Positions 1 through 64,000 of a stretch of 64,000 bases of DNA are shown in pieces. Positions within the stretch are counted from its first letter, which is position 1, and every line of letters starts with the position of its first letter. Under the pieces are notes generated by a model, which saw only the letters and a program-made list of their open reading frames with translations, did no database searches and was not told the origin of the DNA. A program made the translations under genes and the position numbers. Source of the stretch: Thalassospira sp. MCCC 1A01148 (lineage in GTDB: Bacteria > Pseudomonadota > Alphaproteobacteria > Rhodospirillales > Thalassospiraceae); the NCBI RefSeq assembly GCF_001613795.1, contig NZ_LPVZ01000020.1, positions 310,001 through 374,000 of the forward strand, in the 5' to 3' direction.

Positions 1-1163
1 ATGCCGCTCTGTCAGAATTTGAAAATGATGGTTTGCGCGCCTTTGATATCGGCATATGGCACAAGGCCCGCAAATCGGCATATGACAACATGGCCCCCTT
101 CCAATGGCCGGCATCGCGTAAACATCAGCCAGCGCACGGCCCAACCCGCCTTTACGGGGACGGCATCTTTACGACCTCAAGTGGGCGGGCAAAGATGCTT
201 GGCCTCAGTCATCGTGGCCCACAATCGAAAACGAGCCGGGATTACCCGTTAATTGCCAATAGTGGTCGCTATCGCGATCAATGGCACACAATGACCCGGA
301 CGGGCACAGCAGCACGACTTAGCGCACATCGCCCGGAACCATTGCTTGAAATTCATCCTGATGATGCCGGGCTGTACAACCTGACTGATGGCGGGATCGC
401 CTGGATCAAAAGTCAAAACGGTACAGCGCTGATGCGTGTTGCAGTCACCGATGCGCAAATGCCCGGACAAGTTTTCATTCCAATGCATTGGAGTGATTCA
501 TTTTCGGCCGCGGGTGGGATTGGTCGACTTCTCCCCCCCAATGTTGACCCCCACTCCGGCCAACCCGAAAGCAAACATATTCCCATTGCCGTCGAGCCCT
601 TCGTCGCCAAATGGCAGGGACTTTTGTTTTCAAGCACACCTCTTGATTTATCCGGCCTGCCATACTGGGTCAGCGCAACCGGTATCGGCAGCATGGTCTA
701 CGAGATCGCCGGAAATACACCAATGATATTCAAATCCCTGCTGCCGATCGCCACCAACAAGGATGACGAACAAATCATTGAATATTCGGACGCGAAAAAG
801 GGTGTTCATCGCGTCGCCCGTCTTGAGCGTGACCGCATTACAGGGGCGCTTTTTGTCGGCCCTGAACGGCCGGCACTTGGTCGCGACTGGGTTTCAAAAC
901 TGTTCGGGGCGGATGCCATTGCACCGATGGAACGCAATGCACTTCTGGCCGGGCGCATGCCCGATGCCGGTGCCATCAATGATCGTTTGATCTGTTCATG
1001 CTTCTCGGTCGGTTTGGCTGCGATCACCACTGCCATTTCAGAACAGAAAGCCGTCACTGCAGCCGATATTGGCCGCGTGCTACAGGCCGGAACAGGCTGT
1101 GGGTCCTGTTTGCCGGAGATAAAGGAGATTCTCGATGACGTATTACCGCGCGCCGCAGAATAA
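1..1163 (+). CDS. nasA: Assimilatory nitrate reductase catalytic subunit, C-terminal part (partial at left edge)
   Basis: The frame is open from base 3 and the start lies left of the window; about 386 C-terminal residues are visible. They cover the molybdopterin dinucleotide-binding domain and, in the last 60 residues, a BFD-like [2Fe-2S] domain with paired cysteines (CSC near the start, GCGSC near the end). This layout is typical of cytoplasmic assimilatory nitrate reductases of the NasA/NarB group, which reduce nitrate to nitrite for nitrogen assimilation. The following siroheme gene overlaps its end by 29 bp, which fits a nitrate/nitrite assimilation operon, since nitrite reductase needs siroheme. 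Without the N-terminus I cannot see the first Fe-S cluster or the molybdenum ligand, but the C-terminal domain makes the family assignment fairly firm. Confidence 0.88.
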   Translation, partial: AALSEFENDGLRAFDIGIWHKARKSAYDNMAPFQWPASRKHQPAHGPTRLYGDGIFTTSSGRAKMLGLSHRGPQSKTSRDYPLIANSGRYRDQWHTMTRTGTAARLSAHRPEPLLEIHPDDAGLYNLTDGGIAWIKSQNGTALMRVAVTDAQMPGQVFIPMHWSDSFSAAGGIGRLLPPNVDPHSGQPESKHIPIAVEPFVAKWQGLLFSSTPLDLSGLPYWVSATGIGSMVYEIAGNTPMIFKSLLPIATNKDDEQIIEYSDAKKGVHRVARLERDRITGALFVGPERPALGRDWVSKLFGADAIAPMERNALLAGRMPDAGAINDRLICSCFSVGLAAITTAISEQKAVTAADIGRVLQAGTGCGSCLPEIKEILDDVLPRAAE

Positions 1164-2115
1164 AGCTCTTGGCTCTCCGGCAATTGCCGATCAGCCGGAC
1201 GAAAAGTTCGCCTATTTCCCGGCATTTGTGAAAGTGCAGGGCAAGAAGGTTGTTGTGCTTGGGGGTGGCGATGTCGCTGCGGGCAAGCTCCGCCTTCTGA
1301 TGCGCAGCCACGCCGACATAACAGTCATCGCCCCCGAACTCTGCGATGACATCGCCCGAATGCATGCGAACGGAAAGATCAGGTGGGAAAGCAGCCCGTT
1401 TGTCGACACCATGATCAACGGAGCCGCCATGGTGTTTGATGCAACGGACAATCCACATTTGACCGCCCGGGTCGAGGCGGCGGCAAAGCGGCGCAACATT
1501 CTGCTAAATGTCGTCGACAAGACAGCGCATTGTGATTTCATCGTGCCTGCCATCCTTGACCGTGCCCCTGTGATGATCACGATCTCCACCGGGGCTTGCG
1601 CCCCGGCACTTGCGCGCATCTTGCGTCAACGGCTTGAAACGGTGTTCCCCGCAACCCTGTCAAACATTGCCAAAATCGCCCGCGATGCCCGCGAAACGGT
1701 CGCAACACATCTGTCCGACGGGCTATCGCGCCAGCGCTTCTGGACCCGGTTCTTTCAGAAGGCCTTGCGCGCCGATAGCGCCGAAAAAATTACCCAAGAC
1801 GACCTCAGCCACGAGCTGCGCAGTTTTGTCCCGCAAGGTAGCAGTGCCACCGTCCCCTCAGGACAATCCTTGCGGCTGGATGTTGACGCAAACAATGCGT
1901 ACGACATTCCCCATGGGATCGCGCGTCATGTCGAAACCGCCGATATCATTTTTCACAATGATGATATCGCCCCCGACATCCTTGCACTGGCACGCCGTGA
2001 TGCAACGCTTGTAGACCTCACGGCAGCTACGTTTGACAGCGAAGAAACGCTTGGGAAACAGATACAATTCTTCACACAACAAGGGATGAACGTCTTGCAG
2101 CTGTGTCGAACTTGA
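1135..2115 (+). CDS. cysG: Siroheme synthase (precorrin-2 dehydrogenase/ferrochelatase) with a truncated methyltransferase remnant
   Basis: The first 210 or so residues match the CysG/Met8 NAD-dependent precorrin-2 dehydrogenase and ferrochelatase module. A nucleotide-binding VVVLGGGDVAAGK loop lies near residue 40, with ATDN and the NVVDKTAHCDFIVPA segment further on. This module makes siroheme for nitrite and sulfite reductases. In full CysG a methyltransferase (SUMT) domain of about 250 residues follows. Here only a short tail remains: residues about 255-326 (ADIIFHNDDIAPDILALARR onward) resemble an early SUMT segment, but the GxGPGD SAM loop before it and everything after are missing. I infer that uroporphyrinogen methylation is done by another protein. 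The gene overlaps the nitrate reductase end by 29 bp and a terminator follows closely. Confidence 0.85.
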   Translation: MTYYRAPQNKALGSPAIADQPDEKFAYFPAFVKVQGKKVVVLGGGDVAAGKLRLLMRSHADITVIAPELCDDIARMHANGKIRWESSPFVDTMINGAAMVFDATDNPHLTARVEAAAKRRNILLNVVDKTAHCDFIVPAILDRAPVMITISTGACAPALARILRQRLETVFPATLSNIAKIARDARETVATHLSDGLSRQRFWTRFFQKALRADSAEKITQDDLSHELRSFVPQGSSATVPSGQSLRLDVDANNAYDIPHGIARHVETADIIFHNDDIAPDILALARRDATLVDLTAATFDSEETLGKQIQFFTQQGMNVLQLCRT

Positions 2116-2151
2116 TTGATGCGTCTTGTGCCTTTGACTGAAAACAGTTCA

Positions 2152-2185
2152 GGTTGGAAGCCGATCTAGGCTTCCAACCCTTTTT
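2152..2185 (+). terminator. Rho-independent terminator after the nas/siroheme operon
   Basis: An 11-bp perfect inverted repeat (GGTTGGAAGCC, loop GATCTA, GGCTTCCAACC) is followed by CTTTTT. It lies 36 bp after the siroheme gene stop and 6 bp before the stop of the convergent gene. The T-run is on the plus-strand side, so it mainly ends the plus transcript. Confidence 0.85.
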
Positions 2186-2190
2186 GCTTA

Positions 2191-5100
2191 TCAGTCATAG
2201 GCCGTCATTGAGCCATCCGGGCGGGCAACCCAGATTTCTCCAGCAGCACTTACTGACACAGTCTGCGCTTTGGTTTCATCAATGACCTTCCAGCTCTTCG
2301 CATTTTCATCCCACTGGTAAAGTGTGTTTCCGTTGGGACCGCCCAGATGCCAGACCGACCCGTCCCGGCCAACAGCAACATCACGTGCCTGCCCCGGAAT
2401 CTGGTTCCATTGATTGTTTTCCAATCGATAGATTTCGCCTTGCCTGCCTACAGACCAGACTTTGCCATCGGCACCCGCCGCAATTTTCGCGACATTGCCC
2501 GGAACCCTGATCCAGCCACTATCCCCCATACGATAGACGCTGCCATTACCACCAATATGCCACTGGGTTCCGACATCATCGACGGCGATGTCTGATGCCC
2601 AACCCGAAATCGGCGTTTTCTTGCCCAGGGAATCAATATTCCACATTTTGCCGTCCGTGGTCAGAATGAAGGCATTGTTCTTAAGTCGTCCGGCTTCGAC
2701 CCGCGCAACCCCGGAAGCAAGAACCTGCTTCCAGCCCAGTTGCCCCCGGGGCTGGATATACAGCGAACCACTGCCACCGATATGCCAGACATCACCACTC
2801 TTACCGATACTGACCTGACTTGCCCGGCCAGCAACATTGCGCCATTTCTTCGGACCAGACATTACAGCATAGGTAACCGTCGGCTCGTCGACCTCGATCT
2901 GTGTGATGGTAATTCCGTTATCCTGAACAACGGTTTTTGTCGAATCCACCAAATTGCCGGGATCGGCCATCGCTGGACGCGGCGTGGATTTGTGGCGATA
3001 TAGGACAATCGCATTATCCGGACGCAATGCCCACAGCGCACCCGAAGGTCCGGCGTCAATCTGGCTGATCGTGCCACCGCGTCCTTCTTTCCAACTGCCA
3101 TTGTACGACAGTCGGAAAACTTCATTTTCAAGACTAGTAATCCACACCGCACCATACGGGCTGACGCTGACATCCTTTGCTTTTCGGCCGAAGTCCTTCC
3201 ATTGGCCATTCAGCAAATAATGCAGTTTGTCATTGGTATCGATGACCCACAGCATGCCCCCCTGCCCTGCAGATATCTTTTTGGCTTTCGGGCCATTGAT
3301 ACGTTGCCAGTTGAAATCATCGGGGTCGGCAACATAAAGGCTATTGCTGCCACCAATGTGCCATTTGCGTCCGTCCGGCCCAACGGATACCGCATGGCCA
3401 ATTCCGGACACATTACGCCAGGAACGACCATCATACATCTTCATGGCCCCACCCTCTGCCAGCGCGAATGCCGCTTTTCGACCTGGCATTGCCGCTATAT
3501 CGACGAAATTGTCACCGGCGGCAATTTCAGACCATTTGTGATCATTTGCCGGATCAGCCCAATAAGCCTTGCCGCCGCCAATGTGCCAGACGTCACCGGA
3601 AGGACCTGCTGAAATGGCCGTCGCACTACCATCAAAATTATGCCAGCGACCTTCGTCATACACGAAATAAAGCGGATCCGAGCTGAAGCGGGACTCCTCA
3701 TAGTGCGCCATCGCCGCTGCTTCGATCTGTTTCAGGTCGCTTGCAGAAGGCCGCACTTCGTTACTTGTTGCCAAGGCCCAGTATGAATAGACCTTTGCCG
3801 CCTGATCCTTGTTTTGCAGCCAAACTTTCAGGCTGGGCTTGTAGGATTTCGCATGTTCAAGCGCCCGCATCAGAGCCGGACGCGCATCTGCTTTGGCGAG
3901 GTTCTTGTTAAGCTCGGCCTCAAAAATGGCAACCGCCAGTTCGATCACGATCTGCGGTCCGCTTATGGAAAGCATCTTTGTGACCAGTTTCTTTGATGCC
4001 TTAAAGGCCGTTTTTACCGCGGCACGCGCTGCGTCATCGGCCACGTCACCGATTTCCCGGCCTACTTTTGATGCAACCTTTCCGATATCATCGCTCGACC
4101 CCAGTATGTCATCGACGTTATCACCAAGTTCTTGCGAGACGAGCTTCATCTTGTCGTCGATATCGTAAATCTCATCAACGAGATCATCAGCAAGGTCAAT
4201 TCTGGTCCTGTTTGGATAGGCTTTCCGAATAATCGCATCTGCGACCGTTTCATCCTTAAGCGGGATAAGAGCGGTAGAGAACATACCCAGCGTCGGAACA
4301 GCTGCCACTGTATTCACCATCGCCGCACGGTTCGTGATCTGCTTAAAGTTTGGTGGCACGGGTAGATGATCGCTGATCAGAAACTGCAGGTTCGAACGTC
4401 CCGCCTTTGAATCGGCGGTCTGCTTTTCTTTCAGCTTCAAGGTCTGTGCAGCATGCCACACGTCGTATGCTTTGACGGCCTCTGTCGCCAAATAGACACG
4501 ATACCCGTTGGCGAACTGTTCGATTTCACGGATCAGGCGCCCCTCCGGGCTACTCGAAGAGACTGAACCGCTCATCACTGCATTGACCAGGTGATTAAGC
4601 ACCGCATACCGCAGAGCAAGGCTTTCTTCGGGATAGTGTGCAATTTCCTGCCAAAGAGCTTCAATCGCACGGGTCCGGTCCACACCTTCGGCACGCCCCA
4701 TATTGACTGCAATCCGCTCAAGCTCCGCACGTTCCGCGATCACTTTCAGAATGACACCCGTCGCGCCATCCATCTGCATGAAGCCCTTGCTAGGATAAGG
4801 TTCCATTTCCCATTCGATACTCGGTGCAAGGCAGCCACGCGGGGAATCAACTGATTCCTCAGAGCGGGTGTAACCTGCCGGGCAGCTGTAGCAGCTGCCG
4901 AAATTCTTCGGGTCCCAGAACGCGTTGTTGCCATATTGCTTGCAACCTGCTTCGCCTTTTTTCTCTGCCGAAGCGGTCTCAAACACGGGACGCCCGCATG
5001 CCTGAGCACTTTTTACCGAATTGATGGTGCGAACATACCCATCCGGGCAGGACCAGCAACTTCCACCGTCGATCAGGTCAAAGACGGCATTATCATCACC

Positions 5101-5664
5101 ACATTCAGGTCCCTTGAATTCGGCGTTGCGCCAACTGAACTGCAAAAGCCCCGCAACCCGTTCACACGCCTTGTCGGAATTGATCGGATCGAACAAGGTG
5201 CGGTTATAGCCCGTTGGGCAACGCCAGCAGGTACCGCCATTATACATGTCAAAGAAGCTGCCCGGCGGGCACTGCGATACGCCTTCAAGCAGCTTTGCCG
5301 GGACAGCATCATTGAACACATCTTTGCTCGTAATCTTGTGACACGCAGAATTCGTCGTTACCGCATCACCAGACCGACTATAACCTGTTGGGCAGGACCA
5401 GCACGCTTCAAGATCATAGAACTGACCATCCGGACATGTCGTGGCAGGTTTGCCTTCATATTTTGCCGGTCGCCCCTGGCAGCTTTGTTGCAGTTGGCCA
5501 CGTTCATCCAGACCACCGCAAAGCGCCTCGGCCCGGGCTGGCTCGTTGACGATCATCATCCCCGCCAGACCAATCAGCACACCGACAAAAGCAAACATCA
5601 GATGTCGAAGCGTTTGATCATCCAAGTTTATTTCCCGGACCCGGGATTGGGTTTCGTCTGTCAT
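2191..5664 (-). CDS. Large exported protein: four Cys-rich repeats, a helical middle and a C-terminal tectonin-like beta-propeller
   Basis: 1157 residues. A membrane segment at about 20-42 is followed by an ARAEA site, so the protein is exported or anchored. Residues about 48-285 hold four repeats of the form C...F(x)nCWxCPxGYxR...AC. Residues about 300-670 are mostly helical and charged, with one hydrophobic helix near 570. From about 680 to the end there are ten or more blades with recurrent DVAVGxDGxVWHxGG and WxxIPG motifs, the signature of tectonin repeats. Tectonin propellers in other organisms bind glycans or lipopolysaccharide; that role here is inferred. It is the last gene of a three-gene minus-strand operon, 10 bp after its neighbour. 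The start is supported by AGGAG 7 bp upstream, overlapping the previous stop. I know no named family with this whole architecture. Confidence 0.8.
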   Translation of the reverse strand: MTDETQSRVREINLDDQTLRHLMFAFVGVLIGLAGMMIVNEPARAEALCGGLDERGQLQQSCQGRPAKYEGKPATTCPDGQFYDLEACWSCPTGYSRSGDAVTTNSACHKITSKDVFNDAVPAKLLEGVSQCPPGSFFDMYNGGTCWRCPTGYNRTLFDPINSDKACERVAGLLQFSWRNAEFKGPECGDDNAVFDLIDGGSCWSCPDGYVRTINSVKSAQACGRPVFETASAEKKGEAGCKQYGNNAFWDPKNFGSCYSCPAGYTRSEESVDSPRGCLAPSIEWEMEPYPSKGFMQMDGATGVILKVIAERAELERIAVNMGRAEGVDRTRAIEALWQEIAHYPEESLALRYAVLNHLVNAVMSGSVSSSSPEGRLIREIEQFANGYRVYLATEAVKAYDVWHAAQTLKLKEKQTADSKAGRSNLQFLISDHLPVPPNFKQITNRAAMVNTVAAVPTLGMFSTALIPLKDETVADAIIRKAYPNRTRIDLADDLVDEIYDIDDKMKLVSQELGDNVDDILGSSDDIGKVASKVGREIGDVADDAARAAVKTAFKASKKLVTKMLSISGPQIVIELAVAIFEAELNKNLAKADARPALMRALEHAKSYKPSLKVWLQNKDQAAKVYSYWALATSNEVRPSASDLKQIEAAAMAHYEESRFSSDPLYFVYDEGRWHNFDGSATAISAGPSGDVWHIGGGKAYWADPANDHKWSEIAAGDNFVDIAAMPGRKAAFALAEGGAMKMYDGRSWRNVSGIGHAVSVGPDGRKWHIGGSNSLYVADPDDFNWQRINGPKAKKISAGQGGMLWVIDTNDKLHYLLNGQWKDFGRKAKDVSVSPYGAVWITSLENEVFRLSYNGSWKEGRGGTISQIDAGPSGALWALRPDNAIVLYRHKSTPRPAMADPGNLVDSTKTVVQDNGITITQIEVDEPTVTYAVMSGPKKWRNVAGRASQVSIGKSGDVWHIGGSGSLYIQPRGQLGWKQVLASGVARVEAGRLKNNAFILTTDGKMWNIDSLGKKTPISGWASDIAVDDVGTQWHIGGNGSVYRMGDSGWIRVPGNVAKIAAGADGKVWSVGRQGEIYRLENNQWNQIPGQARDVAVGRDGSVWHLGGPNGNTLYQWDENAKSWKVIDETKAQTVSVSAAGEIWVARPDGSMTAYD

Positions 5665-5674
5665 GTCCTTGCTC

Positions 5675-8281
5675 CTAGTCGCGTGCCCGCTTGATGGTCG
5701 GTGTGTTGTTCACACTCAGCCACAGACGTCCATCTTCCTCGACGTCAAAATTTTCAGCTGTGGAATTTTTGATGAGATCAAAGCTCTTGTTCGTCGCATT
5801 CCAGCGATACACGCCATTATCGGAGGTCAGGATAAAGACCTCGCCGTTGCGTGACACCCGGACTGCTTCGGCCTTTTGCCCTTGACTGGGCCGCTTTTCA
5901 AATGACGTGCCTGTCCATTGCCGGACATAAAGACTGCGATCAATAATCCAGACGTCGTTACCGGCACCCACCGAAACGTCGTACAAGGAATTGAAGTCGT
6001 CAAAGCGCGTAAAACTGTTGCTGCCCGGACCTTTGGAATACAGCCAGTAATCGCCGCCGGTATAGAATATCGCGTAAACTGTATCGTCTGGTGCAACTGC
6101 GACACCTGCGGGTGTCAGGCCGCTAACCTTGAATTCTTGCTGGCTTTTGTTGCGTTCACGGAAAAGCCCTACAGACGGGGACAAGGTCGAAGCCCAGATA
6201 TCCCCGTTACTTGCGACATCGTAATCCTGAATATTGGCATTCTGGTCGCCAAATGCGGTGGACTCTGCCACGAACTTTCTGCGCCGTTCGTCATAAACAA
6301 ACATGGAGCCTGATTGGCTTGGGCTGTTGGTATAGGAATAGCCATAGACAACGCCGTCATTGCCGGTAGCAATCTCGATATCAGCCCCGGAAGGTGCCGC
6401 ATCTGTTTCGACGGTTTCAAAGCTAATATTTTTGGTAAAGGTGAAGCCTTCTACGATGTTCGACGTGACGGAGGCCGTATCACCCCTGCCCTCCATGTCT
6501 TCGGACGTTCGCGCCGCAATGCGCAGGTCGCCACTTTCATCGCGTTCAAAGAACTGACTTGCCAGAATCGTCCCATCCGAAGCGACTATCCACGGGTATC
6601 CTTGCGGCCCGGCCGCAACTCTTTTGGGTGTTTTGCGCGCAAGTCGGACGGTTTCAAAATCACCGATATCATCGTTATACCGGCGCAAAACATTGTCGGG
6701 TGTCACGATCCAAAGGGTACCGTCAATGCCAGTGGCAAGGCTTGTTGCCTTCTGACGAACGGTTTTGCATCCCGTATCACCGCAATATTGCAAAAAACCG
6801 TTTTCGAGAATGGTCCACGGACTTCCATCAGGCATCAGGGCAATCGAAACGCCTTGTCCATCTATTGGTGTAAAGCCCGTGCCATTGCGATCAGTGCGGT
6901 AAAGTCGCCCTTGGGCATTTACCGTCACAACATCGCCATTTGCGGCAATGGCGATGTCTGCTGCAGTTTGACCAACAACCTGTTGCCAATCATTCCCGGT
7001 GTGGCGAAACACACGGCCAAGCGCAGAAACGCCCCACGGATTTCCATCCGGATCAACCGCAATACGAACCACACTGCCGGGAAAACCGTTAAACCGCCCT
7101 TGGCTGTTCGACCAACGCAGGATATCGCCACCTCGAATGGCAAAAACACTGCCATCCCGGCCAATCGCCAAACGGTCGGCACTGTCACGCGTATCGGTAA
7201 AAGTCAGGTTGCCGTCATAGGTCCGGCTTGCCGGATCTTCGGCAAGATTGTCCGCGACAGGTCGTTCAGTTTTATCGCCACTCCCCTCACGAGTATCGTC
7301 ATTTGATACCGTTTGCGTTTCTGACGGCGGCGGTGAAATTGGTTCTGCACGTGACGGGTCCGCACGCGCGACCGGTGCTTTGGGCGGACTTGCGGATGGA
7401 TAGGCAGACGAAATTTCATCTGCCGTTATCTCGTCAGCCTTTATGTCATCCGGGCGCGCTTCCGGCGCGCTAAGGCCCTCTGCACCAGTTTCCTGATCTT
7501 GCGGATCAATACCGGATGACAAGGCAATCCGCACCTTGGCCAGAATGCTATTGTCTCGTAACACGACCCAAGGTGCCCCGGAACGTGTCACCGCAATGTC
7601 GGTTGCCGTATCCACCCCCTGAAGAACGAACCAACGCTGGTCGCGCATCCGCCACAGCATCACCCGACCATCCGGGTGGACCATTGCCACACGTTGATTT
7701 AAACCCGCAGCAATATCGCGTGCCAGACCGGGAAGCGTGTGCCATCCCGCATCATCGCGCATGCGAATTTCATTTGTCGGGGTAACCGCCCATAGCCTTC
7801 CATCCGGATCGACTGCCAGCCGCTTTGCAATACCGGTTATGGTTTCCCAGCTATGTCGTAGCTCCAACCACCGCTGAACAGAGCCATCTGTCTTGGCGAT
7901 ATAGATTTCGCCACGTGCGTTGCCTGCTACATCAACGACGTCACTGCCTTTGCGCTCCCACCACAGACCATTATAGCGATAGACATCCCCATCACCGTCA
8001 ATGACCCAGGGACGGCGTTCAGCGGCCCCCGTGATCCGAACAAAGGAGCCCGACATGGTGCGCCAGCGTTCTTCCCGTGGATCCCAGCGAAGCGGGGTTC
8101 CGTCCACCGAGATGGCATAGGCCTCGCCAATTTCTGTTACCGAAATATCCTGCGCCTGACCCGGCAAGGTGAACCACACCCCGTCATCAAGCACCTGGGC
8201 TGCATGGCTTATCCCGGCCATGGCCTGCAATGCGCCTGCAAACAAGATCACCAAAACAATGCAGTATGAAAGTCTTGTCAT
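5675..8281 (-). CDS. Secreted multi-propeller protein with tectonin-like repeats
   Basis: 868 residues from the ATG at 8281, which has AAAGG 7 bp upstream. A Sec signal peptide of about 28 residues ends near GISHAA. Three blocks follow. Residues about 30-260 form a set of tectonin-like blades (RLAVDPDGRLWAV, DIAVTRSGAPWVV). Residues about 260-365 are a low-complexity Pro/Asp/Glu/Ser linker with short repeats such as KADEITADEI. Residues about 366-868 hold further blades (IAVDPDGNPWGV, LATGIDGTLWIV). It contains few cysteines, unlike the next gene. It sits 23-30 bp after the secretin gene and 10 bp before the Cys-rich propeller gene, so all three are probably co-transcribed. I infer that it is a periplasmic or surface partner or substrate of the secretin; the ligand is unknown. 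Confidence 0.8.
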   Translation of the reverse strand: MTRLSYCIVLVILFAGALQAMAGISHAAQVLDDGVWFTLPGQAQDISVTEIGEAYAISVDGTPLRWDPREERWRTMSGSFVRITGAAERRPWVIDGDGDVYRYNGLWWERKGSDVVDVAGNARGEIYIAKTDGSVQRWLELRHSWETITGIAKRLAVDPDGRLWAVTPTNEIRMRDDAGWHTLPGLARDIAAGLNQRVAMVHPDGRVMLWRMRDQRWFVLQGVDTATDIAVTRSGAPWVVLRDNSILAKVRIALSSGIDPQDQETGAEGLSAPEARPDDIKADEITADEISSAYPSASPPKAPVARADPSRAEPISPPPSETQTVSNDDTREGSGDKTERPVADNLAEDPASRTYDGNLTFTDTRDSADRLAIGRDGSVFAIRGGDILRWSNSQGRFNGFPGSVVRIAVDPDGNPWGVSALGRVFRHTGNDWQQVVGQTAADIAIAANGDVVTVNAQGRLYRTDRNGTGFTPIDGQGVSIALMPDGSPWTILENGFLQYCGDTGCKTVRQKATSLATGIDGTLWIVTPDNVLRRYNDDIGDFETVRLARKTPKRVAAGPQGYPWIVASDGTILASQFFERDESGDLRIAARTSEDMEGRGDTASVTSNIVEGFTFTKNISFETVETDAAPSGADIEIATGNDGVVYGYSYTNSPSQSGSMFVYDERRRKFVAESTAFGDQNANIQDYDVASNGDIWASTLSPSVGLFRERNKSQQEFKVSGLTPAGVAVAPDDTVYAIFYTGGDYWLYSKGPGSNSFTRFDDFNSLYDVSVGAGNDVWIIDRSLYVRQWTGTSFEKRPSQGQKAEAVRVSRNGEVFILTSDNGVYRWNATNKSFDLIKNSTAENFDVEEDGRLWLSVNNTPTIKRARD

Positions 8282-8310
8282 AATCAAGCCTTTCTGTTGA
8301 CGGATCCGGT

Positions 8311-10230
8311 TCAGGACTGTGCAAGAAGATGTTTACGAAGGGCCGTCAGGTTTTCTTCGACACTGGTGTCCTCAAACGATGAATTGAGATCCATGTCGCC
8401 GCTTCGGAATTCATCAAAGAACGCCTTGCCCTGCAGCTTGTCCAGAATGCTCTCGAACGTGGGACGCGGCGTGAACCAGTCACTGTGGCGGCGCTCCAGC
8501 CGGGACGTTTCCTTTTCGAGCGCCGACAACTGGCCAATGATCCGGTCGCGATCTTCTGCAGACTGGCGCACATAGTGCGGCCGTCGCGGTGTCAGCAGGA
8601 TCAGGATCGATTTTTCGAAATTACGTTCCGTGCGTTCGGAAAACAGATAATTCAGGATCGGCATATCCTTGAGGATCGGCACCCCGTCAGAGACCTTTGA
8701 TGTCTCGCGCTCACTCAATCCACCCAGAATCAGCGTTTCACCGAACTTCATCGTTACGGTCGAATTGACGTTTGTCTTTGTCGTATCAAGACGAAACTCA
8801 AAGACGACGGAGTTCGATGGATCGGTCAGGAAGGTCCGTTCGGCAACAACATGCAGTCTGATTTCGTCGTTTTGAAGAACCTCTGGCGTGACGGCGAGTT
8901 TCACACCGACTTCTTTCTGAACAGAAACACTGTCCCCGTTGCCGCCCGAAACGGCTGCTGCAAGAATTTCCGTGCCAGAGAAGAATTCAGACGTTTTACC
9001 ACTCTGTGCAACCAAACTTGGTTTCGCCAGAACCTGATTGTCCGCATTCAGTGAATTGGCAATATTCAGTGAATAGTTTACCGCCGGAATGCTGATCTGC
9101 GAGGTGATGGTCTTGGTGCTTTCCTCAAGTCCGGTGCCCAGAAAATCCCGTGTTCTGGTACGCGTAATTCCGGCTGCCGGCGCGCCCGTCAGGGGGTCCC
9201 CAAACTGAAGCTGCAAACCATTTAAAAGGTTTACCCCGCGCGAATCACGCAGGTCTTCCTGTGTACCGATCAGGACAACATCAACCACAACCATCGATGC
9301 GTCCGTCGAATTTGCCCCGACCTCATCGCCATAGGCGTTTGCCGGACTGTCACCATACGCATCAAAGGGATCAGAGGACTCTGCGCCGTATGGATCGCCA
9401 TACGGATCACTTTGATAGGTGGTGCCACCGCCTGCATACGGATCATAGCCGCCCTGCGCCAAAATGATCTTTGCGTCGCTTTCGTAAAACGACCGCCAGT
9501 TATCAACACGCCGATGTAAAAATGGCAGTTCACCGTGATCGGCAGCCACACCGGCATATCGCGCCATCAAGCGATCCACACCTGCACGATCATCCATCGC
9601 CGCAAGCGCCATCATCCGGGCTTTCAGGATTTCCGGTCGGTTCTCGGCATCGGGATGAATATTTGAAAGGCGCGAAAGCGCGGCATCGGCTGTTTGCGCA
9701 TCATGGGAAAAGTAGGATGCCACCGCAAGATTATACAGAACATCCGGACTGTCAGAACGGTAAATCGCGACATATGAGAAATGCTCTTTGGCTTCCTGAT
9801 AGCGCCGCTGACTTTTATAAAGAAGACCCAAGTGATAATGCGCAGCAAGATTGCCTGAATCAAACTTCAGAGCCTGACGGTATCCTTGTTCGGCAAGGGT
9901 GTATTTGGCCGTATCACCGTCGTCACCAAGTTGATGATAAACATAGCCGTTTAAAAACTGCAGATGCGGATTTGTGATATCAAGCTTCAGTGCAAGGTTG
10001 GCTGCACGTGATGCCAATTCCAGCTCGCCACGTCCAAGTGCGTTAAACGCCTCTGTGACCAGAAGCTGCACCTGATTTACACTTCCTGACTTGTTTTCTT
10101 GAGACGACGTTGTTAGCTCGCCTGACAGCAATTGCGAAGGTCCACCACTGTCAAGCGTCTGACAGGCGCCCACCGCAAGCAAGGCCGAAAAGGCCACGGC
10201 CCGACTTAGCCGTAACGGGAAATTTTGCAT
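8311..10230 (-). CDS. Outer-membrane secretin-type lipoprotein with N-terminal TPR domain
   Basis: 639 residues. A lipoprotein signal ends in VGAC with the lipidated Cys at 23. Residues about 50-245 are tetratricopeptide repeats. Residues about 255-300 are a Gly/Asp/Tyr-rich linker with DPYG/DAYG repeats. Residues about 310-560 form a secretin domain of the type II/III secretion superfamily: VVVDVVLIGTQED, LAKPSLVAQSGKTSEFFSG, a VGVKLAVTPEV segment and the closing FGETLILGGL...PILKDMPILNYLF. A charged, probably helical tail follows. Secretins form outer-membrane gates for type II/III secretion, type IV pili or phage export. No secretion ATPase, inner-membrane platform or pilin gene lies in this window. 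The neighbours are two large exported propeller proteins, which suggests a dedicated gate or a role shared with a system elsewhere. The start has AGGA 5-6 bp upstream. Confidence 0.88.
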   Translation of the reverse strand: MQNFPLRLSRAVAFSALLAVGACQTLDSGGPSQLLSGELTTSSQENKSGSVNQVQLLVTEAFNALGRGELELASRAANLALKLDITNPHLQFLNGYVYHQLGDDGDTAKYTLAEQGYRQALKFDSGNLAAHYHLGLLYKSQRRYQEAKEHFSYVAIYRSDSPDVLYNLAVASYFSHDAQTADAALSRLSNIHPDAENRPEILKARMMALAAMDDRAGVDRLMARYAGVAADHGELPFLHRRVDNWRSFYESDAKIILAQGGYDPYAGGGTTYQSDPYGDPYGAESSDPFDAYGDSPANAYGDEVGANSTDASMVVVDVVLIGTQEDLRDSRGVNLLNGLQLQFGDPLTGAPAAGITRTRTRDFLGTGLEESTKTITSQISIPAVNYSLNIANSLNADNQVLAKPSLVAQSGKTSEFFSGTEILAAAVSGGNGDSVSVQKEVGVKLAVTPEVLQNDEIRLHVVAERTFLTDPSNSVVFEFRLDTTKTNVNSTVTMKFGETLILGGLSERETSKVSDGVPILKDMPILNYLFSERTERNFEKSILILLTPRRPHYVRQSAEDRDRIIGQLSALEKETSRLERRHSDWFTPRPTFESILDKLQGKAFFDEFRSGDMDLNSSFEDTSVEENLTALRKHLLAQS

Positions 10231-10457
10231 CCAATCCTACTCAATCTGTCCCCGACGCGTCTTTGCGCATCCCCTCCATGTCCGAATTGATTGCTTTTGC
10301 GGCACAATCTTCGCGGGCACGTACATGTTTTCGACAGATTACTCAGGCTTTAGGCACAGTTACAGGCAATGGATGTATGGGAAACGGACGAACTTGTATG
10401 ACCAACGGACCTCCAGAACCTGCGCCGCGAAAACCAAATTGCGGCATTGTTTATGGC

Positions 10458-11513
10458 TTAGGCGTTCTTGACCAGAAGCAAGGTCGTTGATCTGGCGTTT
10501 TTGGCGTATTCCGCCGGGGAGACACCATATTTCTGGTTAAAGGCGGTTGAGAAGTTGGTTGAATGGTTATACCCGACTTCCCAGGCGACCTCCTTGATTG
10601 CCATGTCGGTATTTTCAAGAAGATCTCTGGCCGTTTCAAGACGAATGCCGCGCAGAACCTCAAAAACGGTATCAGAATACAGCTCCCGGAAGGCCTGATT
10701 AAGACGCTTTTCGGTTGTTGCAAGCTGCTCTGCAAGGTCCGCAAGACAGGGTGGTTCGCGCAGATTGCTCTGCAACAGCTGATAGGCACGCTGCGCATTA
10801 TCGACATCAGAGTTCTTCAATACAATGCGCTGGTCTGCACTGTTTGTGCGCAAAGACTCCTCAATCAGTGCCAGATACAAAAGTCCGATGCCTTCCATCT
10901 TGATTTGCTGCAATGACGGGGCAGCATCAATATTCAGGTTCTTGAGCAACGTATCGCGCATTGCGCTGGTCACAACGAACGTGACGGGCTGGATATCGTT
11001 CGTATTGGGCTGGAAAAGCGGTTGCAAAGCTTCTGGCACACGATTGTCGAAGTAACGTTTGAAAACATCCGTGGGAAGACTTAACCCCAAAGATTGCACA
11101 TTCTGTCCCGCTGGCAATTTGAAGGTGGTGCTAAGGCCATCATGCACAAACAGATGTCCTTGCATGGGGGAAAAAACGAATTCAGCACCATCTTCAGGGC
11201 GAATCATCGAATACTCGCCCTCAAGCGCAACCATCGCGATGATAAGCCGTCTTCCCGAGATACTTTCGGCCTTGATGACCATGTCATCATCGACAGGGAA
11301 CTGTTGGAAATCGACGCTACCGCCGTTCGACAATAAAACACGCTGATGATGACGGTCTATAACCCGGTCCGTCAGGTCACGCTCTTCATCCACCAGAATT
11401 TTGTCTTGCTCGCCCGTCGAAAGCTCAAGCGTCATTTCATAACGTGTACCAACAACTGCCGCCCCGGACCCATTGCCCTTGGCAACATCTTCTGTTTCCC
11501 GATGCGACGTCAT
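10458..11513 (-). CDS. AraC-family transcriptional regulator
   Basis: 351 residues from the ATG at 11513; a GTG at 11540 is an alternative and neither has a strong ribosome site. The C-terminal hundred residues carry the two helix-turn-helix motifs of AraC/XylS proteins (LADLAEQLATTEKRLNQAFREL and VAWEVGYNHSTNFSTAFNQKYG followed by SPAEYAK). The N-terminal 230 residues resemble the sensor part of PchR-like regulators. It lies upstream of and in line with the secretin operon but 227 bp away, so it may be transcribed separately. Control of that operon is plausible from position only. Confidence 0.85.
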   Translation of the reverse strand: MTSHRETEDVAKGNGSGAAVVGTRYEMTLELSTGEQDKILVDEERDLTDRVIDRHHQRVLLSNGGSVDFQQFPVDDDMVIKAESISGRRLIIAMVALEGEYSMIRPEDGAEFVFSPMQGHLFVHDGLSTTFKLPAGQNVQSLGLSLPTDVFKRYFDNRVPEALQPLFQPNTNDIQPVTFVVTSAMRDTLLKNLNIDAAPSLQQIKMEGIGLLYLALIEESLRTNSADQRIVLKNSDVDNAQRAYQLLQSNLREPPCLADLAEQLATTEKRLNQAFRELYSDTVFEVLRGIRLETARDLLENTDMAIKEVAWEVGYNHSTNFSTAFNQKYGVSPAEYAKNARSTTLLLVKNA

Positions 11514-11799
11514 CAACCAATCTCGTTCTGGATAAGGCACTATTCTTAAGCAAATATACTTATGATTACTCCAAGAGCACTATGAAACAATAATTGCAGC
11601 ACTTGCATATGCACTTTGAAAAACAAGAACTAAAGCCGCACTGAAAATCGCTCTTGGGAACGTTTGTCACCTATCCTTATCAGGGCTAAACACAATATGC
11701 ACCAATGTCTGATGCTTGCGCGTCAGCCAGAGAATATTACCGCCTCCCAAGTTACCATGACATCCTGAAAAGTGCCTGTTCGCATATAACTCGCTGGTA

Positions 11800-12318
11800 T
11801 CAGACCAATTCACCGCAGGAACAGTTATCTTCCACCCATTCGAATAGCTTATGCTCCTCGGGCCGCACTTCTGTTTCAAGCCCGCCGGCAAATTCCTTGA
11901 ACGCAGCTAGGTTTAGCTGGTTAAGTCCCACCAGAACCGGGATGTCATTGACCAGTGCGTCGGCGATGACATCGCGAAAGCCATGCCCCTCGGCCTCGTG
12001 TTTGCCAAACTTGTTGATCACCAGCACATCCGCACCTTTGCGGATTTCACGTGTCACATGCCCGACAGCTTCTTCGAGGGCACTTGTGTCCAGTCGGCAC
12101 CCACGAGAATGTGCGCCCAATGTTTGGGAAATGCGAATGATCGGACCATCTGGCAGAACCTGAACATCCATATCGCAAGGGCCATCGGTCTCGCGCTCTG
12201 AATTGATTTGCACAGTGCCGCAAACGCGCCATCCCATTTTGGCAATGCGCCGCGCCACACGCGAAAGAAGCAAGTCGGTATCTCCCCTGCCAGGCGCCAT
12301 CGTATAAGCGATTTTCAT
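11800..12318 (-). CDS. DUF2478 family protein at the end of the nar cluster
   Basis: 172 residues starting at MKIAYTMAPGRGDTD, with AAGGAAC about 8 bp before the ATG. The upstream frame extension lacks support. The opening glycine-rich segment and the VLVINKFGKHEAEGHG...IPVLVGL core resemble DUF2478 proteins, a P-loop-NTPase-like family often found near molybdenum-enzyme genes. It ends in a Cys pair (NCSCGELV). It is the last gene of the minus-strand run that begins with narK1, 28 bp after the carbonic anhydrase stop. I infer a link to molybdate or cofactor supply for NarG; the biochemical role is not established. Confidence 0.7.
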   Translation of the reverse strand: MKIAYTMAPGRGDTDLLLSRVARRIAKMGWRVCGTVQINSERETDGPCDMDVQVLPDGPIIRISQTLGAHSRGCRLDTSALEEAVGHVTREIRKGADVLVINKFGKHEAEGHGFRDVIADALVNDIPVLVGLNQLNLAAFKEFAGGLETEVRPEEHKLFEWVEDNCSCGELV

Positions 12319-12346
12319 CTCAATGTTCCTTTGTCTTCCGCTGATG

Positions 12347-12988
12347 TTACTGCTGCGCTCTGCCCTGGAACGCGGCTTTATCAGATGTCTGAATGTCAGA
12401 CGGCCGGATCGTGCATTCCAGATCACGCAAAAGCCCGTCTTTAAGGCTATAGATCAGGCCGTGAATCTTGATGTCTGCCCCTGCCCGCCACGCACGTCTC
12501 ATGATCGGCGTTTCAGCAACCCGTCCAACACCTTCGATGACATTGAGTTCAGCCAGCCTGTCGCGGCGGCCCTCGATATCGTTGTGCCGTGCAAGTTCAC
12601 TGGCGTGGAAACGGGCCTGGCGTCGGATGGGTTCAAGCCAGTGGTCGGCCAAGCCATGGGGAAGGTCTTCGGTTGCGGCTTTCACCCCGCCACAGCCATA
12701 ATGGCCACAGACAATGATCTCCCGGACTTTCAGGCTTTCGACGGCAAATTCAAGTGCAGAAAGCAGGTTCAAATCCGATGAATGCACCACATTGGCAACA
12801 TTGCGGTGAACAAAGACTTCCCCGGGATCAAGCCCGGCAACAACATTGGCTGGTACACGGCTGTCCGAACACCCGATCCAGAAAAACTCTGGCGCCTGGT
12901 GGCTTGCCAGTCTGGAAAAATATCCGGGCTCTTCGTCTTGCCGTGATCGCGACCAGACCCTGTTTCGTTCCAAAAGGTTTTCAAGCAT
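12347..12988 (-). CDS. can: Beta-carbonic anhydrase
   Basis: 213 residues from MLENLLERNRVWS, with GAGG 7 bp upstream. It has the zinc and active-site motifs of beta-class carbonic anhydrases: CSDSRVPAN (Cys ligand and Asp-Arg dyad), the VHRNVANV segment, and HYGCGGV with the His and second Cys ligands. It interconverts CO2 and bicarbonate in the cytoplasm. It sits 46 bp after the parvulin gene and before the DUF2478 gene in the same direction as the nar genes, so co-expression is likely, although a separate promoter cannot be excluded. The size matches the Can/CynT group. Confidence 0.9.
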   Translation of the reverse strand: MLENLLERNRVWSRSRQDEEPGYFSRLASHQAPEFFWIGCSDSRVPANVVAGLDPGEVFVHRNVANVVHSSDLNLLSALEFAVESLKVREIIVCGHYGCGGVKAATEDLPHGLADHWLEPIRRQARFHASELARHNDIEGRRDRLAELNVIEGVGRVAETPIMRRAWRAGADIKIHGLIYSLKDGLLRDLECTIRPSDIQTSDKAAFQGRAQQ

Positions 12989-13034
12989 GCAAACCTCACA
13001 CCTTTTGTGGGTTATATGCGCTATAACCGCGCGT

Positions 13035-13850
13035 CTAATTCGGTTTCGTATTTCTGGCCGTGCCAAGATCGGCGCCGGTAATAGAGGCTGAGGCAATAAG
13101 GCCATCGACAAACAGCTTGGCCTTGCGTGCCCACTGGGCTTTTTCCATCGCTTCGGAGATTTTTGGTTTCACGGCCTCGAACGGCAGTGGCTGCCCCTCT
13201 GCCAGTGCATCTAGCCGGAGGACGTGATAGCCATATCTGCTCAGCACAGGCTCGGGCGCGATTTCGCCCTCAGAAAGCTTACGAAGTGCGGCTTCAAATT
13301 CTGGCACCGTATCGCCGGGGCGCAGCTGACCAAGCGATCCGCCTTCTGACCGCGATCCACAGTCGCTTTGCGCGCGTGCAATCTTTTCAAACGTCTGGCC
13401 ACCTTTGCGAAGGTCGCTCAGGATGTCGGTTGCCCGTCGCAGGGCAAGTTCTGTCTCTACGGCATCGTTCGGGTCACATTTGCAAAGAATGTGGGAAACT
13501 TCCCACAAAGGCATGGTGCGAAACCGTTCGGGATCCTTCTGCCATTCGGTGCGAATATCTTCCTCAGTCGGGCGCGCGATGTCTATTTCGCTTTCCAAAA
13601 GGGCGCGAATCTTGGCCTCGTCCTCTGTTTCGAACCGGTTTGGCGAGACTTCCTGTGGGGTGGCCTCAATACCGTTTTTGCGCGCCTGCTGAAGCAACAG
13701 GGTGCGAATAACAAGTGCATTTGCCGCGTTACGCAGGGCGTCTGCAAAATTGTCTTTTGACGCCGTATGGTTCTGCAATTCCGCAGCTACCGCTGTTTGC
13801 GGGATGGTTTCGCCATTAATGACGAGATCGGGAAACATTTGCGTATTCAT
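13035..13850 (-). CDS. Peptidyl-prolyl cis-trans isomerase, parvulin/NifM type, in the nar operon
   Basis: 271 residues starting at MNTQMFPDLVINGE; the longer frame start is less likely because AAAGGAC lies before this ATG. The N-terminal half is helical, like SurA/NifM chaperone parts. The parvulin domain lies at about 125-225 (VSHILCKCDP, FEKIARAQSDCGSRSEGGSLGQL, PVLSRYGYHVLRL). No signal peptide is visible, so it should act in the cytoplasm. PpiC-type isomerases follow narI in several denitrifiers and are thought to help nitrate reductase folding; the family link is known, the exact target here is inferred. A perfect hairpin separates it from narI. Confidence 0.87.
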   Translation of the reverse strand: MNTQMFPDLVINGETIPQTAVAAELQNHTASKDNFADALRNAANALVIRTLLLQQARKNGIEATPQEVSPNRFETEDEAKIRALLESEIDIARPTEEDIRTEWQKDPERFRTMPLWEVSHILCKCDPNDAVETELALRRATDILSDLRKGGQTFEKIARAQSDCGSRSEGGSLGQLRPGDTVPEFEAALRKLSEGEIAPEPVLSRYGYHVLRLDALAEGQPLPFEAVKPKISEAMEKAQWARKAKLFVDGLIASASITGADLGTARNTKPN

Positions 13851-13879
13851 AGCGCTTTGTCCTTTGTTTGCAGGAGGTC

Positions 13880-13901
13880 GTCGGCGCACGAATGCGCCGA
13901 C
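13880..13901 (-). other. Intercistronic stem-loop between narI and the parvulin gene
   Basis: A 9-bp perfect stem (GTCGGCGCA / TGCGCCGAC) is capped by CGAA. No T-run follows on the minus strand, so it looks like an RNA processing or stability element rather than a simple terminator. Confidence 0.7.
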
Positions 13902-13907
13902 TGTCCA

Positions 13908-14603
13908 TTATCGATGTGACAAAGGTTTGGTGCGGCGTGACCGGACAATCTGATACCCCGGACGCAAGAAATACCGCACTGGCGCCGAGAGCATGTGCAC
14001 AAGACGCGTGAACGGGAACACAAGGAAGATCGTCAGGCCCAGAACAAGATGCAGTTTGAATATCCAGGCCACATCGGCAATGTGGCTGGCCGCATCAGAC
14101 TGGAAGGTGAAAATCCCCTGTGCCCAGGCCATGAACTTGGTCATTTCATACCCGTCGAGATGTTCAAGCGACACAAAGATCGTGCCGATCCCAAGGATAA
14201 GCTGTGCCAGCAACAGTGCCAGAATGCCAATGTCTGCAGAGCTTGACGTTTTGCGGATACGCGGATCGGTCATCCGGCGATGAAACAGCATCAGACCGCC
14301 AACAAGTGCCATGACACCGGCGATACCACCCGCAACAACGGCCAGAGTTTGCTTGGCACTGTGACTGATACCCATGGCATCAAAGATCCAGATCGGTGTC
14401 AGTAGTCCGACCAAATGACCAAAGAAGATCACCAGAACGCCAACATGGAACAAAACCGAGCCCAGCATCAGTTGCTTGCGACGCAGAAGCTGGCTTGAGG
14501 ATGTTTTCCACGTGAACGGATCGCGTTCATATCGGGCGATAGAGCCGATAATCAGGACCGATAGCGCGATATAGGGATATATCCCGAAAAGGAAGTTATG
14601 CAT
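13908..14603 (-). CDS. narI: Respiratory nitrate reductase gamma subunit (cytochrome b)
   Basis: 231 residues with five predicted membrane helices, the standard size and topology for NarI. It starts with MHNFLFGIYPYIALSV, a typical NarI N-terminus. Histidines in the second and fifth helices (VLFHVGVLVIFFGHLVG and IFKLHLVLGLTIFLVFPFTRLVH) are the expected ligands of the two b haems. It takes electrons from quinol on the periplasmic side and passes them to NarH. It lies 11 bp after narJ and ends the structural narGHJI set. Confidence 0.96.
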   Translation of the reverse strand: MHNFLFGIYPYIALSVLIIGSIARYERDPFTWKTSSSQLLRRKQLMLGSVLFHVGVLVIFFGHLVGLLTPIWIFDAMGISHSAKQTLAVVAGGIAGVMALVGGLMLFHRRMTDPRIRKTSSSADIGILALLLAQLILGIGTIFVSLEHLDGYEMTKFMAWAQGIFTFQSDAASHIADVAWIFKLHLVLGLTIFLVFPFTRLVHMLSAPVRYFLRPGYQIVRSRRTKPLSHR

Positions 14604-14614
14604 GAGAGCCTCCT

Positions 14615-15319
14615 TTACTCTGCTGCTTCCGGCGGTACCGGTCCAGCGGGTTGATCAATACGCGACAGGATGTCACGCACCTGCGGGCAACCGGCATTCG
14701 GGTCCGGTCCAAAAGTGACCTCGCTTTCCTCCCAGACCTCGTCAAGCGCTTCGAGGTCATCGGGATCGTCTTCGGGCTGTTCAAGAAGTTCGGCAACCGC
14801 ATTGGAATCTGCCGTAACGTTCGACAGCTGCTGCAAGGCGGCAAACACCGCCTGATAGGGGCTTTCGCGATTTTCCAGACGCGCGCGAATGGCCTCAAAG
14901 ATATGTGCGGCATCAGCAAGTGTGTCTTGTGCCTCTGAACGCGGTTGGGTTGCCAGAAATTCCAGCAGAACAGGAAGATGGTCGGGTAGTTCCGTGGTGG
15001 CCGGTTCAAACCCGCCAGCCCGGTATGTTTCAAGCAAGCTGACCATGGCGCCACCACGGTCACGGCTTTCACCGTGGACATGCTCGAACAGGTTAAGTGA
15101 CAGGCTGCGCGAACGATCAAACAGCATGACGAAACGTTCCTGAAGATCGTAAATGTCATCGTTTGACAGCGCCTCGACCAGCGGTCGCAAACCGCGACGT
15201 GCAGCCGCCGTAAGGCGGGTGTCCGAAGCCAGAACGCCGCCAATTTCGGGCATGGCTTCTTGCAGTTCTGTTGTCGGATAGCTCAGCAGAAGCGAGAGCG
15301 ATTTGAGTGTGCGGTCCAT
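14615..15319 (-). CDS. narJ: Nitrate reductase assembly chaperone
   Basis: 234 residues, soluble and acidic, with the NarJ/TorD all-helical signature (LSLLLSYPTTELQEAMPEIG, DLQERFVMLFDRSRSLSLNLFEHVHG). NarJ binds the NarG N-terminus and guides molybdenum cofactor insertion and membrane docking, and is not part of the final enzyme. Its start overlaps the narH stop by one base and narI follows after 11 bp, so it is translationally coupled. The acidic C-terminal tail is common in the family. Confidence 0.95.
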   Translation of the reverse strand: MDRTLKSLSLLLSYPTTELQEAMPEIGGVLASDTRLTAAARRGLRPLVEALSNDDIYDLQERFVMLFDRSRSLSLNLFEHVHGESRDRGGAMVSLLETYRAGGFEPATTELPDHLPVLLEFLATQPRSEAQDTLADAAHIFEAIRARLENRESPYQAVFAALQQLSNVTADSNAVAELLEQPEDDPDDLEALDEVWEESEVTFGPDPNAGCPQVRDILSRIDQPAGPVPPEAAE

Positions 15320-16842
15320 CAGCGTACCTCCTCGGGCATTTTCAGCGGCTTCTTGCTGCCACCAAACAGGGAACCCTGACTGATGCCAGACGAACAGCCG
15401 TTGCAGTTGGTGAACCCTTCGCCGCCACGCAGGTCATAGGCTTCCTCAACCTGTTCGCGATGGGTGGTCGGAATGACGAACCGGTCTTCGTAATCGGCAA
15501 GCGCCATGATTTTGTACATGTCCTCGATGGTTGCACCATCAAGACCGACACGTTTGGCGACCGACTCATCAATAACACCTTCGACGGTTTTCGAACGCAT
15601 ATAGGCCCGCATTGCCAACATCCGCTCAAGCGCATATGCCACAGGCTCTTCGTCGCCAGCCGTCAGCATATTGGCTAGATATTTCAAAGGAATGCGAAGG
15701 TTGCGGACATCAGGCATCGCGCCGTCCATGCCGATTGCACCGGCTTCGGCAGCATTCTGGATCGGGGAAAGCGGCGGGATATACCAGACCATCGGAAGGG
15801 TGCGGTATTCCGGATGCAGCGGGAAGGCAACTTTCCACTCCATCGCCATTTTCCAGATCGGGCTGTCCTGGGCTGCCTTGATCCAGTCTTCCGGAATGCC
15901 GTCGGCACGTGCCGCCGCGATAACTTCCGGATCTTTGGGATCAAGGAACACACCAAGCTGGGCATCATAAAGATCGGTGGTTTCTTCGGCATTGGCCGCC
16001 GCTTCGATCTTGTCAGCATCATAAAGCATGACACCGATATAGCGGATTCGCCCGACACAGGTTTCCGAACAGACCGTCGGATTGCCTGATTCAATGCGCG
16101 GATAGCACAGCGTGCATTTTTCCGATTTGCCCGTTGACCAGTTGTAATAAACCTTTTTGTAAGGGCAGCCCGATACGCACATGCGCCATCCCCGGCATTT
16201 TTCCTGATCGATCAGAACAATGCCGTCTTCTTCACGCTTATAAATCGCCCCGGAAGGGCAACTTGCGGCACATGCCGGGTTAAGGCAGTGTTCACACAGA
16301 CGCGGCAAATACATCATGAATGTATTTTCGTATTCGCCGTAAATGTCTTTCTGGATGCCCTCGAAGTTGTAGTCTTCCGAGCGTTTCGAAAACTCACCGC
16401 CAAGAATTTCTTCCCAGTTCGGGCCTTTTTCGATTTTTTCCATCCGTTCGCCAGAAATGCGCGAACGCGGACGGGCCGTTGGAAAGGCTTTCATTTCCGG
16501 TGCGGATTTCAGGTGATCGTAATCGAAATCAAATGGCTCGTAATAATCATCGATTTCCGGCAGATCCGGGTTGGCAAAGATGTTTGCCAAGATACGCCAT
16601 TTCGATCCCTGTTTGGGCTGCAGCTTGCCCGACTTCGTGCGTTCCCAACCACCATTCCAGCGGTTCTGGTTTTCCCAGTCGGTCGGATAGCCGGTGCCGG
16701 GTTTGGTTTCGACGTTGTTGAACCAAGCGTATTCAACACCATCCCGGCTGGTCCAGACGTTTTTGCAGGTTACCGAACAGGTATGGCACCCAATGCATTT
16801 GTCGAGGTTCAGCACCATGCCGATTTGTGCGCGGACTCTCAT
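15319..16842 (-). CDS. narH: Respiratory nitrate reductase beta subunit
   Basis: 507 residues, full length for NarH. Four cysteine groups for the Fe-S clusters are visible: CIGCHTCSVTCK near residue 16, CEHCLNPACAASCP near 183, CRGWRMCVSGCPYKK near 216, and CTLCYPR...CSETCVGR near 243. The Trp in place of a Cys in the third group is the known NarH feature that gives a [3Fe-4S] cluster. It carries electrons from NarI to NarG at the cytoplasmic face of the membrane. Its ATG overlaps the narG stop by four bases and narJ begins at its stop. Confidence 0.97.
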   Translation of the reverse strand: MRVRAQIGMVLNLDKCIGCHTCSVTCKNVWTSRDGVEYAWFNNVETKPGTGYPTDWENQNRWNGGWERTKSGKLQPKQGSKWRILANIFANPDLPEIDDYYEPFDFDYDHLKSAPEMKAFPTARPRSRISGERMEKIEKGPNWEEILGGEFSKRSEDYNFEGIQKDIYGEYENTFMMYLPRLCEHCLNPACAASCPSGAIYKREEDGIVLIDQEKCRGWRMCVSGCPYKKVYYNWSTGKSEKCTLCYPRIESGNPTVCSETCVGRIRYIGVMLYDADKIEAAANAEETTDLYDAQLGVFLDPKDPEVIAAARADGIPEDWIKAAQDSPIWKMAMEWKVAFPLHPEYRTLPMVWYIPPLSPIQNAAEAGAIGMDGAMPDVRNLRIPLKYLANMLTAGDEEPVAYALERMLAMRAYMRSKTVEGVIDESVAKRVGLDGATIEDMYKIMALADYEDRFVIPTTHREQVEEAYDLRGGEGFTNCNGCSSGISQGSLFGGSKKPLKMPEEVR

Positions 16843-19800
16843 TTCCCGACCTCCTTGTCGTTTGCTTCTTCGTCGAGCCAGTCGACCTTCTGCATTTTGC
16901 GGACAATGACGAACTCATCACGGTTGGCACCCACGGTTCCGTAGTAGTTGAAACCGTATGATTGCTGGGCGTAGCCCCCGATCATGTGTGTGGGTTTAAG
17001 TGTCGTGCGGGTGACAGAGTTATGAATACCGCCGCGATGACCGGTCTTTTCGGAACCGGGGGTATTCACGATTTTTTCCTGCGCGTGGTACATGAAGGTC
17101 GTACCATCCTTGATGCGCTGGGAAACGACCGCACGTGCCGTCAAAGCACCATTGGTGTTGTACAGTTCCACCCAGTCGTTATCGACGATCCCCGCACGCT
17201 GTGCGTCGTTTTCACTGATCCAGATCACCGGACCACCACGGTTGAGCGTCAGCATCAACAGGTTGTCACTGTATGTCGAGTGGATGCCCCATTTCTGGTG
17301 CGGTGTGATGAAGTTCAGCACCACATGCGGCACACCCTCGCGGGCCTCGTCGTTGATTTCCTCTGTCACGGTCTTGAGATCGACCGGCGGACGATAGGAA
17401 ACAAACCCTTCGCCAAAGGCCCGCATCCACAAGTGATCCTGATAAAGCTGCTGACGTCCTGTCAGGGTACGCCACGGGATCAGCTCGTGAACGTTGGTAT
17501 AACCCGCGTTGTAACAGACATGCTCGGACTCAAGGCCCGACCAGGTCGGCGAAGAGATGATCTTGCGTGGTTGGGCAGCAATGTCGCGGAAGCGGATTTT
17601 TTCATCTTCCTTGGGCAGGGCAAGATGCTTGTGATCACGTCCGGTAATCTTGCCAAGTGCATCCCATGCCTTGACGGCAACCTCACCGTTGGTTTCCGGT
17701 GCCAGCATCAGAACCACCTCGGTGGCATCGATATCGGTATCGATCTTTGCACAGCCCTTGGCAGACCCTTCCTGCCACACGCCGTTCAGGTCGCGAAGAT
17801 GCTGAACCTCGTCCTCGGTTTTCCAATTGATGCCCTTGCCGCCATTGCCGAGCTTGTCAAGCAACGGACCAAGTGCCGTAAAGCGATCATGGATTGCGGT
17901 GTAATCACGTTCGACCGCGATATAGTTCGGCGCGGTTTTCCCCGGAATGAGGTCGCATTCACCTTTCTTCCAGTCCTTGACCTGATCCTGGGCCACTTCA
18001 CCGGGTGTGTCGTGCAGGATCGGCAGGGCAACGATATCGGTTTCCTTACCCAGATAGCCCGGTACGATTTCCTGAAACTTCTTGGCGATCGCCTTGAAGA
18101 TTTCCCAATCCGATTTGCTTTCATAGGCCGGGTTAACGGCTGCCTGAAGCGGATGGATAAACGGATGCATATCCGACGTATTCAGGTCGTTCTTTTCATA
18201 CCAGCTTGCGGTTGGCAGAACGACGTCGGAATAGACCGCAGTGGTGCTCATGCGGAAATCAATACAGACCAAAAGATCAAGTTTTCCGCGCGGGCCTTCT
18301 TCATGCCATTTGGCTTCCTTGGGCAATTGTCGGCCTTCTTCGCCAAGATCCTTGCCCATAACACCGTGATCGGTGCCAAGAAGGTGTTTCAGGAAATATT
18401 CGTGGCCCTTGCCCGACGACCCCAACAGGTTGGACCGCCAGACAAACAGGTTGCGTGGCCAGTTCTTGGGATCATCCGGATCTTCACACGACATTTCCAG
18501 GTCGCCAGATTTCAGTTTTTCGGCGACATAGGCCGGTATTTCCTTGCCGGCTTCCTTTGCCGCCTTTGCGACATCCAGCGGATTGGTCTTCAGCTGTGGC
18601 GCTGATGGCAACCATCCCATCCGTTCAGCACGGATGTTGTAGTCGATCATTGAAACATCCCAGTCCCCGTCCGGTGCGGTCGGCGACAGGATTTCATCGG
18701 CCCTAAGGGTTTCGTAACGCCACTGATCGGTATGGGCATACCACGCACTGGTAGAATTCATGTGCCGCGGCGGGCGTCCCCAATCAAGGCCAAAGGCCAG
18801 CGGCAGCCACCCGGTCTGCGGACGGAGCTTTTCCTGCCCGACATAGTGTGCCCAACCGCCGCCTGATTGGCCAACACAGCCACACATGACCAGCATGTTG
18901 ATCACACCACGATAGTTCATATCCATGTGGTACCAATGGTTCATCGCAGCCCCGATGATGACCATCGACTTGCCTTTGGTCTTCTCGGCGTTCTGGGCAA
19001 ACTCACGGGCAACATGAATGATCTTGTCGGCCGGAACCCCGGTGATCTTTTCGGCCCATGCCGGGGTGCCCGGCATGCCATCGGCATAGTCACTGGTAAC
19101 CCATTCGCCACCCAGCCCACGATCCAGACCATAGTTGGCACAAAACAGGTCAAAGACAGTTGCCACCATGATCTCGCCATCGGCGGTCTGGATGCGTTTA
19201 ACCGGAATGTTGCGGGTCAGGACATCAGGGTGTTGCGCGTCAGTCGCAAAGTGTTCCGACGCATCACCGCCGAAATACGGGAAGTCGACCCCGGCAATCT
19301 CGTCATGATCTTCTTCAAGGACCAAAGACATCTTGAGATTGGTGTCGGCACCAGCAGCACGTTCTTCAAGGTTCCATTCGCCTGCTTCGCCCCAGCGATA
19401 CCCGATGGATCCGTTCGGTGCGACCATGCTGCCCGACTTTTCGTCAAGTGCGATGGTTTTCCATTCCGGATTGTTTTCTTCACCAAGTTTGTCACTCAGG
19501 TCTGCGGCACGCAGGAACCGTCCCGGAATAAGGGAACCGTTCTTTTCATCAAGTTTCACCAGCATCGGGAAGTCCGAATACTTGCGGCAATACTCTTCGA
19601 AATAGTCTGTCTGACGGTCGAGATGGAATTCGCGCAGGATCACGTGACCAAAGGCCATTGCCAATGCAGCATCCGTACCCTGCTTGACGTTCAACCAGAC
19701 ATCGCCAAATTTCGCGGCTTCGGAATAATCCGGGCAAATAACGGCCGATTTGGTCCCGCGATAGCGGGCCTCGGTATAGAAATGCGCATCCGGGGTACGG

Positions 19801-20579
19801 GTTTGCGGGACGTTTGAACCCCACAAGATCAGATAACCAGCATTGTACCAGTCAGCCGATTCCGGGACGTCGGTCTGTTCGCCCCAGGTCATTGGCGATG
19901 CCGGTGGCAAATCGCAATACCAGTCATAGAACGACATGCACACGCCGCCCATCAGGCTAAGATAACGTGATCCTGCCGCATAACTGATCATCGACATTGC
20001 CGGAATTGGCGAGAAACCAAATACCCGGTCCGGACCATATGTTTTTGCGGTAAAGGCGTTTGAAGCTGCAACCAGTTCGGTGGCTTCGTCCCAGGTCGCA
20101 CGGACAAAGCCGCCCTTACCCCGGCTTGCAACATAGCTTTCCCGAAGGACGGGATCATTTTGAATTGCCGTCCATGCCTCGATCGGGTTCATCGTCGAGC
20201 GCATCCGGCGCCACAGCTTCAAAAGCTTGCCACGGATCAGCGGATTTTTAACGCGGTTGGCAGAATACAGATACCAGCTATAGCTGGCGCCGCGGGCACA
20301 GCCGCGCGGTTCATGGTTTGGCAGTCCGGCACGGGTGCGCGGGTAATCGGTCTGCTGCGTTTCCCAGGTGACAATCCCGGATTTCACATAGATTTTCCAG
20401 CTGCATGAACCGGTACAGTTCACACCGTGCGTCGAACGAACGATTTTGTCATGGCGCCAGCGGTTGCGATAGGTGTCTTCCCAGTCGCGATTTTCGCGGG
20501 TTACCTGACCGTGGTTGTCTGAAAACCTTTCCAGTTCTTTGTTCTGAAAAAAGTTCAGTCTGTCTAACAGGTGACTCAT
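16839..20579 (-). CDS. narG: Respiratory nitrate reductase alpha (catalytic) subunit
   Basis: 1246 residues, normal for membrane-bound NarG. The N-terminus holds the vestigial Tat-like stretch used for NarJ binding, then HGVNCTGSCSW, the His/Cys set of the FS0 [4Fe-4S] cluster. The EQTDVPESADW segment carries the Asp expected to ligate molybdenum. The enzyme contains Mo-bis-MGD and reduces nitrate to nitrite in the cytoplasm, coupled through NarH and NarI to quinol oxidation. It is preceded by narK2 with a 68-bp gap that holds a strong hairpin, and overlaps narH by 4 bp. Expression probably depends on the FNR-type site before narK1. Confidence 0.98.
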   Translation of the reverse strand: MSHLLDRLNFFQNKELERFSDNHGQVTRENRDWEDTYRNRWRHDKIVRSTHGVNCTGSCSWKIYVKSGIVTWETQQTDYPRTRAGLPNHEPRGCARGASYSWYLYSANRVKNPLIRGKLLKLWRRMRSTMNPIEAWTAIQNDPVLRESYVASRGKGGFVRATWDEATELVAASNAFTAKTYGPDRVFGFSPIPAMSMISYAAGSRYLSLMGGVCMSFYDWYCDLPPASPMTWGEQTDVPESADWYNAGYLILWGSNVPQTRTPDAHFYTEARYRGTKSAVICPDYSEAAKFGDVWLNVKQGTDAALAMAFGHVILREFHLDRQTDYFEEYCRKYSDFPMLVKLDEKNGSLIPGRFLRAADLSDKLGEENNPEWKTIALDEKSGSMVAPNGSIGYRWGEAGEWNLEERAAGADTNLKMSLVLEEDHDEIAGVDFPYFGGDASEHFATDAQHPDVLTRNIPVKRIQTADGEIMVATVFDLFCANYGLDRGLGGEWVTSDYADGMPGTPAWAEKITGVPADKIIHVAREFAQNAEKTKGKSMVIIGAAMNHWYHMDMNYRGVINMLVMCGCVGQSGGGWAHYVGQEKLRPQTGWLPLAFGLDWGRPPRHMNSTSAWYAHTDQWRYETLRADEILSPTAPDGDWDVSMIDYNIRAERMGWLPSAPQLKTNPLDVAKAAKEAGKEIPAYVAEKLKSGDLEMSCEDPDDPKNWPRNLFVWRSNLLGSSGKGHEYFLKHLLGTDHGVMGKDLGEEGRQLPKEAKWHEEGPRGKLDLLVCIDFRMSTTAVYSDVVLPTASWYEKNDLNTSDMHPFIHPLQAAVNPAYESKSDWEIFKAIAKKFQEIVPGYLGKETDIVALPILHDTPGEVAQDQVKDWKKGECDLIPGKTAPNYIAVERDYTAIHDRFTALGPLLDKLGNGGKGINWKTEDEVQHLRDLNGVWQEGSAKGCAKIDTDIDATEVVLMLAPETNGEVAVKAWDALGKITGRDHKHLALPKEDEKIRFRDIAAQPRKIISSPTWSGLESEHVCYNAGYTNVHELIPWRTLTGRQQLYQDHLWMRAFGEGFVSYRPPVDLKTVTEEINDEAREGVPHVVLNFITPHQKWGIHSTYSDNLLMLTLNRGGPVIWISENDAQRAGIVDNDWVELYNTNGALTARAVVSQRIKDGTTFMYHAQEKIVNTPGSEKTGHRGGIHNSVTRTTLKPTHMIGGYAQQSYGFNYYGTVGANRDEFVIVRKMQKVDWLDEEANDKEVGK

Positions 20580-20603
20580 GGCGTTTCTCCTGAAGGCTGT
20601 AGG

Positions 20604-20633
20604 CCCTGCCCGAACCGATCAGATCGGGCAGGG
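20604..20633 (-). other. Intercistronic stem-loop between narK2 and narG
   Basis: A 10-bp perfect stem (CCCTGCCCGA / TCGGGCAGGG) has a 10-base loop. On the minus strand no T-run follows. It begins about 25 bp before the narG start and could set the level of narG mRNA relative to the transporters by processing or partial termination. Confidence 0.7.
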
Positions 20634-20647
20634 AGAATTGTGGGTGA

Positions 20648-22042
20648 TCAGCACGGAACCGGTGCGCTTTTGCGGCTGTAGTAGAACCAGGTGATGGCAA
20701 CACAGACCGCATAGAAGACTGCAAAGCACCAAAGCGCGCCGGCAGGACCGCCGGTCAGTGCGATGGAGGTGCCATAGGCTTTGGGAATGAAGAATGCCCC
20801 ATAGGCCGCAATCGCACTGGTAAAGGCGATGATGGCTGAACTTTCGAGTTCGGATTGTTTGAGCTGGGCAGCTTGATCTGCATCGGGCATCAGGCGCGGG
20901 ATTTCCTGACGCATGATTGACGGGATCATCTGGAAGGTCGATGCGTTGCCAACACCGGTCAGGAAGAACAGCGCCATAAAGCAGGCAAAGAAGCCCCAGA
21001 AATGGCCGCTCGTTCCGCCGAGCGGCAGGAATTGAAGCACACCGACAACCGCGGCAATCATGCCGATAAAGGTCCAGAACGTCACCCGGCCCCCACCAAG
21101 CCTGTCAGAAATCCATCCCGTGCCGGCACGGCTCAGCGCACCGACCAGCGGACCGAGAAACGCATATTGCAATGCATCGACTTCCGGGAACTGTGTCTTC
21201 ATCAGCAGCGGGAACCCTGCGGAATAACCGATAAAGCTGCCAAATGTGCCGGTATAAAGGATGCACATGATCCAGTTGTGTTTGCGGCTAAAGATGATGG
21301 ACTGCTTTTTGAAGCTGGCTTTGGCATCAGCGATGCTGTTCATGCCAAACCAGGCAGCAATGGTCGAAACCACGATGAACGGCACCCAGATGAAACCGGC
21401 ATTTTGCAAGAATATCTCGCCACCACCTGAGACGCTCTGGGCGTCACCGCCAAAGGCGCCAAAGACACCGGCAGTGATCACCAGCGGCACGACAAATTGC
21501 ATGACCGAAACCCCAAGATTGCCAAGTCCGGCATTCAGGGCCAGGGCATTGCCTTTGGCTCTTTTCGGGTAGAAATAAGCGATGTTTGCCATCGATGAGG
21601 CAAAGTTGCCGCCCCCGAACCCGCACAACAGTGCAAGAATAAGGAACCAGCTATAGGACGTATTGGGGTCCTGCACGGCAAAGCCGATCCCAAGGGCTGG
21701 CAGCAACAGGGATGCTGTGCTCAGCGTCGTCCAGACGCGGCCACCAAAGATTGGCACCATAAAGCTATAGAAAATACGAAGCGTTGCCCCCGACAGGCCC
21801 GGAAGTGCAGCCAGCCAGAACAGTTCGCCGGTGGTGTAGGTAAAGCCGATAACCGGCAGTTTGGCGACAACAACCGACCAAACCATCCAGACCGAAAACG
21901 CCAACAAAAGGCACGGAATGGAGATCCAGAGATTGCGGGTTGCAATTGCGCTGCCCTTGTTTGACCAGAACTCTGTGTCTTCTGGTCGCCATTCGGTCAG
22001 GACAGCGCCTTTTTGACCATTGTTTGCATGCGTGGTTTCCAA
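20648..22042 (-). CDS. narK2: Nitrate/nitrite transporter, NarK2 type (MFS)
   Basis: 464 residues, a 12-helix major facilitator protein. After a hydrophilic N-terminus (WRPEDTEFWSNKG, typical of NarK2-like proteins) come the nitrate-signature segments GFGGGNFASSMANIAYFYPKR and, in the second half, FFLTGVGNASTFQMIPSI. Proteins of this type are thought to exchange nitrite for nitrate across the inner membrane. In some alphaproteobacteria it is fused to NarK1 as one protein; here the two are separate neighbouring genes. Direction of transport is inferred from the subfamily. Confidence 0.93.
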   Translation of the reverse strand: METTHANNGQKGAVLTEWRPEDTEFWSNKGSAIATRNLWISIPCLLLAFSVWMVWSVVVAKLPVIGFTYTTGELFWLAALPGLSGATLRIFYSFMVPIFGGRVWTTLSTASLLLPALGIGFAVQDPNTSYSWFLILALLCGFGGGNFASSMANIAYFYPKRAKGNALALNAGLGNLGVSVMQFVVPLVITAGVFGAFGGDAQSVSGGGEIFLQNAGFIWVPFIVVSTIAAWFGMNSIADAKASFKKQSIIFSRKHNWIMCILYTGTFGSFIGYSAGFPLLMKTQFPEVDALQYAFLGPLVGALSRAGTGWISDRLGGGRVTFWTFIGMIAAVVGVLQFLPLGGTSGHFWGFFACFMALFFLTGVGNASTFQMIPSIMRQEIPRLMPDADQAAQLKQSELESSAIIAFTSAIAAYGAFFIPKAYGTSIALTGGPAGALWCFAVFYAVCVAITWFYYSRKSAPVPC

Positions 22043-22070
22043 GGGAACCTCCCGATGAAACTGTATGGGA

Positions 22071-22096
22071 GGCAGAGCGCAACCTTGCGCTCTGCC
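22071..22096 (-). other. Intercistronic stem-loop between narK1 and narK2
   Basis: A 12-bp perfect inverted repeat (GGCAGAGCGCAA, two-base turn, TTGCGCTCTGCC) lies in the 62-bp gap. No T-run follows on the minus strand. Such a tight palindrome may act as an mRNA processing or stability signal. Confidence 0.72.
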
Positions 22097-22104
22097 GGCT
22101 TGTA

Positions 22105-23466
22105 TTACTGAGCAGGTTTGGTAACGCCCGATGTCTTGCCAGCTTCAGGTGCTGGCTTTTCCAGTGGCTTCTCGGGCACATCCGAAAGGTATCTCTCGTC
22201 GGCCAGTGCCGGATGACGTGCACGTTCCATGCGACGGATCACGACATGCATCCAGATGGTGGAGACCGCGACCAGAATGAACAGCAGCATGAAAGGCGCG
22301 GTCCAGACATTGGTCAGGTCCAGAAGCATTCCGAATGCAATTGGCAGGAAGAATCCCCCAAGGCCGCCGATCATGCCGACCAGACCGCCGACAGAACCGA
22401 CATGGTGGGGATAATAGACCGGGATATGTTTGTAGACGGCGGCCTTGCCGAGGCTCATGACGAACCCGAGAACAACCGTCAGCGCCACAAACATGCCAAG
22501 CGACACACCGAAGTTAAATTCGATCGGGCCGTTGATACCCGCGACCTGATAGGTTGTTTGCGGGTAGCTCATGATAAACAGGACGATCAGGGAGACGATG
22601 AAGGTCAGATACATGACCGCACGTGCGCCCCATTTATCCGACATCCAGCCCCCCAGTGCCCGAAAGACCGAGCCGGGCAGCGAATAGAGTCCGGCAAACA
22701 CGCCCGCCGTCGTCAGTTCCAGCCCGTAGGCGCCGACATAGTAGCGTGGCAAGAAGCTTGCGAGTGCAACAAAGGCGCCGAAGACAAAGAAGTAGTAGGT
22801 GGCAAACCGCCAGACCTGCATGTTCTTGAGAGGCTCCAGCTGCGAACTGGCTGATACCGGACCTTCGCCCGATTCCTTGCGGTGTTGCTGGACAGGGTCG
22901 GTTTTCGCCAGCAGATAAAACAGGATCGCAGTTGCGACAAGAACGACGGCGTAAACACGCGCTGTGCCTTCCCAGCCAAGAGCAACCACAAGAAACGGTG
23001 CGGCAAAGTTCGTGACAGCCGCGCCAACGTTACCTGCGCCGAAAATGCCAAGTGCTGTGCCCTGGCGATCCTTTTCAAACCAGCGGGATGTATAGGCGAC
23101 ACCAACGATAAAGGATCCGCCGGCAAGCCCAAGACCAAGGGCAGCAACAAGAAAGATTTCGTAGGTGTGGACAGATGTCAGGAGCCAAACACAAACGGCT
23201 GTGATCAGCATCTGCAGCGGAAACATGATCCGGCCGCCAAATTGCTCTGTCCATACGCCGAGAAAGATACGGCTGACAGAACCGGTCAGAACCGGTGTCG
23301 CAACCAAAAGCCCGAATTGCGTATCACTCAGCCCGAGTTCCTGTTTGATCTTGACCCCGATAATGGAAAAAATTGTCCATACCGCGAAACATACCGTGAA
23401 GGCGAAAGTACTCAGGCCAAGTGCACGATACTGATCAGTTTGAGAAACCCCTTTTAACGTGTGCAT
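22105..23466 (-). CDS. narK1: Nitrate transporter, NarK1 type (MFS)
   Basis: 453 residues from the ATG at 23466, which has GAGGGGATT about 7 bp upstream; the five-residue frame extension is not needed. It is a 12-helix MFS protein with the first-half motif GLAGGSFIVGVAYTSRWFEKDRQGTALGIFGAGNVG and the second-half VLGFVMSLGKAAVYKHIPVYYP, both NarK family signatures. NarK1 proteins are thought to import nitrate by proton symport, which starts respiration before nitrite accumulates. It is the first gene of the nar transcript; an FNR-type site is centred about 90 bp before the ATG. Confidence 0.93.
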   Translation of the reverse strand: MHTLKGVSQTDQYRALGLSTFAFTVCFAVWTIFSIIGVKIKQELGLSDTQFGLLVATPVLTGSVSRIFLGVWTEQFGGRIMFPLQMLITAVCVWLLTSVHTYEIFLVAALGLGLAGGSFIVGVAYTSRWFEKDRQGTALGIFGAGNVGAAVTNFAAPFLVVALGWEGTARVYAVVLVATAILFYLLAKTDPVQQHRKESGEGPVSASSQLEPLKNMQVWRFATYYFFVFGAFVALASFLPRYYVGAYGLELTTAGVFAGLYSLPGSVFRALGGWMSDKWGARAVMYLTFIVSLIVLFIMSYPQTTYQVAGINGPIEFNFGVSLGMFVALTVVLGFVMSLGKAAVYKHIPVYYPHHVGSVGGLVGMIGGLGGFFLPIAFGMLLDLTNVWTAPFMLLFILVAVSTIWMHVVIRRMERARHPALADERYLSDVPEKPLEKPAPEAGKTSGVTKPAQ

Positions 23467-23548
23467 GGTAAATCCCCTCAAGCATCTGTCGTTACGTTGG
23501 AGCGCGTTCGAAGTGCCTGATCATTGGTTGAGGGGGTGCGCGTCAGGC

Positions 23549-23562
23549 TTGATCTAAATCAG
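23549..23562 (-). promoter_or_regulatory. FNR/NNR-type box upstream of narK1
   Basis: TTGATCTAAATCAG (plus strand) matches the TTGAT-N4-ATCAA consensus with one mismatch. Its centre is about 90 bp before the narK1 ATG, which fits activation from about -41.5 with a leader near 48 nt. Confidence 0.7.
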
Positions 23563-23663
23563 AAAACGTGGAACGCTTTGGTGAAATAAACGGGCTCGTA
23601 AAGTATTTCATGCGGCGAATTGCCGAACTTGTCACCAGAGAGAGAACTAAGACAAATACCCGC

Positions 23664-23677
23664 TTGATAAATATCAA
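23664..23677 (+). promoter_or_regulatory. FNR/NNR-type box close to the narR-like start
   Basis: TTGATAAATATCAA is a perfect TTGAT-N4-ATCAA palindrome. It ends only 13 bp before the regulator ATG, overlapping the likely transcription start or leader, a position that suits repression or autoregulation better than class II activation. Confidence 0.75.
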
Positions 23678-23690
23678 GTGATGACAAGAC

Positions 23691-24422
23691 ATGAATCTGC
23701 GCGAGTTAAGAAGTGAGGAAGAAATGCCCGATTCGACCTTCCCGGAGGTGCGTAGTCTGGATCTCTTCGCTGATATGAGCGATGAGAACTATGCCAAGCT
23801 CATGCGTGGCGCTTATTTGCAGACATTTCCGCCACACGTCGATCTCATTGGCGAAGGAGAAGATGCCGATTTTCTCCATGTCCTGGTATCGGGCGCAGTT
23901 GATCTGTTTTCCAGCTGGAGCAACCGGGAGACAAGCGTCATGATCGTCAAGCCGGTCTCAACATTCATTCTTGCCGCCACCATTCGCGATGCGCGCTATC
24001 TGATGTCGGCCAGAACAATGGAAAAAAGCCGGATTGTCATGATCCCCAGTCAGGATGTCCGCGCGATCTTTGATCTTGATGCAGGCTTTGCCCGTGCGGT
24101 TGTTGTTGAGTTGGCCGCTTGTTACCGGTCCGTGATCAAAACCACCAAAAATCTCAAATTGCGCACAGCACTTGAACGGTTGGCAAACTATCTGCTCAGT
24201 CGCTCCCAGGATCACGATGGTGCACTGAATTTCGTGCTGGATCTTGAGAAACGGCAGCTGGCATCCGTTCTTGGAATGACACCCGAAAATCTGAGCCGTG
24301 CTTTCAAGGCTTTGCAAGCATATGGCGTGCAGGTTAATGGCGAAAATGTCGTCATTAACAATATGGACGACCTCCAGACCTTCGCCAAACCAACATCACT
24401 TATTGATGATAACCGGACCTAA
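23691..24422 (+). CDS. Crp/Fnr-family regulator, NarR/NNR-like
   Basis: 243 residues with a cyclic-nucleotide-binding-like barrel (about 25-140), a dimer helix, and a winged helix whose recognition segment MTPENLSRAFKAL keeps the E..SR pattern that reads TTGA half sites. It lacks the N-terminal cysteine cluster of FNR, so it is not a classical O2 sensor. Regulators of this kind (NarR, NNR, Dnr) respond to nitrate/nitrite or nitric oxide. It stands between the divergent nar operon and the nos operon and probably controls both. A perfect FNR box lies just before its ATG, suggesting autoregulation or control by another family member. The exact subgroup is inferred from position. Confidence 0.85.
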   Translation: MNLRELRSEEEMPDSTFPEVRSLDLFADMSDENYAKLMRGAYLQTFPPHVDLIGEGEDADFLHVLVSGAVDLFSSWSNRETSVMIVKPVSTFILAATIRDARYLMSARTMEKSRIVMIPSQDVRAIFDLDAGFARAVVVELAACYRSVIKTTKNLKLRTALERLANYLLSRSQDHDGALNFVLDLEKRQLASVLGMTPENLSRAFKALQAYGVQVNGENVVINNMDDLQTFAKPTSLIDDNRT

Positions 24423-24737
24423 AGGGCGAACTCATATGAATCTGGGCGCCCCCTGATTGTAATGAACTGTCACTTCGTTTCCTGATTGCCAAGCAGTCTG
24501 AAACCTGCTGACGTCTTGAATGACAAAGACTTTAACTGTTGCCACATACGCTTGCGTTTATGTGAAAGCTTAAATTTGTCTGGCCCGCTTCGCACGGCAC
24601 TTGAACGACATATGTCAGATATCCCGTCGTCGTGCTTCAGCTGACTGATTAATCTTCTATCGTTCAGCTCATTCGGGTGACGACCAAGCCCCCCTTCCAC
24701 TTGACCACTGTCAATAATCAGGAATCTGCGATGGAAT
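24423..24737 (+). other. Intergenic region between the Crp/Fnr regulator and the nos operon
   Basis: 315 bp without a convincing gene. Apart from the palindrome at 24701-24714 I see no clear terminator for the regulator gene; short GC palindromes are present but none has a T-run. Confidence 0.5.
24701..24714 (+). promoter_or_regulatory. FNR/NNR-type box before the nos operon
   Basis: TTGACCACTGTCAA is a perfect TTGAC-N4-GTCAA palindrome. It is centred 51 bp before an ATG at 24759 and 42 bp before one at 24750. If used as a -41.5 activator site, transcription would begin near 24749, leaving a very short leader and favouring the ATG at 24759. Confidence 0.78.
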
Positions 24738-25130
24738 ATGAGAAGCATTATGGAAAAAATGCTTCGCACATTTCTGTTGTTTCTGATCGCACTTTCCCTG
24801 ACCGGAACCGGTGTTGCTCAGGCTATTGCTCAAGTGACGAAGCAAACTGCAGCTGCTGACCTTGTTCAAATCACGATCTGCAGTACAGACCAGACTCCCG
24901 TAACAATATTGATCGACCGGAACGGCAACAAAGCACCCGCACCCGTCGAATGCGATTACCCAAATTGCATGAACTGCCTGAGCGGATCTGCATTCCAGCA
25001 TTCAGACCCAATTGGCGTGCCCGAACATGACCGCAAAGTCGTTCTGACGATCTTCCCCATGTCATTTGACCACGCCAGTGCAACACCGACTGCACCGGCG
25101 ACGGCACGCGCGCCTCCGTACAAGGTTTGA
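24738..25130 (+). CDS. Small exported protein leading the nos operon (DUF2946-like)
   Basis: 130 residues from the first ATG; better starts are 24750 (GAGAAG upstream) or 24759 (MLRTFLLFLIALSLTGTGVAQA), which gives a clean signal peptide. The mature part has the ITICSTDQ segment, a YPNCMNCL double-cysteine motif and a later histidine, resembling small DUF2946-type periplasmic proteins often found with copper or cytochrome genes. It ends 4 bp before nosR and carries the nos promoter box in front, so it is probably part of the nos transcript. A role in copper handling for NosZ is possible but not shown. Family assignment is moderate. Confidence 0.65.
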   Translation: MRSIMEKMLRTFLLFLIALSLTGTGVAQAIAQVTKQTAAADLVQITICSTDQTPVTILIDRNGNKAPAPVECDYPNCMNCLSGSAFQHSDPIGVPEHDRKVVLTIFPMSFDHASATPTAPATARAPPYKV

Positions 25131-25134
25131 ATTC

Positions 25135-27402
25135 ATGAACATCCCATTTGCCCCACGTCATCTTCAGACCAAATACCAGGCACCCGGCGCATTGATGCTC
25201 CTGCAGTGTCTTCTGGTCATTGCTGTTGTTTGTCTTCTTTCTTCAGTGCTGTGGGTTTCACAGGCAAACGCGCAAAACAAACCTGTTCTGGCGCAGTTCA
25301 TTGAAAAAGTTCCCGCAGCATCCCTGGTCGAGGGCGCTGATGGTTATGGTCCGGTTCAAAAAGACGTGCCGGTCGCACCGGTTCTCAAGAACGGTGAGCA
25401 GATCGGCTGGGCTTTTATTACCTCTGATTTTGTTGGCACCACCGGCTATTCCGGCAAACCGATCCATGTGATGGTCGCTGTTGACTCACAGGCCCGGATC
25501 ATCGGTGTCAAACTGGTCAAGCATTCCGAACCGATTGTCCTGATTGGCATTCCAGAAGAGCGGATCGCGTCACTCACCGAGGGATATGTCGGCTTTGACC
25601 TGGTTGCCGCAACAAAAGATGCGGACCACGAGCTGAATATTATTTCCGGTGCAACGGTGACGATTATGGTCATCGATGACTCGATCCTGCGCTCGGGCAT
25701 CAAGGTTGCGCGCATGCTCGAACTGGGTGGATTGAGTGCCCCCGAGCAATCCAATGCAGCACAATTCAAAATCAGATCGGATGCGACCGCCCCGGAAGAC
25801 TGGTTCACACTGGTTGGCGACGGGACAATTCGTCGCATGTCGCTTGATGTCGGTCAGGTGAACGACGCCTTTGCCACGATGGATGATCCAAGGGCGCTTG
25901 AGCGCCCGATTGAAGCCCCGGCCGAAGAAACCTTCATCGACATGTATGTCTCGCTTGTCAGCATCCCGGCCATTGGCAAGGCCACACTTGGCGAGCGCGG
26001 CTACAACAATCTGAAAACCTGGCTCAAGGATGGCGAAGAAGCCATTCTTGTTACCGCCCGGGGACAATACTCCTTCAAGGGTTCGGGATATGTCCGCGGC
26101 GGCTTGTTTGACCGTATCCAGCTTATTCAGGGCGATATGTCGGTACGTTTCCGCGACCGCAACCATCGCCGTGTTGGTGACATCATGGCCGATGGCGCAC
26201 CGCAATTCAAAGAGATGGATCTGTTCAAGATCCCGGCAAGCAGCAACTTTGATCCGACACAACCCTGGCGTCTGGAACTTCTGGTCCATCGTGATGTCGG
26301 CGCAATTGAACGTCTCTACACCACCTTTGACATCGGCTGGCAGCCGCCAGCCAACTACCTCACCAAATTAGTTTCGCCGACGCCAGAGGCTGACAACTCA
26401 ACCGGGGCTGGTTTCGCAACCGACGAACAGGCTGCCAAAACCGCCCTTTGGCAGCGGATCTGGCGTGACAAGACGGTCGAAATCGTCGTACTCAGCATCA
26501 TGCTGATTGTTCTGACGGCTGCATTCTTCTTCCAGGGCTTTCTGACACGTTCTGCAAAATTTACCTTCTGGTTCCGCATCTACTTCCTGACTGTCACGCT
26601 GGTGTTCCTTGGCTGGTATGCCAACGCGCAGCTTTCCGTTGTCAATCTCATGGCGCTGACCAACTCGCTTGTGACGGGCTTTACCTGGGAAGCATTCCTG
26701 CTTGATCCACTGACCTTTATCCTGTGGTTCTCGGTTGCTGCGGCGCTGATCTTCTGGGGGCGTGGTGCCTATTGCGGCTGGTTGTGCCCGTTTGGCGCGC
26801 TTCAGGAACTGACCAACCGGATTGCCAAATTCTTCCATGTCCCGCAATGGACGCTTCCGTGGGGGCTGCATGAACGGCTCTGGGCGGTGAAATACATCAT
26901 CTTCCTTGGCCTGTTTGGCACCATGCTGGCCTCCATTGATCAGGCGGAGAAACTGGCCGAGGTCGAACCTTTCAAGACCGCCATCATCCTCAAATTTGAT
27001 CGGGCATGGCCGTTTGTTCTTTACGCCCTTGTCCTTCTTGGCGCCGGGCTTTTCGTCGAACGGTTCTATTGCCGGTATCTGTGCCCATTGGGCGCAGCCC
27101 TCGCGATCCCGGCGCGTATGCGCATGTTTGACTGGCTCAAACGCTACAAGGAATGCGGCAGCCCCTGCCAGAGCTGCGCGCATGAATGCATGGTTCAAGC
27201 CATCCACCCCACAGGAGAAATCAACCCCAACGAGTGTCACAACTGCCTTCACTGTCAGGTGCTGTATCAAAGCGAAAAAATCTGTCCGGTCGTGATCAAG
27301 AAACTCAAGCGGCAGGAAAGCCTCTTGGCAAGCACGGAAGGCGCACAAAAAGCGCTGAACCGGACCCGGACGACAAAGCAAAATCTCAAGGAGAAGTCAT
27401 GA
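25135..27402 (+). CDS. nosR: Nitrous oxide reductase regulatory/electron-donor membrane protein
   Basis: 755 residues from [15 protein letters not shown]; the longer frame start lies inside the previous gene. A signal-like helix near residues 20-42 precedes a periplasmic FMN-binding domain (about 90-190, with SGATVT). Several membrane helices follow, then the [12 protein letters not shown] and [11 protein letters not shown] motifs (CxxxCP), and finally a cytoplasmic ferredoxin-like module with two Cys groups ([12 protein letters not shown] and CHNCLHCQ). NosR is needed for nos expression and for NosZ activity in vivo and is thought to donate electrons. It overlaps nosZ by four bases (ATGA). 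Confidence 0.96.
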
Positions 27403-29348
27403 TGTCTGACAAAACATCCAAACCCGGAATCAGCCGACGTGATCTATTTGGCGTAGCCGCTGGCGGTGCTGCCTTTGCCGGTGCGGCAGGTGCTGCACGC
27501 TTGGCAGCAGTCGGTGGCGCAACCGGTGCTGCAACAGCCCTTTCGATTGGCAGCGCCCAAGCTTCAACCGGCGCAGAGGCAAGCCTCGCCCCCGGTCAGC
27601 TTGATGAGTATTACGGTTTCTGGTCGTCGGGCCAGACGGGCGAAATGCGCATTCTGGGTATCCCGTCCATGCGTGAACTGATGCGCGTCCCTGTTTTCAA
27701 CCGTTGCTCGGCAACGGGTTGGGGGCAGACCAATGAAAGCCTGAATGTTCTTACCGAGAACATGTTGCCCAAAACCAAGGAATTTCTCGCTGCCAACGGC
27801 AAGAAGATTCATGATAACGGCGACTTGCATCACGTCCATATGTCCTTCACCGAAGGCAAGTATGACGGCCGTTTCCTGTTCATGAATGACAAGGCGAATA
27901 CGCGTGTGGCGCGTGTGCGTTGCGATGTCATGAAGGCTGACAAGGTCCTGGAAATCCCGAACGCAAAGGCCATTCACGGCCTGCGTCCGCAAAAATGGCC
28001 GCGTACCAACTATGTCTTTGCCAATGGCGAGGACGAGACGCCGATGGTCAATGACGGCAAGGTGCTTGATGATCCGTCGCAATACGTAAACTTCTACACT
28101 GCAATCGACGCAGACGAGATGCAGGTCGCATGGCAGGTCATGGTATCGGGCAACCTTGATAACACCGACGCCGACTATGACGGCAAGTATGCCTTTTCAA
28201 CCAGCTATAACTCGGAAATGGGGATGAACCTTGCGGAAATGACCGCGTCCGAGCTTGATCACGTTGTTGTCTTTAACATCAAGGAAATCGAAAAAGGCAT
28301 CGCAGCAGGCGATTACATCGAGCTCAATGGTGTAAAAGTTATCGATGGCCGCAAAGGCAAGAACAAGAACTACACCCGATACATCCCGATCCCCAACAGC
28401 CCGCATGGCTGTAACATGGCACCGGACAAGAAGCACCTTTGCATCGCCGGCAAGCTTTCCCCGACTGTATCGGTGATTGATGTCACCAAGCTGGATGCCG
28501 TGTTCTATAACGGCGCAGAACCGCGTTCCGCCGTTGTTGCCGAACCGGAACTGGGACTTGGCCCGCTACATACCGCATTTGACGGCAAGGGTAACGCACT
28601 GACCACCCTGTTCCTCGACAGTCAGGTGGTCAAATGGAACATTGAAAAAGCCGTGCGTGCCTACGCTGGTGAAAATGTCGATCCGATCATCAAAAAGGTC
28701 GATGTCCATTACCAGCCGGGCCACAATTCCACCTCGATGGGGGAAACTCTGGAAGCTGACGGGAAATGGTTCATTTCAATGAACAAGTTCTCCAAGGACC
28801 GCTTCCTGAATGTCGGCCCGCTTAAGCCAGAAAACGAACAGTTGTTCTCGATGCAGGGCGATGATCTGGTTCTTATGCATGATGGTCCGACATTCGCCGA
28901 ACCCCATGATTCGATCATTGTTCACCGTTCGGTGGTCACCCCGGCCAGTGTCTGGAATCGTCAGGATCCGATGTGGGCCAAAACCCGCGAACAGGCCGAG
29001 GCAGATGGCGTCGACATTGACGATTGGACCGAAACCGTTGTCCGCGATGGCAACAAGGTCCGTGTCTATATGAGTTCTTCAGCACCGACCTTCAGCCTTG
29101 AGTCCTTCAAGGTCAAGGAAGGCGATGAAGTAACCGTCATCATCACCAACATGGACGACATCGATGACCTGACACACGGCTTCACCATGGGGGACCATGG
29201 CGTTGCATTCGAGGTCGGCCCACAAGCAACCGCATCGGCAACCTTTGTCGCCTCCAAACCGGGTGTCTACTGGTACTATTGCCAGTGGTTCTGTCATGCC
29301 CTGCACATGGAAATGCGTGGCCGTATGTTCGTTGAACCGCGGAGTTAA
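27399..29348 (+). CDS. nosZ: Nitrous oxide reductase, clade I (Tat-exported)
   Basis: 649 residues. A Tat signal with [12 protein letters not shown] opens the protein, placing it in clade I. The N-terminal seven-bladed propeller carries the CuZ histidines, including DLHHVHMSF. The C-terminal cupredoxin domain holds the CuA set in [14 protein letters not shown], with a further His in [13 protein letters not shown]. It reduces N2O to N2 in the periplasm. AAGGAGAAG lies just before the paired ATGs and translation is coupled to nosR. It is full length with no visible defect. Confidence 0.98.
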
Positions 29349-29354
29349 CCTGTG

Positions 29355-30692
29355 ATGTTGCGCCCCGTCATGATGATCTTGGCCATGGCTGTCTTGCCGC
29401 TACAGGTTATTGCGGCAACGCAATCTGTGCCGTCAACTGACGGGGCACTGATCTCTGCCATCGCCGGGGCTGCCCCCGGCGATGTGCTGCTGCTTGATCC
29501 GGGCCCCCATCAGGGTCCCATAGAACTCGATAGGCCCATCACCATTGATGGTCAGGGCAAAGCAAAAATTTATGGAAACAAGACCGGAAGCGTCATTTCT
29601 GTAACCGGAACGGATATCGCCATCCGTGGGCTTGAGATCGCGGGTTCGGGTTCAGCACATGAAACAATTGATTCCGGCATCCAGCTCCATCGGACAGCCG
29701 CACGTATTCTGGTCGAGGATAACCGCATCCTCGGAAACCTCTATGGGGTTGATATTCACGGCGCCAAACAAGCCACGGTGCGCGACAATGTCATTATCGG
29801 ACGCCGCGATCACAGACTGAATTCGCGTGGCAACGGCATATATGTCTGGAACGCGCCGGGAACACTGGTCGAAAACAACGAGATCCAGTTCGGGCGCGAC
29901 GGCATTTTCGTGAACACCTCCAAACGCGGCGTCTTCCGTGGCAATCTGATGCGCGATCTGCGATTTGCGGTGCATTACATGTATGCCCATGATTCAGAAA
30001 TCTCGGGCAATGTATCGATTGGCAATCACCTTGGTTTTGCCCTGATGTATTCGAACCGCATCACGGTGCGCGATAATCTGTCTCTTGCGGATCGCGACCA
30101 GGGCTTGATGCTGAACTATACCAACAAGTCTGATCTGGTCGGAAATCTGGTACGCGGCGCAGGCGGGAAATGCCTGTTTATCTATAACGCGCATAACAAT
30201 CTGATCGGGGACAACCGGTTCGAGGGCTGCCAGACCGGCATACATTTCACCGCTGGTTCCGAAAGCAATGCCCTGACAGGCAATGCCTTTATCGCCAACA
30301 AAACCCAGGTCAAGTATGTCGGGACCCGTGACGTCGAATGGAGTTTCGATGGCCGGGGAAATTTCTGGTCCGATCATCCGGTATTCGATCTTGATGGCAA
30401 CGGCATTGCTGACAGCCGGTTCCGGCCAAACGATCTTGTCGATCATATTTTATGGTCCCAACCCGCAGCCGGAATGCTTTTGGGATCACCCGCCGTTCAA
30501 TTGATCCGCTGGAGCCAGGCACACTTCCCGGCAACTTTGCCGGGCGGGGTCGTCGACAGCTTCCCGCTGATGAAACCGATCGAAATTCCGGTTCCCGAAG
30601 AAATCGTCTCCATTGAAATGGCTGCTCGCGCCAATCCTGTCTGGCTGCGTGAAAGGACTGAAAATGTGTCTGACCCTCTCGCAAGTCACTAA
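29355..30692 (+). CDS. nosD: Periplasmic copper-site maturation protein of NosZ
   Basis: 445 residues from the ATG at 29355; an in-frame GTG one codon earlier is unnecessary. A Sec signal peptide ends near VIAATQ. The body is a right-handed parallel beta-helix of the carbohydrate-binding/CASH type, with many repeats of the form N.I.GN..G (DNRILGNLYGVDIHG, NEIQFGRDGIFV, GNLVRGAGGKCLFIYN). NosD works with the NosFY ABC complex and NosL to build the CuZ centre. It starts 6 bp after nosZ and overlaps nosF by 29 bp. Confidence 0.95.
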   Translation: MLRPVMMILAMAVLPLQVIAATQSVPSTDGALISAIAGAAPGDVLLLDPGPHQGPIELDRPITIDGQGKAKIYGNKTGSVISVTGTDIAIRGLEIAGSGSAHETIDSGIQLHRTAARILVEDNRILGNLYGVDIHGAKQATVRDNVIIGRRDHRLNSRGNGIYVWNAPGTLVENNEIQFGRDGIFVNTSKRGVFRGNLMRDLRFAVHYMYAHDSEISGNVSIGNHLGFALMYSNRITVRDNLSLADRDQGLMLNYTNKSDLVGNLVRGAGGKCLFIYNAHNNLIGDNRFEGCQTGIHFTAGSESNALTGNAFIANKTQVKYVGTRDVEWSFDGRGNFWSDHPVFDLDGNGIADSRFRPNDLVDHILWSQPAAGMLLGSPAVQLIRWSQAHFPATLPGGVVDSFPLMKPIEIPVPEEIVSIEMAARANPVWLRERTENVSDPLASH

Positions 30693-31554
30693 ACGCTATG
30701 ATGATCATACCGTTCTTGATGCGGTTGGCTTTGATGTTGCCGCAGGTGAACGCGTTGCCTTGCTCGGCCATAATGGTGCCGGCAAGTCGACACTGATGAA
30801 GATCATTCTCGGCCTTGTCACTGCCGACGGGGGAACGGTTTCTGTCCATGGTCTTGCACCCGGAAGTTACCGGGCCCGCATGCAAACAGCCTATCTTGCC
30901 GAAAACGCGTCCTTTCATCCGTCGCTGACCGGACAAGAACAGCTTCGATATTATCTTCGACTTCGCGGCGAAGATCCCCGAAAGGCTGCATCGCTTCTTG
31001 AACGCGTCGGATTGGGGGCAGCAGCAAACCGCCGCATTGGAACCTATTCCAAGGGAATGCGCCAACGTGTCGGCATGGCTCAGGCGCTTATTGGTGAACC
31101 GAAACTCCTGATCCTTGATGAACCGACAAGCGGTCTCGACCCGGTATCACGGCGCGAGTTCTATGTCATTCTTGATGAACTGGCAGCACAAGGCACCGCA
31201 ATTCTTTTGTCTTCTCATGCCCTTACCGAGGTTGAAGCCAGAACTGATAGGATCGTCATTCTGTCGTCAGGCGTAATGGTCGCAAACGATACCCTGGCAA
31301 ACCTGCGTCAAAAAGCATCGCTGCCTATCCGCCTTCAGGTATCCGCCCAACGCGGCAAGGCGGACGAGGTCGCCCAAAAGCTTTCCGGGGAACGCAGCAA
31401 CGGCGTGATGGTCGATCTGGTGTGCAATTCTCAGGAAAAGCTCGCACGTCTTGGCGATATCTCGGCACTGGGGCCATTGGTCGATGATGTCGATGTCATT
31501 CCGCCAAGTCTGGAAGATATCTATAGCCATTTCAGCAAACGGGGGAACGCATGA
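30664..31554 (+). CDS. nosF: ABC transporter ATPase for NosZ maturation
   Basis: 296 residues from MCLTLSQVTKRYDDH, with AAAGGACT upstream. Walker A is GHNGAGKST, the Q-loop region lies around AENASFHPSLTG, the signature is YSKGMRQRVG, Walker B is LLILDEPTSGLD, and the switch His lies in LSSHALTEVE. It powers the NosY membrane partner; the complex hands copper or sulfur for CuZ assembly to NosD. It overlaps nosD by 29 bp and nosY by four bases, so translation is coupled. Confidence 0.96.
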   Translation: MCLTLSQVTKRYDDHTVLDAVGFDVAAGERVALLGHNGAGKSTLMKIILGLVTADGGTVSVHGLAPGSYRARMQTAYLAENASFHPSLTGQEQLRYYLRLRGEDPRKAASLLERVGLGAAANRRIGTYSKGMRQRVGMAQALIGEPKLLILDEPTSGLDPVSRREFYVILDELAAQGTAILLSSHALTEVEARTDRIVILSSGVMVANDTLANLRQKASLPIRLQVSAQRGKADEVAQKLSGERSNGVMVDLVCNSQEKLARLGDISALGPLVDDVDVIPPSLEDIYSHFSKRGNA

Positions 31555-32372
31555 ACAAGGTTCTGGCAACAGCCCACAGCGAATTCATCATTGCGCTTCG
31601 TAACCGCTGGGTGGCGATTTCTGTCGCGATGATGGTGTTGTTTTCACTTGTGTTATCTGCTGCGGGCAGTGCCCCGACCGGCGCAGTTGGTGTGGATAAA
31701 CTGTCCGTCACCGTCGCAAGCCTGACATCCCTTGCGGTGTATCTTGTGCCGTTGGTTGCACTGTTGATGTCATTTGACGCAATCGCAGGCGAAATCGAAC
31801 GCGGCACCTTGTCCCTTGTTCTGACCTATCCCGTCGCCCGCGGGGAACTGGTCCTTGGGAAATTCATCGCCCATCTGGCGATCCTGAGTATCGCCGTCTT
31901 GGCCGGCTACGGAATTGCCGCCGTCGCTGCGATTGCAACGGACCCTAATGCGCTTGTTGGCATCCCTGCACTGTTTCGCCTGTTCTGGTCGTCGCTTCTT
32001 CTTGGCGCGACATTCCTTGGCATCGGTTATGGCATATCGGCATTCGCACGCCGACCCGGCGCAGCAGCGGGATTGGTGATCGGGCTCTGGCTGGTTCTGA
32101 TCGTTTTGTATGATCTTGGCCTCTTGGCGGCCATTGTCGCCGATGATGGCGGAACCTTCACAACGCATTATTTTCCGTGGTTGTTAATCGGCAATCCGGC
32201 AGATGCTTTTCGGATCTACAACCTTGCCGTTTCGGATGCGACCGCTGCTGCAGCCGGCCTGACGGGGGCTGCCAATAGCATCCCCGCTGTTCATGCCCTG
32301 ATATCGATGCTGATCTGGCCGGTGATTGCCACGGTCCTCGCCTGGCAGATTTTCAGGAGGGTGACACCATGA
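31551..32372 (+). CDS. nosY: ABC transporter permease for NosZ maturation
   Basis: 273 residues, six membrane helices, ABC-2 type permease of the NosY family (RNRWVAISVAMMVLFSLVLS at the first helix, FDAIAGEIERGTLSLVLTYPVARGELVLGKF as the coupling region). It forms a complex with NosF and NosD. It overlaps nosF and nosL by four bases each. Length and order are standard for nosDFYL. Confidence 0.95.
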   Translation: MNKVLATAHSEFIIALRNRWVAISVAMMVLFSLVLSAAGSAPTGAVGVDKLSVTVASLTSLAVYLVPLVALLMSFDAIAGEIERGTLSLVLTYPVARGELVLGKFIAHLAILSIAVLAGYGIAAVAAIATDPNALVGIPALFRLFWSSLLLGATFLGIGYGISAFARRPGAAAGLVIGLWLVLIVLYDLGLLAAIVADDGGTFTTHYFPWLLIGNPADAFRIYNLAVSDATAAAAGLTGAANSIPAVHALISMLIWPVIATVLAWQIFRRVTP

Positions 32373-32962
32373 TTTCCCGACTTGTGCTATCTCCAGTCAC
32401 AATCGGCCTGCTTATTCTTGCCGGATGTCAGCAGCAGACGAAAGATACCATGCCGCCACCGGTCGCCATGACCGAAGAAGCTGTCGGACATTTCTGCCAG
32501 ATGAACATTCTTGAGCATGCAGGCCCGAAGGCACAAATTCATCTTGAAGGTTTGCCCTACCCCCTGTTTTTCAGCCAGGTTCGCGATGGCATTGCCTATG
32601 AACGCATGCCCGAACAAAACTATAAAATCCGTGCGATTTACGTCACCGACATGTCCAGGGCCCATGACTGGGAAAATGTCGGACAAGAAAACTGGATACC
32701 GGCAACCAGCGCGCATTATGTCGTTGCCTCTGCCAAGACCGGGGGTATGGGGGCACCGGAACTTGTTCCCTTCTCTGATCAGGACGACGCCAAGAATTTC
32801 GTCAGTCGCCATGGCGGCCAGATAATGCGCCTTGAAGACATTGATGACGTGCTGGTTCTAAACAGTGCGCCAATCACACCATCTGCCGAGACACACGAAA
32901 CGGCGATCGTGCCAGATGACGACGATTATCGTGCGCGTCTTGAAAAACTTCGCAAAGAATGA
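32369..32962 (+). CDS. nosL: NosL copper-chaperone lipoprotein
   Basis: 197 residues with a lipoprotein signal (LLILAGC). The mature part has the NosL copper-binding signature FCQMNILEHAGPKAQIHLEG, where the Cys and Met are the expected Cu(I) ligands. Conserved YVTDMSRAHDWEN and VPFSDQDDAKNFVSRHGGQIM segments follow. NosL binds Cu(I) and delivers copper to the NosDFY system. It overlaps nosY by four bases and the next gene begins 8 bp after its stop. Confidence 0.95.
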   Translation: MISRLVLSPVTIGLLILAGCQQQTKDTMPPPVAMTEEAVGHFCQMNILEHAGPKAQIHLEGLPYPLFFSQVRDGIAYERMPEQNYKIRAIYVTDMSRAHDWENVGQENWIPATSAHYVVASAKTGGMGAPELVPFSDQDDAKNFVSRHGGQIMRLEDIDDVLVLNSAPITPSAETHETAIVPDDDDYRARLEKLRKE

Positions 32963-32970
32963 GGTCCACC

Positions 32971-33897
32971 ATGCCCGACTTTTCACGACGCCGATTTCTG
33001 ACCATATTTGCCGCCGCTGGCGCACTCTCGGCTGCACCGTTTACGTTAAAGGCACAGCATCCGGTCCGCACTTGGAAGGGCGTTGCAATGGGGTCTGCTG
33101 CATCGATCAGCCTGTCGCACCCCAACGCTGATGACATCCTTTTGCGTGCAACCCGCGAACTTGAACGACTGGAAAATATCTTCAGTCTCTATCGGGAAAA
33201 TTCCACGCTTGCACAATTGAACCGCGATGGTGTGATTAACACTCCGCCTTTCGAACTTTTGGAATGCCTGGGACTGTGCGGGACCATAAACAGGGCAAGT
33301 GGCGGGCTTTTTGATCCAACGGTTCAGCCACTTTGGCAACTCTATGCGCAAAGCTATTCACAAGGCCGGGCGCCCGAGAATGTGATGATCCGTAAAACAC
33401 TTTCAAGAACAGGCTGGGACAAGGTTGTTATCAATCAGAGCCAGGTCAGCTTCAAAAGACCGAACATGGCAATGACCCTGAATGGAATTGCCCAGGGCTA
33501 CGTTGCAGACCGTATCGCCAAGTTGCTTCGTGATGACGGATTGAACAACGTCCTGATCAATACCGGCGAGTTCGCGGCACTGGGCCGCGACCCTGAAGGT
33601 GAAGACTGGCCTGTTTCAATCAATACCGGATCAGAAATTCGAAAAGGAAAGGTAATGTTGCGCGACAACGCCGTGGCAACATCACTGCCGAACGGCACCT
33701 TCTTTGATCAGGCGGGCCTTGTTGGTCACATTCTTGATCCGCGCACCGGCCGTCCCGCACAAGCACGCCCAACAGCGGTTAGTGTGACGGCAACAAAGGC
33801 AGCTGTGGCAGATGGGCTCAGCACGGCAATTTGCCTTATGAATAAAGGCGAGGCAGACAAATTGCTCGCACAGTTCCCAAGCGCAAAACTGGTCTAG
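32971..33897 (+). CDS. nosX: FAD:protein FMN transferase of the nos operon (ApbE-like)
   Basis: 308 residues from MPDFSRRRF, chosen because GAGG sits 6 bp before this ATG; an upstream ATG overlaps the nosL stop. A Tat signal (SRRRFLTIFAAAGA) leads to the periplasm. ApbE motifs are present: GVAMGSAASI, the LNGIAQGYVADRI segment, NTGEFAALG, and DPRTGRPA with later TKAAVADGLSTA. The enzyme attaches FMN covalently to NosR, which NosZ turnover needs. It is the last gene of the nos operon; no clear terminator follows before the convergent regulator gene. Confidence 0.94.
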   Translation: MPDFSRRRFLTIFAAAGALSAAPFTLKAQHPVRTWKGVAMGSAASISLSHPNADDILLRATRELERLENIFSLYRENSTLAQLNRDGVINTPPFELLECLGLCGTINRASGGLFDPTVQPLWQLYAQSYSQGRAPENVMIRKTLSRTGWDKVVINQSQVSFKRPNMAMTLNGIAQGYVADRIAKLLRDDGLNNVLINTGEFAALGRDPEGEDWPVSINTGSEIRKGKVMLRDNAVATSLPNGTFFDQAGLVGHILDPRTGRPAQARPTAVSVTATKAAVADGLSTAICLMNKGEADKLLAQFPSAKLV

Positions 33898-33951
33898 CTT
33901 TGCCTCCCATACTGGATGACATTTCTGGCAAACGTTTGGAACGCCACTGAC

Positions 33952-34647
33952 CTAGTGGGCCAGTTCCAGAAGTGCCTCACGATCAAGTATCTGCAGTTTC
34001 GGCCCCGCCGATATGGCGCCAGATGCTTCAAGTTTGCGCAAGGACCGGGAAAACGTTTCTGGTGTAATACCGATCCGGCTGGCAATCTGGCGCTTATCGG
34101 GAAAATTCTTGCCACTTGAGCCGTCGATGGCCGCGCCATTTCGGTCTTCAAAATCGATCAGAAACGCAGCAATTCGTTGGATCGGACGCGTATGACGCAG
34201 TTTATAGATTTCCTCAAGGAAGAACCGTTCCCACCGCAACAGGCTTGCCAGCACATCTCCGACAACGTCAGGCGCGCTTTTGAGGATGCCAAGATAGGCC
34301 GTGCGCGGAATGGCCACGATTTCACAATTCTCGACAACCTGACATTCAACCGGATAGGACCGGCCCGCAAAGGAAACTGCCTCCGCAAAGGAACCGGCCT
34401 CGGTCAGGAAATGCATCACTGTTTCATCCCCCTGCGAGGAGGTTTTCACAAGCCGCAAATGACCGGACAAAAGAATGTAGAAATATTCGGCCACATCACC
34501 GGCCCGAAAAAGATGTTCCCCCCGGACATGGCTTTCGACCTTGCATGTTCCCAGCAGTGTCTGTAGCCGTTCTTCCCCAAGTGCCGCCAACAGCGGCACC
34601 TGAAAGATTACATCGTGATCTGCGCTAGACAGCGACCTTGAAACCAT
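33952..34647 (-). CDS. Crp/Fnr-family regulator, Dnr-like (second of a pair)
   Basis: 231 residues from MVSRSLSSADHDVIF; GGAGG lies about 8 bp upstream, while the longer frame lies inside the previous gene. An effector-binding barrel (about 15-125), a dimer helix and a winged helix with GITPETFSRSLRKL are present. The ETFSR recognition pattern predicts TTGA-type half sites. No FNR-type cysteine cluster is present. Dnr/NNR proteins are thought to sense nitric oxide through haem; I cannot confirm haem ligands. Its start lies 23 bp inside the preceding regulator gene, so the two are co-translated. Confidence 0.83.
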   Translation of the reverse strand: MVSRSLSSADHDVIFQVPLLAALGEERLQTLLGTCKVESHVRGEHLFRAGDVAEYFYILLSGHLRLVKTSSQGDETVMHFLTEAGSFAEAVSFAGRSYPVECQVVENCEIVAIPRTAYLGILKSAPDVVGDVLASLLRWERFFLEEIYKLRHTRPIQRIAAFLIDFEDRNGAAIDGSSGKNFPDKRQIASRIGITPETFSRSLRKLEASGAISAGPKLQILDREALLELAH

Positions 34648-35362
34648 CAGACTGTTCCTCCTTGGCTTCACTGCTTGATAAACCACACCACTCGGCCAGC
34701 ATCTCGGTATCTGCAATACGGATGATGTACCCGTTGGAGTGTTGGGAAACGCCATGTTCGGACAACTTTTTAAGCGCCCGGGAAAATGTCTCGCTTGTCA
34801 TGCCAATCTTGCGTGCCAACGCAGACTTTTCCACGGTAAGCGGCGTTTCATGCCCATCCCCGACAGGAACCGCATCTGCAAGCAAATATATCCCCAAACG
34901 TTGGGCCGCTGACCGGCATTTCAGTTCCTCGGTCTGGCGCAACATTTGACATAGTCTTTCTGTTACGACCGACATCATGGTTAATGCCCGGACAAAGTGC
35001 GCCGAGAGAAAATCGGCAAAGGCGGCTCCGTCTATCCGGATGGCGGTCGTTGCGTCCAGCGTTTTGATTGAAACGGCGTAACAGGCTTCCGGTGCCAGCG
35101 CACACTCTCCTACAAGCTGTCCGTCACCCAGCAAATCAATAACACCGTCCTTGCCCTCCCCGTCCGTGTAGGACAACTCAACATGCCCATTCACAATCAG
35201 AAAAAGGGCCGATGCTGGGTCTCCGGCATGGATGATTACCGTATCTGGATCATACCGAACCCACGTACACAATGACGCCAGTTCCAGAATGTCGTCTTTC
35301 GGCCAGTTTTTGAAATAGCGCCCAGACTGGAGAACACCCGAGATTCGATCAATATCTCTCAT
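34625..35362 (-). CDS. Crp/Fnr-family regulator, Dnr-like (first of a pair)
   Basis: 245 residues with the same layout as its neighbour: sensor barrel (residues 15-130), dimer helix and recognition helix GMTSETFSRALKKL. Cysteines are scattered (CTW, ECALAPEAC, CQML) but there is no N-terminal CxxC cluster, so it is not an Fe-S FNR. It belongs by pattern to the Dnr/NNR group that controls nir, nor and nos genes. It overlaps the next regulator by 23 bp. Its promoter region is split by a 263-bp inverted-repeat element that begins 35 bp before the ATG. Confidence 0.83.
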   Translation of the reverse strand: MRDIDRISGVLQSGRYFKNWPKDDILELASLCTWVRYDPDTVIIHAGDPASALFLIVNGHVELSYTDGEGKDGVIDLLGDGQLVGECALAPEACYAVSIKTLDATTAIRIDGAAFADFLSAHFVRALTMMSVVTERLCQMLRQTEELKCRSAAQRLGIYLLADAVPVGDGHETPLTVEKSALARKIGMTSETFSRALKKLSEHGVSQHSNGYIIRIADTEMLAEWCGLSSSEAKEEQSDGFKVAV

Positions 35363-35397
35363 TGTGAAGTTTCCATGGAAAAACGCGGTTGTAGCTA

Positions 35398-35660
35398 GGC
35401 TCAGGACCTATCGATTTAGTCTGAATGGTTCTCCGGATTTGCGCGGATACGCGAAGAAAAACCGCAGGAAGATATATATCTTTCAAGGATTTGCGACAAA
35501 GTAGCCCGTGCAAATCCGGTGAATCCGAAGGACAGACGTTATATTTGCAAACTCCTGCGTCAAACCCCTTCGCCGGGATACCAGCCCGCCCGGCGGGCCT
35601 TTCCTTGGATTTCACAAATATAACGTCTGCCATTCAGACCAAATCAATAGGTCCTGAGCC
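35398..35660. mobile_element. MITE-like element with 31-bp terminal inverted repeats and nested hairpins
   Basis: The ends 35398-35428 and 35630-35660 are inverted repeats with two mismatches over 31 bp, each beginning GGCTCAGGACCTAT. Both are flanked by TA, a likely 2-bp target duplication, as made by IS630/mariner-like and some IS5-type transposases. Inside are two more inverted repeats: CCGGATTTGC (35433-35442) with GCAAATCCGG (35510-35519), and a 15-bp perfect pair beginning CAGACGTTATATTTG (35533-35547 with 35615-35629). There is no transposase, so it would be moved by an enzyme encoded elsewhere. It lies between the dnr pair and a candidate activator box. Confidence 0.85.
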
Positions 35661-35702
35661 TAAGCATTGGAACAACTCTAACATTCAACCGGCCGGGGTG
35701 GA

Positions 35703-35716
35703 TTGTTCCATGTCAA
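35703..35716 (-). promoter_or_regulatory. Degenerate FNR/NNR-type box displaced from the dnr gene
   Basis: On the minus strand this reads TTGACATGGAACAA: the TTG-N8-CAA core with one perfect half (TTGAC). It is centred about 348 bp before the dnr ATG, but only about 82 bp if the MITE-like element and its TA duplication are removed, the distance seen for the other boxes in this window. Confidence 0.45.
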
Positions 35717-35757
35717 ACAAGTCCGTCAGGCCCATAAAACAAAGTGCACCGTCCAGC

Positions 35758-35787
35758 AAAAAAGCCCTGCCAGTCAGCAGGGCTTTG
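35758..35787 (-). terminator. Rho-independent terminator after the RIC gene
   Basis: On the minus strand AAAGCCCTGC, a six-base loop and GCAGGGCTTT run into further T residues. It lies about 46 bp after the stop of the di-iron repair gene. Confidence 0.85.
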
Positions 35788-35832
35788 TCACAGAAAACAC
35801 GCGACGACATCGCCGTCACATTTTGCAGCAGA

Positions 35833-36540
35833 CTATTCGAAACGCGGGAACAGGATCGAATTTTCAAGATACATATGTGCAACAAGATCTTCGATCAGCT
35901 TACCGATCGCGCTGTACAACCTGCGCCACGAACCGCATACCCCGTCAGGCAAGGTGCAATTGTTTGTCAATTTCTGCAGTTTGTGGATGGCTTGGCCGTG
36001 ATCGTCATGCTCTTCGCGCATACAATGGATGGGCATGGCAAGTGCCGACGTAATCGAGGTATTCCTGCTCATTTCACGCATCGCCGGGAAAAGAACATTT
36101 TCCTCTTTGATCATGTGCATATCAAGTTGCTCTGCCATTTCCATCAATGCATCTGCCAGCCCTACCGGTGCGTCCGGATGGTCACCATGCACAATTTCAA
36201 TTTCGCGAGACAGCGCAATCAGCTCGATCAACTCTTCGCGATGAACATCATGATAGCGCGTAAGGATGAAATCGATAAACCCATCAACATCCCCCACATC
36301 GGGCATGGTCAAAGGTCCCTTGGGAAGCCTGCAGAGTTCCCCGGCAATCACGCGGGGATCAAGTTCCTTGCGCTTTGCAGCTTCTTGAAGTGTCTGGTCA
36401 GGATGACAACAAAACCCGATGCGATGACGGCGAAAAACCAGCGTTGCGCCAGGGAAACATGAAATCAAGCCCCCCAGACTCTGATCAAGCAGTTCGGCGG
36501 GCTTAACGTCCAATGTTGCCGTGTTCAACGCATCTTGCAT
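35833..36540 (-). CDS. dnrN: Iron-sulfur cluster repair di-iron protein (RIC/YtfE/DnrN)
   Basis: 235 residues from MQDALNTATLDVKPAELL, with GGGAGGAC about 8 bp before the ATG. The N-terminal DUF542/ScdA-N domain includes CFPGATLVFRRHRIGFCC. The hemerythrin-like domain (about 85-235) carries the iron ligands in RYHDVHREEL, LDMHMIKEENVLFPAM, MREEHDDHG and LVAHMYLENSILFPRF. RIC proteins repair Fe-S clusters damaged by nitric oxide and oxidants and are usually NO-induced. A perfect NNR-type palindrome lies upstream and a terminator follows, so it is a single-gene unit. Confidence 0.95.
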   Translation of the reverse strand: MQDALNTATLDVKPAELLDQSLGGLISCFPGATLVFRRHRIGFCCHPDQTLQEAAKRKELDPRVIAGELCRLPKGPLTMPDVGDVDGFIDFILTRYHDVHREELIELIALSREIEIVHGDHPDAPVGLADALMEMAEQLDMHMIKEENVLFPAMREMSRNTSITSALAMPIHCMREEHDDHGQAIHKLQKLTNNCTLPDGVCGSWRRLYSAIGKLIEDLVAHMYLENSILFPRFE

Positions 36541-36609
36541 AAAGGTGTCCTCCCTAAGATCGGCATCCAGCAAACGAAAGGGAGTTTAAACCAGCGACAA
36601 TTTGGCAGA

Positions 36610-36623
36610 TTGACGATGGTCAA
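36610..36623 (-). promoter_or_regulatory. FNR/NNR-type box for the RIC gene
   Basis: TTGACGATGGTCAA is a perfect TTGAC-N4-GTCAA palindrome centred about 77 bp before the dnrN ATG, consistent with class II activation (-41.5) by a Dnr/NNR-type factor. Confidence 0.78.
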
Positions 36624-36730
36624 ATGGATTTATGCCAAAAAATGTTGCGGTCGGTTCTGTTCGATTATCACGTCAAAGTAACATCCTGTCGGGTTGTTCC
36701 AACTAAGCGTAATTCCAATCTCACGGTGAT

Positions 36731-36744
36731 TTGACAAACATCAA
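36731..36744 (+). promoter_or_regulatory. FNR/NNR-type box for ubiTUV
   Basis: TTGACAAACATCAA matches TTGAC-N4-ATCAA and is centred about 76 bp before the preferred ubiT GTG start. A -41.5 geometry would put the transcription start near 36779. Confidence 0.78.
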
Positions 36745-36789
36745 ACGCCAACCCGCCCGGGCCAGTGATACTTCGCCATGCAAAACGCC

Positions 36790-36815
36790 GGAGTATGCCG
36801 TGGGAGTATGCCGTG
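36790..36815 (+). repeat. Tandem 13-bp duplication at the ubiT start
   Basis: GGAGTATGCCGTG occurs twice back to back (36790-36802 and 36803-36815). Each copy has a ribosome site (GGAG) spaced 6 bp from a GTG. Only the second GTG is in frame with ubiT; an in-frame ATG (36795) lies in the first copy. Confidence 0.8.
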
Positions 36816-37523
36816 ACAGAAAGCCATCCATCCTTTACGCCATTTTTGCTGGCAAACCCGTTCATACGCAATGCGCCAGCCCTTTTGGTAGAGCGTATAT
36901 GCCGCCACGCGATGGCGACGATGCATCATCGCTACAGACCGGTATTTGAACGGGTGGCAGAGCAAGAAGCATTCGCCTTGCTGATTTCTCCGACTGATCT
37001 GGATTTGCAATTCTATTTAAAAATAGATGCCGATCATCCAGAACTCCGCCCCGCAAGACATATCGAAGAAGAAACTGTCGCAGCACAGATATCAGGACCG
37101 TTACCCGCACTGCTGGAGCTTCTTCAGGGGACCTCAGATGGTGACGCACTGTTCTTTTCGCGCACATTGCGGATTGAGGGACGCACCGAACTTGTTGTCG
37201 CACTTCGCAATGCCCTGGATGGAGAATCAATTGATCTGCGATCCGCTGTGACTGAAAGCTTTGGCGTGATGGGCCCTGCAGCCAGGGCAGCACTTGGCCT
37301 TGCCGAAAAGATTTATCGACAACTTCAGCACGACATGAACCGGACGGCAGATGCATTGACGTCCCCCACCGCCAAACGTTTGCTCGGCGTGGAAAAACGC
37401 ACATCCGCGCAAGCGGTCACACTGGCTGAGATCGAGAAAACAATACAAAGGCGGAACCGCCATACGCGCCCCAAACCATCCGGTGCGGCCAAGGATGATT
37501 TCGCGCTGCCCGTCAATCCCTGA
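36813..37523 (+). CDS. ubiT: Oxygen-independent ubiquinone biosynthesis factor UbiT (SCP2 domain)
   Basis: 236 residues from the GTG at 36813 (GGAG 6 bp upstream); ATG 36795 is the alternative. The central part (about 30-130, HRYRPVFERVAEQEAFALLISPTDLDLQFYL... and ISGPLPALLELLQGTSDGDALFFSRTLRIEG) is an SCP2 sterol-carrier-like lipid-binding domain. UbiT works with UbiU and UbiV to make ubiquinone without O2, presumably by binding prenyl intermediates. The protein is longer than E. coli UbiT, with a charged C-terminal extension of unknown role. It is 24 bp before ubiU and follows an FNR-type box, fitting anaerobic induction. Confidence 0.85.
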   Translation: MTESHPSFTPFLLANPFIRNAPALLVERICRHAMATMHHRYRPVFERVAEQEAFALLISPTDLDLQFYLKIDADHPELRPARHIEEETVAAQISGPLPALLELLQGTSDGDALFFSRTLRIEGRTELVVALRNALDGESIDLRSAVTESFGVMGPAARAALGLAEKIYRQLQHDMNRTADALTSPTAKRLLGVEKRTSAQAVTLAEIEKTIQRRNRHTRPKPSGAAKDDFALPVNP

Positions 37524-37547
37524 TCCACAACTGTTCACAGGTTCAAT

Positions 37548-38525
37548 ATGGAACTCGTTTGTCCTGCAGGAACACCTGCCAGCCTGCATGCCGCCGTCGC
37601 GGCGGGTGCTGATGTTGTATATTGCGGTTTTCGGGACGCAACGAATGCCCGAAACTTTCCGGGATTGAACTTTTCACGTGCAGAATTACGCGATGCCGTC
37701 AAACACGCGCACAAGCACGGAGTTCATGTCTATCTTGCCTGCAATACCTATCCGCAAGCCGGGGCGGAAGAAATCTGGCATAAGGCAGTTGATGATGCCG
37801 TGGCAATTGGTGTCGATGCCATCATCCTTGCTGATATCGGTTTGCTGCGATATGCGCGCGATCATCATCCTGACGCACGTTTGCATTTATCCGTGCAGGC
37901 ATCTGCCTCGAACGAAGAGGCCATTCGATTTTATCATCAGGAATTCGGTGTACGACGCGTTGTGCTGCCCCGTGTTTTGTCGCTTGATGAGATACGCACC
38001 CTAAATCAGCGCATACAGGTTGAAACAGAAGTATTCGCATTCGGCGGGATGTGCGTCATGGCCGAAGGTCGTTGTTCACTGTCTTCATACGCGACGGGCG
38101 AAAGTCCGAATATGAACGGTGTCTGTTCACCGGCAGCACATGTTCACTATGAAGAACGCGGCGACACGACAGTTTCCCGACTGGGGAACTTCACCATCAA
38201 CATCTACGACAGCGATGAAAAGGTCGGCTATCCGACGCTGTGCAAAGGCCGGTTTCGTGCCATGGACAAATCCGGCTATCTGTTTGAAGAACCCACCAGT
38301 CTTGATGTCACCGCCATGCTGCCGGAACTGGCAGATGCAGGCGTTTCTGCGCTCAAGATCGAAGGACGGCAACGCGGGAAGGCATATATATCGCAGGTCG
38401 TTGGCGCTTTTCGCACATCACTGGACAGGATCGCCGAGGGACAACTCAACGCGCGATCAAAACTCAGCACGCTGAGTGAAGGTCAAAGCGATACCACAGG
38501 TGCATACCGGAGAAGCTGGCAATGA
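37548..38525 (+). CDS. ubiU: Ubiquinone biosynthesis hydroxylase component UbiU (U32 family)
   Basis: 325 residues, peptidase-U32-like fold (MELVCPAGTPASLHAAVAAG, ADVVYCGFRDATNARNF, HVYLACNTYPQ). Four cysteines expected to hold a [4Fe-4S] cluster are visible: C-x6-C in CVMAEGRC, then one in NMNGVCSPA and one in YPTLCKGRF, with the same spacing idea as E. coli UbiU. With UbiV it hydroxylates the quinone ring without O2, using prephenate as oxygen donor in the known system. It overlaps ubiV by four bases (ATGA). Confidence 0.92.
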   Translation: MELVCPAGTPASLHAAVAAGADVVYCGFRDATNARNFPGLNFSRAELRDAVKHAHKHGVHVYLACNTYPQAGAEEIWHKAVDDAVAIGVDAIILADIGLLRYARDHHPDARLHLSVQASASNEEAIRFYHQEFGVRRVVLPRVLSLDEIRTLNQRIQVETEVFAFGGMCVMAEGRCSLSSYATGESPNMNGVCSPAAHVHYEERGDTTVSRLGNFTINIYDSDEKVGYPTLCKGRFRAMDKSGYLFEEPTSLDVTAMLPELADAGVSALKIEGRQRGKAYISQVVGAFRTSLDRIAEGQLNARSKLSTLSEGQSDTTGAYRRSWQ

Positions 38526-39439
38526 AAAGATCGCGACTTGTTATGGGCCCGGTTCTTTTTCACTGGGACGAGGACCGCAAAAAGGATTTCTACAGCCGCA
38601 TTGCAGATGAAACCGACGTCGATACGGTCCATGTTGGCGAAGTTGTCTGCGCAAAACGGATGCCCTTCTTTGACAAGCACCTCCCAGACGTTATCGAACG
38701 ACTTCAGCGCAGCGGTAAGGAAGTTGTTCTTTCGACACTCGCACTGGTGATGAATGAGCGCGAAGTAAGTCAAATACGCGACATTGCGCAGATGCCCGAC
38801 ATTATGATTGAGGCCAACGATATTTCGGTTGTGCGCCTGCTCGCAGGTCAGCCGCACATGATTGGTCCCTACATCAACACCTATAATGAAGGGACGCTGT
38901 CCTACTTTGCCGAAAAAGGCGCTAAACGGATCGCCCTGCCATGGGAACTACCAATGTCCTCGATCACAGCATTATGTGGCGCGCAGACCGCAGCCGAGAT
39001 TGAGGTACAGGTATTTGGCCGAATGCCCTTGGCCATTTCGGCCCGCTGCTATTCAGCACGGGCGCAGGGCCTGCACAAGGATGGGTGTCGGTACGTTTGC
39101 GGGGACCACCTTGATGGCATGGATGTCGAAACACTCGACGATACGCCGTTTCTGGCGGTCAACGGGTTGCAAACCCTGTCCAGCCACTATCTCGAAATTT
39201 CGGACAATATCGCACAGATGCAGAACGCCGGTGTGACAGCGTTCCGCCTGTCGCCACATAGTCTGGACATGACCAGGGTTTCGGATCTCTATCGTCAGGT
39301 TCTCGCGCGTAAAACCGATCCGGAAGAACTCAGGCACCGCCTGAAGGAAATGCGTTTCCCGATGGACTTTGCCAACGGCTTCTTGCACGAAGCCCCGGGG
39401 GCCGAGTTTCGTCAGAAGCACGCTCAGCAGGCAGAATAA
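38522..39439 (+). CDS. ubiV: Ubiquinone biosynthesis hydroxylase component UbiV (U32 family)
   Basis: 305 residues, U32 family, partner of UbiU. The cluster cysteines are in VGEVVCAKRMPFF near residue 43 and in ARCYSARAQGLHKDGCRYVC near 181-198 (C-x12-C-x3-C, the spacing seen in E. coli UbiV). Other family segments are GKEVVLSTLALVMNERE and RIALPWELPMSSI. It completes the ubiTUV operon; a hairpin lies about 30 bp after the stop. Placement beside nar and nos genes suggests it feeds ubiquinone to anaerobic nitrogen-oxide respiration. Confidence 0.92.
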   Translation: MKRSRLVMGPVLFHWDEDRKKDFYSRIADETDVDTVHVGEVVCAKRMPFFDKHLPDVIERLQRSGKEVVLSTLALVMNEREVSQIRDIAQMPDIMIEANDISVVRLLAGQPHMIGPYINTYNEGTLSYFAEKGAKRIALPWELPMSSITALCGAQTAAEIEVQVFGRMPLAISARCYSARAQGLHKDGCRYVCGDHLDGMDVETLDDTPFLAVNGLQTLSSHYLEISDNIAQMQNAGVTAFRLSPHSLDMTRVSDLYRQVLARKTDPEELRHRLKEMRFPMDFANGFLHEAPGAEFRQKHAQQAE

Positions 39440-39467
39440 GAACCACGCCAGAACCCACCATGAAAGA

Positions 39468-39498
39468 AAGGGCTGCAATCTGACGGATCGCAGCCCTT
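39468..39498 (+). terminator. Hairpin after ubiV, probable weak terminator
   Basis: AAGGGCTGCAATC and GATCGCAGCCCTT pair with one mismatch around a TGACG loop. The following bases (CAATAC) lack a T-run, so termination strength is uncertain. Confidence 0.55.
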
Positions 39499-39579
39499 CA
39501 ATACATTCACAATTCGGGGAGTTAGCACGGCATAACATTGTGAACACCAATCAGCATAACGCTTTGATCATGGACACCC

Positions 39580-39593
39580 TTGACAATGATCAA
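39580..39593. promoter_or_regulatory. Orphan FNR/NNR-type box between convergent genes
   Basis: TTGACAATGATCAA matches TTGAC-N4-ATCAA, yet it lies between the ends of ubiV (plus) and a Crp/Fnr gene (minus) with no recognised gene to drive. An unannotated small RNA or antisense transcript is possible. Confidence 0.5.
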
Positions 39594-39724
39594 CTGGAAG
39601 CTGCCTTGCGTGGCGCAAGATCAAAGTACGTAGCGCCATCTCCGAGGAAAATGCTGTTGCTGACGTTGAAAAATGGTTGGCTGGCAAAAATTTCTCTTAA
39701 CCCGGCGCAGCGCACCCAGTTACT

Positions 39725-40459
39725 TCATTTTACAAGGATCGGACCAACTTGATCCAGATAACCCATTTCGAATTCAGCAAGTTCGATCAGCTTCTCCAGG
39801 TCATCGAAGCGAACAAGTCCCTTCTGGAAAGTCAGTAACTTCTGTTCGCGCAACTGGCGCAAGACGCGATTGATGTGAATGGCACTCAGCCCGAGCGTAT
39901 CGGCAAGTTGATATTGCGACAATGGACACGGATAACCCTGCGCATTGCCGACACCAATCAATCTGAGCCGCGCACCAAGTTCCAAAAGAAAGTGCGCGGT
40001 TCGTTCGATCGCTGAACGCCTCCCGATATTGACGAGATGCTCCACAACCATCGCCTCGTCGCAGGAAACAGCCCACAGGATTGCCATCGCCAGTCTTGGC
40101 GAAGATGAGAATGCCGATAGCATGTCCTGTGCCTTGACTTCTGCGACCCGGACATCCGTGACCGCTTCAAAGCTGTGATCGGACGTACGCAACAGCAAAC
40201 TCCGCAATCCCAGAAAGTCACCTGGAACCTGAAAATCAATGACCTGTCGTGCACCTTCGGGAAGCAACTTGTAGGACATCACCCAGCCGTCCTGCAGAAT
40301 AAAAGCACGGTGTCCACTTTGACCTTCGTGGACGATGTCCTCACCGGCAGGAAACACAAGCGAACTTCCCGGCATTCTCGCAAGCGTATCAAGCTCTTGG
40401 TCCGTCAGATCGATATAGTTTTTCAGCTTCTTTGAAACGGCTTCGGTCGGGGAAAGCAT
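39725..40459 (-). CDS. Crp/Fnr-family regulator of unknown signal
   Basis: 244 residues from MLSPTEAVSKKLKNYI, where GAGGAG lies about 9 bp upstream; the frame runs further up but lacks a ribosome site. Sensor barrel (about 20-130: FPAGEDIVHEGQSGHRAFILQDGWVMSYKLLPEG) and a winged helix with YQLADTLGLSAIHINRVLRQLRE. The recognition helix (SAIHINRVLR) differs from the E..SR pattern of the FNR/Dnr proteins nearby, so it should read another sequence. It resembles the common alphaproteobacterial Crp/Fnr proteins with no known ligand. No cysteine cluster is present. Confidence 0.85.
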   Translation of the reverse strand: MLSPTEAVSKKLKNYIDLTDQELDTLARMPGSSLVFPAGEDIVHEGQSGHRAFILQDGWVMSYKLLPEGARQVIDFQVPGDFLGLRSLLLRTSDHSFEAVTDVRVAEVKAQDMLSAFSSSPRLAMAILWAVSCDEAMVVEHLVNIGRRSAIERTAHFLLELGARLRLIGVGNAQGYPCPLSQYQLADTLGLSAIHINRVLRQLREQKLLTFQKGLVRFDDLEKLIELAEFEMGYLDQVGPILVK

Positions 40460-40631
40460 CAAACTCGTTCTCCTCATCAAATATCGGAGCCCCTCAGTGT
40501 CGCACTGATATGAGAATACCCTCGCCAAACTAACCTGTGTATGCAGCGCCGGGACGAGGGGATGGTATGAACACACTGCTTCTGACGCGCAGTTTTTTTT
40601 TCAAACCAAAACCCAGAAGAGAGCAAAAACC

Positions 40632-40868
40632 ATGAATTATGCAATGGATATCCAGGGATCCGCCGCGCTATCGATATGCGAGTCTACTCTAATATGCTTG
40701 GGGGATCTCGGAATTCTCGGTGCAGGAGATATTGCTGGCATTCTTGAAGACGCGAAAAATGCGCATATCGCAGTGCCGAAACAGGTTTCAACTCAAACAG
40801 ATCATCAGGCGGTTCACAACCTGATCGACCGAATTATCAAGGGTGGAAACGCGCTGAAACTGGGCTAG
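40632..40868 (+). CDS. Small conserved protein of unknown function
   Basis: 78 residues with AGAGAG about 8 bp before the ATG. The middle (ALSICESTLICLGDLGILGAGDIAGILEDAKNAH) follows a pattern I associate with short alphaproteobacterial proteins of unknown role. No signal peptide or metal motif is visible. It stands alone between a Crp/Fnr gene and transglutaminase-like genes on the other strand. I consider it a real gene from its ribosome site and the helix-rich, non-random composition. Confidence 0.65.
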   Translation: MNYAMDIQGSAALSICESTLICLGDLGILGAGDIAGILEDAKNAHIAVPKQVSTQTDHQAVHNLIDRIIKGGNALKLG

Positions 40869-40956
40869 CTAGGTTCACGCTCGACCGAGATGACCCGCAA
40901 AACCAACCTACCCGGCCGCCAGCGTTTGCCGTTGCACTGCAGACGCCCAAGGAGGC

Positions 40957-41823
40957 CTAGGTTTCCGTGATTCGCACCGCAACGCTCATTTCAAGCAGAT
41001 CGTCTTTGTCACCGATGAATTGCCCCGAGACAGGAACCGCCTGTGACATTTCCCGAACCACGGCAACCGAAATAAGGTTACCAGAACCAATACTGCGATT
41101 TGTTGGATCAAAAGCAACCCAGCCTGCACCGGGAAGAAACACCTCGGCCCACGCATGTGTGGACCCTGAACCATCAGATCCGCTCAACAAGCCATCCGTG
41201 TTCACCAGATAGCCTGACACGACACGCGCACCAAGCCCCAAACACCGGGCGGCGGCAACGAACAGAACAGCAAAATCACGACACGACCCTTCCTGCTTGT
41301 CGAGCGTTTCAAGCGGCGTCTGTGTTCCCTCGCTTTCACGTATCTGATAGGTCGTTCTTTGTGCAATCCCGGCGCTGATATCCTTGAGCAACGAAAGCGT
41401 ATCGGTCGGACGGCTGAAAATGAAACTGTTCACCCACTCAGATAACTGCCCATTTGGGTCAGGATAATGTTGAGCCGTCAGCGCGCCGAGATCGATCCAT
41501 TCATCATCTGAGTATGAGAACGGAAAGTTGCACGCCGATGCCGAAATCGCAAAGACCGGCCATCGCGTCGTATTCATCTCGATCTTGGAGCGGCTTACAA
41601 TTTCAAGATAGTCGGTCTTCTCCTTGAAATTTGCCGTTGCGATTGCATTGTCCGCAACATCATGTGTCCAGATTAACTCCGTCTGCGGGTTCATCGTGAC
41701 GTCAAAGGAGACCAGACGGATGTCACGCACTTCTTGCGGGCGAAGCATCAATTTGTGCGGCCCAAGCAAAACGGGCCGACGATAGCGATAGATCGTCGAA
41801 TGGATCAGCTCAAGAGACGGCAT
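40957..41823 (-). CDS. Transglutaminase-like cysteine protease-fold protein
   Basis: 288 residues. An N-terminal beta-rich domain (IHSTIYRYRRPVLLGPHKLMLRPQE) typical of bacterial transglutaminase-like proteins precedes the core. The catalytic triad is intact: Cys in QEGSCRDFAVLFVAAAR, His in STHAWAEVFLPGAGW and Asp in VAFDPTNRS. Such proteins are thought to act as peptidases or amidases; substrates are unknown. No signal peptide. It follows a second transglutaminase-like gene by 54 bp in the same direction, so the two probably form an operon. Confidence 0.9.
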   Translation of the reverse strand: MPSLELIHSTIYRYRRPVLLGPHKLMLRPQEVRDIRLVSFDVTMNPQTELIWTHDVADNAIATANFKEKTDYLEIVSRSKIEMNTTRWPVFAISASACNFPFSYSDDEWIDLGALTAQHYPDPNGQLSEWVNSFIFSRPTDTLSLLKDISAGIAQRTTYQIRESEGTQTPLETLDKQEGSCRDFAVLFVAAARCLGLGARVVSGYLVNTDGLLSGSDGSGSTHAWAEVFLPGAGWVAFDPTNRSIGSGNLISVAVVREMSQAVPVSGQFIGDKDDLLEMSVAVRITET

Positions 41824-41877
41824 AAGGCTGCCTTACCACCGCATATGCGGTTTGTTCGGGTTCAGATTGGCGGAAAA

Positions 41878-42681
41878 TCATATTTCTTCTGTCCACACCC
41901 GGAAATCGCGCAACGTGCTTTCGCCAAAGGTTTGCAATAGCGGCACATCCGCCGCATCCCGTCCTCTGGCAATCAGGACACGCCCGATCCGGGGGGAATT
42001 GTTTCTGGGATCGAAAACCCACCATCTGCCGGAAAGATAAACTTCCATCCATGCAGCAAAATCACCGCTTGGATGCGGAAGAGGTTCACCAATATCACTG
42101 AGATACCCGGTGCAATATCGCGCTGGTATGTTCATGCAGCGACACAATGCAATCGCAAGATGCGTGAAGTCGCGACAAACACCACGTTGTTCATATAGCG
42201 CTTCAGATGCGGTACGCGTCGCGCGCGCATCCAAATATCCAAATGCGATATGTCCATGAACGAAATCGCATATCGCCTGAACCCTGTCGGATCCGGGTGG
42301 CGTGTTTTCAAAAAGCCGCCAAGCTTCATTTGACAGAAGATCTGTTTCACAATATCGGCTGCCCAGCAGGTAAACCAGTACCTCAGAAGGCAAGTCTTCC
42401 ACCGCATGCTGTTCTGCATCCCGGCATTGCTCATCCTCCGATCCGTCGTCAAAAATCATCCCGTCTGACTTCAGGACAAAAGTACCGACCGGCGCAATCA
42501 AACGGGTACAGACATTTCCGAACCCATCGACATAGGGCGTTTGCGCCACTTCCGGCACTGTCTGCAGGCGATCTTCGCCCTCCAGATCATCCACACGGGA
42601 ATGATGCACATTCAGAAGGGCAATCATTGGTGTGATCTGCTGCAGCTCGTACTCAAAATGGCAACCGATGCTCAAGCGCAT
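41878..42681 (-). CDS. Transglutaminase-like protein lacking the usual catalytic histidine
   Basis: 267 residues from MRLSIGCHFEYELQQITPM, with CAGGAC upstream. The core carries the Cys in RGVCRDFTHLAIALCRCMNIPARYCTGYL and the Asp in WWVFDPRNN, but the His position reads GDFAAWMEVYL, with Ala where most members have His. As I recall, this subgroup commonly has Ser or Ala there, so it may be a family trait rather than a defect. It is upstream of the intact paralogue and likely co-transcribed; the pair could work on the same peptide substrate. Confidence 0.87.
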   Translation of the reverse strand: MRLSIGCHFEYELQQITPMIALLNVHHSRVDDLEGEDRLQTVPEVAQTPYVDGFGNVCTRLIAPVGTFVLKSDGMIFDDGSEDEQCRDAEQHAVEDLPSEVLVYLLGSRYCETDLLSNEAWRLFENTPPGSDRVQAICDFVHGHIAFGYLDARATRTASEALYEQRGVCRDFTHLAIALCRCMNIPARYCTGYLSDIGEPLPHPSGDFAAWMEVYLSGRWWVFDPRNNSPRIGRVLIARGRDAADVPLLQTFGESTLRDFRVWTEEI

Positions 42682-42736
42682 TTGCTTTGTCCTGACAGTC
42701 CATAGTGGGGCAACGAAGCAACCGTGCGACGGACGC

Positions 42737-42853
42737 TCATGACAATGACAGCTTCGCAAGAGCCTCAGCGGCAAGGGCGTGATCCCGGTCATGGTAGTGC
42801 GCCCGAAAAACGCCATCCACACTGAGTTCCCAGATGCTGTTCTTTTTTACCAT
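42737..42853 (-). CDS. Possible small protein, uncertain
   Basis: 38 residues, MVKKNSIWELSVDGVFRAHY followed by HDRDHALAAEALAKLSLS. The W.L..DG.......DRD.AL.AA pattern resembles short DUF2188-like proteins. The ribosome site is poor (AAGG abuts the ATG) and the open frame continues upstream to 43084, so a longer or shifted protein is possible. Included with low confidence because the C-terminal half looks protein-like. Confidence 0.35.
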   Translation of the reverse strand: MVKKNSIWELSVDGVFRAHYHDRDHALAAEALAKLSLS

Positions 42854-42995
42854 CCTTACACGCTCAACCCGCCCGCTGCTTTCAATACGCTCTGCATAGG
42901 GGGCACGCGCCGCTCCAAGGCAGTCGCCTCTGGCGGCAACGGAGAGGTATTCCTCTGTTCTGAAACTGTGTTCATTTCCTTGATTTCGGCGGCTA

Positions 42996-43346
42996 TCACA
43001 ACTCTGGTTCAAGCGCATCGAAACAGGCTTGAGCAAGATCACGATTTGGAATTTCTGTGCCCGGCATTGTCGCCCAGCCAGCATCCATCAGGGCTTCTCG
43101 TTGCTGATAGCGTGAAGTATCGCGGATTGTTTCAAGTTTTGCTTCACGACTTGAATCCGCGTTTGCCTTGGCAACACAGATTGGCACCAATGCCGCAATC
43201 ACATTGTCATGGGACATCGTCTTTGACATTTGACGCGCATCGCTGCCCGTCATCCAGCCTCCCCATGTAAAACCGACCACCATTGCAAGCGCCGCACCGG
43301 AAGCCGCACCAAGAACATAGGGTTTCAACCAATCGGGATAATTCAT
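42996..43346 (-). CDS. Conserved small membrane-anchored protein of unknown function
   Basis: 116 residues. An N-terminal helix (VLGAASGAALAMVVGFTWGGWMTG) should anchor the protein, with the rest outside or in the periplasm. The pattern VIAALVPICVAKANAD...DAGWATMPGTE...LAQACFDAL matches a family of unknown function common in alphaproteobacteria. AGGACAC lies just before the ATG. No neighbour suggests a role. Confidence 0.75.
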   Translation of the reverse strand: MNYPDWLKPYVLGAASGAALAMVVGFTWGGWMTGSDARQMSKTMSHDNVIAALVPICVAKANADSSREAKLETIRDTSRYQQREALMDAGWATMPGTEIPNRDLAQACFDALEPEL

Positions 43347-43898
43347 ATCGTGTCCTCCAAAAAGGCAGATAAACAGTTCGAATGTCCGGGATTTTTCGCA
43401 TGCAAACAGCGATCAACAAATCACCGCTCTTTTGCCTTTTGAGGCGTTCGCAATCTCGAAGGCGAACAGACCTCTCAATTTTAAAATGGTTGGAGAATTG
43501 CTGATTAATACAGCGCTCAAAAAGGCCCCCTGCTTGATACCTGCAGGAAGAGACCTTTTCTTGATCTGAATTCGAGGCGACATTTCGCCGCCTGCGATCC
43601 AACATCGCAGAAAATTCAATGAAGACTGTTCTTTTACACCGATTGGGCCCCGGACGAACTAATATAGGTTAGTTTTAAGAGAATCGTCCTCAGGCATCCG
43701 GACGCACAGCATGCCCGGATACCGGGTCATTTCCGGCAATACTTAGCGCCCCTTGAACACACAAATTACCTTAATGAACGGATCGACTAATCCACATTAA
43801 GTCCCCTGCACTCAGCCGCGTCCATAATGCCAGCAAATACGATTTAACCACGATGGCTAAATCAGGCTTCCCAACAAGGGTCTCAAGCAGACATTTTT
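43347..43898. other. Intergenic region without a recognised gene
   Basis: 552 bp between divergent small genes. It is AT-richer than the flanks. Short hairpins occur, but none has terminator form, and no FNR box or coding frame convinces me. Confidence 0.5.
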
Positions 43899-44225
43899 AT
43901 GGATTGGTCAAGCATGACAGAAAATACACGAACCGGCCTCGACACACGATACGACCGTTTCTTACAGACAAAAATCGGTGCAGGTTCGAACGGAACACCT
44001 GTTACAACCCTGTCGATGCTGGCCAGGCTTGGGCTTGATCCCTGGCAAGTGGCCCGCGAGCTCAGCACGATGTCAAAAGAAGCCGCTGGCGATAAACTTG
44101 ACACCGTCATGCTCAATTTCACCGACGTATCGCACTCGACAGAAAATCGTCAGCAAATCGTGACAGATCTGATCACATCCCTGCATACAGCGAAATCATA
44201 CGGACCATCCCGACCACGTCAGTGA
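43899..44225 (+). CDS. Small conserved hypothetical protein
   Basis: 108 residues; a second in-frame ATG at 43914 is also possible and neither has a clear ribosome site. The segment FLQTKIGAGSNGTPVTTLSMLARLGLDPWQVARELSTMSKEAA resembles a family of short alphaproteobacterial proteins of unknown role that carry an N-terminal F(L)...GxPLSVLSALARLxxDPW pattern. Soluble, no signal peptide. It is the last gene before the noncoding border of the copper island. Confidence 0.65.
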   Translation: MDWSSMTENTRTGLDTRYDRFLQTKIGAGSNGTPVTTLSMLARLGLDPWQVARELSTMSKEAAGDKLDTVMLNFTDVSHSTENRQQIVTDLITSLHTAKSYGPSRPRQ

Positions 44226-44551
44226 TAGACCTTTTCCTTCGCCGGCATGATCAATGTCTCAGCCTCTATGGGTCAATCAGTGAAAAACGTTCTGACAGAT
44301 ACGCAGTCATAACTGCTGTCCAACTTCGCTGTGCATGGCCAACATGTTATGGGGTACCGGAATGGAACATTGACAGTGCGTGCTTAATCGGTACCCGCCT
44401 GACGATTGCATGCCAATCAGGCGACTTTCACAAGCCCCGCCACTGACCTTGAAGCTCAACCCATTCGATACCCCGAGCTACGACAACCAGGGCAGTCACC
44501 ATTTTGAAAAGCAGTAAGACAATTCAACGGGAGAGCAATCAGACCACGGGT

Positions 44552-44574
44552 AATAATCATATTATATGATTATT
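44552..44574. repeat. Perfect AT-rich palindrome
   Basis: AATAATCATA, centre TTA, TATGATTATT: ten-base arms, perfect. It stands 7 bp before the first 17-bp repeat copy and could be an operator or a recombination or replication site. Confidence 0.6.
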
Positions 44575-44580
44575 GTCAGG

Positions 44581-44706
44581 TGCCACAAAAGTTGACATTT
44601 GGCTTCTAGGGAAATCAATGACTTAGTATTTTCGATTGCCAGATAAGTTGTCATCGATTGTCACAAAAGATGACAAAAACCTGCAGCATTGACAGAAAAG
44701 CTGACA
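44581..44706. repeat. Three copies of a 17-bp repeat TGNCASAAAAGNTGACA
   Basis: Copies lie at 44581-44597 (TGCCACAAAAGTTGACA), 44659-44675 (TGTCACAAAAGATGACA, with palindromic TGTCA/TGACA ends) and 44690-44706 (TGACAGAAAAGCTGACA), all in the same orientation. Spacing is 78 and 31 bp. Multi-copy ends of this kind are known at IS21-family termini; operators are the other option. No transposase is nearby. Confidence 0.65.
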
Positions 44707-44795
44707 ATTCTCTTAAATGCTGTAGCTAGTGCTGTTTCATAGCCAAACATCACAGGAATCAGCGGACAGCCGTGTAAACCTGCGACAGCTTCTCC

Positions 44796-47162
44796 CTATA
44801 TGCCAGCGCGCCGAAGTCTTAATGCATTGGCAATGACAGACACCGAAGACAAGCTCATGGCTGCAGCGGCAAACATGGGCGAGATAAGAATGCCAAAGAA
44901 CGGATAAAGTAGCCCTGCGGCAACCGGGACACCTGCTGCATTGTAAATCATCGCAAAGAAGAGGTTTTGTCGAATATTGCGCATGGTTGTTTCCGAGAGG
45001 TCGCGGGCGCGAACAATCCCGCTCAGGTCACCTTTGACAAGAGTGAAGCCTGCACTCTCGATTGCAACATCCGCCCCCGTACCCATCGCAATTCCGACGT
45101 CGGCCTGCGCAAGTGCGGGGGCATCGTTAACACCGTCACCCGCCATCGCGACTTGATGACCTTTATCTTTTAGCTCTTTGATCAAATTGGCCTTATCTTC
45201 CGGTGAGACATCGGCTCGGATATCGGTAATCGAGAGTTTACTGCCAACAGCTTTTGCTGTTCGCTGGTTGTCGCCCGTCGCCATGACAATTTTGAAGCCC
45301 TGCTTTTTCAATTCGGCCAGTGCATCCGATGTTGTTTGCTTTATCGGATCGGCAACGGAAATGAGCCCAGCAATCTTTCCATCAATAACGACATGCATTA
45401 CCGTTTCCCCCATATCTCGCCGATCATTTGCTATTTTATCAACAGCAGAATGATCGATATTGAGAGTCTGAAGGAGTTTGCTATTACCTAGGGCAACCGA
45501 CTTGCCACCCACCTTTCCGGTGACGCCCTGACCGGTTACAGCTTCAAATTCCTGTGCCTTATCAAGGGACAAACCGCGCTCCTGAGCGGCACTAACAATG
45601 GCGTCAGCCAATGGATGTTCGGATCCCTTTTCCAGCGCCGCAGCGACAGAAAGAACTTCCTCCTCCTGAAAATCCGGTTGGGCAATTACACCTGCAAGTT
45701 TTGGTTTACCCTCAGTCAAAGTCCCGGTTTTATCGACAATGAGCACATCGATCTTCGCAAATCGCTCCAAGGCCTCTGCATTTTTAATGAGCACACCAAT
45801 TTGTGCACCACGACCGGTCGCTGTCATGATTGACATCGGCGTTGCCAAACCAAGAGCGCAGGGACACGCAATGATCAGAACAGCAACCGCTGCGACAAGC
45901 CCGTATGACAATGACGGATCGGGGCCCCAGATGGCCCAAGCGACAAAGGCGATCAAAGCAACCAGGATAACAGCAGGCACAAACTTGCCTGCAACCGTGT
46001 CTGCAACCTTTTGGATTGGCGCTTTGCTTCGCTGAGCATGGGAGACCATATCAACGATTTGGCTCAAGACAGTATCTTTGCCAACCCGTTTGGCTTGGAT
46101 GATCAGGCTTCCATTCCCGTTGATTGTTGCTCCAGTGACATCATCATCTGGATTCTTCTCAATTGGAACGGGTTCACCCGAAATCATGGATTCATCAACT
46201 GACGACCGTCCTTCAACGACAACGCCATCGACAGGTATCTTGTCACCTGGACGAACCCTCAAACGCATTCCGACGGTTACATCTTCAAGAGGAACTTCTC
46301 GTTCAGAACCATCATCTTCAATAATGCGGGCTGTTTTCGCAGCAAGACCCAATAACGCTTTGATTGCCGAGCCGGTTCGTTCCCGAGCCCCCAATTCCAT
46401 TAGTTGGCCAAGAAGCACAAGGACAACGATGACAGCCGCAGCTTCGAAATACACACCGACATGTCCCTGTGCGTCTCTGAATCCATCAGGAAAAATGCCC
46501 GGAGAAATCACTGCGACGACGCTAAATATATAAGCTGCGCTAACGCCCATCCCGATCAAGGTGAACATGTTGAGAGAACGGTTCACCACAGAACGCCATC
46601 CACGAACCATGAATGGGAAGCCGGACCACAGGACAACAGGCGTTCCGAGAACCAACTCAACCCAAAGAGTAACGCGTTCTCCAATCATTTCCCGGATGAA
46701 ACCCAAACCAACAAAGGGCCCCATCGTTAGGACAATCAGCGGCACCGTAAGAGCTGCGCCTAACCAGAATCTCTTTTTGAAATCCTGAATCTCGGGGTTT
46801 GGCTCGTCATTTTCTGTTGGTATATCCATCGGTTCCAGTGCCATTCCGCAGATCGGACAGGAACCAGGTTCGGATCGTATGATCTCTGGATGCATCGGGC
46901 AGGTGTAGCGACCCGAAGTCGATGACGAAGCGCTGTTTGCAGCAGATGTCTCTTCCTCAGCGGACAATACGCTCTCAGGAGAGCTATCGAACTTGCCCTT
47001 ACATTTCTGCGAACAGAAATAATATGTCTCACTGCCGTACCGCGAGCGTGGTGTATCGGCATCCACCGTGACCGACATACCGCAAACAGGATCCGTCGCC
47101 TGTCCTGATTGATCAGACATTTTGTGATTATGCTGGTGCTTCTTATGATGATGCTCAGACAT
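44796..47162 (-). CDS. Cu(I)-exporting P1B-type ATPase with N-terminal YHS and metal-binding domains
   Basis: 788 residues from [14 protein letters not shown], with AGGAC before the ATG. A His-rich start leads into a YHS domain (TDPVCGMSV...[12 protein letters not shown]) and a heavy-metal-binding domain (YTCPMHPEI...[12 protein letters not shown]). Eight helices follow, with [11 protein letters not shown] (the CPC site), [10 protein letters not shown], and the end motifs [11 protein letters not shown] and MSLSS that mark Cu(I) selectivity (P1B-1). It pumps Cu(I) out of the cytoplasm. It has no classical CxxC MTA domain; the YHS and His parts replace it, as in CopA/SilP-like pumps of resistance islands. 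Last gene of the copper run, 42 bp after the permease gene. Confidence 0.95.
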
Positions 47163-47204
47163 GGTTTGCGTCCTGCTGTTATGCCGCAATGTCACTGCGG
47201 TTTA

Positions 47205-48542
47205 TCAATGTCCTGAGTGATCGTGACTGTGCGCCTTGGCCGACTGGTTTATCCAGTTTGACAGGAACCAACGTTCAAAAATGAACACAGCAACGATCAT
47301 CAAAGTTGCAATGAGAACAATGGATGGGTCGCTTTGCAATTTCAGGCCGGCGAAAACGATCAATACGATGATGTCAAAGACAATCGCTGTAATCATAACA
47401 AAGCCGCGTGCTCCTATTTCCTGCCGCAGATACTTAAAACATCCCCAGTGGATGAGCACATCCATGACCAGATAGAAAAACACGCCAAGTGAAGCGATCC
47501 GGCTTAAATCAAAAAAGATCGTCAATAGCGCTGCTACGACAACCGTATAGATAAGCGTGTGGTCTTTGATTGAACCCGACATTCCAAAATGACTATGCGG
47601 GATCATCTCCATGTCAGTCAGCATCGCGAGCATCCTTGACACCGCAAACACGCTTGCTAGCAAACCGGACGCCGTCGCAACGACTGCGAGCAGCACAGTC
47701 AGATAAAATCCGATGGGCCCCAATGCAGGCGCTGCGGCTTCGGCAAGGGCATAGTCTTTGGCTTGTATCAGTTCATTCAACCCAAGACTTGAGCCAACAG
47801 CGAGCGCCACGAGAATATATACGACAACGCAAATCAGGATTGAGAACGTAATCGCACGACCTACATTCTTATGAGGGTTCACGATTTCAGCACCACTGTT
47901 CGTGATCGTAGTGAACCCTTTGAAGGCCAGAATTGAAAGAGCAATTGATGCGACAAAACCGGCTAATGGAAAGCTCGAGCCGTCGGTTGATGAGGGCTCG
48001 AATGAATATCCGCCTGCCCACAGGGCTGCAATCGCGAACAACGCAATTCCACCGATCTTCAACGCGGCCATGACCATTGAAAACAGGCCAACCGATTTGT
48101 TGCCAGCTCTGTTGACAGCATACGCAAAAATGATCAGGCAAACACCCAAGACTGGTATAAGAACTTCAAGCTGCGTCAGGTCAAATGCCCGCAAGACATA
48201 GGTTCCGAATGTTCTTGCAACCAAACTCTCGTTGATAACCATCGAAAAAGCCATCAGCAACGCGGCGCCACCTGCTATTGCTCCTGGCCCGTATGCTTTT
48301 TGGAGGATCATTCCGATCCCGCCTGCAGACGGGAAAGCATTTGACATCTTGATGTAGGTATATGCGCTAAAAGCAGTGACAAGTGCACCAAACAGGAACG
48401 ATAACGGGAACCACGTTCCCGCAAGTTCGGCAATTTGTCCGGTCAAAGCAAAAATTCCTGCTCCGATCATAACACCGGTGCCCATGGATATGGCGCCAAG
48501 GAGCGAGATACTGTTTTTCTTGTATTCTGATTGATGGTCCAT
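47205..48542 (-). CDS. APC-superfamily permease with His-rich C-terminus, in the copper island
   Basis: 445 residues with about 12 membrane helices and APC amino-acid permease motifs (ISMGTGVMIGAGIFALTGQIAELAG near the start, FKGFTTITNSGAEIVNPHKNVGRAI mid-protein). The C-terminus ends AHSHDHSGH, a possible metal-binding tail. Members of this type are found in heavy-metal islands, but the substrate is unknown. It is 7 bp after the cytochrome c gene. Cation or amino acid transport cannot be told apart from sequence. Confidence 0.85.
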   Translation of the reverse strand: MDHQSEYKKNSISLLGAISMGTGVMIGAGIFALTGQIAELAGTWFPLSFLFGALVTAFSAYTYIKMSNAFPSAGGIGMILQKAYGPGAIAGGAALLMAFSMVINESLVARTFGTYVLRAFDLTQLEVLIPVLGVCLIIFAYAVNRAGNKSVGLFSMVMAALKIGGIALFAIAALWAGGYSFEPSSTDGSSFPLAGFVASIALSILAFKGFTTITNSGAEIVNPHKNVGRAITFSILICVVVYILVALAVGSSLGLNELIQAKDYALAEAAAPALGPIGFYLTVLLAVVATASGLLASVFAVSRMLAMLTDMEMIPHSHFGMSGSIKDHTLIYTVVVAALLTIFFDLSRIASLGVFFYLVMDVLIHWGCFKYLRQEIGARGFVMITAIVFDIIVLIVFAGLKLQSDPSIVLIATLMIVAVFIFERWFLSNWINQSAKAHSHDHSGH

Positions 48543-48549
48543 CCCTGCC

Positions 48550-49005
48550 TCACATTTGGTGTTTTTGGTACGCGATGCCGTTTGCTTCCTGCAGCTCGCG
48601 TATATAACGAATGATCCGCGCTACCTGTTCCGAACTGACCTGAGGTTGGGCTGGCATATCGCCAAAGGGCCAGTGATGTTGTTTCGCCCCGTTTTCAACA
48701 GCAAGATAGAATGCGCGATCTGAATGATGGCCAGGATTGTAGATCCTGTGTATCAAGGGCGGTCCTTGTTCTGTCCCGCTTGCATTGCGTCCATGGCAGG
48801 CAACACAGTTCATATCGAAAAGTTGCTTTCCAACCATTGCTTCCTTGCTGAAACTGGGCAATGCGATCCCACGTTCTGCCAATTCAAACTTCTTGGCGTC
48901 ATCTTTTCCGGGCAGAAACGAATTCATGGTCACGGCAATGACCCCTACTGCGAAGAAGCCGATGACCAGATACTTTGACCAATTGATTTCTTTTTTCATT
49001 TTCAT
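48550..49005 (-). CDS. Membrane-anchored class I cytochrome c
   Basis: 151 residues; ATG 48999 is an equal alternative start. One N-terminal helix (YLVIGFFAVGVIAVTMNSF) anchors the protein. The haem site is CVACH near residue 68, with Met in the GDMPAQPQVS segment as the probable sixth ligand. It sits in the periplasm and could pass electrons to or from the copper enzymes. Similar cytochromes occur in copper-resistance islands with the YHS and multicopper oxidase genes. Partners are inferred. Confidence 0.88.
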   Translation of the reverse strand: MKMKKEINWSKYLVIGFFAVGVIAVTMNSFLPGKDDAKKFELAERGIALPSFSKEAMVGKQLFDMNCVACHGRNASGTEQGPPLIHRIYNPGHHSDRAFYLAVENGAKQHHWPFGDMPAQPQVSSEQVARIIRYIRELQEANGIAYQKHQM

Positions 49006-49109
49006 CGGGCCATTATTTGTTGCGTATGCATCGAATTTTCGATGAAAGGTGATGAGGATGTGAAGTGAGCAACCTTAGCCAGACTGAGGCTGCCTATAAC
49101 TTCACTGAA

Positions 49110-49445
49110 CTATCCTTGCGATACATGAGTTTGTCGGCTAACTGCGCTGCTGCCGAGATAGGTATCTGGCGACATTTCAAATTTCGAACGGCAGGCATCT
49201 GAACAAAAGTAAAATACGTCGCCGCCATGAATAGTTGTTTTGGCGATACGTGGGTCTACAGTTTGATGACAAACCGGATCCGTAGCGGAATGAGGGTGCT
49301 CCCATCGGATCGCCTCAACATTACCATCCGCTTCGCTCTTATTGTGGGTGTGCCTTTTGTGGCCAAACATGTGGGCACCGCAACCAAAGCGCATCATCAA
49401 AACGATGAAGGCTCCCCAAAGCAACCAGCTGAGAATATTTTCCAT
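49110..49445 (-). CDS. Small membrane protein with YHS metal-binding domain
   Basis: 111 residues from MENILSWLLWGAFIVLMMRFG; the longer frame upstream lacks a ribosome site. One N-terminal helix, then a His-rich linker (HMFGHKRHTHN) and a YHS domain (TDPVCHQTVDPRIAKT...VFYFCSDACRSKFEMSP) with the usual Cys residues. YHS domains bind copper or other soft metals. The same domain is found at the start of the P-type ATPase in this island, suggesting a relay. Confidence 0.85.
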   Translation of the reverse strand: MENILSWLLWGAFIVLMMRFGCGAHMFGHKRHTHNKSEADGNVEAIRWEHPHSATDPVCHQTVDPRIAKTTIHGGDVFYFCSDACRSKFEMSPDTYLGSSAVSRQTHVSQG

Positions 49446-49589
49446 ATCTCTTTTCCATCCCATAAATACCTTTAGGTCCGACTGTTCTGACTGAAAACAG
49501 CATGCGGCCGAATACCGTCGCTCGATCGGTACGCATGCCACTGGCAAGCGTAGAAACCGGAACAGTTATTCCCTATTTGCTTGGGAGGA

Positions 49590-49907
49590 TCAGAATATTG
49601 GGGGCTGGAAAATCCATGACTGAGTTACCGAACGAAGGGATGCTTCCTCTCTCCCGTTCTGAACAGAAGAAAATTCGGAAACCGGCAGGCTAAACTCAGT
49701 AAGGATCGCTGAAGTAGAGTGACAAGAAACTTGAGGGCAACACGAAGTCAGATCATGTTGGTGATCGATGCCCAAATCACTGATTTCTGCAGAATGCGCA
49801 GGAAAGGAGTCGTTGGCAGCGACCGCCATCTGAGGAGCAAACAAAATAGCGCTGATCCCGACAAACAGGATCAGTACGGCGCGTATAAGTGCTTGCTGTG
49901 CATCCAT
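49590..49907 (-). CDS. Small secreted protein of the copper island
   Basis: 105 residues with a signal peptide (ALIRAVLILFVGISAILFAPQMAVAA). The mature part is rich in His and Cys (DHQHDLTSCCPQVSCHSTSAIL) and ends QPPIF. Its layout (signal, a histidine/cysteine patch, a short C-terminal PP motif) parallels the protein at 54441-54761. Such small proteins are often found in copper islands and may bind copper. GAGG lies about 9-10 bp before the ATG. Confidence 0.65.
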   Translation of the reverse strand: MDAQQALIRAVLILFVGISAILFAPQMAVAANDSFPAHSAEISDLGIDHQHDLTSCCPQVSCHSTSAILTEFSLPVSEFSSVQNGREEASLRSVTQSWIFQPPIF

Positions 49908-49964
49908 TGATCAAATTTCCTCTGGGCGGAACATAACACATATGCCCCTGAGTATCGAGTTACG

Positions 49965-49989
49965 TTGACCTACCTCAACGATGGTAAGT
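49965..49989 (+). promoter_or_regulatory. Possible MerR/CueR-type promoter element
   Basis: TTGACC is followed by an imperfect dyad (ACCTACC ... GGTAAGT) and a 19-bp spacer to TTTCAT, like CueR-controlled promoters. It points plus-ward, away from the copper genes, so its role is unclear. Confidence 0.3.
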
Positions 49990-49991
49990 TT

Positions 49992-51191
49992 TCATCCGAC
50001 TTCAGAAAGCAACGCTATATCTGCAAACCGACTATCCGTAATCTCGACTTCCTTGGAGATATAAGGTTTGATTTCGGCGTATCTGACGTGAGCATCGGCT
50101 TGGGCCTGATAGTAACGAAAGAGCTCTTTGAGCGGCGCGCCCATGTCTTTGTATGCTGTTAATACTGCGATTAGTGCGCCGAGTGTGAGGTCGCCCTTTA
50201 TCACCAGATAACCACCTATTGTGTAAAAGAAGAACGGCGTCATCTGAGATATAAAGTTGTTTAAAGACTTCATGGCGAACTTGTTTTTGTGGATAGAAAG
50301 CCGAAGATCGTGAAGTCGTTTGTATGACCCGTAAATATCTTGGGCTGCAGGCTGTTTGTCGTTTGAGATATTCGCGACCTTCTCCCCAAGAACCCTGACT
50401 TCCTTTAGGCGCGTTCGGGACAAAGCATTAATTTTCTTTTGGAATCTGGGAATGACAAAAATCTGAAGCGGCAACAGTGCTGTTGCGGCGATGCCCAAGA
50501 CCAAATCTTGTGCGAGCATGAAAGTCAGAATGGTCAGGAACGTGCCGCCTTGTAACAAAGGCAACACAATGGACTCCGCTGCATATCCCGCTACCGGCTC
50601 TACCTCCTGAACAATAACTGGAATCAATACCCCACCTCTACGGGACGGTTTTCGTAAGCTGAATTTTGAGATGTCTAGGCGTAGACGGCGTGATATGTGC
50701 TCTGCTAAAGCACCGGACTGCAGATTGACCTGATATTTAAGACCTCCGTGCACGCCAATCGCCAATAAAAAAAGCAGGCAAAGCGCAAACAACGCCATTG
50801 TTTGCGAGAACTCCATCCCTAAATAGGCAATTGGAAAATGTCCTGACTCAATGGCGTTATTGATGATCAGCTTGGGAAGCTCAAGGCTCATGTACAGGGC
50901 AGGCAAAGAGGCCGCTGCCAGTAGGCCCAGTTTCAGCTGCCGCTTCCATGAAGCTCTGAATATGTACTGCAGGAGCGCTGTTTCGCTCTTTGATGTCGAT
51001 CTTTGGGAGCGCCACGACCGAATAGTTTTCCGGCGTTTTATTATCCTGTATCCCGCCGCACTGAGAATAATAGTAAGCGCGACCGGAACCCCAAACACAA
51101 CCAAATGGAATACAAAGTGGACCCACCAGTGTGCGTCGCTTGATATATAGTGCGTTAGGCGGTGCCCCATATCGTGGACGATTTCCATCAT
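49992..51191 (-). CDS. ABC exporter membrane domain without an ATPase domain
   Basis: 399 residues. After an N-terminal helix (WWVHFVFHLVVFGVPVALTI) comes a type I exporter membrane domain of six helices (ASWKRQLKLGLLAAASLPALYM..., LLQGGTFLTILTFMLAQDLVLGIAATALLPLQIFVIPRFQ, GGYLVIKGDLTLGALIAVLTAYKDMGAPLKELFRYYQ). The last segment is where ATP-binding domains normally begin, but the protein stops about 35 residues later and no Walker motifs occur in any frame downstream. It may be a half-transporter that uses an ATPase encoded elsewhere, or a domain with another role. It lies between copB and the small secreted protein. Confidence 0.82.
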   Translation of the reverse strand: MMEIVHDMGHRLTHYISSDAHWWVHFVFHLVVFGVPVALTIILSAAGYRIIKRRKTIRSWRSQRSTSKSETALLQYIFRASWKRQLKLGLLAAASLPALYMSLELPKLIINNAIESGHFPIAYLGMEFSQTMALFALCLLFLLAIGVHGGLKYQVNLQSGALAEHISRRLRLDISKFSLRKPSRRGGVLIPVIVQEVEPVAGYAAESIVLPLLQGGTFLTILTFMLAQDLVLGIAATALLPLQIFVIPRFQKKINALSRTRLKEVRVLGEKVANISNDKQPAAQDIYGSYKRLHDLRLSIHKNKFAMKSLNNFISQMTPFFFYTIGGYLVIKGDLTLGALIAVLTAYKDMGAPLKELFRYYQAQADAHVRYAEIKPYISKEVEITDSRFADIALLSEVG

Positions 51192-51227
51192 TGGCGTCTG
51201 CTTCCTTCAGAAAGTTCTGATGAAACA

Positions 51228-51252
51228 GACAGGGAGGAAAATCCTCCCTGTC
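51228..51252 (-). terminator. Hairpin between copB and the ABC membrane gene
   Basis: GACAGGGAGGA and TCCTCCCTGTC form an 11-bp perfect stem with a three-base loop, 9 bp after the copB stop. On the minus strand only TGTTTC follows, so it may attenuate rather than fully end transcription. Confidence 0.55.
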
Positions 51253-51261
51253 ATGTGATGC

Positions 51262-51984
51262 TTAGAAAAGAAGGCGGAGACCGGTTACGAGATATGTTGC
51301 TTCGTAATCCTCGCCATCGTCTTTTGCGAAGTCGGCGGTTTTGCCAAGTTTGCGTTCATAGGCAACCCCAATATACGGTGCAACGGCACGGTCAATCAGA
51401 TCATAGCTAAGCCGCAGTCCGATCTCTGCGCTTGAAAACCCTCGTCCTACCTCAATCTCGCGATCGTCAGAGAATGCAGCATTCAGCTCCAACGAAGGCG
51501 TGAGGATTAAACGATTGGTCAGCAAGCCTTCATACTCAACATCAAGCCGCGCACTGCCGTCTCCGGTTTCGCTGACAAATAGGTCAGCGTCGACTTCAAA
51601 CCATTGAGGTGCAAGCCCCATGACACCAACGGTTCCATACCAACGATCTGTTGTGCTTGGCGTATCCAGCCGAATACCGGCCTTGGCATCGAAGAAGTCG
51701 CTGATTGGTGTTTGCAGGACCAATCTGTTCTCGAAGTTTTCGTAAAGGTCGTTTTTGAGGTCTCGCTCGCCTTCGCCTTGCCAGCGTAGTTTCAACTCAT
51801 CGGTTCCAACAAATGCGTCTCCATCCCAAACAAAAAGATTCTCATCCTCGTCGCCTGCTCGGTATTCAAATTGTTCCATTTGAATACCGTAGAAGATGTG
51901 ATTGTCAGCTTTTGCCATGAATGAGAACGACAGAATGGTGGCGATAACGCCTCCACCAATCGCGGCCAAAGTTAGGGTTTTCAT
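51262..51984 (-). CDS. copB: Outer-membrane copper resistance protein
   Basis: 240 residues with a signal peptide (LTLAAIGGGVIATILSFSFMAKA). The rest has alternating beta strands ending in a C-terminal aromatic-type sequence (TYLVTGLRLLF) as in outer-membrane barrels. The CopB/PcoB signature is visible in WDGDAFVGTDELKLRWQGEGE and APQWFEVDADLFVSETGD. Length fits. It acts with CopA in the periplasm and outer membrane to handle copper. It begins 2 bp after the copA stop. Confidence 0.93.
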   Translation of the reverse strand: MKTLTLAAIGGGVIATILSFSFMAKADNHIFYGIQMEQFEYRAGDEDENLFVWDGDAFVGTDELKLRWQGEGERDLKNDLYENFENRLVLQTPISDFFDAKAGIRLDTPSTTDRWYGTVGVMGLAPQWFEVDADLFVSETGDGSARLDVEYEGLLTNRLILTPSLELNAAFSDDREIEVGRGFSSAEIGLRLSYDLIDRAVAPYIGVAYERKLGKTADFAKDDGEDYEATYLVTGLRLLF

Positions 51985-51986
51985 TG

Positions 51987-53669
51987 TTATTGAACTCCAT
52001 TCTCATGTGCGGCGACGGCTGGACCGCCCTCAACAATCACTTTTCGGAACATGCCAGAAGCCATGTGATAGCTAAGGTGACAGTGGAAAGCCCATTCACC
52101 AGGTTCATCAACTTCGGTTTCTGAATAAACAGTCATGCCCGGATTGATATTGATGGTGTGCTTTACTGGGTCCCATTTACCGTTACCGGTATCGAGGATT
52201 GACCACATACCGTGCAAATGCATCGGATGGGACATCATGGTCTCGTTGACGAATTTGAACCGTACCCGTTCGCCATATTTCAAGCGGATAGGTTCTGCAT
52301 CTTCATATTTGACGCCATTGATTGACCACGTATAGCGTTCCATGTTGCCGGTAAGGCGCAGTTCAATTTCACGCGTTGCAGGTCGCTCAGGGTACAAAGG
52401 CTTCTGTGCCTTCAGGTCGGCATAAGAGAGGAACCTTCCGCCATTGGCTGCTTTCGGCGTCAAACCACTGCCTGCGGCATAGAACGGGTCATCTTTGGAC
52501 ATAGCCATCTGGGAGTGATCCATCCCGGTCATATTCGAATGGTCCATCCCAGCCATACCGTTTCCGTTACCGCTGCTCATCGAAGAATGGTCCATTCCGG
52601 CCATGTTACCGTGATCCATTCCCATATCAGCCATTGTCAGTAACGGCGCGTCCATGCGTCTGGCTGGCATTTCAGCTTTCAGCCCTTCTTGCGGTGACAG
52701 CGATCCGAATGCATAACCCGAGCGTCCCATTGATTCAGCCATGATTGCATACGGCTTTTCAGCAGTCGGCTGAACAATCACATCGAAGGTTTCTGCAACC
52801 GAAATCCGGAATTCATCAACCTTGACCGGCTGTACATTGTTGCCGTCAGCCTGCACAACTGTCATTTCAAGTCCCGGAATGCGGACGTCGAAGTAAGTCA
52901 TCGCCGATGCATTGATGAAGCGCAGACGTACACGTTCGTCTGGCTCAAACAACCCCGTCCAGTTTTGTTCTGGTGATTTTCCATTGATGAGACCGACGAA
53001 GCCCTGAACGTCTTCAATATCTGTTGGCATCATGCGCATGCTGCCCCAGTCTCCACGTTCAGAGAGAGTTTCTCCCAAACCGTTTTCCGAAACGTCGGAG
53101 ATGAAGTCTCCGAGCGTGCGTTGGTTCCGGTTGTAATAGTCCGGCATCATCTTTAGATTTCGCAGAATACGTGCCCCGGAATGAGGGTGCTTGTCTTTCA
53201 GAACAACAACATATTCACGATCAAACCTGAACGGCTCGCGTTTCTCGGGCTCGATAATAATCGAGCCGTAAGCGCCGTCTGGTTCCTGGAAGCCCGAGTG
53301 GCTATGGAACCAGTAGGTCCCGCTCTGCTTGACAGGAAAGCGATAGGTAAAAGTCTCACCCGGTTCGATGCCGGTGAAGCTGATCCCGGGCACACCATCC
53401 ATCTGGTAGGGCAGAATTAAACCATGCCAATGAATAGATGTGCTCTCGTCAAGGTTGTTCGTCACGTTGATAACGGCATCTTCGCCTTCTTTGAGGCGCA
53501 AGGTCGGACCAGGCGACGAACCGTTATAGCCAATTGCTTTGGTTTTCATATCACCTGTGTCGATCGTAACGTAATCGACAGAAAGATTATAAGTTGCTGC
53601 ATGTGCTGCTGTTGACACAGCAATAGCGCTTAACGTCCCCAACAGGGCACGCCCAAGAAGTTTTCTCAT
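51987..53669 (-). CDS. copA: Copper resistance multicopper oxidase (PcoA/CopA type)
   Basis: 560 residues. The signal peptide has RKLLGRALLGTLSAIAVSTAAHA. Three cupredoxin domains hold the copper ligands: SIHWHGLILP, YWFHSHSGFQ, and at the end HPMHLHGMW with HCHLSYHMASGMFR. A Met-rich insert at about 355-390 (MDHGNMAGMDHSSMS and similar repeats) binds Cu(I), typical of PcoA. It oxidises Cu(I) in the periplasm. Not to be confused with the P-type ATPase also called CopA. First of the copA-copB pair, preceded by a perfect hairpin. Confidence 0.96.
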   Translation of the reverse strand: MRKLLGRALLGTLSAIAVSTAAHAATYNLSVDYVTIDTGDMKTKAIGYNGSSPGPTLRLKEGEDAVINVTNNLDESTSIHWHGLILPYQMDGVPGISFTGIEPGETFTYRFPVKQSGTYWFHSHSGFQEPDGAYGSIIIEPEKREPFRFDREYVVVLKDKHPHSGARILRNLKMMPDYYNRNQRTLGDFISDVSENGLGETLSERGDWGSMRMMPTDIEDVQGFVGLINGKSPEQNWTGLFEPDERVRLRFINASAMTYFDVRIPGLEMTVVQADGNNVQPVKVDEFRISVAETFDVIVQPTAEKPYAIMAESMGRSGYAFGSLSPQEGLKAEMPARRMDAPLLTMADMGMDHGNMAGMDHSSMSSGNGNGMAGMDHSNMTGMDHSQMAMSKDDPFYAAGSGLTPKAANGGRFLSYADLKAQKPLYPERPATREIELRLTGNMERYTWSINGVKYEDAEPIRLKYGERVRFKFVNETMMSHPMHLHGMWSILDTGNGKWDPVKHTININPGMTVYSETEVDEPGEWAFHCHLSYHMASGMFRKVIVEGGPAVAAHENGVQ

Positions 53670-53695
53670 TCTTATGATCTCCGAATGGTTGAGGT

Positions 53696-53731
53696 GCGCC
53701 AGAGGCTACAAGGAGGGTTTTCCTCTGGCGC
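53696..53731 (-). other. Intercistronic hairpin between the cupredoxin and copA genes
   Basis: GCGCCAGAGG and CCTCTGGCGC pair perfectly over 10 bp with a 16-base loop. On the minus strand no T-run follows. It may protect the upstream cupredoxin message. Confidence 0.65.
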
Positions 53732-53751
53732 GAGACCCGGGGCAGAGGTTA

Positions 53752-54315
53752 TTACTGCAGGCGAACTTTACCGACCATGCCACTCTCGTAGTGACCCGGT
53801 ACGTTGCACGCAAACTCAAGTTCTGCGTCTTTCGGGAAGGTCCAGATCACCTCGGCAGAATCACCCGGCTCCAGAAGTACGCTGTTCGGATCGTTGTGCT
53901 TCATGGTTTCACCGTTCCCCATGTCCATTTCCATCATGTCCATGTTGATTTTGTCTACTTCAAGGGCCCCGTGTTCCATCATCATCATCATTTCTTTTTG
54001 ATGGTCAGCATGCATGGTTGCGGTGCCGATGTTGAATTCGTGAACGAACTCACCCTTATTTTCGATCAGAAACCGAACGGTTTCGCCACCGCGAACAACA
54101 ATCTTTTCCTGATCATAGAAATTGTCTTCCATCGTGACCCGAATTGTCCGGCGTACATCAGAGATATCGCCAGGTGCACCGATTTCGACACCATCACTAT
54201 GACCGCCACTATGACCGGCACCTGCAAACGCAGGATTCTGGATACCGGCAAGGCTACCCATGGCAAGGGCGGATGCAAAAGCGAGGCGAAGGACAGAAGT
54301 AGTGTATTTGGGCAT
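53752..54315 (-). CDS. Periplasmic cupredoxin with Met/His-rich insert
   Basis: 187 residues with a signal peptide ending NPAFAGAG. A plastocyanin/azurin-like domain follows: VRRTIRVTMEDNFYD, GETVRFLIENKGEFVHEFNIG (His ligand) and FACNVPGHYESGM (Cys-His-Met ligands). Between them lies a Met-rich loop (HADHQKEMMMMMEHG and EMDMGNGETMKHND) that may hold extra copper. Proteins of this kind are found with CopA in copper-tolerant proteobacteria (CopI-like). It precedes copA in the island. Confidence 0.9.
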   Translation of the reverse strand: MPKYTTSVLRLAFASALAMGSLAGIQNPAFAGAGHSGGHSDGVEIGAPGDISDVRRTIRVTMEDNFYDQEKIVVRGGETVRFLIENKGEFVHEFNIGTATMHADHQKEMMMMMEHGALEVDKINMDMMEMDMGNGETMKHNDPNSVLLEPGDSAEVIWTFPKDAELEFACNVPGHYESGMVGKVRLQ

Positions 54316-54440
54316 GAAAATGCTCCCGAGATAATTCAGTATGAAGGATCTCGTTACGCAAACTTTGCACAGAGCCAGTGGTCAGACTCATAGCGATAGG
54401 ATTACGTCACGAGCGCAGTTTTTATAAGGAACTGAATATC

Positions 54441-54761
54441 TTAGGCGCGCGGAGGTTTGATGCTGACATCAAGCTCTGCAGGCAAGAGCGTTCTGTCTTT
54501 TGCCCAGTACTTCACTGACAGCAAAACAGGTGCAGTGTTCCACTGACCTGAAATTTCCTGCACGTAAGGGCCACAAACAGCTATGCCACAAACATCGGTG
54601 TGCGATGAATCCTGCATATGAGAACTGTTGTCTGGCATGACGGAGACAACACTGTGTTTGCCACTGTTACTATCAGAAGCGTTGGCGTGCACGGTCTCTG
54701 CGCCTGACAGCATGACTGTCAACGCTATAACAACCGAAAGTATGCACGAGATAATTCGCAA
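54441..54761 (-). CDS. Small secreted protein at the head of the copper island
   Basis: 106 residues with a probable TTG start (AGGG about 9 bp upstream; no in-frame ATG upstream). A signal peptide (IISCILSVVIALTVMLSGAETVHA) precedes a short mature part with two cysteines (DVCGIAVCGPY), histidines and an SIKPPRA tail. It resembles small proteins often found at the start of copper operons, but I do not assign a family. First gene of the minus-strand run that ends with the Cu(I) ATPase; 125 bp before the cupredoxin gene. Confidence 0.6.
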   Translation of the reverse strand: MRIISCILSVVIALTVMLSGAETVHANASDSNSGKHSVVSVMPDNSSHMQDSSHTDVCGIAVCGPYVQEISGQWNTAPVLLSVKYWAKDRTLLPAELDVSIKPPRA

Positions 54762-54939
54762 AAGGAGAACCCTATCACAATGTTGCAGCGCGATGATTAG
54801 CTTCGTGGATAGATGCCGTCAAGTGGCAATATTGTGGCAAATCGGGCGAGGTTATGACCAAAACACTTTTCTTCTGCCAATGCTGACGTCGCTGACTAGC
54901 GTCGTTATGCTTCCCCCAAAGAACAAAGAGCGTCATTGC

Positions 54940-54958
54940 CCGAATTATGACAATTCGG
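54940..54958. repeat. CCGAATT-N5-AATTCGG palindrome, copy 1 of a pair
   Basis: CCGAATTATGACAATTCGG; 17 bp of it (54942-54958) recur exactly at 62875-62891. The two copies bracket the tartrate cluster in the same orientation. Confidence 0.6.
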
Positions 54959-55036
54959 AAGACCAAGTCAGTTAGTTAAACTTCGCAGGAAAAAGCAGAG
55001 CGATAGAGTAGTGATTCAGCTAACCATCGCTGAAGC

Positions 55037-55077
55037 AAAAAAATTGCCTGATCTAATATCGAACATCATGATCAGGC
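55037..55077 (-). terminator. Rho-independent terminator of the tartrate operon
   Basis: On the minus strand GCCTGATC, a 16-base loop and GATCAGGC are followed by AATTTTTTT. It lies about 35 bp after the stop of the last gene of the operon. Confidence 0.8.
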
Positions 55078-55111
55078 GAGGTTTTGGTCGATTTTTTGCT
55101 TAGGGAGAAAT

Positions 55112-56194
55112 TCAAACCTTCTTGCGCACCGCATCGGCAATTGCCTTGCCGCAAGTGACGGTATCTGCTGATCCGCCAAGGTCCTTAGTGCGCAGTGTCT
55201 CATCAAGCAACACATGCTCAATCGCGCGCATGATCGCGTCATGGGCATCCGTGTGGCCCAAATGATCCAGCATCATCGCGCCCGACCAGATCTGACCAAT
55301 CGGGTTGGCAATGCCTTTACCGGCAATATCCGGGGCCGATCCATGAACCGGCTCAAACAGGGACGGGAATTTGCCTTCCGGGTTGATGTTACCTGATGGC
55401 GCAATGCCGATGGTACCCGTGCAGGCCGGGCCCAGATCAGACAGGATATCCCCAAACAGGTTTGATGCCACAACCACGTCAAACCGGTCCGGGTTCATTA
55501 CGAACTGCGCAGTCAGAATGTCGATATGGTACTTGTCCCAGGTGACATCGGAATAGTTCTTCGCCATCTCGATCACCCGTTCATCCCAGTAAGGCATGGA
55601 AATCGAAATGCCGTTTGATTTGGTCGCCGAAGTCAGGTGTTTGCGCGGGCGTTTTTGCGCCAGTTCAAACGCATATTTCAGAATGCGGTCCACGCCGGTG
55701 CGTGACATCACGGTTTCCTGAATGACGATTTCGCGGTCCGTGCCCGGATACATTTTCCCGCCGACCGATGAATATTCGCCTTCGGTGTTTTCGCGCACGA
55801 CATAGAAATCAATATCGCCCGGCTTGCGACCGGCAAGTGGGGAGGGCACACCGGGCATCAGTTTGGCCGGGCGAAGGCTGACATACTGGTCGAATTCACG
55901 GCGAAACTGGATCAGCGATCCCCACAGCGAAATATGATCGGGCACCGTATCAGGCCAGCCCACCGCGCCAAAGAAAATCGCATCGTGACCGCCGATCTTA
56001 TCGCGCCAGTCATCCGGCATCATCTGGCCGTGATTGTGGTAGTAGTCACACGATCCGAACGCGAACGTATCGAATTGAAGCTTGATGCCAAAAACCTCGG
56101 CGGCGGCTTCAAGAACCCGAACGCCTTCAGGCATGACTTCGGTCCCGATACCGTCGCCGGCAATGACAGCAATTCTGTGGGTGGCGCCTGTCAT
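55112..56194 (-). CDS. ttuC: Tartrate/D-malate-type NAD-dependent decarboxylating dehydrogenase
   Basis: 360 residues of the isocitrate/isopropylmalate dehydrogenase superfamily. IAVIAGDGIGTEVMPEGVRVLEA opens the protein; ENTEGEYSSVGG, TSATKSNGISISMPYWDERV and VVASNLFGDILSDLGPA mark the catalytic core. The SCDYYHNHGQMMPDDW and HISLWGSLIQFRREFDQYVSLRP segments are typical of tartrate dehydrogenases rather than LeuB. Such enzymes convert tartrate or D-malate using NAD and divalent metal. It is last in the operon with a paralogue three genes earlier, so the two may differ in substrate. Confidence 0.87.
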   Translation of the reverse strand: MTGATHRIAVIAGDGIGTEVMPEGVRVLEAAAEVFGIKLQFDTFAFGSCDYYHNHGQMMPDDWRDKIGGHDAIFFGAVGWPDTVPDHISLWGSLIQFRREFDQYVSLRPAKLMPGVPSPLAGRKPGDIDFYVVRENTEGEYSSVGGKMYPGTDREIVIQETVMSRTGVDRILKYAFELAQKRPRKHLTSATKSNGISISMPYWDERVIEMAKNYSDVTWDKYHIDILTAQFVMNPDRFDVVVASNLFGDILSDLGPACTGTIGIAPSGNINPEGKFPSLFEPVHGSAPDIAGKGIANPIGQIWSGAMMLDHLGHTDAHDAIMRAIEHVLLDETLRTKDLGGSADTVTCGKAIADAVRKKV

Positions 56195-56224
56195 GGTGTG
56201 TTCCTCCTAATCAGTTGTTTTTTG

Positions 56225-57517
56225 TCAGGTTATGAGAATTGCCCGGAAATCATTCACATTCGTCAGTGTTGGACCGGTAATGATGCTGTCGCCAAGGTTT
56301 TCAAAGAAACTGTGTCCATCATTGTTGGCGAGATACGCAGCAGCATCCATGTGGTTACCCGCAGCCCGCGAAAGTGTGTCCGGCGAGATGTAGGCACCTG
56401 CTATTTCTTCAATGCCGTCAATACCGTCAGTGTCGCCAGCAACTGCATGAATGCCGTGTGCGCCGTCCAGCGCGATGGCGAGACTAAGCAGGAACTCGAC
56501 ATTGCGGCCGCCACGACCGTTACCTTTGACCGTCACTGTTGTTTCACCGCCAGACAGTAAAATGCAGGGGCGTTTATCGACATTCACGCGTGTGGCAGCT
56601 TGTCGCGCCTTCTCTGCCATGGCGCGCCCCAGTTCTGATGACTCGCCTTCCAGTGAGTCGCCAATAATGATGGCTTCAATACCAGCAGATCGGGCCTTCT
56701 GAGCGGCAGCTTCCAGTGCGATTTTTGGGGCGGCGATGAGGTGGCTTTCGGTATTTGTAAGTCGCGGATCATCGGGTTTGATTGTTTCGGTTTCGCCTGC
56801 GCGCAGGAGATACAAAATATCTTCTGGAACCTGTATGGCGTATTTTTCGATGATTTGCAGTGCGTCATCGCAGCTCGTCGAGTCCCCGACGGTGGGGCCG
56901 GACGCGATATCAATGAAATGGTCGTTTGGAACATCAGAAATCAGCAGTGACACAACCTTTGCCGGGTGGCAAAGGGCTGCGAGTTTTCCACCTTTAACCA
57001 TCGACAGATGTCGACGTACGCAGTTCATTTCGTCAATTGAGGCACCCGACTTCAGGAGTGCCTGATTGATTGCCTGCTTTTCGGCAAGACCCAGACCCGG
57101 AACAGGGTCGACCAATAAAGCGGATCCACCCCCGGAGACCAGACAGATCACAAGGTCGTCTTTGGAAAGCCCGGTCACACATGCCTTTAATCGTTTTGTT
57201 GCATTGAACCCGACTTCATCGGGAACCGGGTGGGATGCCTCGACGATTTTGATCTGGCTTGTCGGCACAGCGTGATCATATCGGGTAATCACGAGCCCTG
57301 AGAGTTCGCCTTGCCAGTGTTGTTCGAGCGCCTGCGCCATTTTGGCCGATGCTTTTCCGGCACCGATGACAACGGTTCGCCCTTTGGGTGGTTCGGGTAT
57401 GAACGGTTGCAAGCAAAGATGAGGGTCGGCCGCATCAACAGCGGTTCTAAACAGTTCAGTCAGGAACTGCTTTACCCTTCCGGGATCCTGAAGCCGGATG
57501 TCTTTTTCTACCCCCAT
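56225..57517 (-). CDS. ttuD: Glycerate kinase (MOFRL family; TtuD-type)
   Basis: 430 residues from the ATG at 57517 (AGGTG upstream), full length for glycerate 2-kinases of the GckA/TtuD family. Family segments are VVIGAGKASAKMAQALEQHW, ASHPVPDEVG, LVICLVSGGGSALL, the CLLSGGETTV-type motif in CILLSGGETTVTVKGNGRGGRN and DTDGIDG near the end. It phosphorylates D-glycerate from tartrate-derived intermediates for entry into central metabolism. Older literature calls TtuD a hydroxypyruvate reductase. It lies between the two dehydrogenase genes. Confidence 0.93.
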   Translation of the reverse strand: MGVEKDIRLQDPGRVKQFLTELFRTAVDAADPHLCLQPFIPEPPKGRTVVIGAGKASAKMAQALEQHWQGELSGLVITRYDHAVPTSQIKIVEASHPVPDEVGFNATKRLKACVTGLSKDDLVICLVSGGGSALLVDPVPGLGLAEKQAINQALLKSGASIDEMNCVRRHLSMVKGGKLAALCHPAKVVSLLISDVPNDHFIDIASGPTVGDSTSCDDALQIIEKYAIQVPEDILYLLRAGETETIKPDDPRLTNTESHLIAAPKIALEAAAQKARSAGIEAIIIGDSLEGESSELGRAMAEKARQAATRVNVDKRPCILLSGGETTVTVKGNGRGGRNVEFLLSLAIALDGAHGIHAVAGDTDGIDGIEEIAGAYISPDTLSRAAGNHMDAAAYLANNDGHSFFENLGDSIITGPTLTNVNDFRAILIT

Positions 57518-57534
57518 CTTTTTCACCTGCAGTC

Positions 57535-58611
57535 CTAGCTGTTGTCGCCCTGGATGGCGGCAATCACCGCATCCGTGACCTGACGGGTTGTTGCCTTGCC
57601 ACCGAGATCAGGTGTGTGAAGTTCGGGTTTTGCGGTTACCCGCTCGACCGCGCGCATCAACCTTTCAGATGCTGGCTTCTCGCCAAGATGATCAAGCATC
57701 ATCACCGCACTCCAGAAGGTGGCGACCGGGTTGGCGATGCCCTGACCTGTGATGTCAAACGCTGAGCCATGGATCGGTTCAAACATGGAGGGGAATTTGC
57801 CTTCCGGGTTCAGGTTGGCGGTTGGTGCGATGCCAAGCGATCCGGCAAGGGCAGCAGCCAGGTCTGAAAGGATATCGGCATGAAGATTGGTCGCAACGAT
57901 GGTGTCGAGCGTTTCTGGCCGCAGCGTCATGCGCATGGTCATCGCATCGACCAGCATCTTGTCCCATTCGACATCCGGGTATTCTGCCGCCACTTCCCTG
58001 GCGATCTCGTCCCACATAACCATGCCGTTACGCTGAGCATTGGATTTGGTGACAACGGTCAGCTTTTTGCGCGGGCGTGAGCGGGCAAGATCGAACGCAA
58101 AACGCATGATGCGGGTGACCCCGGCCCGAGTGAAAATCGAAACCTCGGTCGCGACTTCTTCGGGAAGGCCAACGTGCGAGCGACCGCCTTGACCGGCATA
58201 TTCGCCTTCGGAGTTTTCGCGCACGATGATCCAGTCAAGCTCGCTTTGTTTGACATTGCGTAGTGGACTTTCAATACCCGAAAGAATCCGGGTCGGGCGT
58301 ACATTGGCGTATTGATCAAACGGCTGGCAGATTGCCAAACGCAATCCCCAGAGTGTGACATGGTCTGGCACATCAGGCGCCCCAACGGCACCGAAATAAA
58401 TCGCGTCATGGTCACGAATGTGATCTCGTCCGTCTTCGGGCATCATCACGCCGTGCTTCTTGTAGTATTCCGAGCCCCAGTCAAAGTGGTCGAAGCTCAT
58501 GGTAAAGCCGCCATCGCGCTTTGCCAGAACGTCAAGAACTTCAATCCCGGCCGCGACGACCTCTTTACCGATCCCGTCTCCGGGAATGGCAGCAATACGA
58601 TAGTTTTTCAT
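57535..58611 (-). CDS. Second tartrate/D-malate-type dehydrogenase
   Basis: 358 residues from MKNYRIAAIPGDGIG; an ATG two codons earlier (58617) is equally possible. The same family as the gene at 55112, with ENSEGEYAGQGGRS, VVTKSNAQRNGMVMWDEI and IVATNLHADILSDLAAALAGSLG. HVTLWGLRLAICQPFDQYANVRP is characteristic of tartrate dehydrogenase-like proteins. It differs enough from its neighbour (LRLAICQPFDQ against SLIQFRREFDQ at the substrate loop) to expect a different substrate or stereoisomer. It precedes the glycerate kinase by 17 bp. Confidence 0.85.
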   Translation of the reverse strand: MKNYRIAAIPGDGIGKEVVAAGIEVLDVLAKRDGGFTMSFDHFDWGSEYYKKHGVMMPEDGRDHIRDHDAIYFGAVGAPDVPDHVTLWGLRLAICQPFDQYANVRPTRILSGIESPLRNVKQSELDWIIVRENSEGEYAGQGGRSHVGLPEEVATEVSIFTRAGVTRIMRFAFDLARSRPRKKLTVVTKSNAQRNGMVMWDEIAREVAAEYPDVEWDKMLVDAMTMRMTLRPETLDTIVATNLHADILSDLAAALAGSLGIAPTANLNPEGKFPSMFEPIHGSAFDITGQGIANPVATFWSAVMMLDHLGEKPASERLMRAVERVTAKPELHTPDLGGKATTRQVTDAVIAAIQGDNS

Positions 58612-58659
58612 GTTCATTCTCTTTTAGTCAGTGTGTTGAAGTCACGTGGGCGTGCGGGG

Positions 58660-60732
58660 TTAGAACAGCAAGCCTGCAGGCATCCGGATCAAAAGAACGT
58701 CCGCCATCAGGAGGTAAAGACCACCAACAATCGCGATTGCAGCAAGCGTTTCGATCAGCAAGCGTTTGGGACCCATGATCTCGTAACAGGCGATGCGTGC
58801 CAGAACGAGGAAGGCCAGAATGGCCGCGGTTGCAAAGCCCAGAACAGGGATTGCGAAGACCCAAATCGCCATAACGACAACCAGTGCAATACGCCGTGGA
58901 ACAGAGACATTGGTTGCCATATCGGCGTTGTTGGCTGTTGCGGGTTTGCGTGCGAAATTGAGCAGCAAAAGAGCGAGCGACAAGGCAATGATCGCGACCG
59001 AAATCGTACCCGGGAAAACCGATCCCATCGGGGTCATGTTCGACGTTTCGCTAAAGGCCCAGGCAGCACAGAGGATCAACAGGCCAGACAGAACCATACC
59101 GGCTAAATCGCGTGGTTTGGCGATTTGCTTTTTGATGCCGGCCAATGGATCAAATTTGGGAGCCTTGATTTCCTGAACGTCGGTAACTGTGGTCTCGCCA
59201 TTGCTTTGAGCATATGTGCGTGCAGCATCGATGGCGCGTTTCTGTGCCTTTTCCTTACGCTTGGCGAAAATCAACGGATAGACCAGGGTGAAGACAGCAA
59301 GTGCAACGATCGCAAGGCTGATCGGACGACCAAAGAACATACCGGTGATATTGTTGGTCGCGTTTCCAATCAAATAGGACTGAACAAAGCCCTGCTCGGC
59401 GATTTTTCCAAGAACAAGCCCAAGGACAATCGGCGAGGGTGCAAAACCACAGCGGTTCAAGATCCAGCCGATTACACCCAAGCTCAGCATCATTTTCACA
59501 TCATGCAGATTGCTGTGAATGGCAAAGCTGCCAATGACAGTCAGAAAGGCAATGGTGGGCACGAGAAGGGTTTTCGGAATGGACGCGATCGACTTGTATG
59601 CATAGCGGCCAATCAGCAGTCCTGCCGGCAACATCAGTGCTGTTGCGATCAGCAGTCCAAAGATGAAGGTGTAGACAATGTCGCCTTGTTGGGAAAACAG
59701 GGTCGGGCCGATTTTGATGCCTTGAACAAGCAAGGCACCCAGAATAATCGCGTCAGGGGGCGTGCCCGGGATGCCAAGTACAAGGGTTGGAATAAACCCG
59801 CCGCCCACGGTGGCGTTGTTGGCAGCTTCCGTCGCCATGAGCCCGTCGGGTGCGCCTTTGCCAAAGGTTTCAGGTTCTTTTGAAGAGCGGCGGGCTTCGG
59901 AATAGGACACCAGGCCAGCTATTGATCCGCCTGCGCCGGGAAGGATTCCGACAATTGTTCCGACAATCGCACTGCGAACGACGTTGAATTTGCTCTTCCA
60001 GGCCAAGGTGAAAGCTTCGGGAAGGCGAATGCCGCGATTGCCCTGTTCGACTTTCAAATGACGATCAGGCGTGGCCACCAGATCAATCAGAACCGGGATG
60101 CAGTAGAGACCAATCAAGGCCGAGACGATATCAAAACCGCCAAGAAGGGTATGGGTTCCCATGGTGAAACGAATATCACCGCCAACAACAGCAACCCCGA
60201 CCATGGCAAGCATCAAGCCAATACAGCCGCCCAGCAATCCTTTGAGTGTGTTGCCGACAGACAGGGCTGAAATCAGTGTAAGTCCGAAAATCGCAAGCCA
60301 GAAATATTCTGGTGGACCGAATGCCAGTGCCACCTTTGCCAGCGGCGGCGACAGCAGCAGCAGGAACACACCCCCGACAAGCCCGCCTACGACTGATGCA
60401 AGCGTTGCCAGTGTTACTGCGAGACTGCCATCGCCGCGTTTGGCCATCGGGAAACCATCAAACGTGGTAGCAATCGCCGATGGTGTTCCCGGTGTGTTGA
60501 CCAGGATGGCTGCAAACGCGCCGCCATAAATGGCCCCGGTATAGATTGCACCAAGTGCAATCAGCCCGGTTGCGGGATCCATGGTAAAAGTAAACGGGAC
60601 CAGTACGGCGACCGCCATGGTTGCTGAGAGGCCCGGCAAGGCCCCAATGACCGTTCCAAGGACAACCCCGCCCAGTGCCATAAGCAGGTTTAAAGGCGTG
60701 AGCGCGCTCACGAAATAGCCCAGCAATTCCAT
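58660..60732 (-). CDS. Tripartite tricarboxylate transporter, fused TctA-TctB membrane protein
   Basis: 690 residues. Residues 1-500 are a full TctA permease (LLMALGGVVLGTVIGALPGLSATMAVAVLVPFTF, GAIYGGAFAAILVNTPGTPSAIATTFDG, GILPGAGGSIAGLVSYSEARR). A charged linker at about 490-535 leads into four more helices (about 540-690, ending LIRMPAGLLF) that match TctB, normally a separate protein. So both membrane subunits are one chain. It takes up carboxylates delivered by the TctC protein encoded just upstream, using the ion gradient. AAAGG lies about 9 bp before the ATG. Confidence 0.92.
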   Translation of the reverse strand: MELLGYFVSALTPLNLLMALGGVVLGTVIGALPGLSATMAVAVLVPFTFTMDPATGLIALGAIYTGAIYGGAFAAILVNTPGTPSAIATTFDGFPMAKRGDGSLAVTLATLASVVGGLVGGVFLLLLSPPLAKVALAFGPPEYFWLAIFGLTLISALSVGNTLKGLLGGCIGLMLAMVGVAVVGGDIRFTMGTHTLLGGFDIVSALIGLYCIPVLIDLVATPDRHLKVEQGNRGIRLPEAFTLAWKSKFNVVRSAIVGTIVGILPGAGGSIAGLVSYSEARRSSKEPETFGKGAPDGLMATEAANNATVGGGFIPTLVLGIPGTPPDAIILGALLVQGIKIGPTLFSQQGDIVYTFIFGLLIATALMLPAGLLIGRYAYKSIASIPKTLLVPTIAFLTVIGSFAIHSNLHDVKMMLSLGVIGWILNRCGFAPSPIVLGLVLGKIAEQGFVQSYLIGNATNNITGMFFGRPISLAIVALAVFTLVYPLIFAKRKEKAQKRAIDAARTYAQSNGETTVTDVQEIKAPKFDPLAGIKKQIAKPRDLAGMVLSGLLILCAAWAFSETSNMTPMGSVFPGTISVAIIALSLALLLLNFARKPATANNADMATNVSVPRRIALVVVMAIWVFAIPVLGFATAAILAFLVLARIACYEIMGPKRLLIETLAAIAIVGGLYLLMADVLLIRMPAGLLF

Positions 60733-60775
60733 CGTGGTGACCTTTCCAATCCCGTTTTCTTATCGTTGGCTTTTC

Positions 60776-61723
60776 TTAGCGGTTGGCGATGCCGAGTTTT
60801 TCCGCAATTTCACGGTATTCTTCAGATTTCGCTGCGACGAAATCGTTGATGAAGTCATAGGTGATGTCGGTAAGCACAAAGCCGGCATCTTCCATTTTTT
60901 TCTGGAATTCCGGGTTGTTGTTAACGTTTGTCACCATCTGTGAAATCTTTTCACGGATCGGTTCCGGGGTGGATTTTGGAACGGCAACACCACGGAAGGC
61001 ACCACCGACGATATCAAGACCAAGTTCCTTGAAGGTCGGGACATTCGGGAAAGCCTTGACGCGGGATTCTGACGCAACGGCAAGCATGCGCATGCCATCA
61101 CCGTTATTCACACCAGACGTGACATAGTTGAAGCCACCTGTTGTCTGACTGCCGAGAATCGCTGTGACAGCCGGACCTGTACCACTGAACGGAACGTAGG
61201 TTGTGGTGATGCCCGCCAGTTCATCGAACTGAACCTGACCAAGATGGTTTGCCGAATTTGAACCGGAACCACTTAGCGTGACGAGGCCCGGGTTGGCCTT
61301 GGCGTAATCAATCAGTTCCTGGAGATTCTGGAATTCGCTGTCCTTGGGAACGAACAGTGCGTTCGGGGTGTAGTGGAAGAAATTGATGTAGGTGAGATCT
61401 CTGGTCTCGTAACCGACATCCTTTTCCATCGGCTGCAGAATGGTGTGGGGCAAGTTGATGCCCATGATGGTGTAGCCATCACCTTCCATACCGTTGAGCT
61501 GTGACCATGCCTGTGCACCACCTGCACCTGCCATATATTGAATGACAAAGGACTGACCAGAAAGCTCTTCAAGATATGGTTGCTGGAAGCGTGCCGAAAC
61601 ATCGGACTCGCCGCCTGCGTTAAATGGAATAATGTAGTTGATGGTCTTTTCCGGATATTCCGCAAATGCGGTTCCGGAAACGAGGATTGCGGCCATTGCT
61701 GCCGCGATTGCAAGCTTACGCAT
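60776..61723 (-). CDS. tctC: Tripartite tricarboxylate transporter periplasmic binding protein (TctC type)
   Basis: 315 residues from MRKLAIAAAMAAILVSGTAFA, with GGAGGAA 6 bp upstream. The mature domain follows the TctC pattern: YPEKTINYIIPFNAGGESDVSARF, VIQYMAGAGGAQAW, a GSGSNSANHLGQVQF segment and VNNGDGMRMLAVASESRV. The usual G(S/G)xxD carboxylate loop reads GGESDVSAR. It binds the substrate in the periplasm, tartrate or a related dicarboxylate by inference from the cluster. First gene of the operon, divergent from the LysR gene. Confidence 0.93.
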   Translation of the reverse strand: MRKLAIAAAMAAILVSGTAFAEYPEKTINYIIPFNAGGESDVSARFQQPYLEELSGQSFVIQYMAGAGGAQAWSQLNGMEGDGYTIMGINLPHTILQPMEKDVGYETRDLTYINFFHYTPNALFVPKDSEFQNLQELIDYAKANPGLVTLSGSGSNSANHLGQVQFDELAGITTTYVPFSGTGPAVTAILGSQTTGGFNYVTSGVNNGDGMRMLAVASESRVKAFPNVPTFKELGLDIVGGAFRGVAVPKSTPEPIREKISQMVTNVNNNPEFQKKMEDAGFVLTDITYDFINDFVAAKSEEYREIAEKLGIANR

Positions 61724-61917
61724 CGGTATTCCTCCCGAATTGAGTGTCACCGGCCTATCGCCGATGCTGACACGCAGGAGCCGCACACGATGTTTAGCCC
61801 TGATGTCAGTGTTTCCCAGATGCCGGATCGGGATTTTTGGGCGCTGTAGGACGCCTGCACGTTGCTTTTGTTGTTGGCCCGATCGACTCTTGCAGTTTAT
61901 ATTTTTGAGAAATTTAT

Positions 61918-61923
61918 TATAAT
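61918..61923 (+). promoter_or_regulatory. Candidate -10 element before the LysR gene
   Basis: TATAAT lies 20 bp before the first ATG, in an AT-rich stretch with TTATA/TATAA arms. No good -35 is spaced 16-18 bp away, so activation or self-control is likely. Confidence 0.4.
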
Positions 61924-61943
61924 TTCCGACTTTTCACTTCATT

Positions 61944-62870
61944 ATGTCGTATGAGTTAAGAATGTCCGTTGATAGCGATCTTGGCTTTTTTGTTTTGCTT
62001 GTGCGCAAGGGGAGCCTTTCTGCAGCCGCGCAGGAGCTGAACTTGTCGCCGCCTGCTGTGAGCAAGCGTCTGGCAAAGCTGGAAGACCGTTTGGGGGTGC
62101 GTTTACTGAACCGGACGACGCGGCGGATCAGTCTGACCAGCGAAGGGGATGCCTATTTTCAGAGTGCTGAGCAGATCATGCGTCAGATCGATGATCTTGA
62201 ACAACGTGTGTCGCATGCCAGTGAGACGCCGTCAGGCCTGCTGCGGGTCAATGCAACATTTGGCTTTGGTCGGGAATACGTTGCGCCGGTTGTTTCGGAG
62301 TTCTCCCACCTTTATCCGGAAGTCGAGGTGCAGCTGTTGCTGAGCGATATGCCGATGAACATGGTCGAGGAAGGAATTGATTTGGGGATCCGTTTTGGCG
62401 GACTGCCCAATTCCCGAATTCGGGCGCGCAAACTACAGGGTAACAGGCGTTTTTTGTGCGCGGCACCGTCGTATTTGAAGCGGCATGGAACGCCCAAAAG
62501 CCTCTCGGACCTTGCGCAACATAACTGCATCATCCTGCGCCAGGACAAGGATGTGCATGATCTGTGGAAATTGCAGCGCGGCCAGCATTCCGAGACGGTC
62601 AAAGTGCACGGTACGCTGAGCAGTAATGACGGGGAGATCGCGTTACGTTGGGTTCTTGACGGGCATGGCATCATGATGCGTTCGGAGTGGGATATCAGCC
62701 GTCATGTGAAACAGGACAGGCTAAGCCTTGTGCTGCCGCAATATGCTCATGTGGATGCCGATATCTATGCCGTATATCCGGAGCGTCACAACCTATCTGC
62801 AAAGGTGCGGATTTTCATCGATTTTCTGCACCGAAAGCTTAGAGAAAAGGCCGCAGGAAGAGTCGAATAA
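61944..62870 (+). CDS. LysR-family regulator of the tartrate cluster
   Basis: 308 residues; an in-frame ATG at 61962 (MSVDSDLGFFVLLV) is an alternative start. The N-terminal winged helix (FVLLVRKGSLSAAAQELNLSPPAVSKRLAKLEDRLGVRLLNRTTRRISLT) and the C-terminal effector domain are complete. It is divergent from the TctC gene with a 220-bp gap, the classical LysR arrangement, and so probably controls the operon in response to its carboxylate. By analogy to ttuA of Agrobacterium vitis it may sense tartrate; that is inferred. Confidence 0.9.
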   Translation: MSYELRMSVDSDLGFFVLLVRKGSLSAAAQELNLSPPAVSKRLAKLEDRLGVRLLNRTTRRISLTSEGDAYFQSAEQIMRQIDDLEQRVSHASETPSGLLRVNATFGFGREYVAPVVSEFSHLYPEVEVQLLLSDMPMNMVEEGIDLGIRFGGLPNSRIRARKLQGNRRFLCAAPSYLKRHGTPKSLSDLAQHNCIILRQDKDVHDLWKLQRGQHSETVKVHGTLSSNDGEIALRWVLDGHGIMMRSEWDISRHVKQDRLSLVLPQYAHVDADIYAVYPERHNLSAKVRIFIDFLHRKLREKAAGRVE

Positions 62871-62872
62871 CC

Positions 62873-62892
62873 CGGAATTATGACAATTCGGG
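62873..62892. repeat. Second copy of the CCGAATT-N5-AATTCGG-type repeat
   Basis: CGGAATTATGACAATTCGGG shares the exact 17-bp core (62875-62891) with the repeat at 54942-54958. It begins 3 bp after the LysR stop and can fold as a hairpin, so it could also end that transcript, though no T-run follows. Confidence 0.6.
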
Positions 62893-62961
62893 ACGACAGC
62901 CCTCTCAGCAATAGCATCTAAAAGGAAGAGCACCATAATCTTGCTGTTCAGCGCTGAAAGC

Positions 62962-63654
62962 TCATTCATAGGGAAGCCTTTTAAAAGTTACCTTTGAAGC
63001 AGTATTCATCGCTCTCTGCCACATTCTGGCGGTCCATACGAGCCCACTCAATTCGTCTTTCCCAAAGTCGTATTCTAATCTGGCCGCTCCATAGAACTCA
63101 TTACTATCGGATACATTGTCAGTCATATTTTCTTGTTTAAAAATGTACAGGATCCCGGACTTCTGGAGGCCATTTTGAGCGAAAGGAATGATAGAAATTG
63201 TATTTGACTGCTTGATCGGCGTTACGCTGGCGGGGTTATACAAACTCATCTCTATCTTCCACCAACTCTGACGGATGTCAGCTTCAAGCTCCAATATACT
63301 CAAGTCGGCAAGCTCTGTTTCGCCGCAGTTGCGCATATCAAATTCATTTTCTTTTGATTGCGCAGCCTCAAGCAGTTGAAGCTGCCGGGGCCAGTTTGAA
63401 TGCAACTCAACTCTCCATTTTCCGTTTAGATCTGGAAAGAAGTGCACTGACAGCCAAGGTATTTTCGCCCAAACCCACCTCCAAACAGGGTTGAGCAGGA
63501 GCAAGTAAAGCATCACCCATACCATCAAAGGTATCGAGGTCAGCCCAATCGGCACGCCAAGTAGCTCTCCGTATGAGATCACAACCATACACAAGCCAAT
63601 TACTAGCCACGCGATTGCAAAGACGATGAACTTTTTAGGCAACATTCTGTACAT
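62962..63654 (-). CDS. cap15: Cap15-like CBASS effector: two TM helices and a beta-barrel (S-2TMbeta)
   Basis: 230 residues from MYRMLPKKFIVFA, with AAGGTGA 5-8 bp upstream; a GTG three codons earlier is less likely. Two N-terminal membrane helices (about 8-28 and 38-58) precede a beta-rich domain: DLNGKWRVELHSNWPRQ, ADIRQSWWKIEMSLYNP, SGILYIFKQ, FYGAARLEYDFGKDELSGLVWTARMW and NTASKVTFKRL. This order is the SMODS-associating 2TM beta-strand-rich effector pattern. Cap15 binds a cyclic nucleotide, oligomerises and disrupts the inner membrane during phage infection. The effector assignment is by pattern only. A CD-NTase gene starts 75 bp away on the other strand. Confidence 0.75.
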   Translation of the reverse strand: MYRMLPKKFIVFAIAWLVIGLCMVVISYGELLGVPIGLTSIPLMVWVMLYLLLLNPVWRWVWAKIPWLSVHFFPDLNGKWRVELHSNWPRQLQLLEAAQSKENEFDMRNCGETELADLSILELEADIRQSWWKIEMSLYNPASVTPIKQSNTISIIPFAQNGLQKSGILYIFKQENMTDNVSDSNEFYGAARLEYDFGKDELSGLVWTARMWQRAMNTASKVTFKRLPYE

Positions 63655-63729
63655 GAGAGTCACCTTATAGGTTGTAGAGAATTTTAGAAAGCGCTAGTAT
63701 GAACAAAACGTGATCAGGAGCCATATGTT

Positions 63730-64000
63730 GTGACTTTAGCGAATGCACACGCTCTATTTTGTGGGCCATCGAACACTTCAAGCTTTCTCTCTAGCCTTAA
63801 TATCGACGATATCGATCGTGCGAAGTTACTTGCAGCGAGGAACAAAATTCGTAGCATTCTAAAAGCTTCTGCAGATACGTTGCTGAAGGACGACACGTTT
63901 TGGCAAGAGAGTTCGAAATTCAGGACATACAGACACTCTCGCCCAACAAGGGTAACGCTAAAGTTCATGACTCAGGGTAGCTTTTCCTACGGCACCTTGA
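63730..64000 (+). CDS. CBASS nucleotidyltransferase (CD-NTase), N-terminal part, cut by window edge
   Basis: The plus frame is open from the GTG at 63730 (AGGAG 9 bp upstream) to the window edge, giving 90 residues. It reads NIDDIDRAKLLAARNKIR, then SILKASADTLLKDDTFWQES, then RVTLKFMTQGSFSYGTL. The final TQGSFSYGT is the GS-x3-G(T) helix-N motif of the polymerase-beta-type CD-NTases, preceded by the R..P/T-rich stretch typical of them. The catalytic acids lie beyond the edge. These enzymes make cyclic oligonucleotides on phage infection. The clade cannot be told yet. The opposite-strand open frame here is shorter and patternless. Confidence 0.7.
   Translation, partial: MTLANAHALFCGPSNTSSFLSSLNIDDIDRAKLLAARNKIRSILKASADTLLKDDTFWQESSKFRTYRHSRPTRVTLKFMTQGSFSYGTL

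What the first reader, a model, noticed from the sequence alone, without database searches (positions are those of the whole stretch)
2191..10230. Three-gene operon pairing a secretin lipoprotein with two giant tectonin-propeller proteins
Seen: a TPR-secretin lipoprotein, an 868-residue multi-propeller protein and a 1157-residue Cys-repeat/propeller protein in one tight minus-strand run (gaps 29 and 10 bp). Known: secretins form outer-membrane gates and usually sit with an ATPase and inner-membrane platform; tectonin propellers bind glycans or LPS in other organisms. Inference: a dedicated export or surface-display system, or a secretin-anchored glycan-binding complex. I know no named system with these three parts.
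Basis: partly seen in the sequence, partly recalled or inferred. Interest (0 to 1): 0.75.

Follow-up and report, generated by a model that had tools for sequence, protein, structure and literature searches.

The report
Platform-less secretin with lectin-tipped partners
A marine bacterium (genus Thalassospira) carries an outer-membrane gate protein whose neighbours are always large sugar-binding-type proteins and never the usual motor parts, suggesting an undescribed way to put sugar-recognising proteins on the cell surface; this rests on genome comparison only and has not been tested in the laboratory.

Summary
The operon is real as described: TPR-secretin lipoprotein (639 aa), three-propeller protein (868 aa) and Cys-repeat/two-propeller protein (1157 aa), gaps 29 and 10 bp. 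An AraC-type regulator upstream belongs to it. The three genes co-occur perfectly in 29 Thalassospira genomes (16 have all, 13 none of the propellers) and recur in four further families. All 16 propeller-linked secretins compared form one clade (100/100). The host genome has no other secretin, no T2SS/T4P/Tad inner-membrane platform and only a VirB11-type ATPase, so this is not a standard secretion or pilus locus. New here: in several relatives the third protein keeps its Cys-repeat/helical body but carries a ricin-B lectin instead of tectonin. More distant TPR-secretins sit beside homologous giant proteins (2,400 to about 6,900 aa), most of them lectin-tipped; others sit beside pentapeptide-repeat proteins. 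Best explanation: a self-piloting TPR-liposecretin that exports or holds folded, lectin-tipped proteins at the surface without a motor. Functional linkage is very likely; export is inferred. AlphaFold models were too poor to help. No paper found describes such a system.

The parts
10458..11540 (-). AraC-family regulator (360 aa) at the head of the unit
   Evidence: HTH_18 E=6e-21; an AraC gene lies directly upstream on the same strand in 15 of 16 propeller-linked loci; 79% and 65% identical in the two window-type relatives
10374..10400 (-). candidate regulator operator: direct repeat CATACA-N15-CATACA (21-bp period)
   Evidence: Conserved about 170 bp upstream of the secretin in the window, L014 and L016; 0 expected by chance in the window. 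That the regulator binds it is inference
8311..10230 (-). TPR-liposecretin, 639 aa: lipobox Cys23, TPR about 50-230, Gly/Tyr/Asp-rich linker 260-310, secretin domain about 313-549, C-terminal helical tail with invariant EFRxGD
5675..8281 (-). 868-aa signal-peptide protein of about three tectonin-type propellers with an Ala/Pro/Asp-rich linker (about 265-365)
2191..5664 (-). 1157-aa signal-peptide protein: Cys repeats (49-278, 18 Cys), helical body (about 290-660), two six-bladed tectonin propellers (677-1157)

Best explanation
A one-gate surface display/export device. Shown by sequence: an AraC-type regulator, a lipoprotein secretin in which a TPR domain takes the place of the usual N0-N3 ring domains, and two signal-peptide proteins built of tectonin propellers form one conserved gene unit in genomes that lack any secretin-system inner-membrane platform. 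Inferred: all three products cross the inner membrane by Sec; the secretin goes to the outer membrane as a lipoprotein, its N-terminal TPR acting as a built-in pilotin (PilF/PilW-like) and cargo receptor; the 1157-aa protein folds and forms its disulfides in the periplasm, and passes through or is held in the secretin gate with its C-terminal lectin tip outside. Directionality would come from folding, retention or binding outside rather than from an ATPase. The 868-aa protein is either a second displayed lectin or an accessory docking factor. The exchangeable tip (tectonin or ricin-B) sets which glycan is recognised.
For: Perfect co-occurrence of secretin and both propeller families in 29 Thalassospira genomes, 16 with and 13 without, and adjacency in further families (G038, G049, G163; G053 in part). 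Propeller-linked secretins form one clade, 100/100; secretin lineage predicts partner type (4 label changes against 24.1 in shuffles). Host genome: one secretin, no T2SSF platform, the only T2SSE hit a short VirB11-type ATPase; G003, G005, G011, G013 and G017 have the unit with no T2SSE and no T2SSF hit at all. Lectin exchange: L022, L023, L069 and L039 keep the Cys/helical body but end in Ricin_B, above the gathering score in the three scanned; body of L019 (tectonin tip) and L023 (ricin tip) 58% identical. Independent association: TPR-secretins at 31-38% identity (weaker for G055, G176) lie beside giant proteins with ricin-B, F5/8C or DM9 domains. Ricin-B is rare in the class (9 of 385 genomes), yet 2 of those genes touch a TPR-secretin. 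18 Cys imply periplasmic oxidative folding. TPR region scores to the PilW pilotin family, E=6e-10.
Against: No localisation, secretion or binding data. No energy source for export is visible. Two genes in one operon need not be gate and cargo; the propellers could stay in the periplasm. Other TPR-secretin lineages pair with pentapeptide-repeat and solute-binding proteins or show no lectin partner, so lectin export is not the general job of the family. Sugar-binding residues of the tectonin repeats were not tested. The PilW hit is below its family cut-off (39 against 154 bits) and TPRs are common. Structure models were of low confidence. Co-occurrence p-values are not corrected for phylogeny.
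Confidence: 0.5

Rival explanations
1. Uptake rather than export: surface or periplasmic lectins capture a polysaccharide that enters through the wide secretin pore, controlled by an AraC-type sugar regulator, in the manner of a binding/import system.
For: AraC-type regulator in 15 of 16 loci; related TPR-secretins lie beside periplasmic solute-binding proteins NMT1_3 or SBP_bac_3; lectin-type domains.
Against: No conserved transporter, glycosidase or TonB-type gene goes with the propeller cassette; flanks are unrelated from locus to locus. Secretins are known as export gates (own knowledge). No glycan degradation genes in the unit.
Confidence: 0.17
2. Structural complex: the propeller proteins are periplasmic or outer-membrane scaffolds that assemble, plug or stiffen the secretin and are never cargo; the pore passes something encoded elsewhere.
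For: The 868-aa protein is much better conserved (about 40% identity) than the third protein (about 25%) and is present with every secretin of the clade. Propellers are common protein-interaction scaffolds; PorZ, a propeller protein of type IX secretion, appears among the fold matches of the poor model.
Against: The third protein exchanges its tip between two unrelated lectin folds, which fits ligand recognition better than scaffolding. No other cargo gene is linked.
Confidence: 0.18
3. Secretin of a dispersed conventional machine (T2SS, Tad, type IV pilus) whose other parts lie elsewhere in the genome.
For: The secretin domain itself is ordinary and matches PilQ and GspD models.
Against: No T2SSF platform and no T2SSE ATPase other than a VirB11-type one in the host; five sampled relatives with the unit have no T2SSE hit at all. 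The two sampled genomes of the genus with T2SSF (G009, G015) lack the unit. Scores are far below GspD, PilQ, MshL and SctC cut-offs and no N0-N3 domain is found.
Confidence: 0.04
4. Secreted effector or toxin system: the third protein, with a hydrophobic helical segment in its body and a lectin tip, is released to attack other cells, the tip choosing the target.
For: A hydrophobic segment of 20-26 residues is conserved in most common-type third proteins; exchangeable lectin tip; AraC plus third-protein gene duplicated as a module in L026.
Against: The segment is weak in the window's own protein; no toxin family match; no immunity-like gene in the unit.
Confidence: 0.11

Closest known systems
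Self-piloting liposecretin HxcQ of Pseudomonas aeruginosa (own knowledge; liposecretin literature located)
   Same: Secretin made as a lipoprotein, which could reach the outer membrane without a separate pilotin
   Different: HxcQ serves a full T2SS with platform, ATPase and pseudopilins; here those are absent and a TPR domain stands where N0-N3 would be
PilF/PilW pilotins with PilQ (type IV pili)
   Same: A TPR lipoprotein goes with a secretin; the TPR region of this protein scores to the PilW model
   Different: Here TPR and secretin are one polypeptide; no pilus genes
Filamentous-phage secretin pIV (PMC8563730 describes its structure)
   Same: A secretin acting outside T2SS, T3SS and T4P
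   Different: No phage genes in the window or in viral contigs; pIV is not a TPR lipoprotein and exports virions with phage inner-membrane partners
Laccaria bicolor Tectonin 2 (PDB 5fsb, 5fsc) and fish-egg lectin (4ruq)
   Same: Six-bladed tectonin propeller; sequence matches E=4e-20 and 4e-34 with the profile
   Different: Those are small free lectins; here 2 or 3 propellers per chain, joined to a Cys-repeat and helical body and linked to a secretin
Type IX secretion component PorZ
   Same: A multi-propeller surface protein of a secretion system
   Different: Type IX has no secretin; resemblance only at fold level from a low-confidence model

Membership tests
Secretin family (PF00263) | C-terminal secretin domain above the gathering score | tested here: met
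   107 bits against 27.5; aligns to GspD, RcpA, PilQ and pIV structures
Secretin family (PF00263) | Forms an outer-membrane multimeric pore | not testable with these tools
   Needs biochemistry; inferred from the domain and the lipobox
Type II secretion / type IV pilus / Tad | Inner-membrane platform protein (T2SSF, PF00482) in the genome | tested here: not met
   0 hits in the host and in all sampled Thalassospira carrying the unit
Type II secretion / type IV pilus / Tad | Dedicated GspE/PilB/CpaF ATPase (PF00437) | tested here: not met
   Host has one weak hit (59 bits, 343-aa frame, covering profile 114-254), read as VirB11-type; G003, G005, G011, G013, G017 have none
Type II secretion / type IV pilus / Tad | N0-N3 (Secretin_N / STN) ring domains in the secretin | tested here: not met
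   None at E<=1 in Pfam; NCBIfam GspD and PilQ models match only residues 314-549 and 383-549 and far below cut-off
Type III secretion (SctC) | Score over the SctC model cut-off | tested here: not met
   43 bits against 238; other T3SS parts not searched
Filamentous-phage pIV | Occurs in phage genomes with phage genes | tested here: not met
   No relative in IMG/VR contigs; no phage genes beside the unit
Liposecretin (HxcQ-like) | Lipobox Cys at the N-terminus | tested here: met
   Cys23 invariant in 17 relatives; lipidation itself not testable
Tectonin lectins | Tectonin repeats forming six-bladed propellers | tested here: met
   PF19193 above cut-off in both proteins; blade spacing; 5fsb match
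Tectonin lectins | Binds (O-methylated) sugars | not testable with these tools
   Ligand residues were not compared; binding needs an assay

The most novel reading that the evidence does not exclude
TPR-liposecretins are the sole outer-membrane machinery of an undescribed secretion/display route, without ATPase, platform or pseudopilus, that presents folded lectin-tipped proteins, from 750-aa cassettes like the window's to giants of about 4,000-6,900 aa, with tips exchanged between tectonin, ricin-B and F5/8C folds.
Probability: 0.38. Interest if true: 0.88.

Novelty: new variant of a known kind. Interest (0 to 1): 0.72.

Why it matters
Every well-studied bacterial secretin works with an energised inner-membrane machine. 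A widespread secretin lineage that occurs in genomes without such a machine, with partners that are recognisable lectins, makes the question 'can a secretin export or display folded proteins alone?' directly testable in a cultivable marine genus. The exchange of tectonin for ricin-B tips on the same body would also be a natural modular system for changing surface sugar recognition, relevant to how marine bacteria attach to particles and algae.

Tried and rejected
Conventional T2SS/Tad/T4P secretin: rejected on missing platform and ATPase. Phage secretin: rejected. Chance neighbourhood: rejected by perfect co-occurrence in the genus and one-clade linkage. Foldseek on the weak model returns generic propellers, with tectonin 2 at TMt 0.68 over 227 residues. 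Genome-contig scan gave only T. australica. Flank comparison for an empty site: flanking genes are not adjacent in relatives, so no clean insertion site could be shown. Literature searches found no paper on a TPR-secretin/lectin system; only open-licence papers are held. The 'pentapeptide/solute-binding' branch of the TPR-secretin family was noted but not pursued.

Full report
WHAT IS THERE. The window lies in a Thalassospira genome: the held genome G005 of the same genus has a 29,913-base contig with the same secretin locus as the named record of T. australica NP 3b2. The three minus-strand ORFs are as described, with 29- and 10-bp gaps. Pfam confirms Secretin + TPR on the first and Tectonin on the other two. 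An AraC-family gene 228 bp upstream on the same strand belongs to the unit: it is present directly upstream in 15 of 16 propeller-linked loci. Between regulator and secretin a direct repeat CATACA-N15-CATACA (10400-10374) is conserved in the three window-type loci; that it is the operator is inference. Ka/Ks against G012 is about 0.06-0.13 for all four genes.

ANATOMY. The secretin has a lipobox (Cys23 invariant), TPRs in about residues 50-230, a low-complexity linker, the secretin domain, and a C-terminal tail with an invariant EFRxGD motif shared even by relatives of 31-38% identity. No N0-N3 domain is found. The TPR part scores to the PilW pilotin model, below cut-off. The 868-aa protein has a signal peptide and about three propellers; the 1157-aa protein has a signal peptide, 18 conserved Cys in residues 49-278, a helical body and two six-bladed propellers. 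Solved relatives of the propellers are L. bicolor tectonin 2 and fish-egg lectin.

LINKAGE. Among 29 Thalassospira genomes 16 have secretin and both propeller families and 13 have neither propeller (one of these, G021, has only a giant-type TPR-secretin). Uncorrected for phylogeny, this pattern has probability 1/C(29,16), about 1.5e-8. The unit recurs in G038, G049 and G163, and in part in G053, whose third-protein homologue lies elsewhere. Two gene orders exist: AraC-secretin-868-1157 (window, G012, G005) and AraC-third protein-secretin-868-type (the common form). Flanking genes differ from locus to locus, so the four-gene cassette is the conserved unit. A tree of 45 TPR-secretins puts all 16 propeller-linked ones in one clade (100/100), and partner type needs 4 changes against 24.1 in shuffles.

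NO MACHINE. PF00263 finds one secretin in the host. PF00482 finds no platform in the host or in any sampled Thalassospira carrying the unit; the two with a platform (G009, G015) lack the unit. PF00437 finds one weak, short hit in the host, read as VirB11-type, and none in G003, G005, G011, G013 and G017, which have the unit.

LECTIN EXCHANGE. In L022, L023, L069 and L039 the third protein keeps the Cys-repeat/helical body but ends in a ricin-type beta-trefoil (PF00652 37-39 bits against a cut-off of 29 in the three that were scanned). The body of L019, with a tectonin tip, is 58% identical to that of L023, with a ricin tip, and groups with the ricin-tipped bodies (90/96) in a body tree. So unrelated lectin folds have been exchanged on one body. 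This is the strongest argument that the tip is a recognition module.

THE WIDER FAMILY. In a sample of 385 alphaproteobacterial genomes 23 have a TPR-secretin. Tectonin occurs in 3 genomes, in 2 of them beside a TPR-secretin. Ricin-B occurs in 9 genomes; of about 10 ricin-B genes in the five genomes that also have a TPR-secretin, 2 lie next to it, where about 0.03 would be expected by chance (my estimate). Homologous giant proteins lie beside or within a few genes of TPR-secretins in G005 (4109 aa), G021 (4117), G055 (4030), G033 (at least 2399), G176 (2384), G042 (999, no lectin domain found) and the non-alphaproteobacterial G451 (about 6,900, joined over two overlapping stretches); ricin-B, F5/8C or DM9 domains were found in those of G005, G055, G033 and G176, and that of G021 is 71% identical to G005's along its length. 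For G451 the C-terminal part was not scanned with Pfam but aligns to the lectin ends of the G005 and G021 proteins. Other TPR-secretins sit beside pentapeptide-repeat proteins and solute-binding proteins, and a set from small genomes has no recognised partner.

READING. Shown: a conserved four-gene cassette; a lipoprotein-type secretin without N-domains; genomes without a secretin motor; lectin tips that are exchanged. Inferred: Sec export, periplasmic disulfide folding, outer-membrane self-piloting by lipid and TPR, passage or retention of the lectin protein in the gate, and glycan recognition outside. I put functional linkage of secretin and propellers at about 0.9 and secretin-dependent surface display or export at about 0.5. 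Rivals are uptake, a periplasmic scaffold, and an effector; a hydrophobic segment in the body of most common-type third proteins is unexplained.

LIMITS. All evidence is comparative. Structure prediction was hampered by a two-sequence alignment. Gene calls in relatives are longest-ORF calls of my own scripts. The literature search covers open-licence papers only.

Noticed in passing
L016/L018 (T. australica contig C22, 7231-19557, minus): A 4109-aa ORF with ricin-B and F5/8C domains lies between a window-type cassette and a second, distant TPR-secretin with its own AraC gene; a 71% identical 4117-aa copy is in L074.
   Followed up: partly
L065/L071 (G451): A single open frame of about 6,900 aa, repetitive, beside a TPR-secretin in a genome outside the Alphaproteobacteria.
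   Followed up: partly
L040, L041, L042, L044, L046, L059-L064: TPR-secretins beside pentapeptide-repeat proteins and periplasmic solute-binding proteins: a second, different partner cassette.
   Followed up: partly
L043, L045, L047-L052, L054, L055, L057: TPR-secretins, mostly in small genomes, among housekeeping genes with no recognised partner.
   Followed up: no
L068:7894-10365 (G344): A tectonin protein with P3-like Cys repeats but no TPR-secretin in the genome; its C-terminal 150 residues look like amphipathic beta-strands.
   Followed up: no
L026:4943-13253 (G008): AraC plus third-protein gene duplicated as a module in front of one secretin.
   Followed up: no
third proteins, e.g. L015:7410-9950 residues about 488-510: A conserved hydrophobic segment in the helical body of most common-type third proteins, weak in the window's own protein.
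   Followed up: partly
window 8311-8420: EFRxGD motif in the C-terminal tail, invariant in 17 TPR-secretins down to 31% identity; no known role.
   Followed up: no
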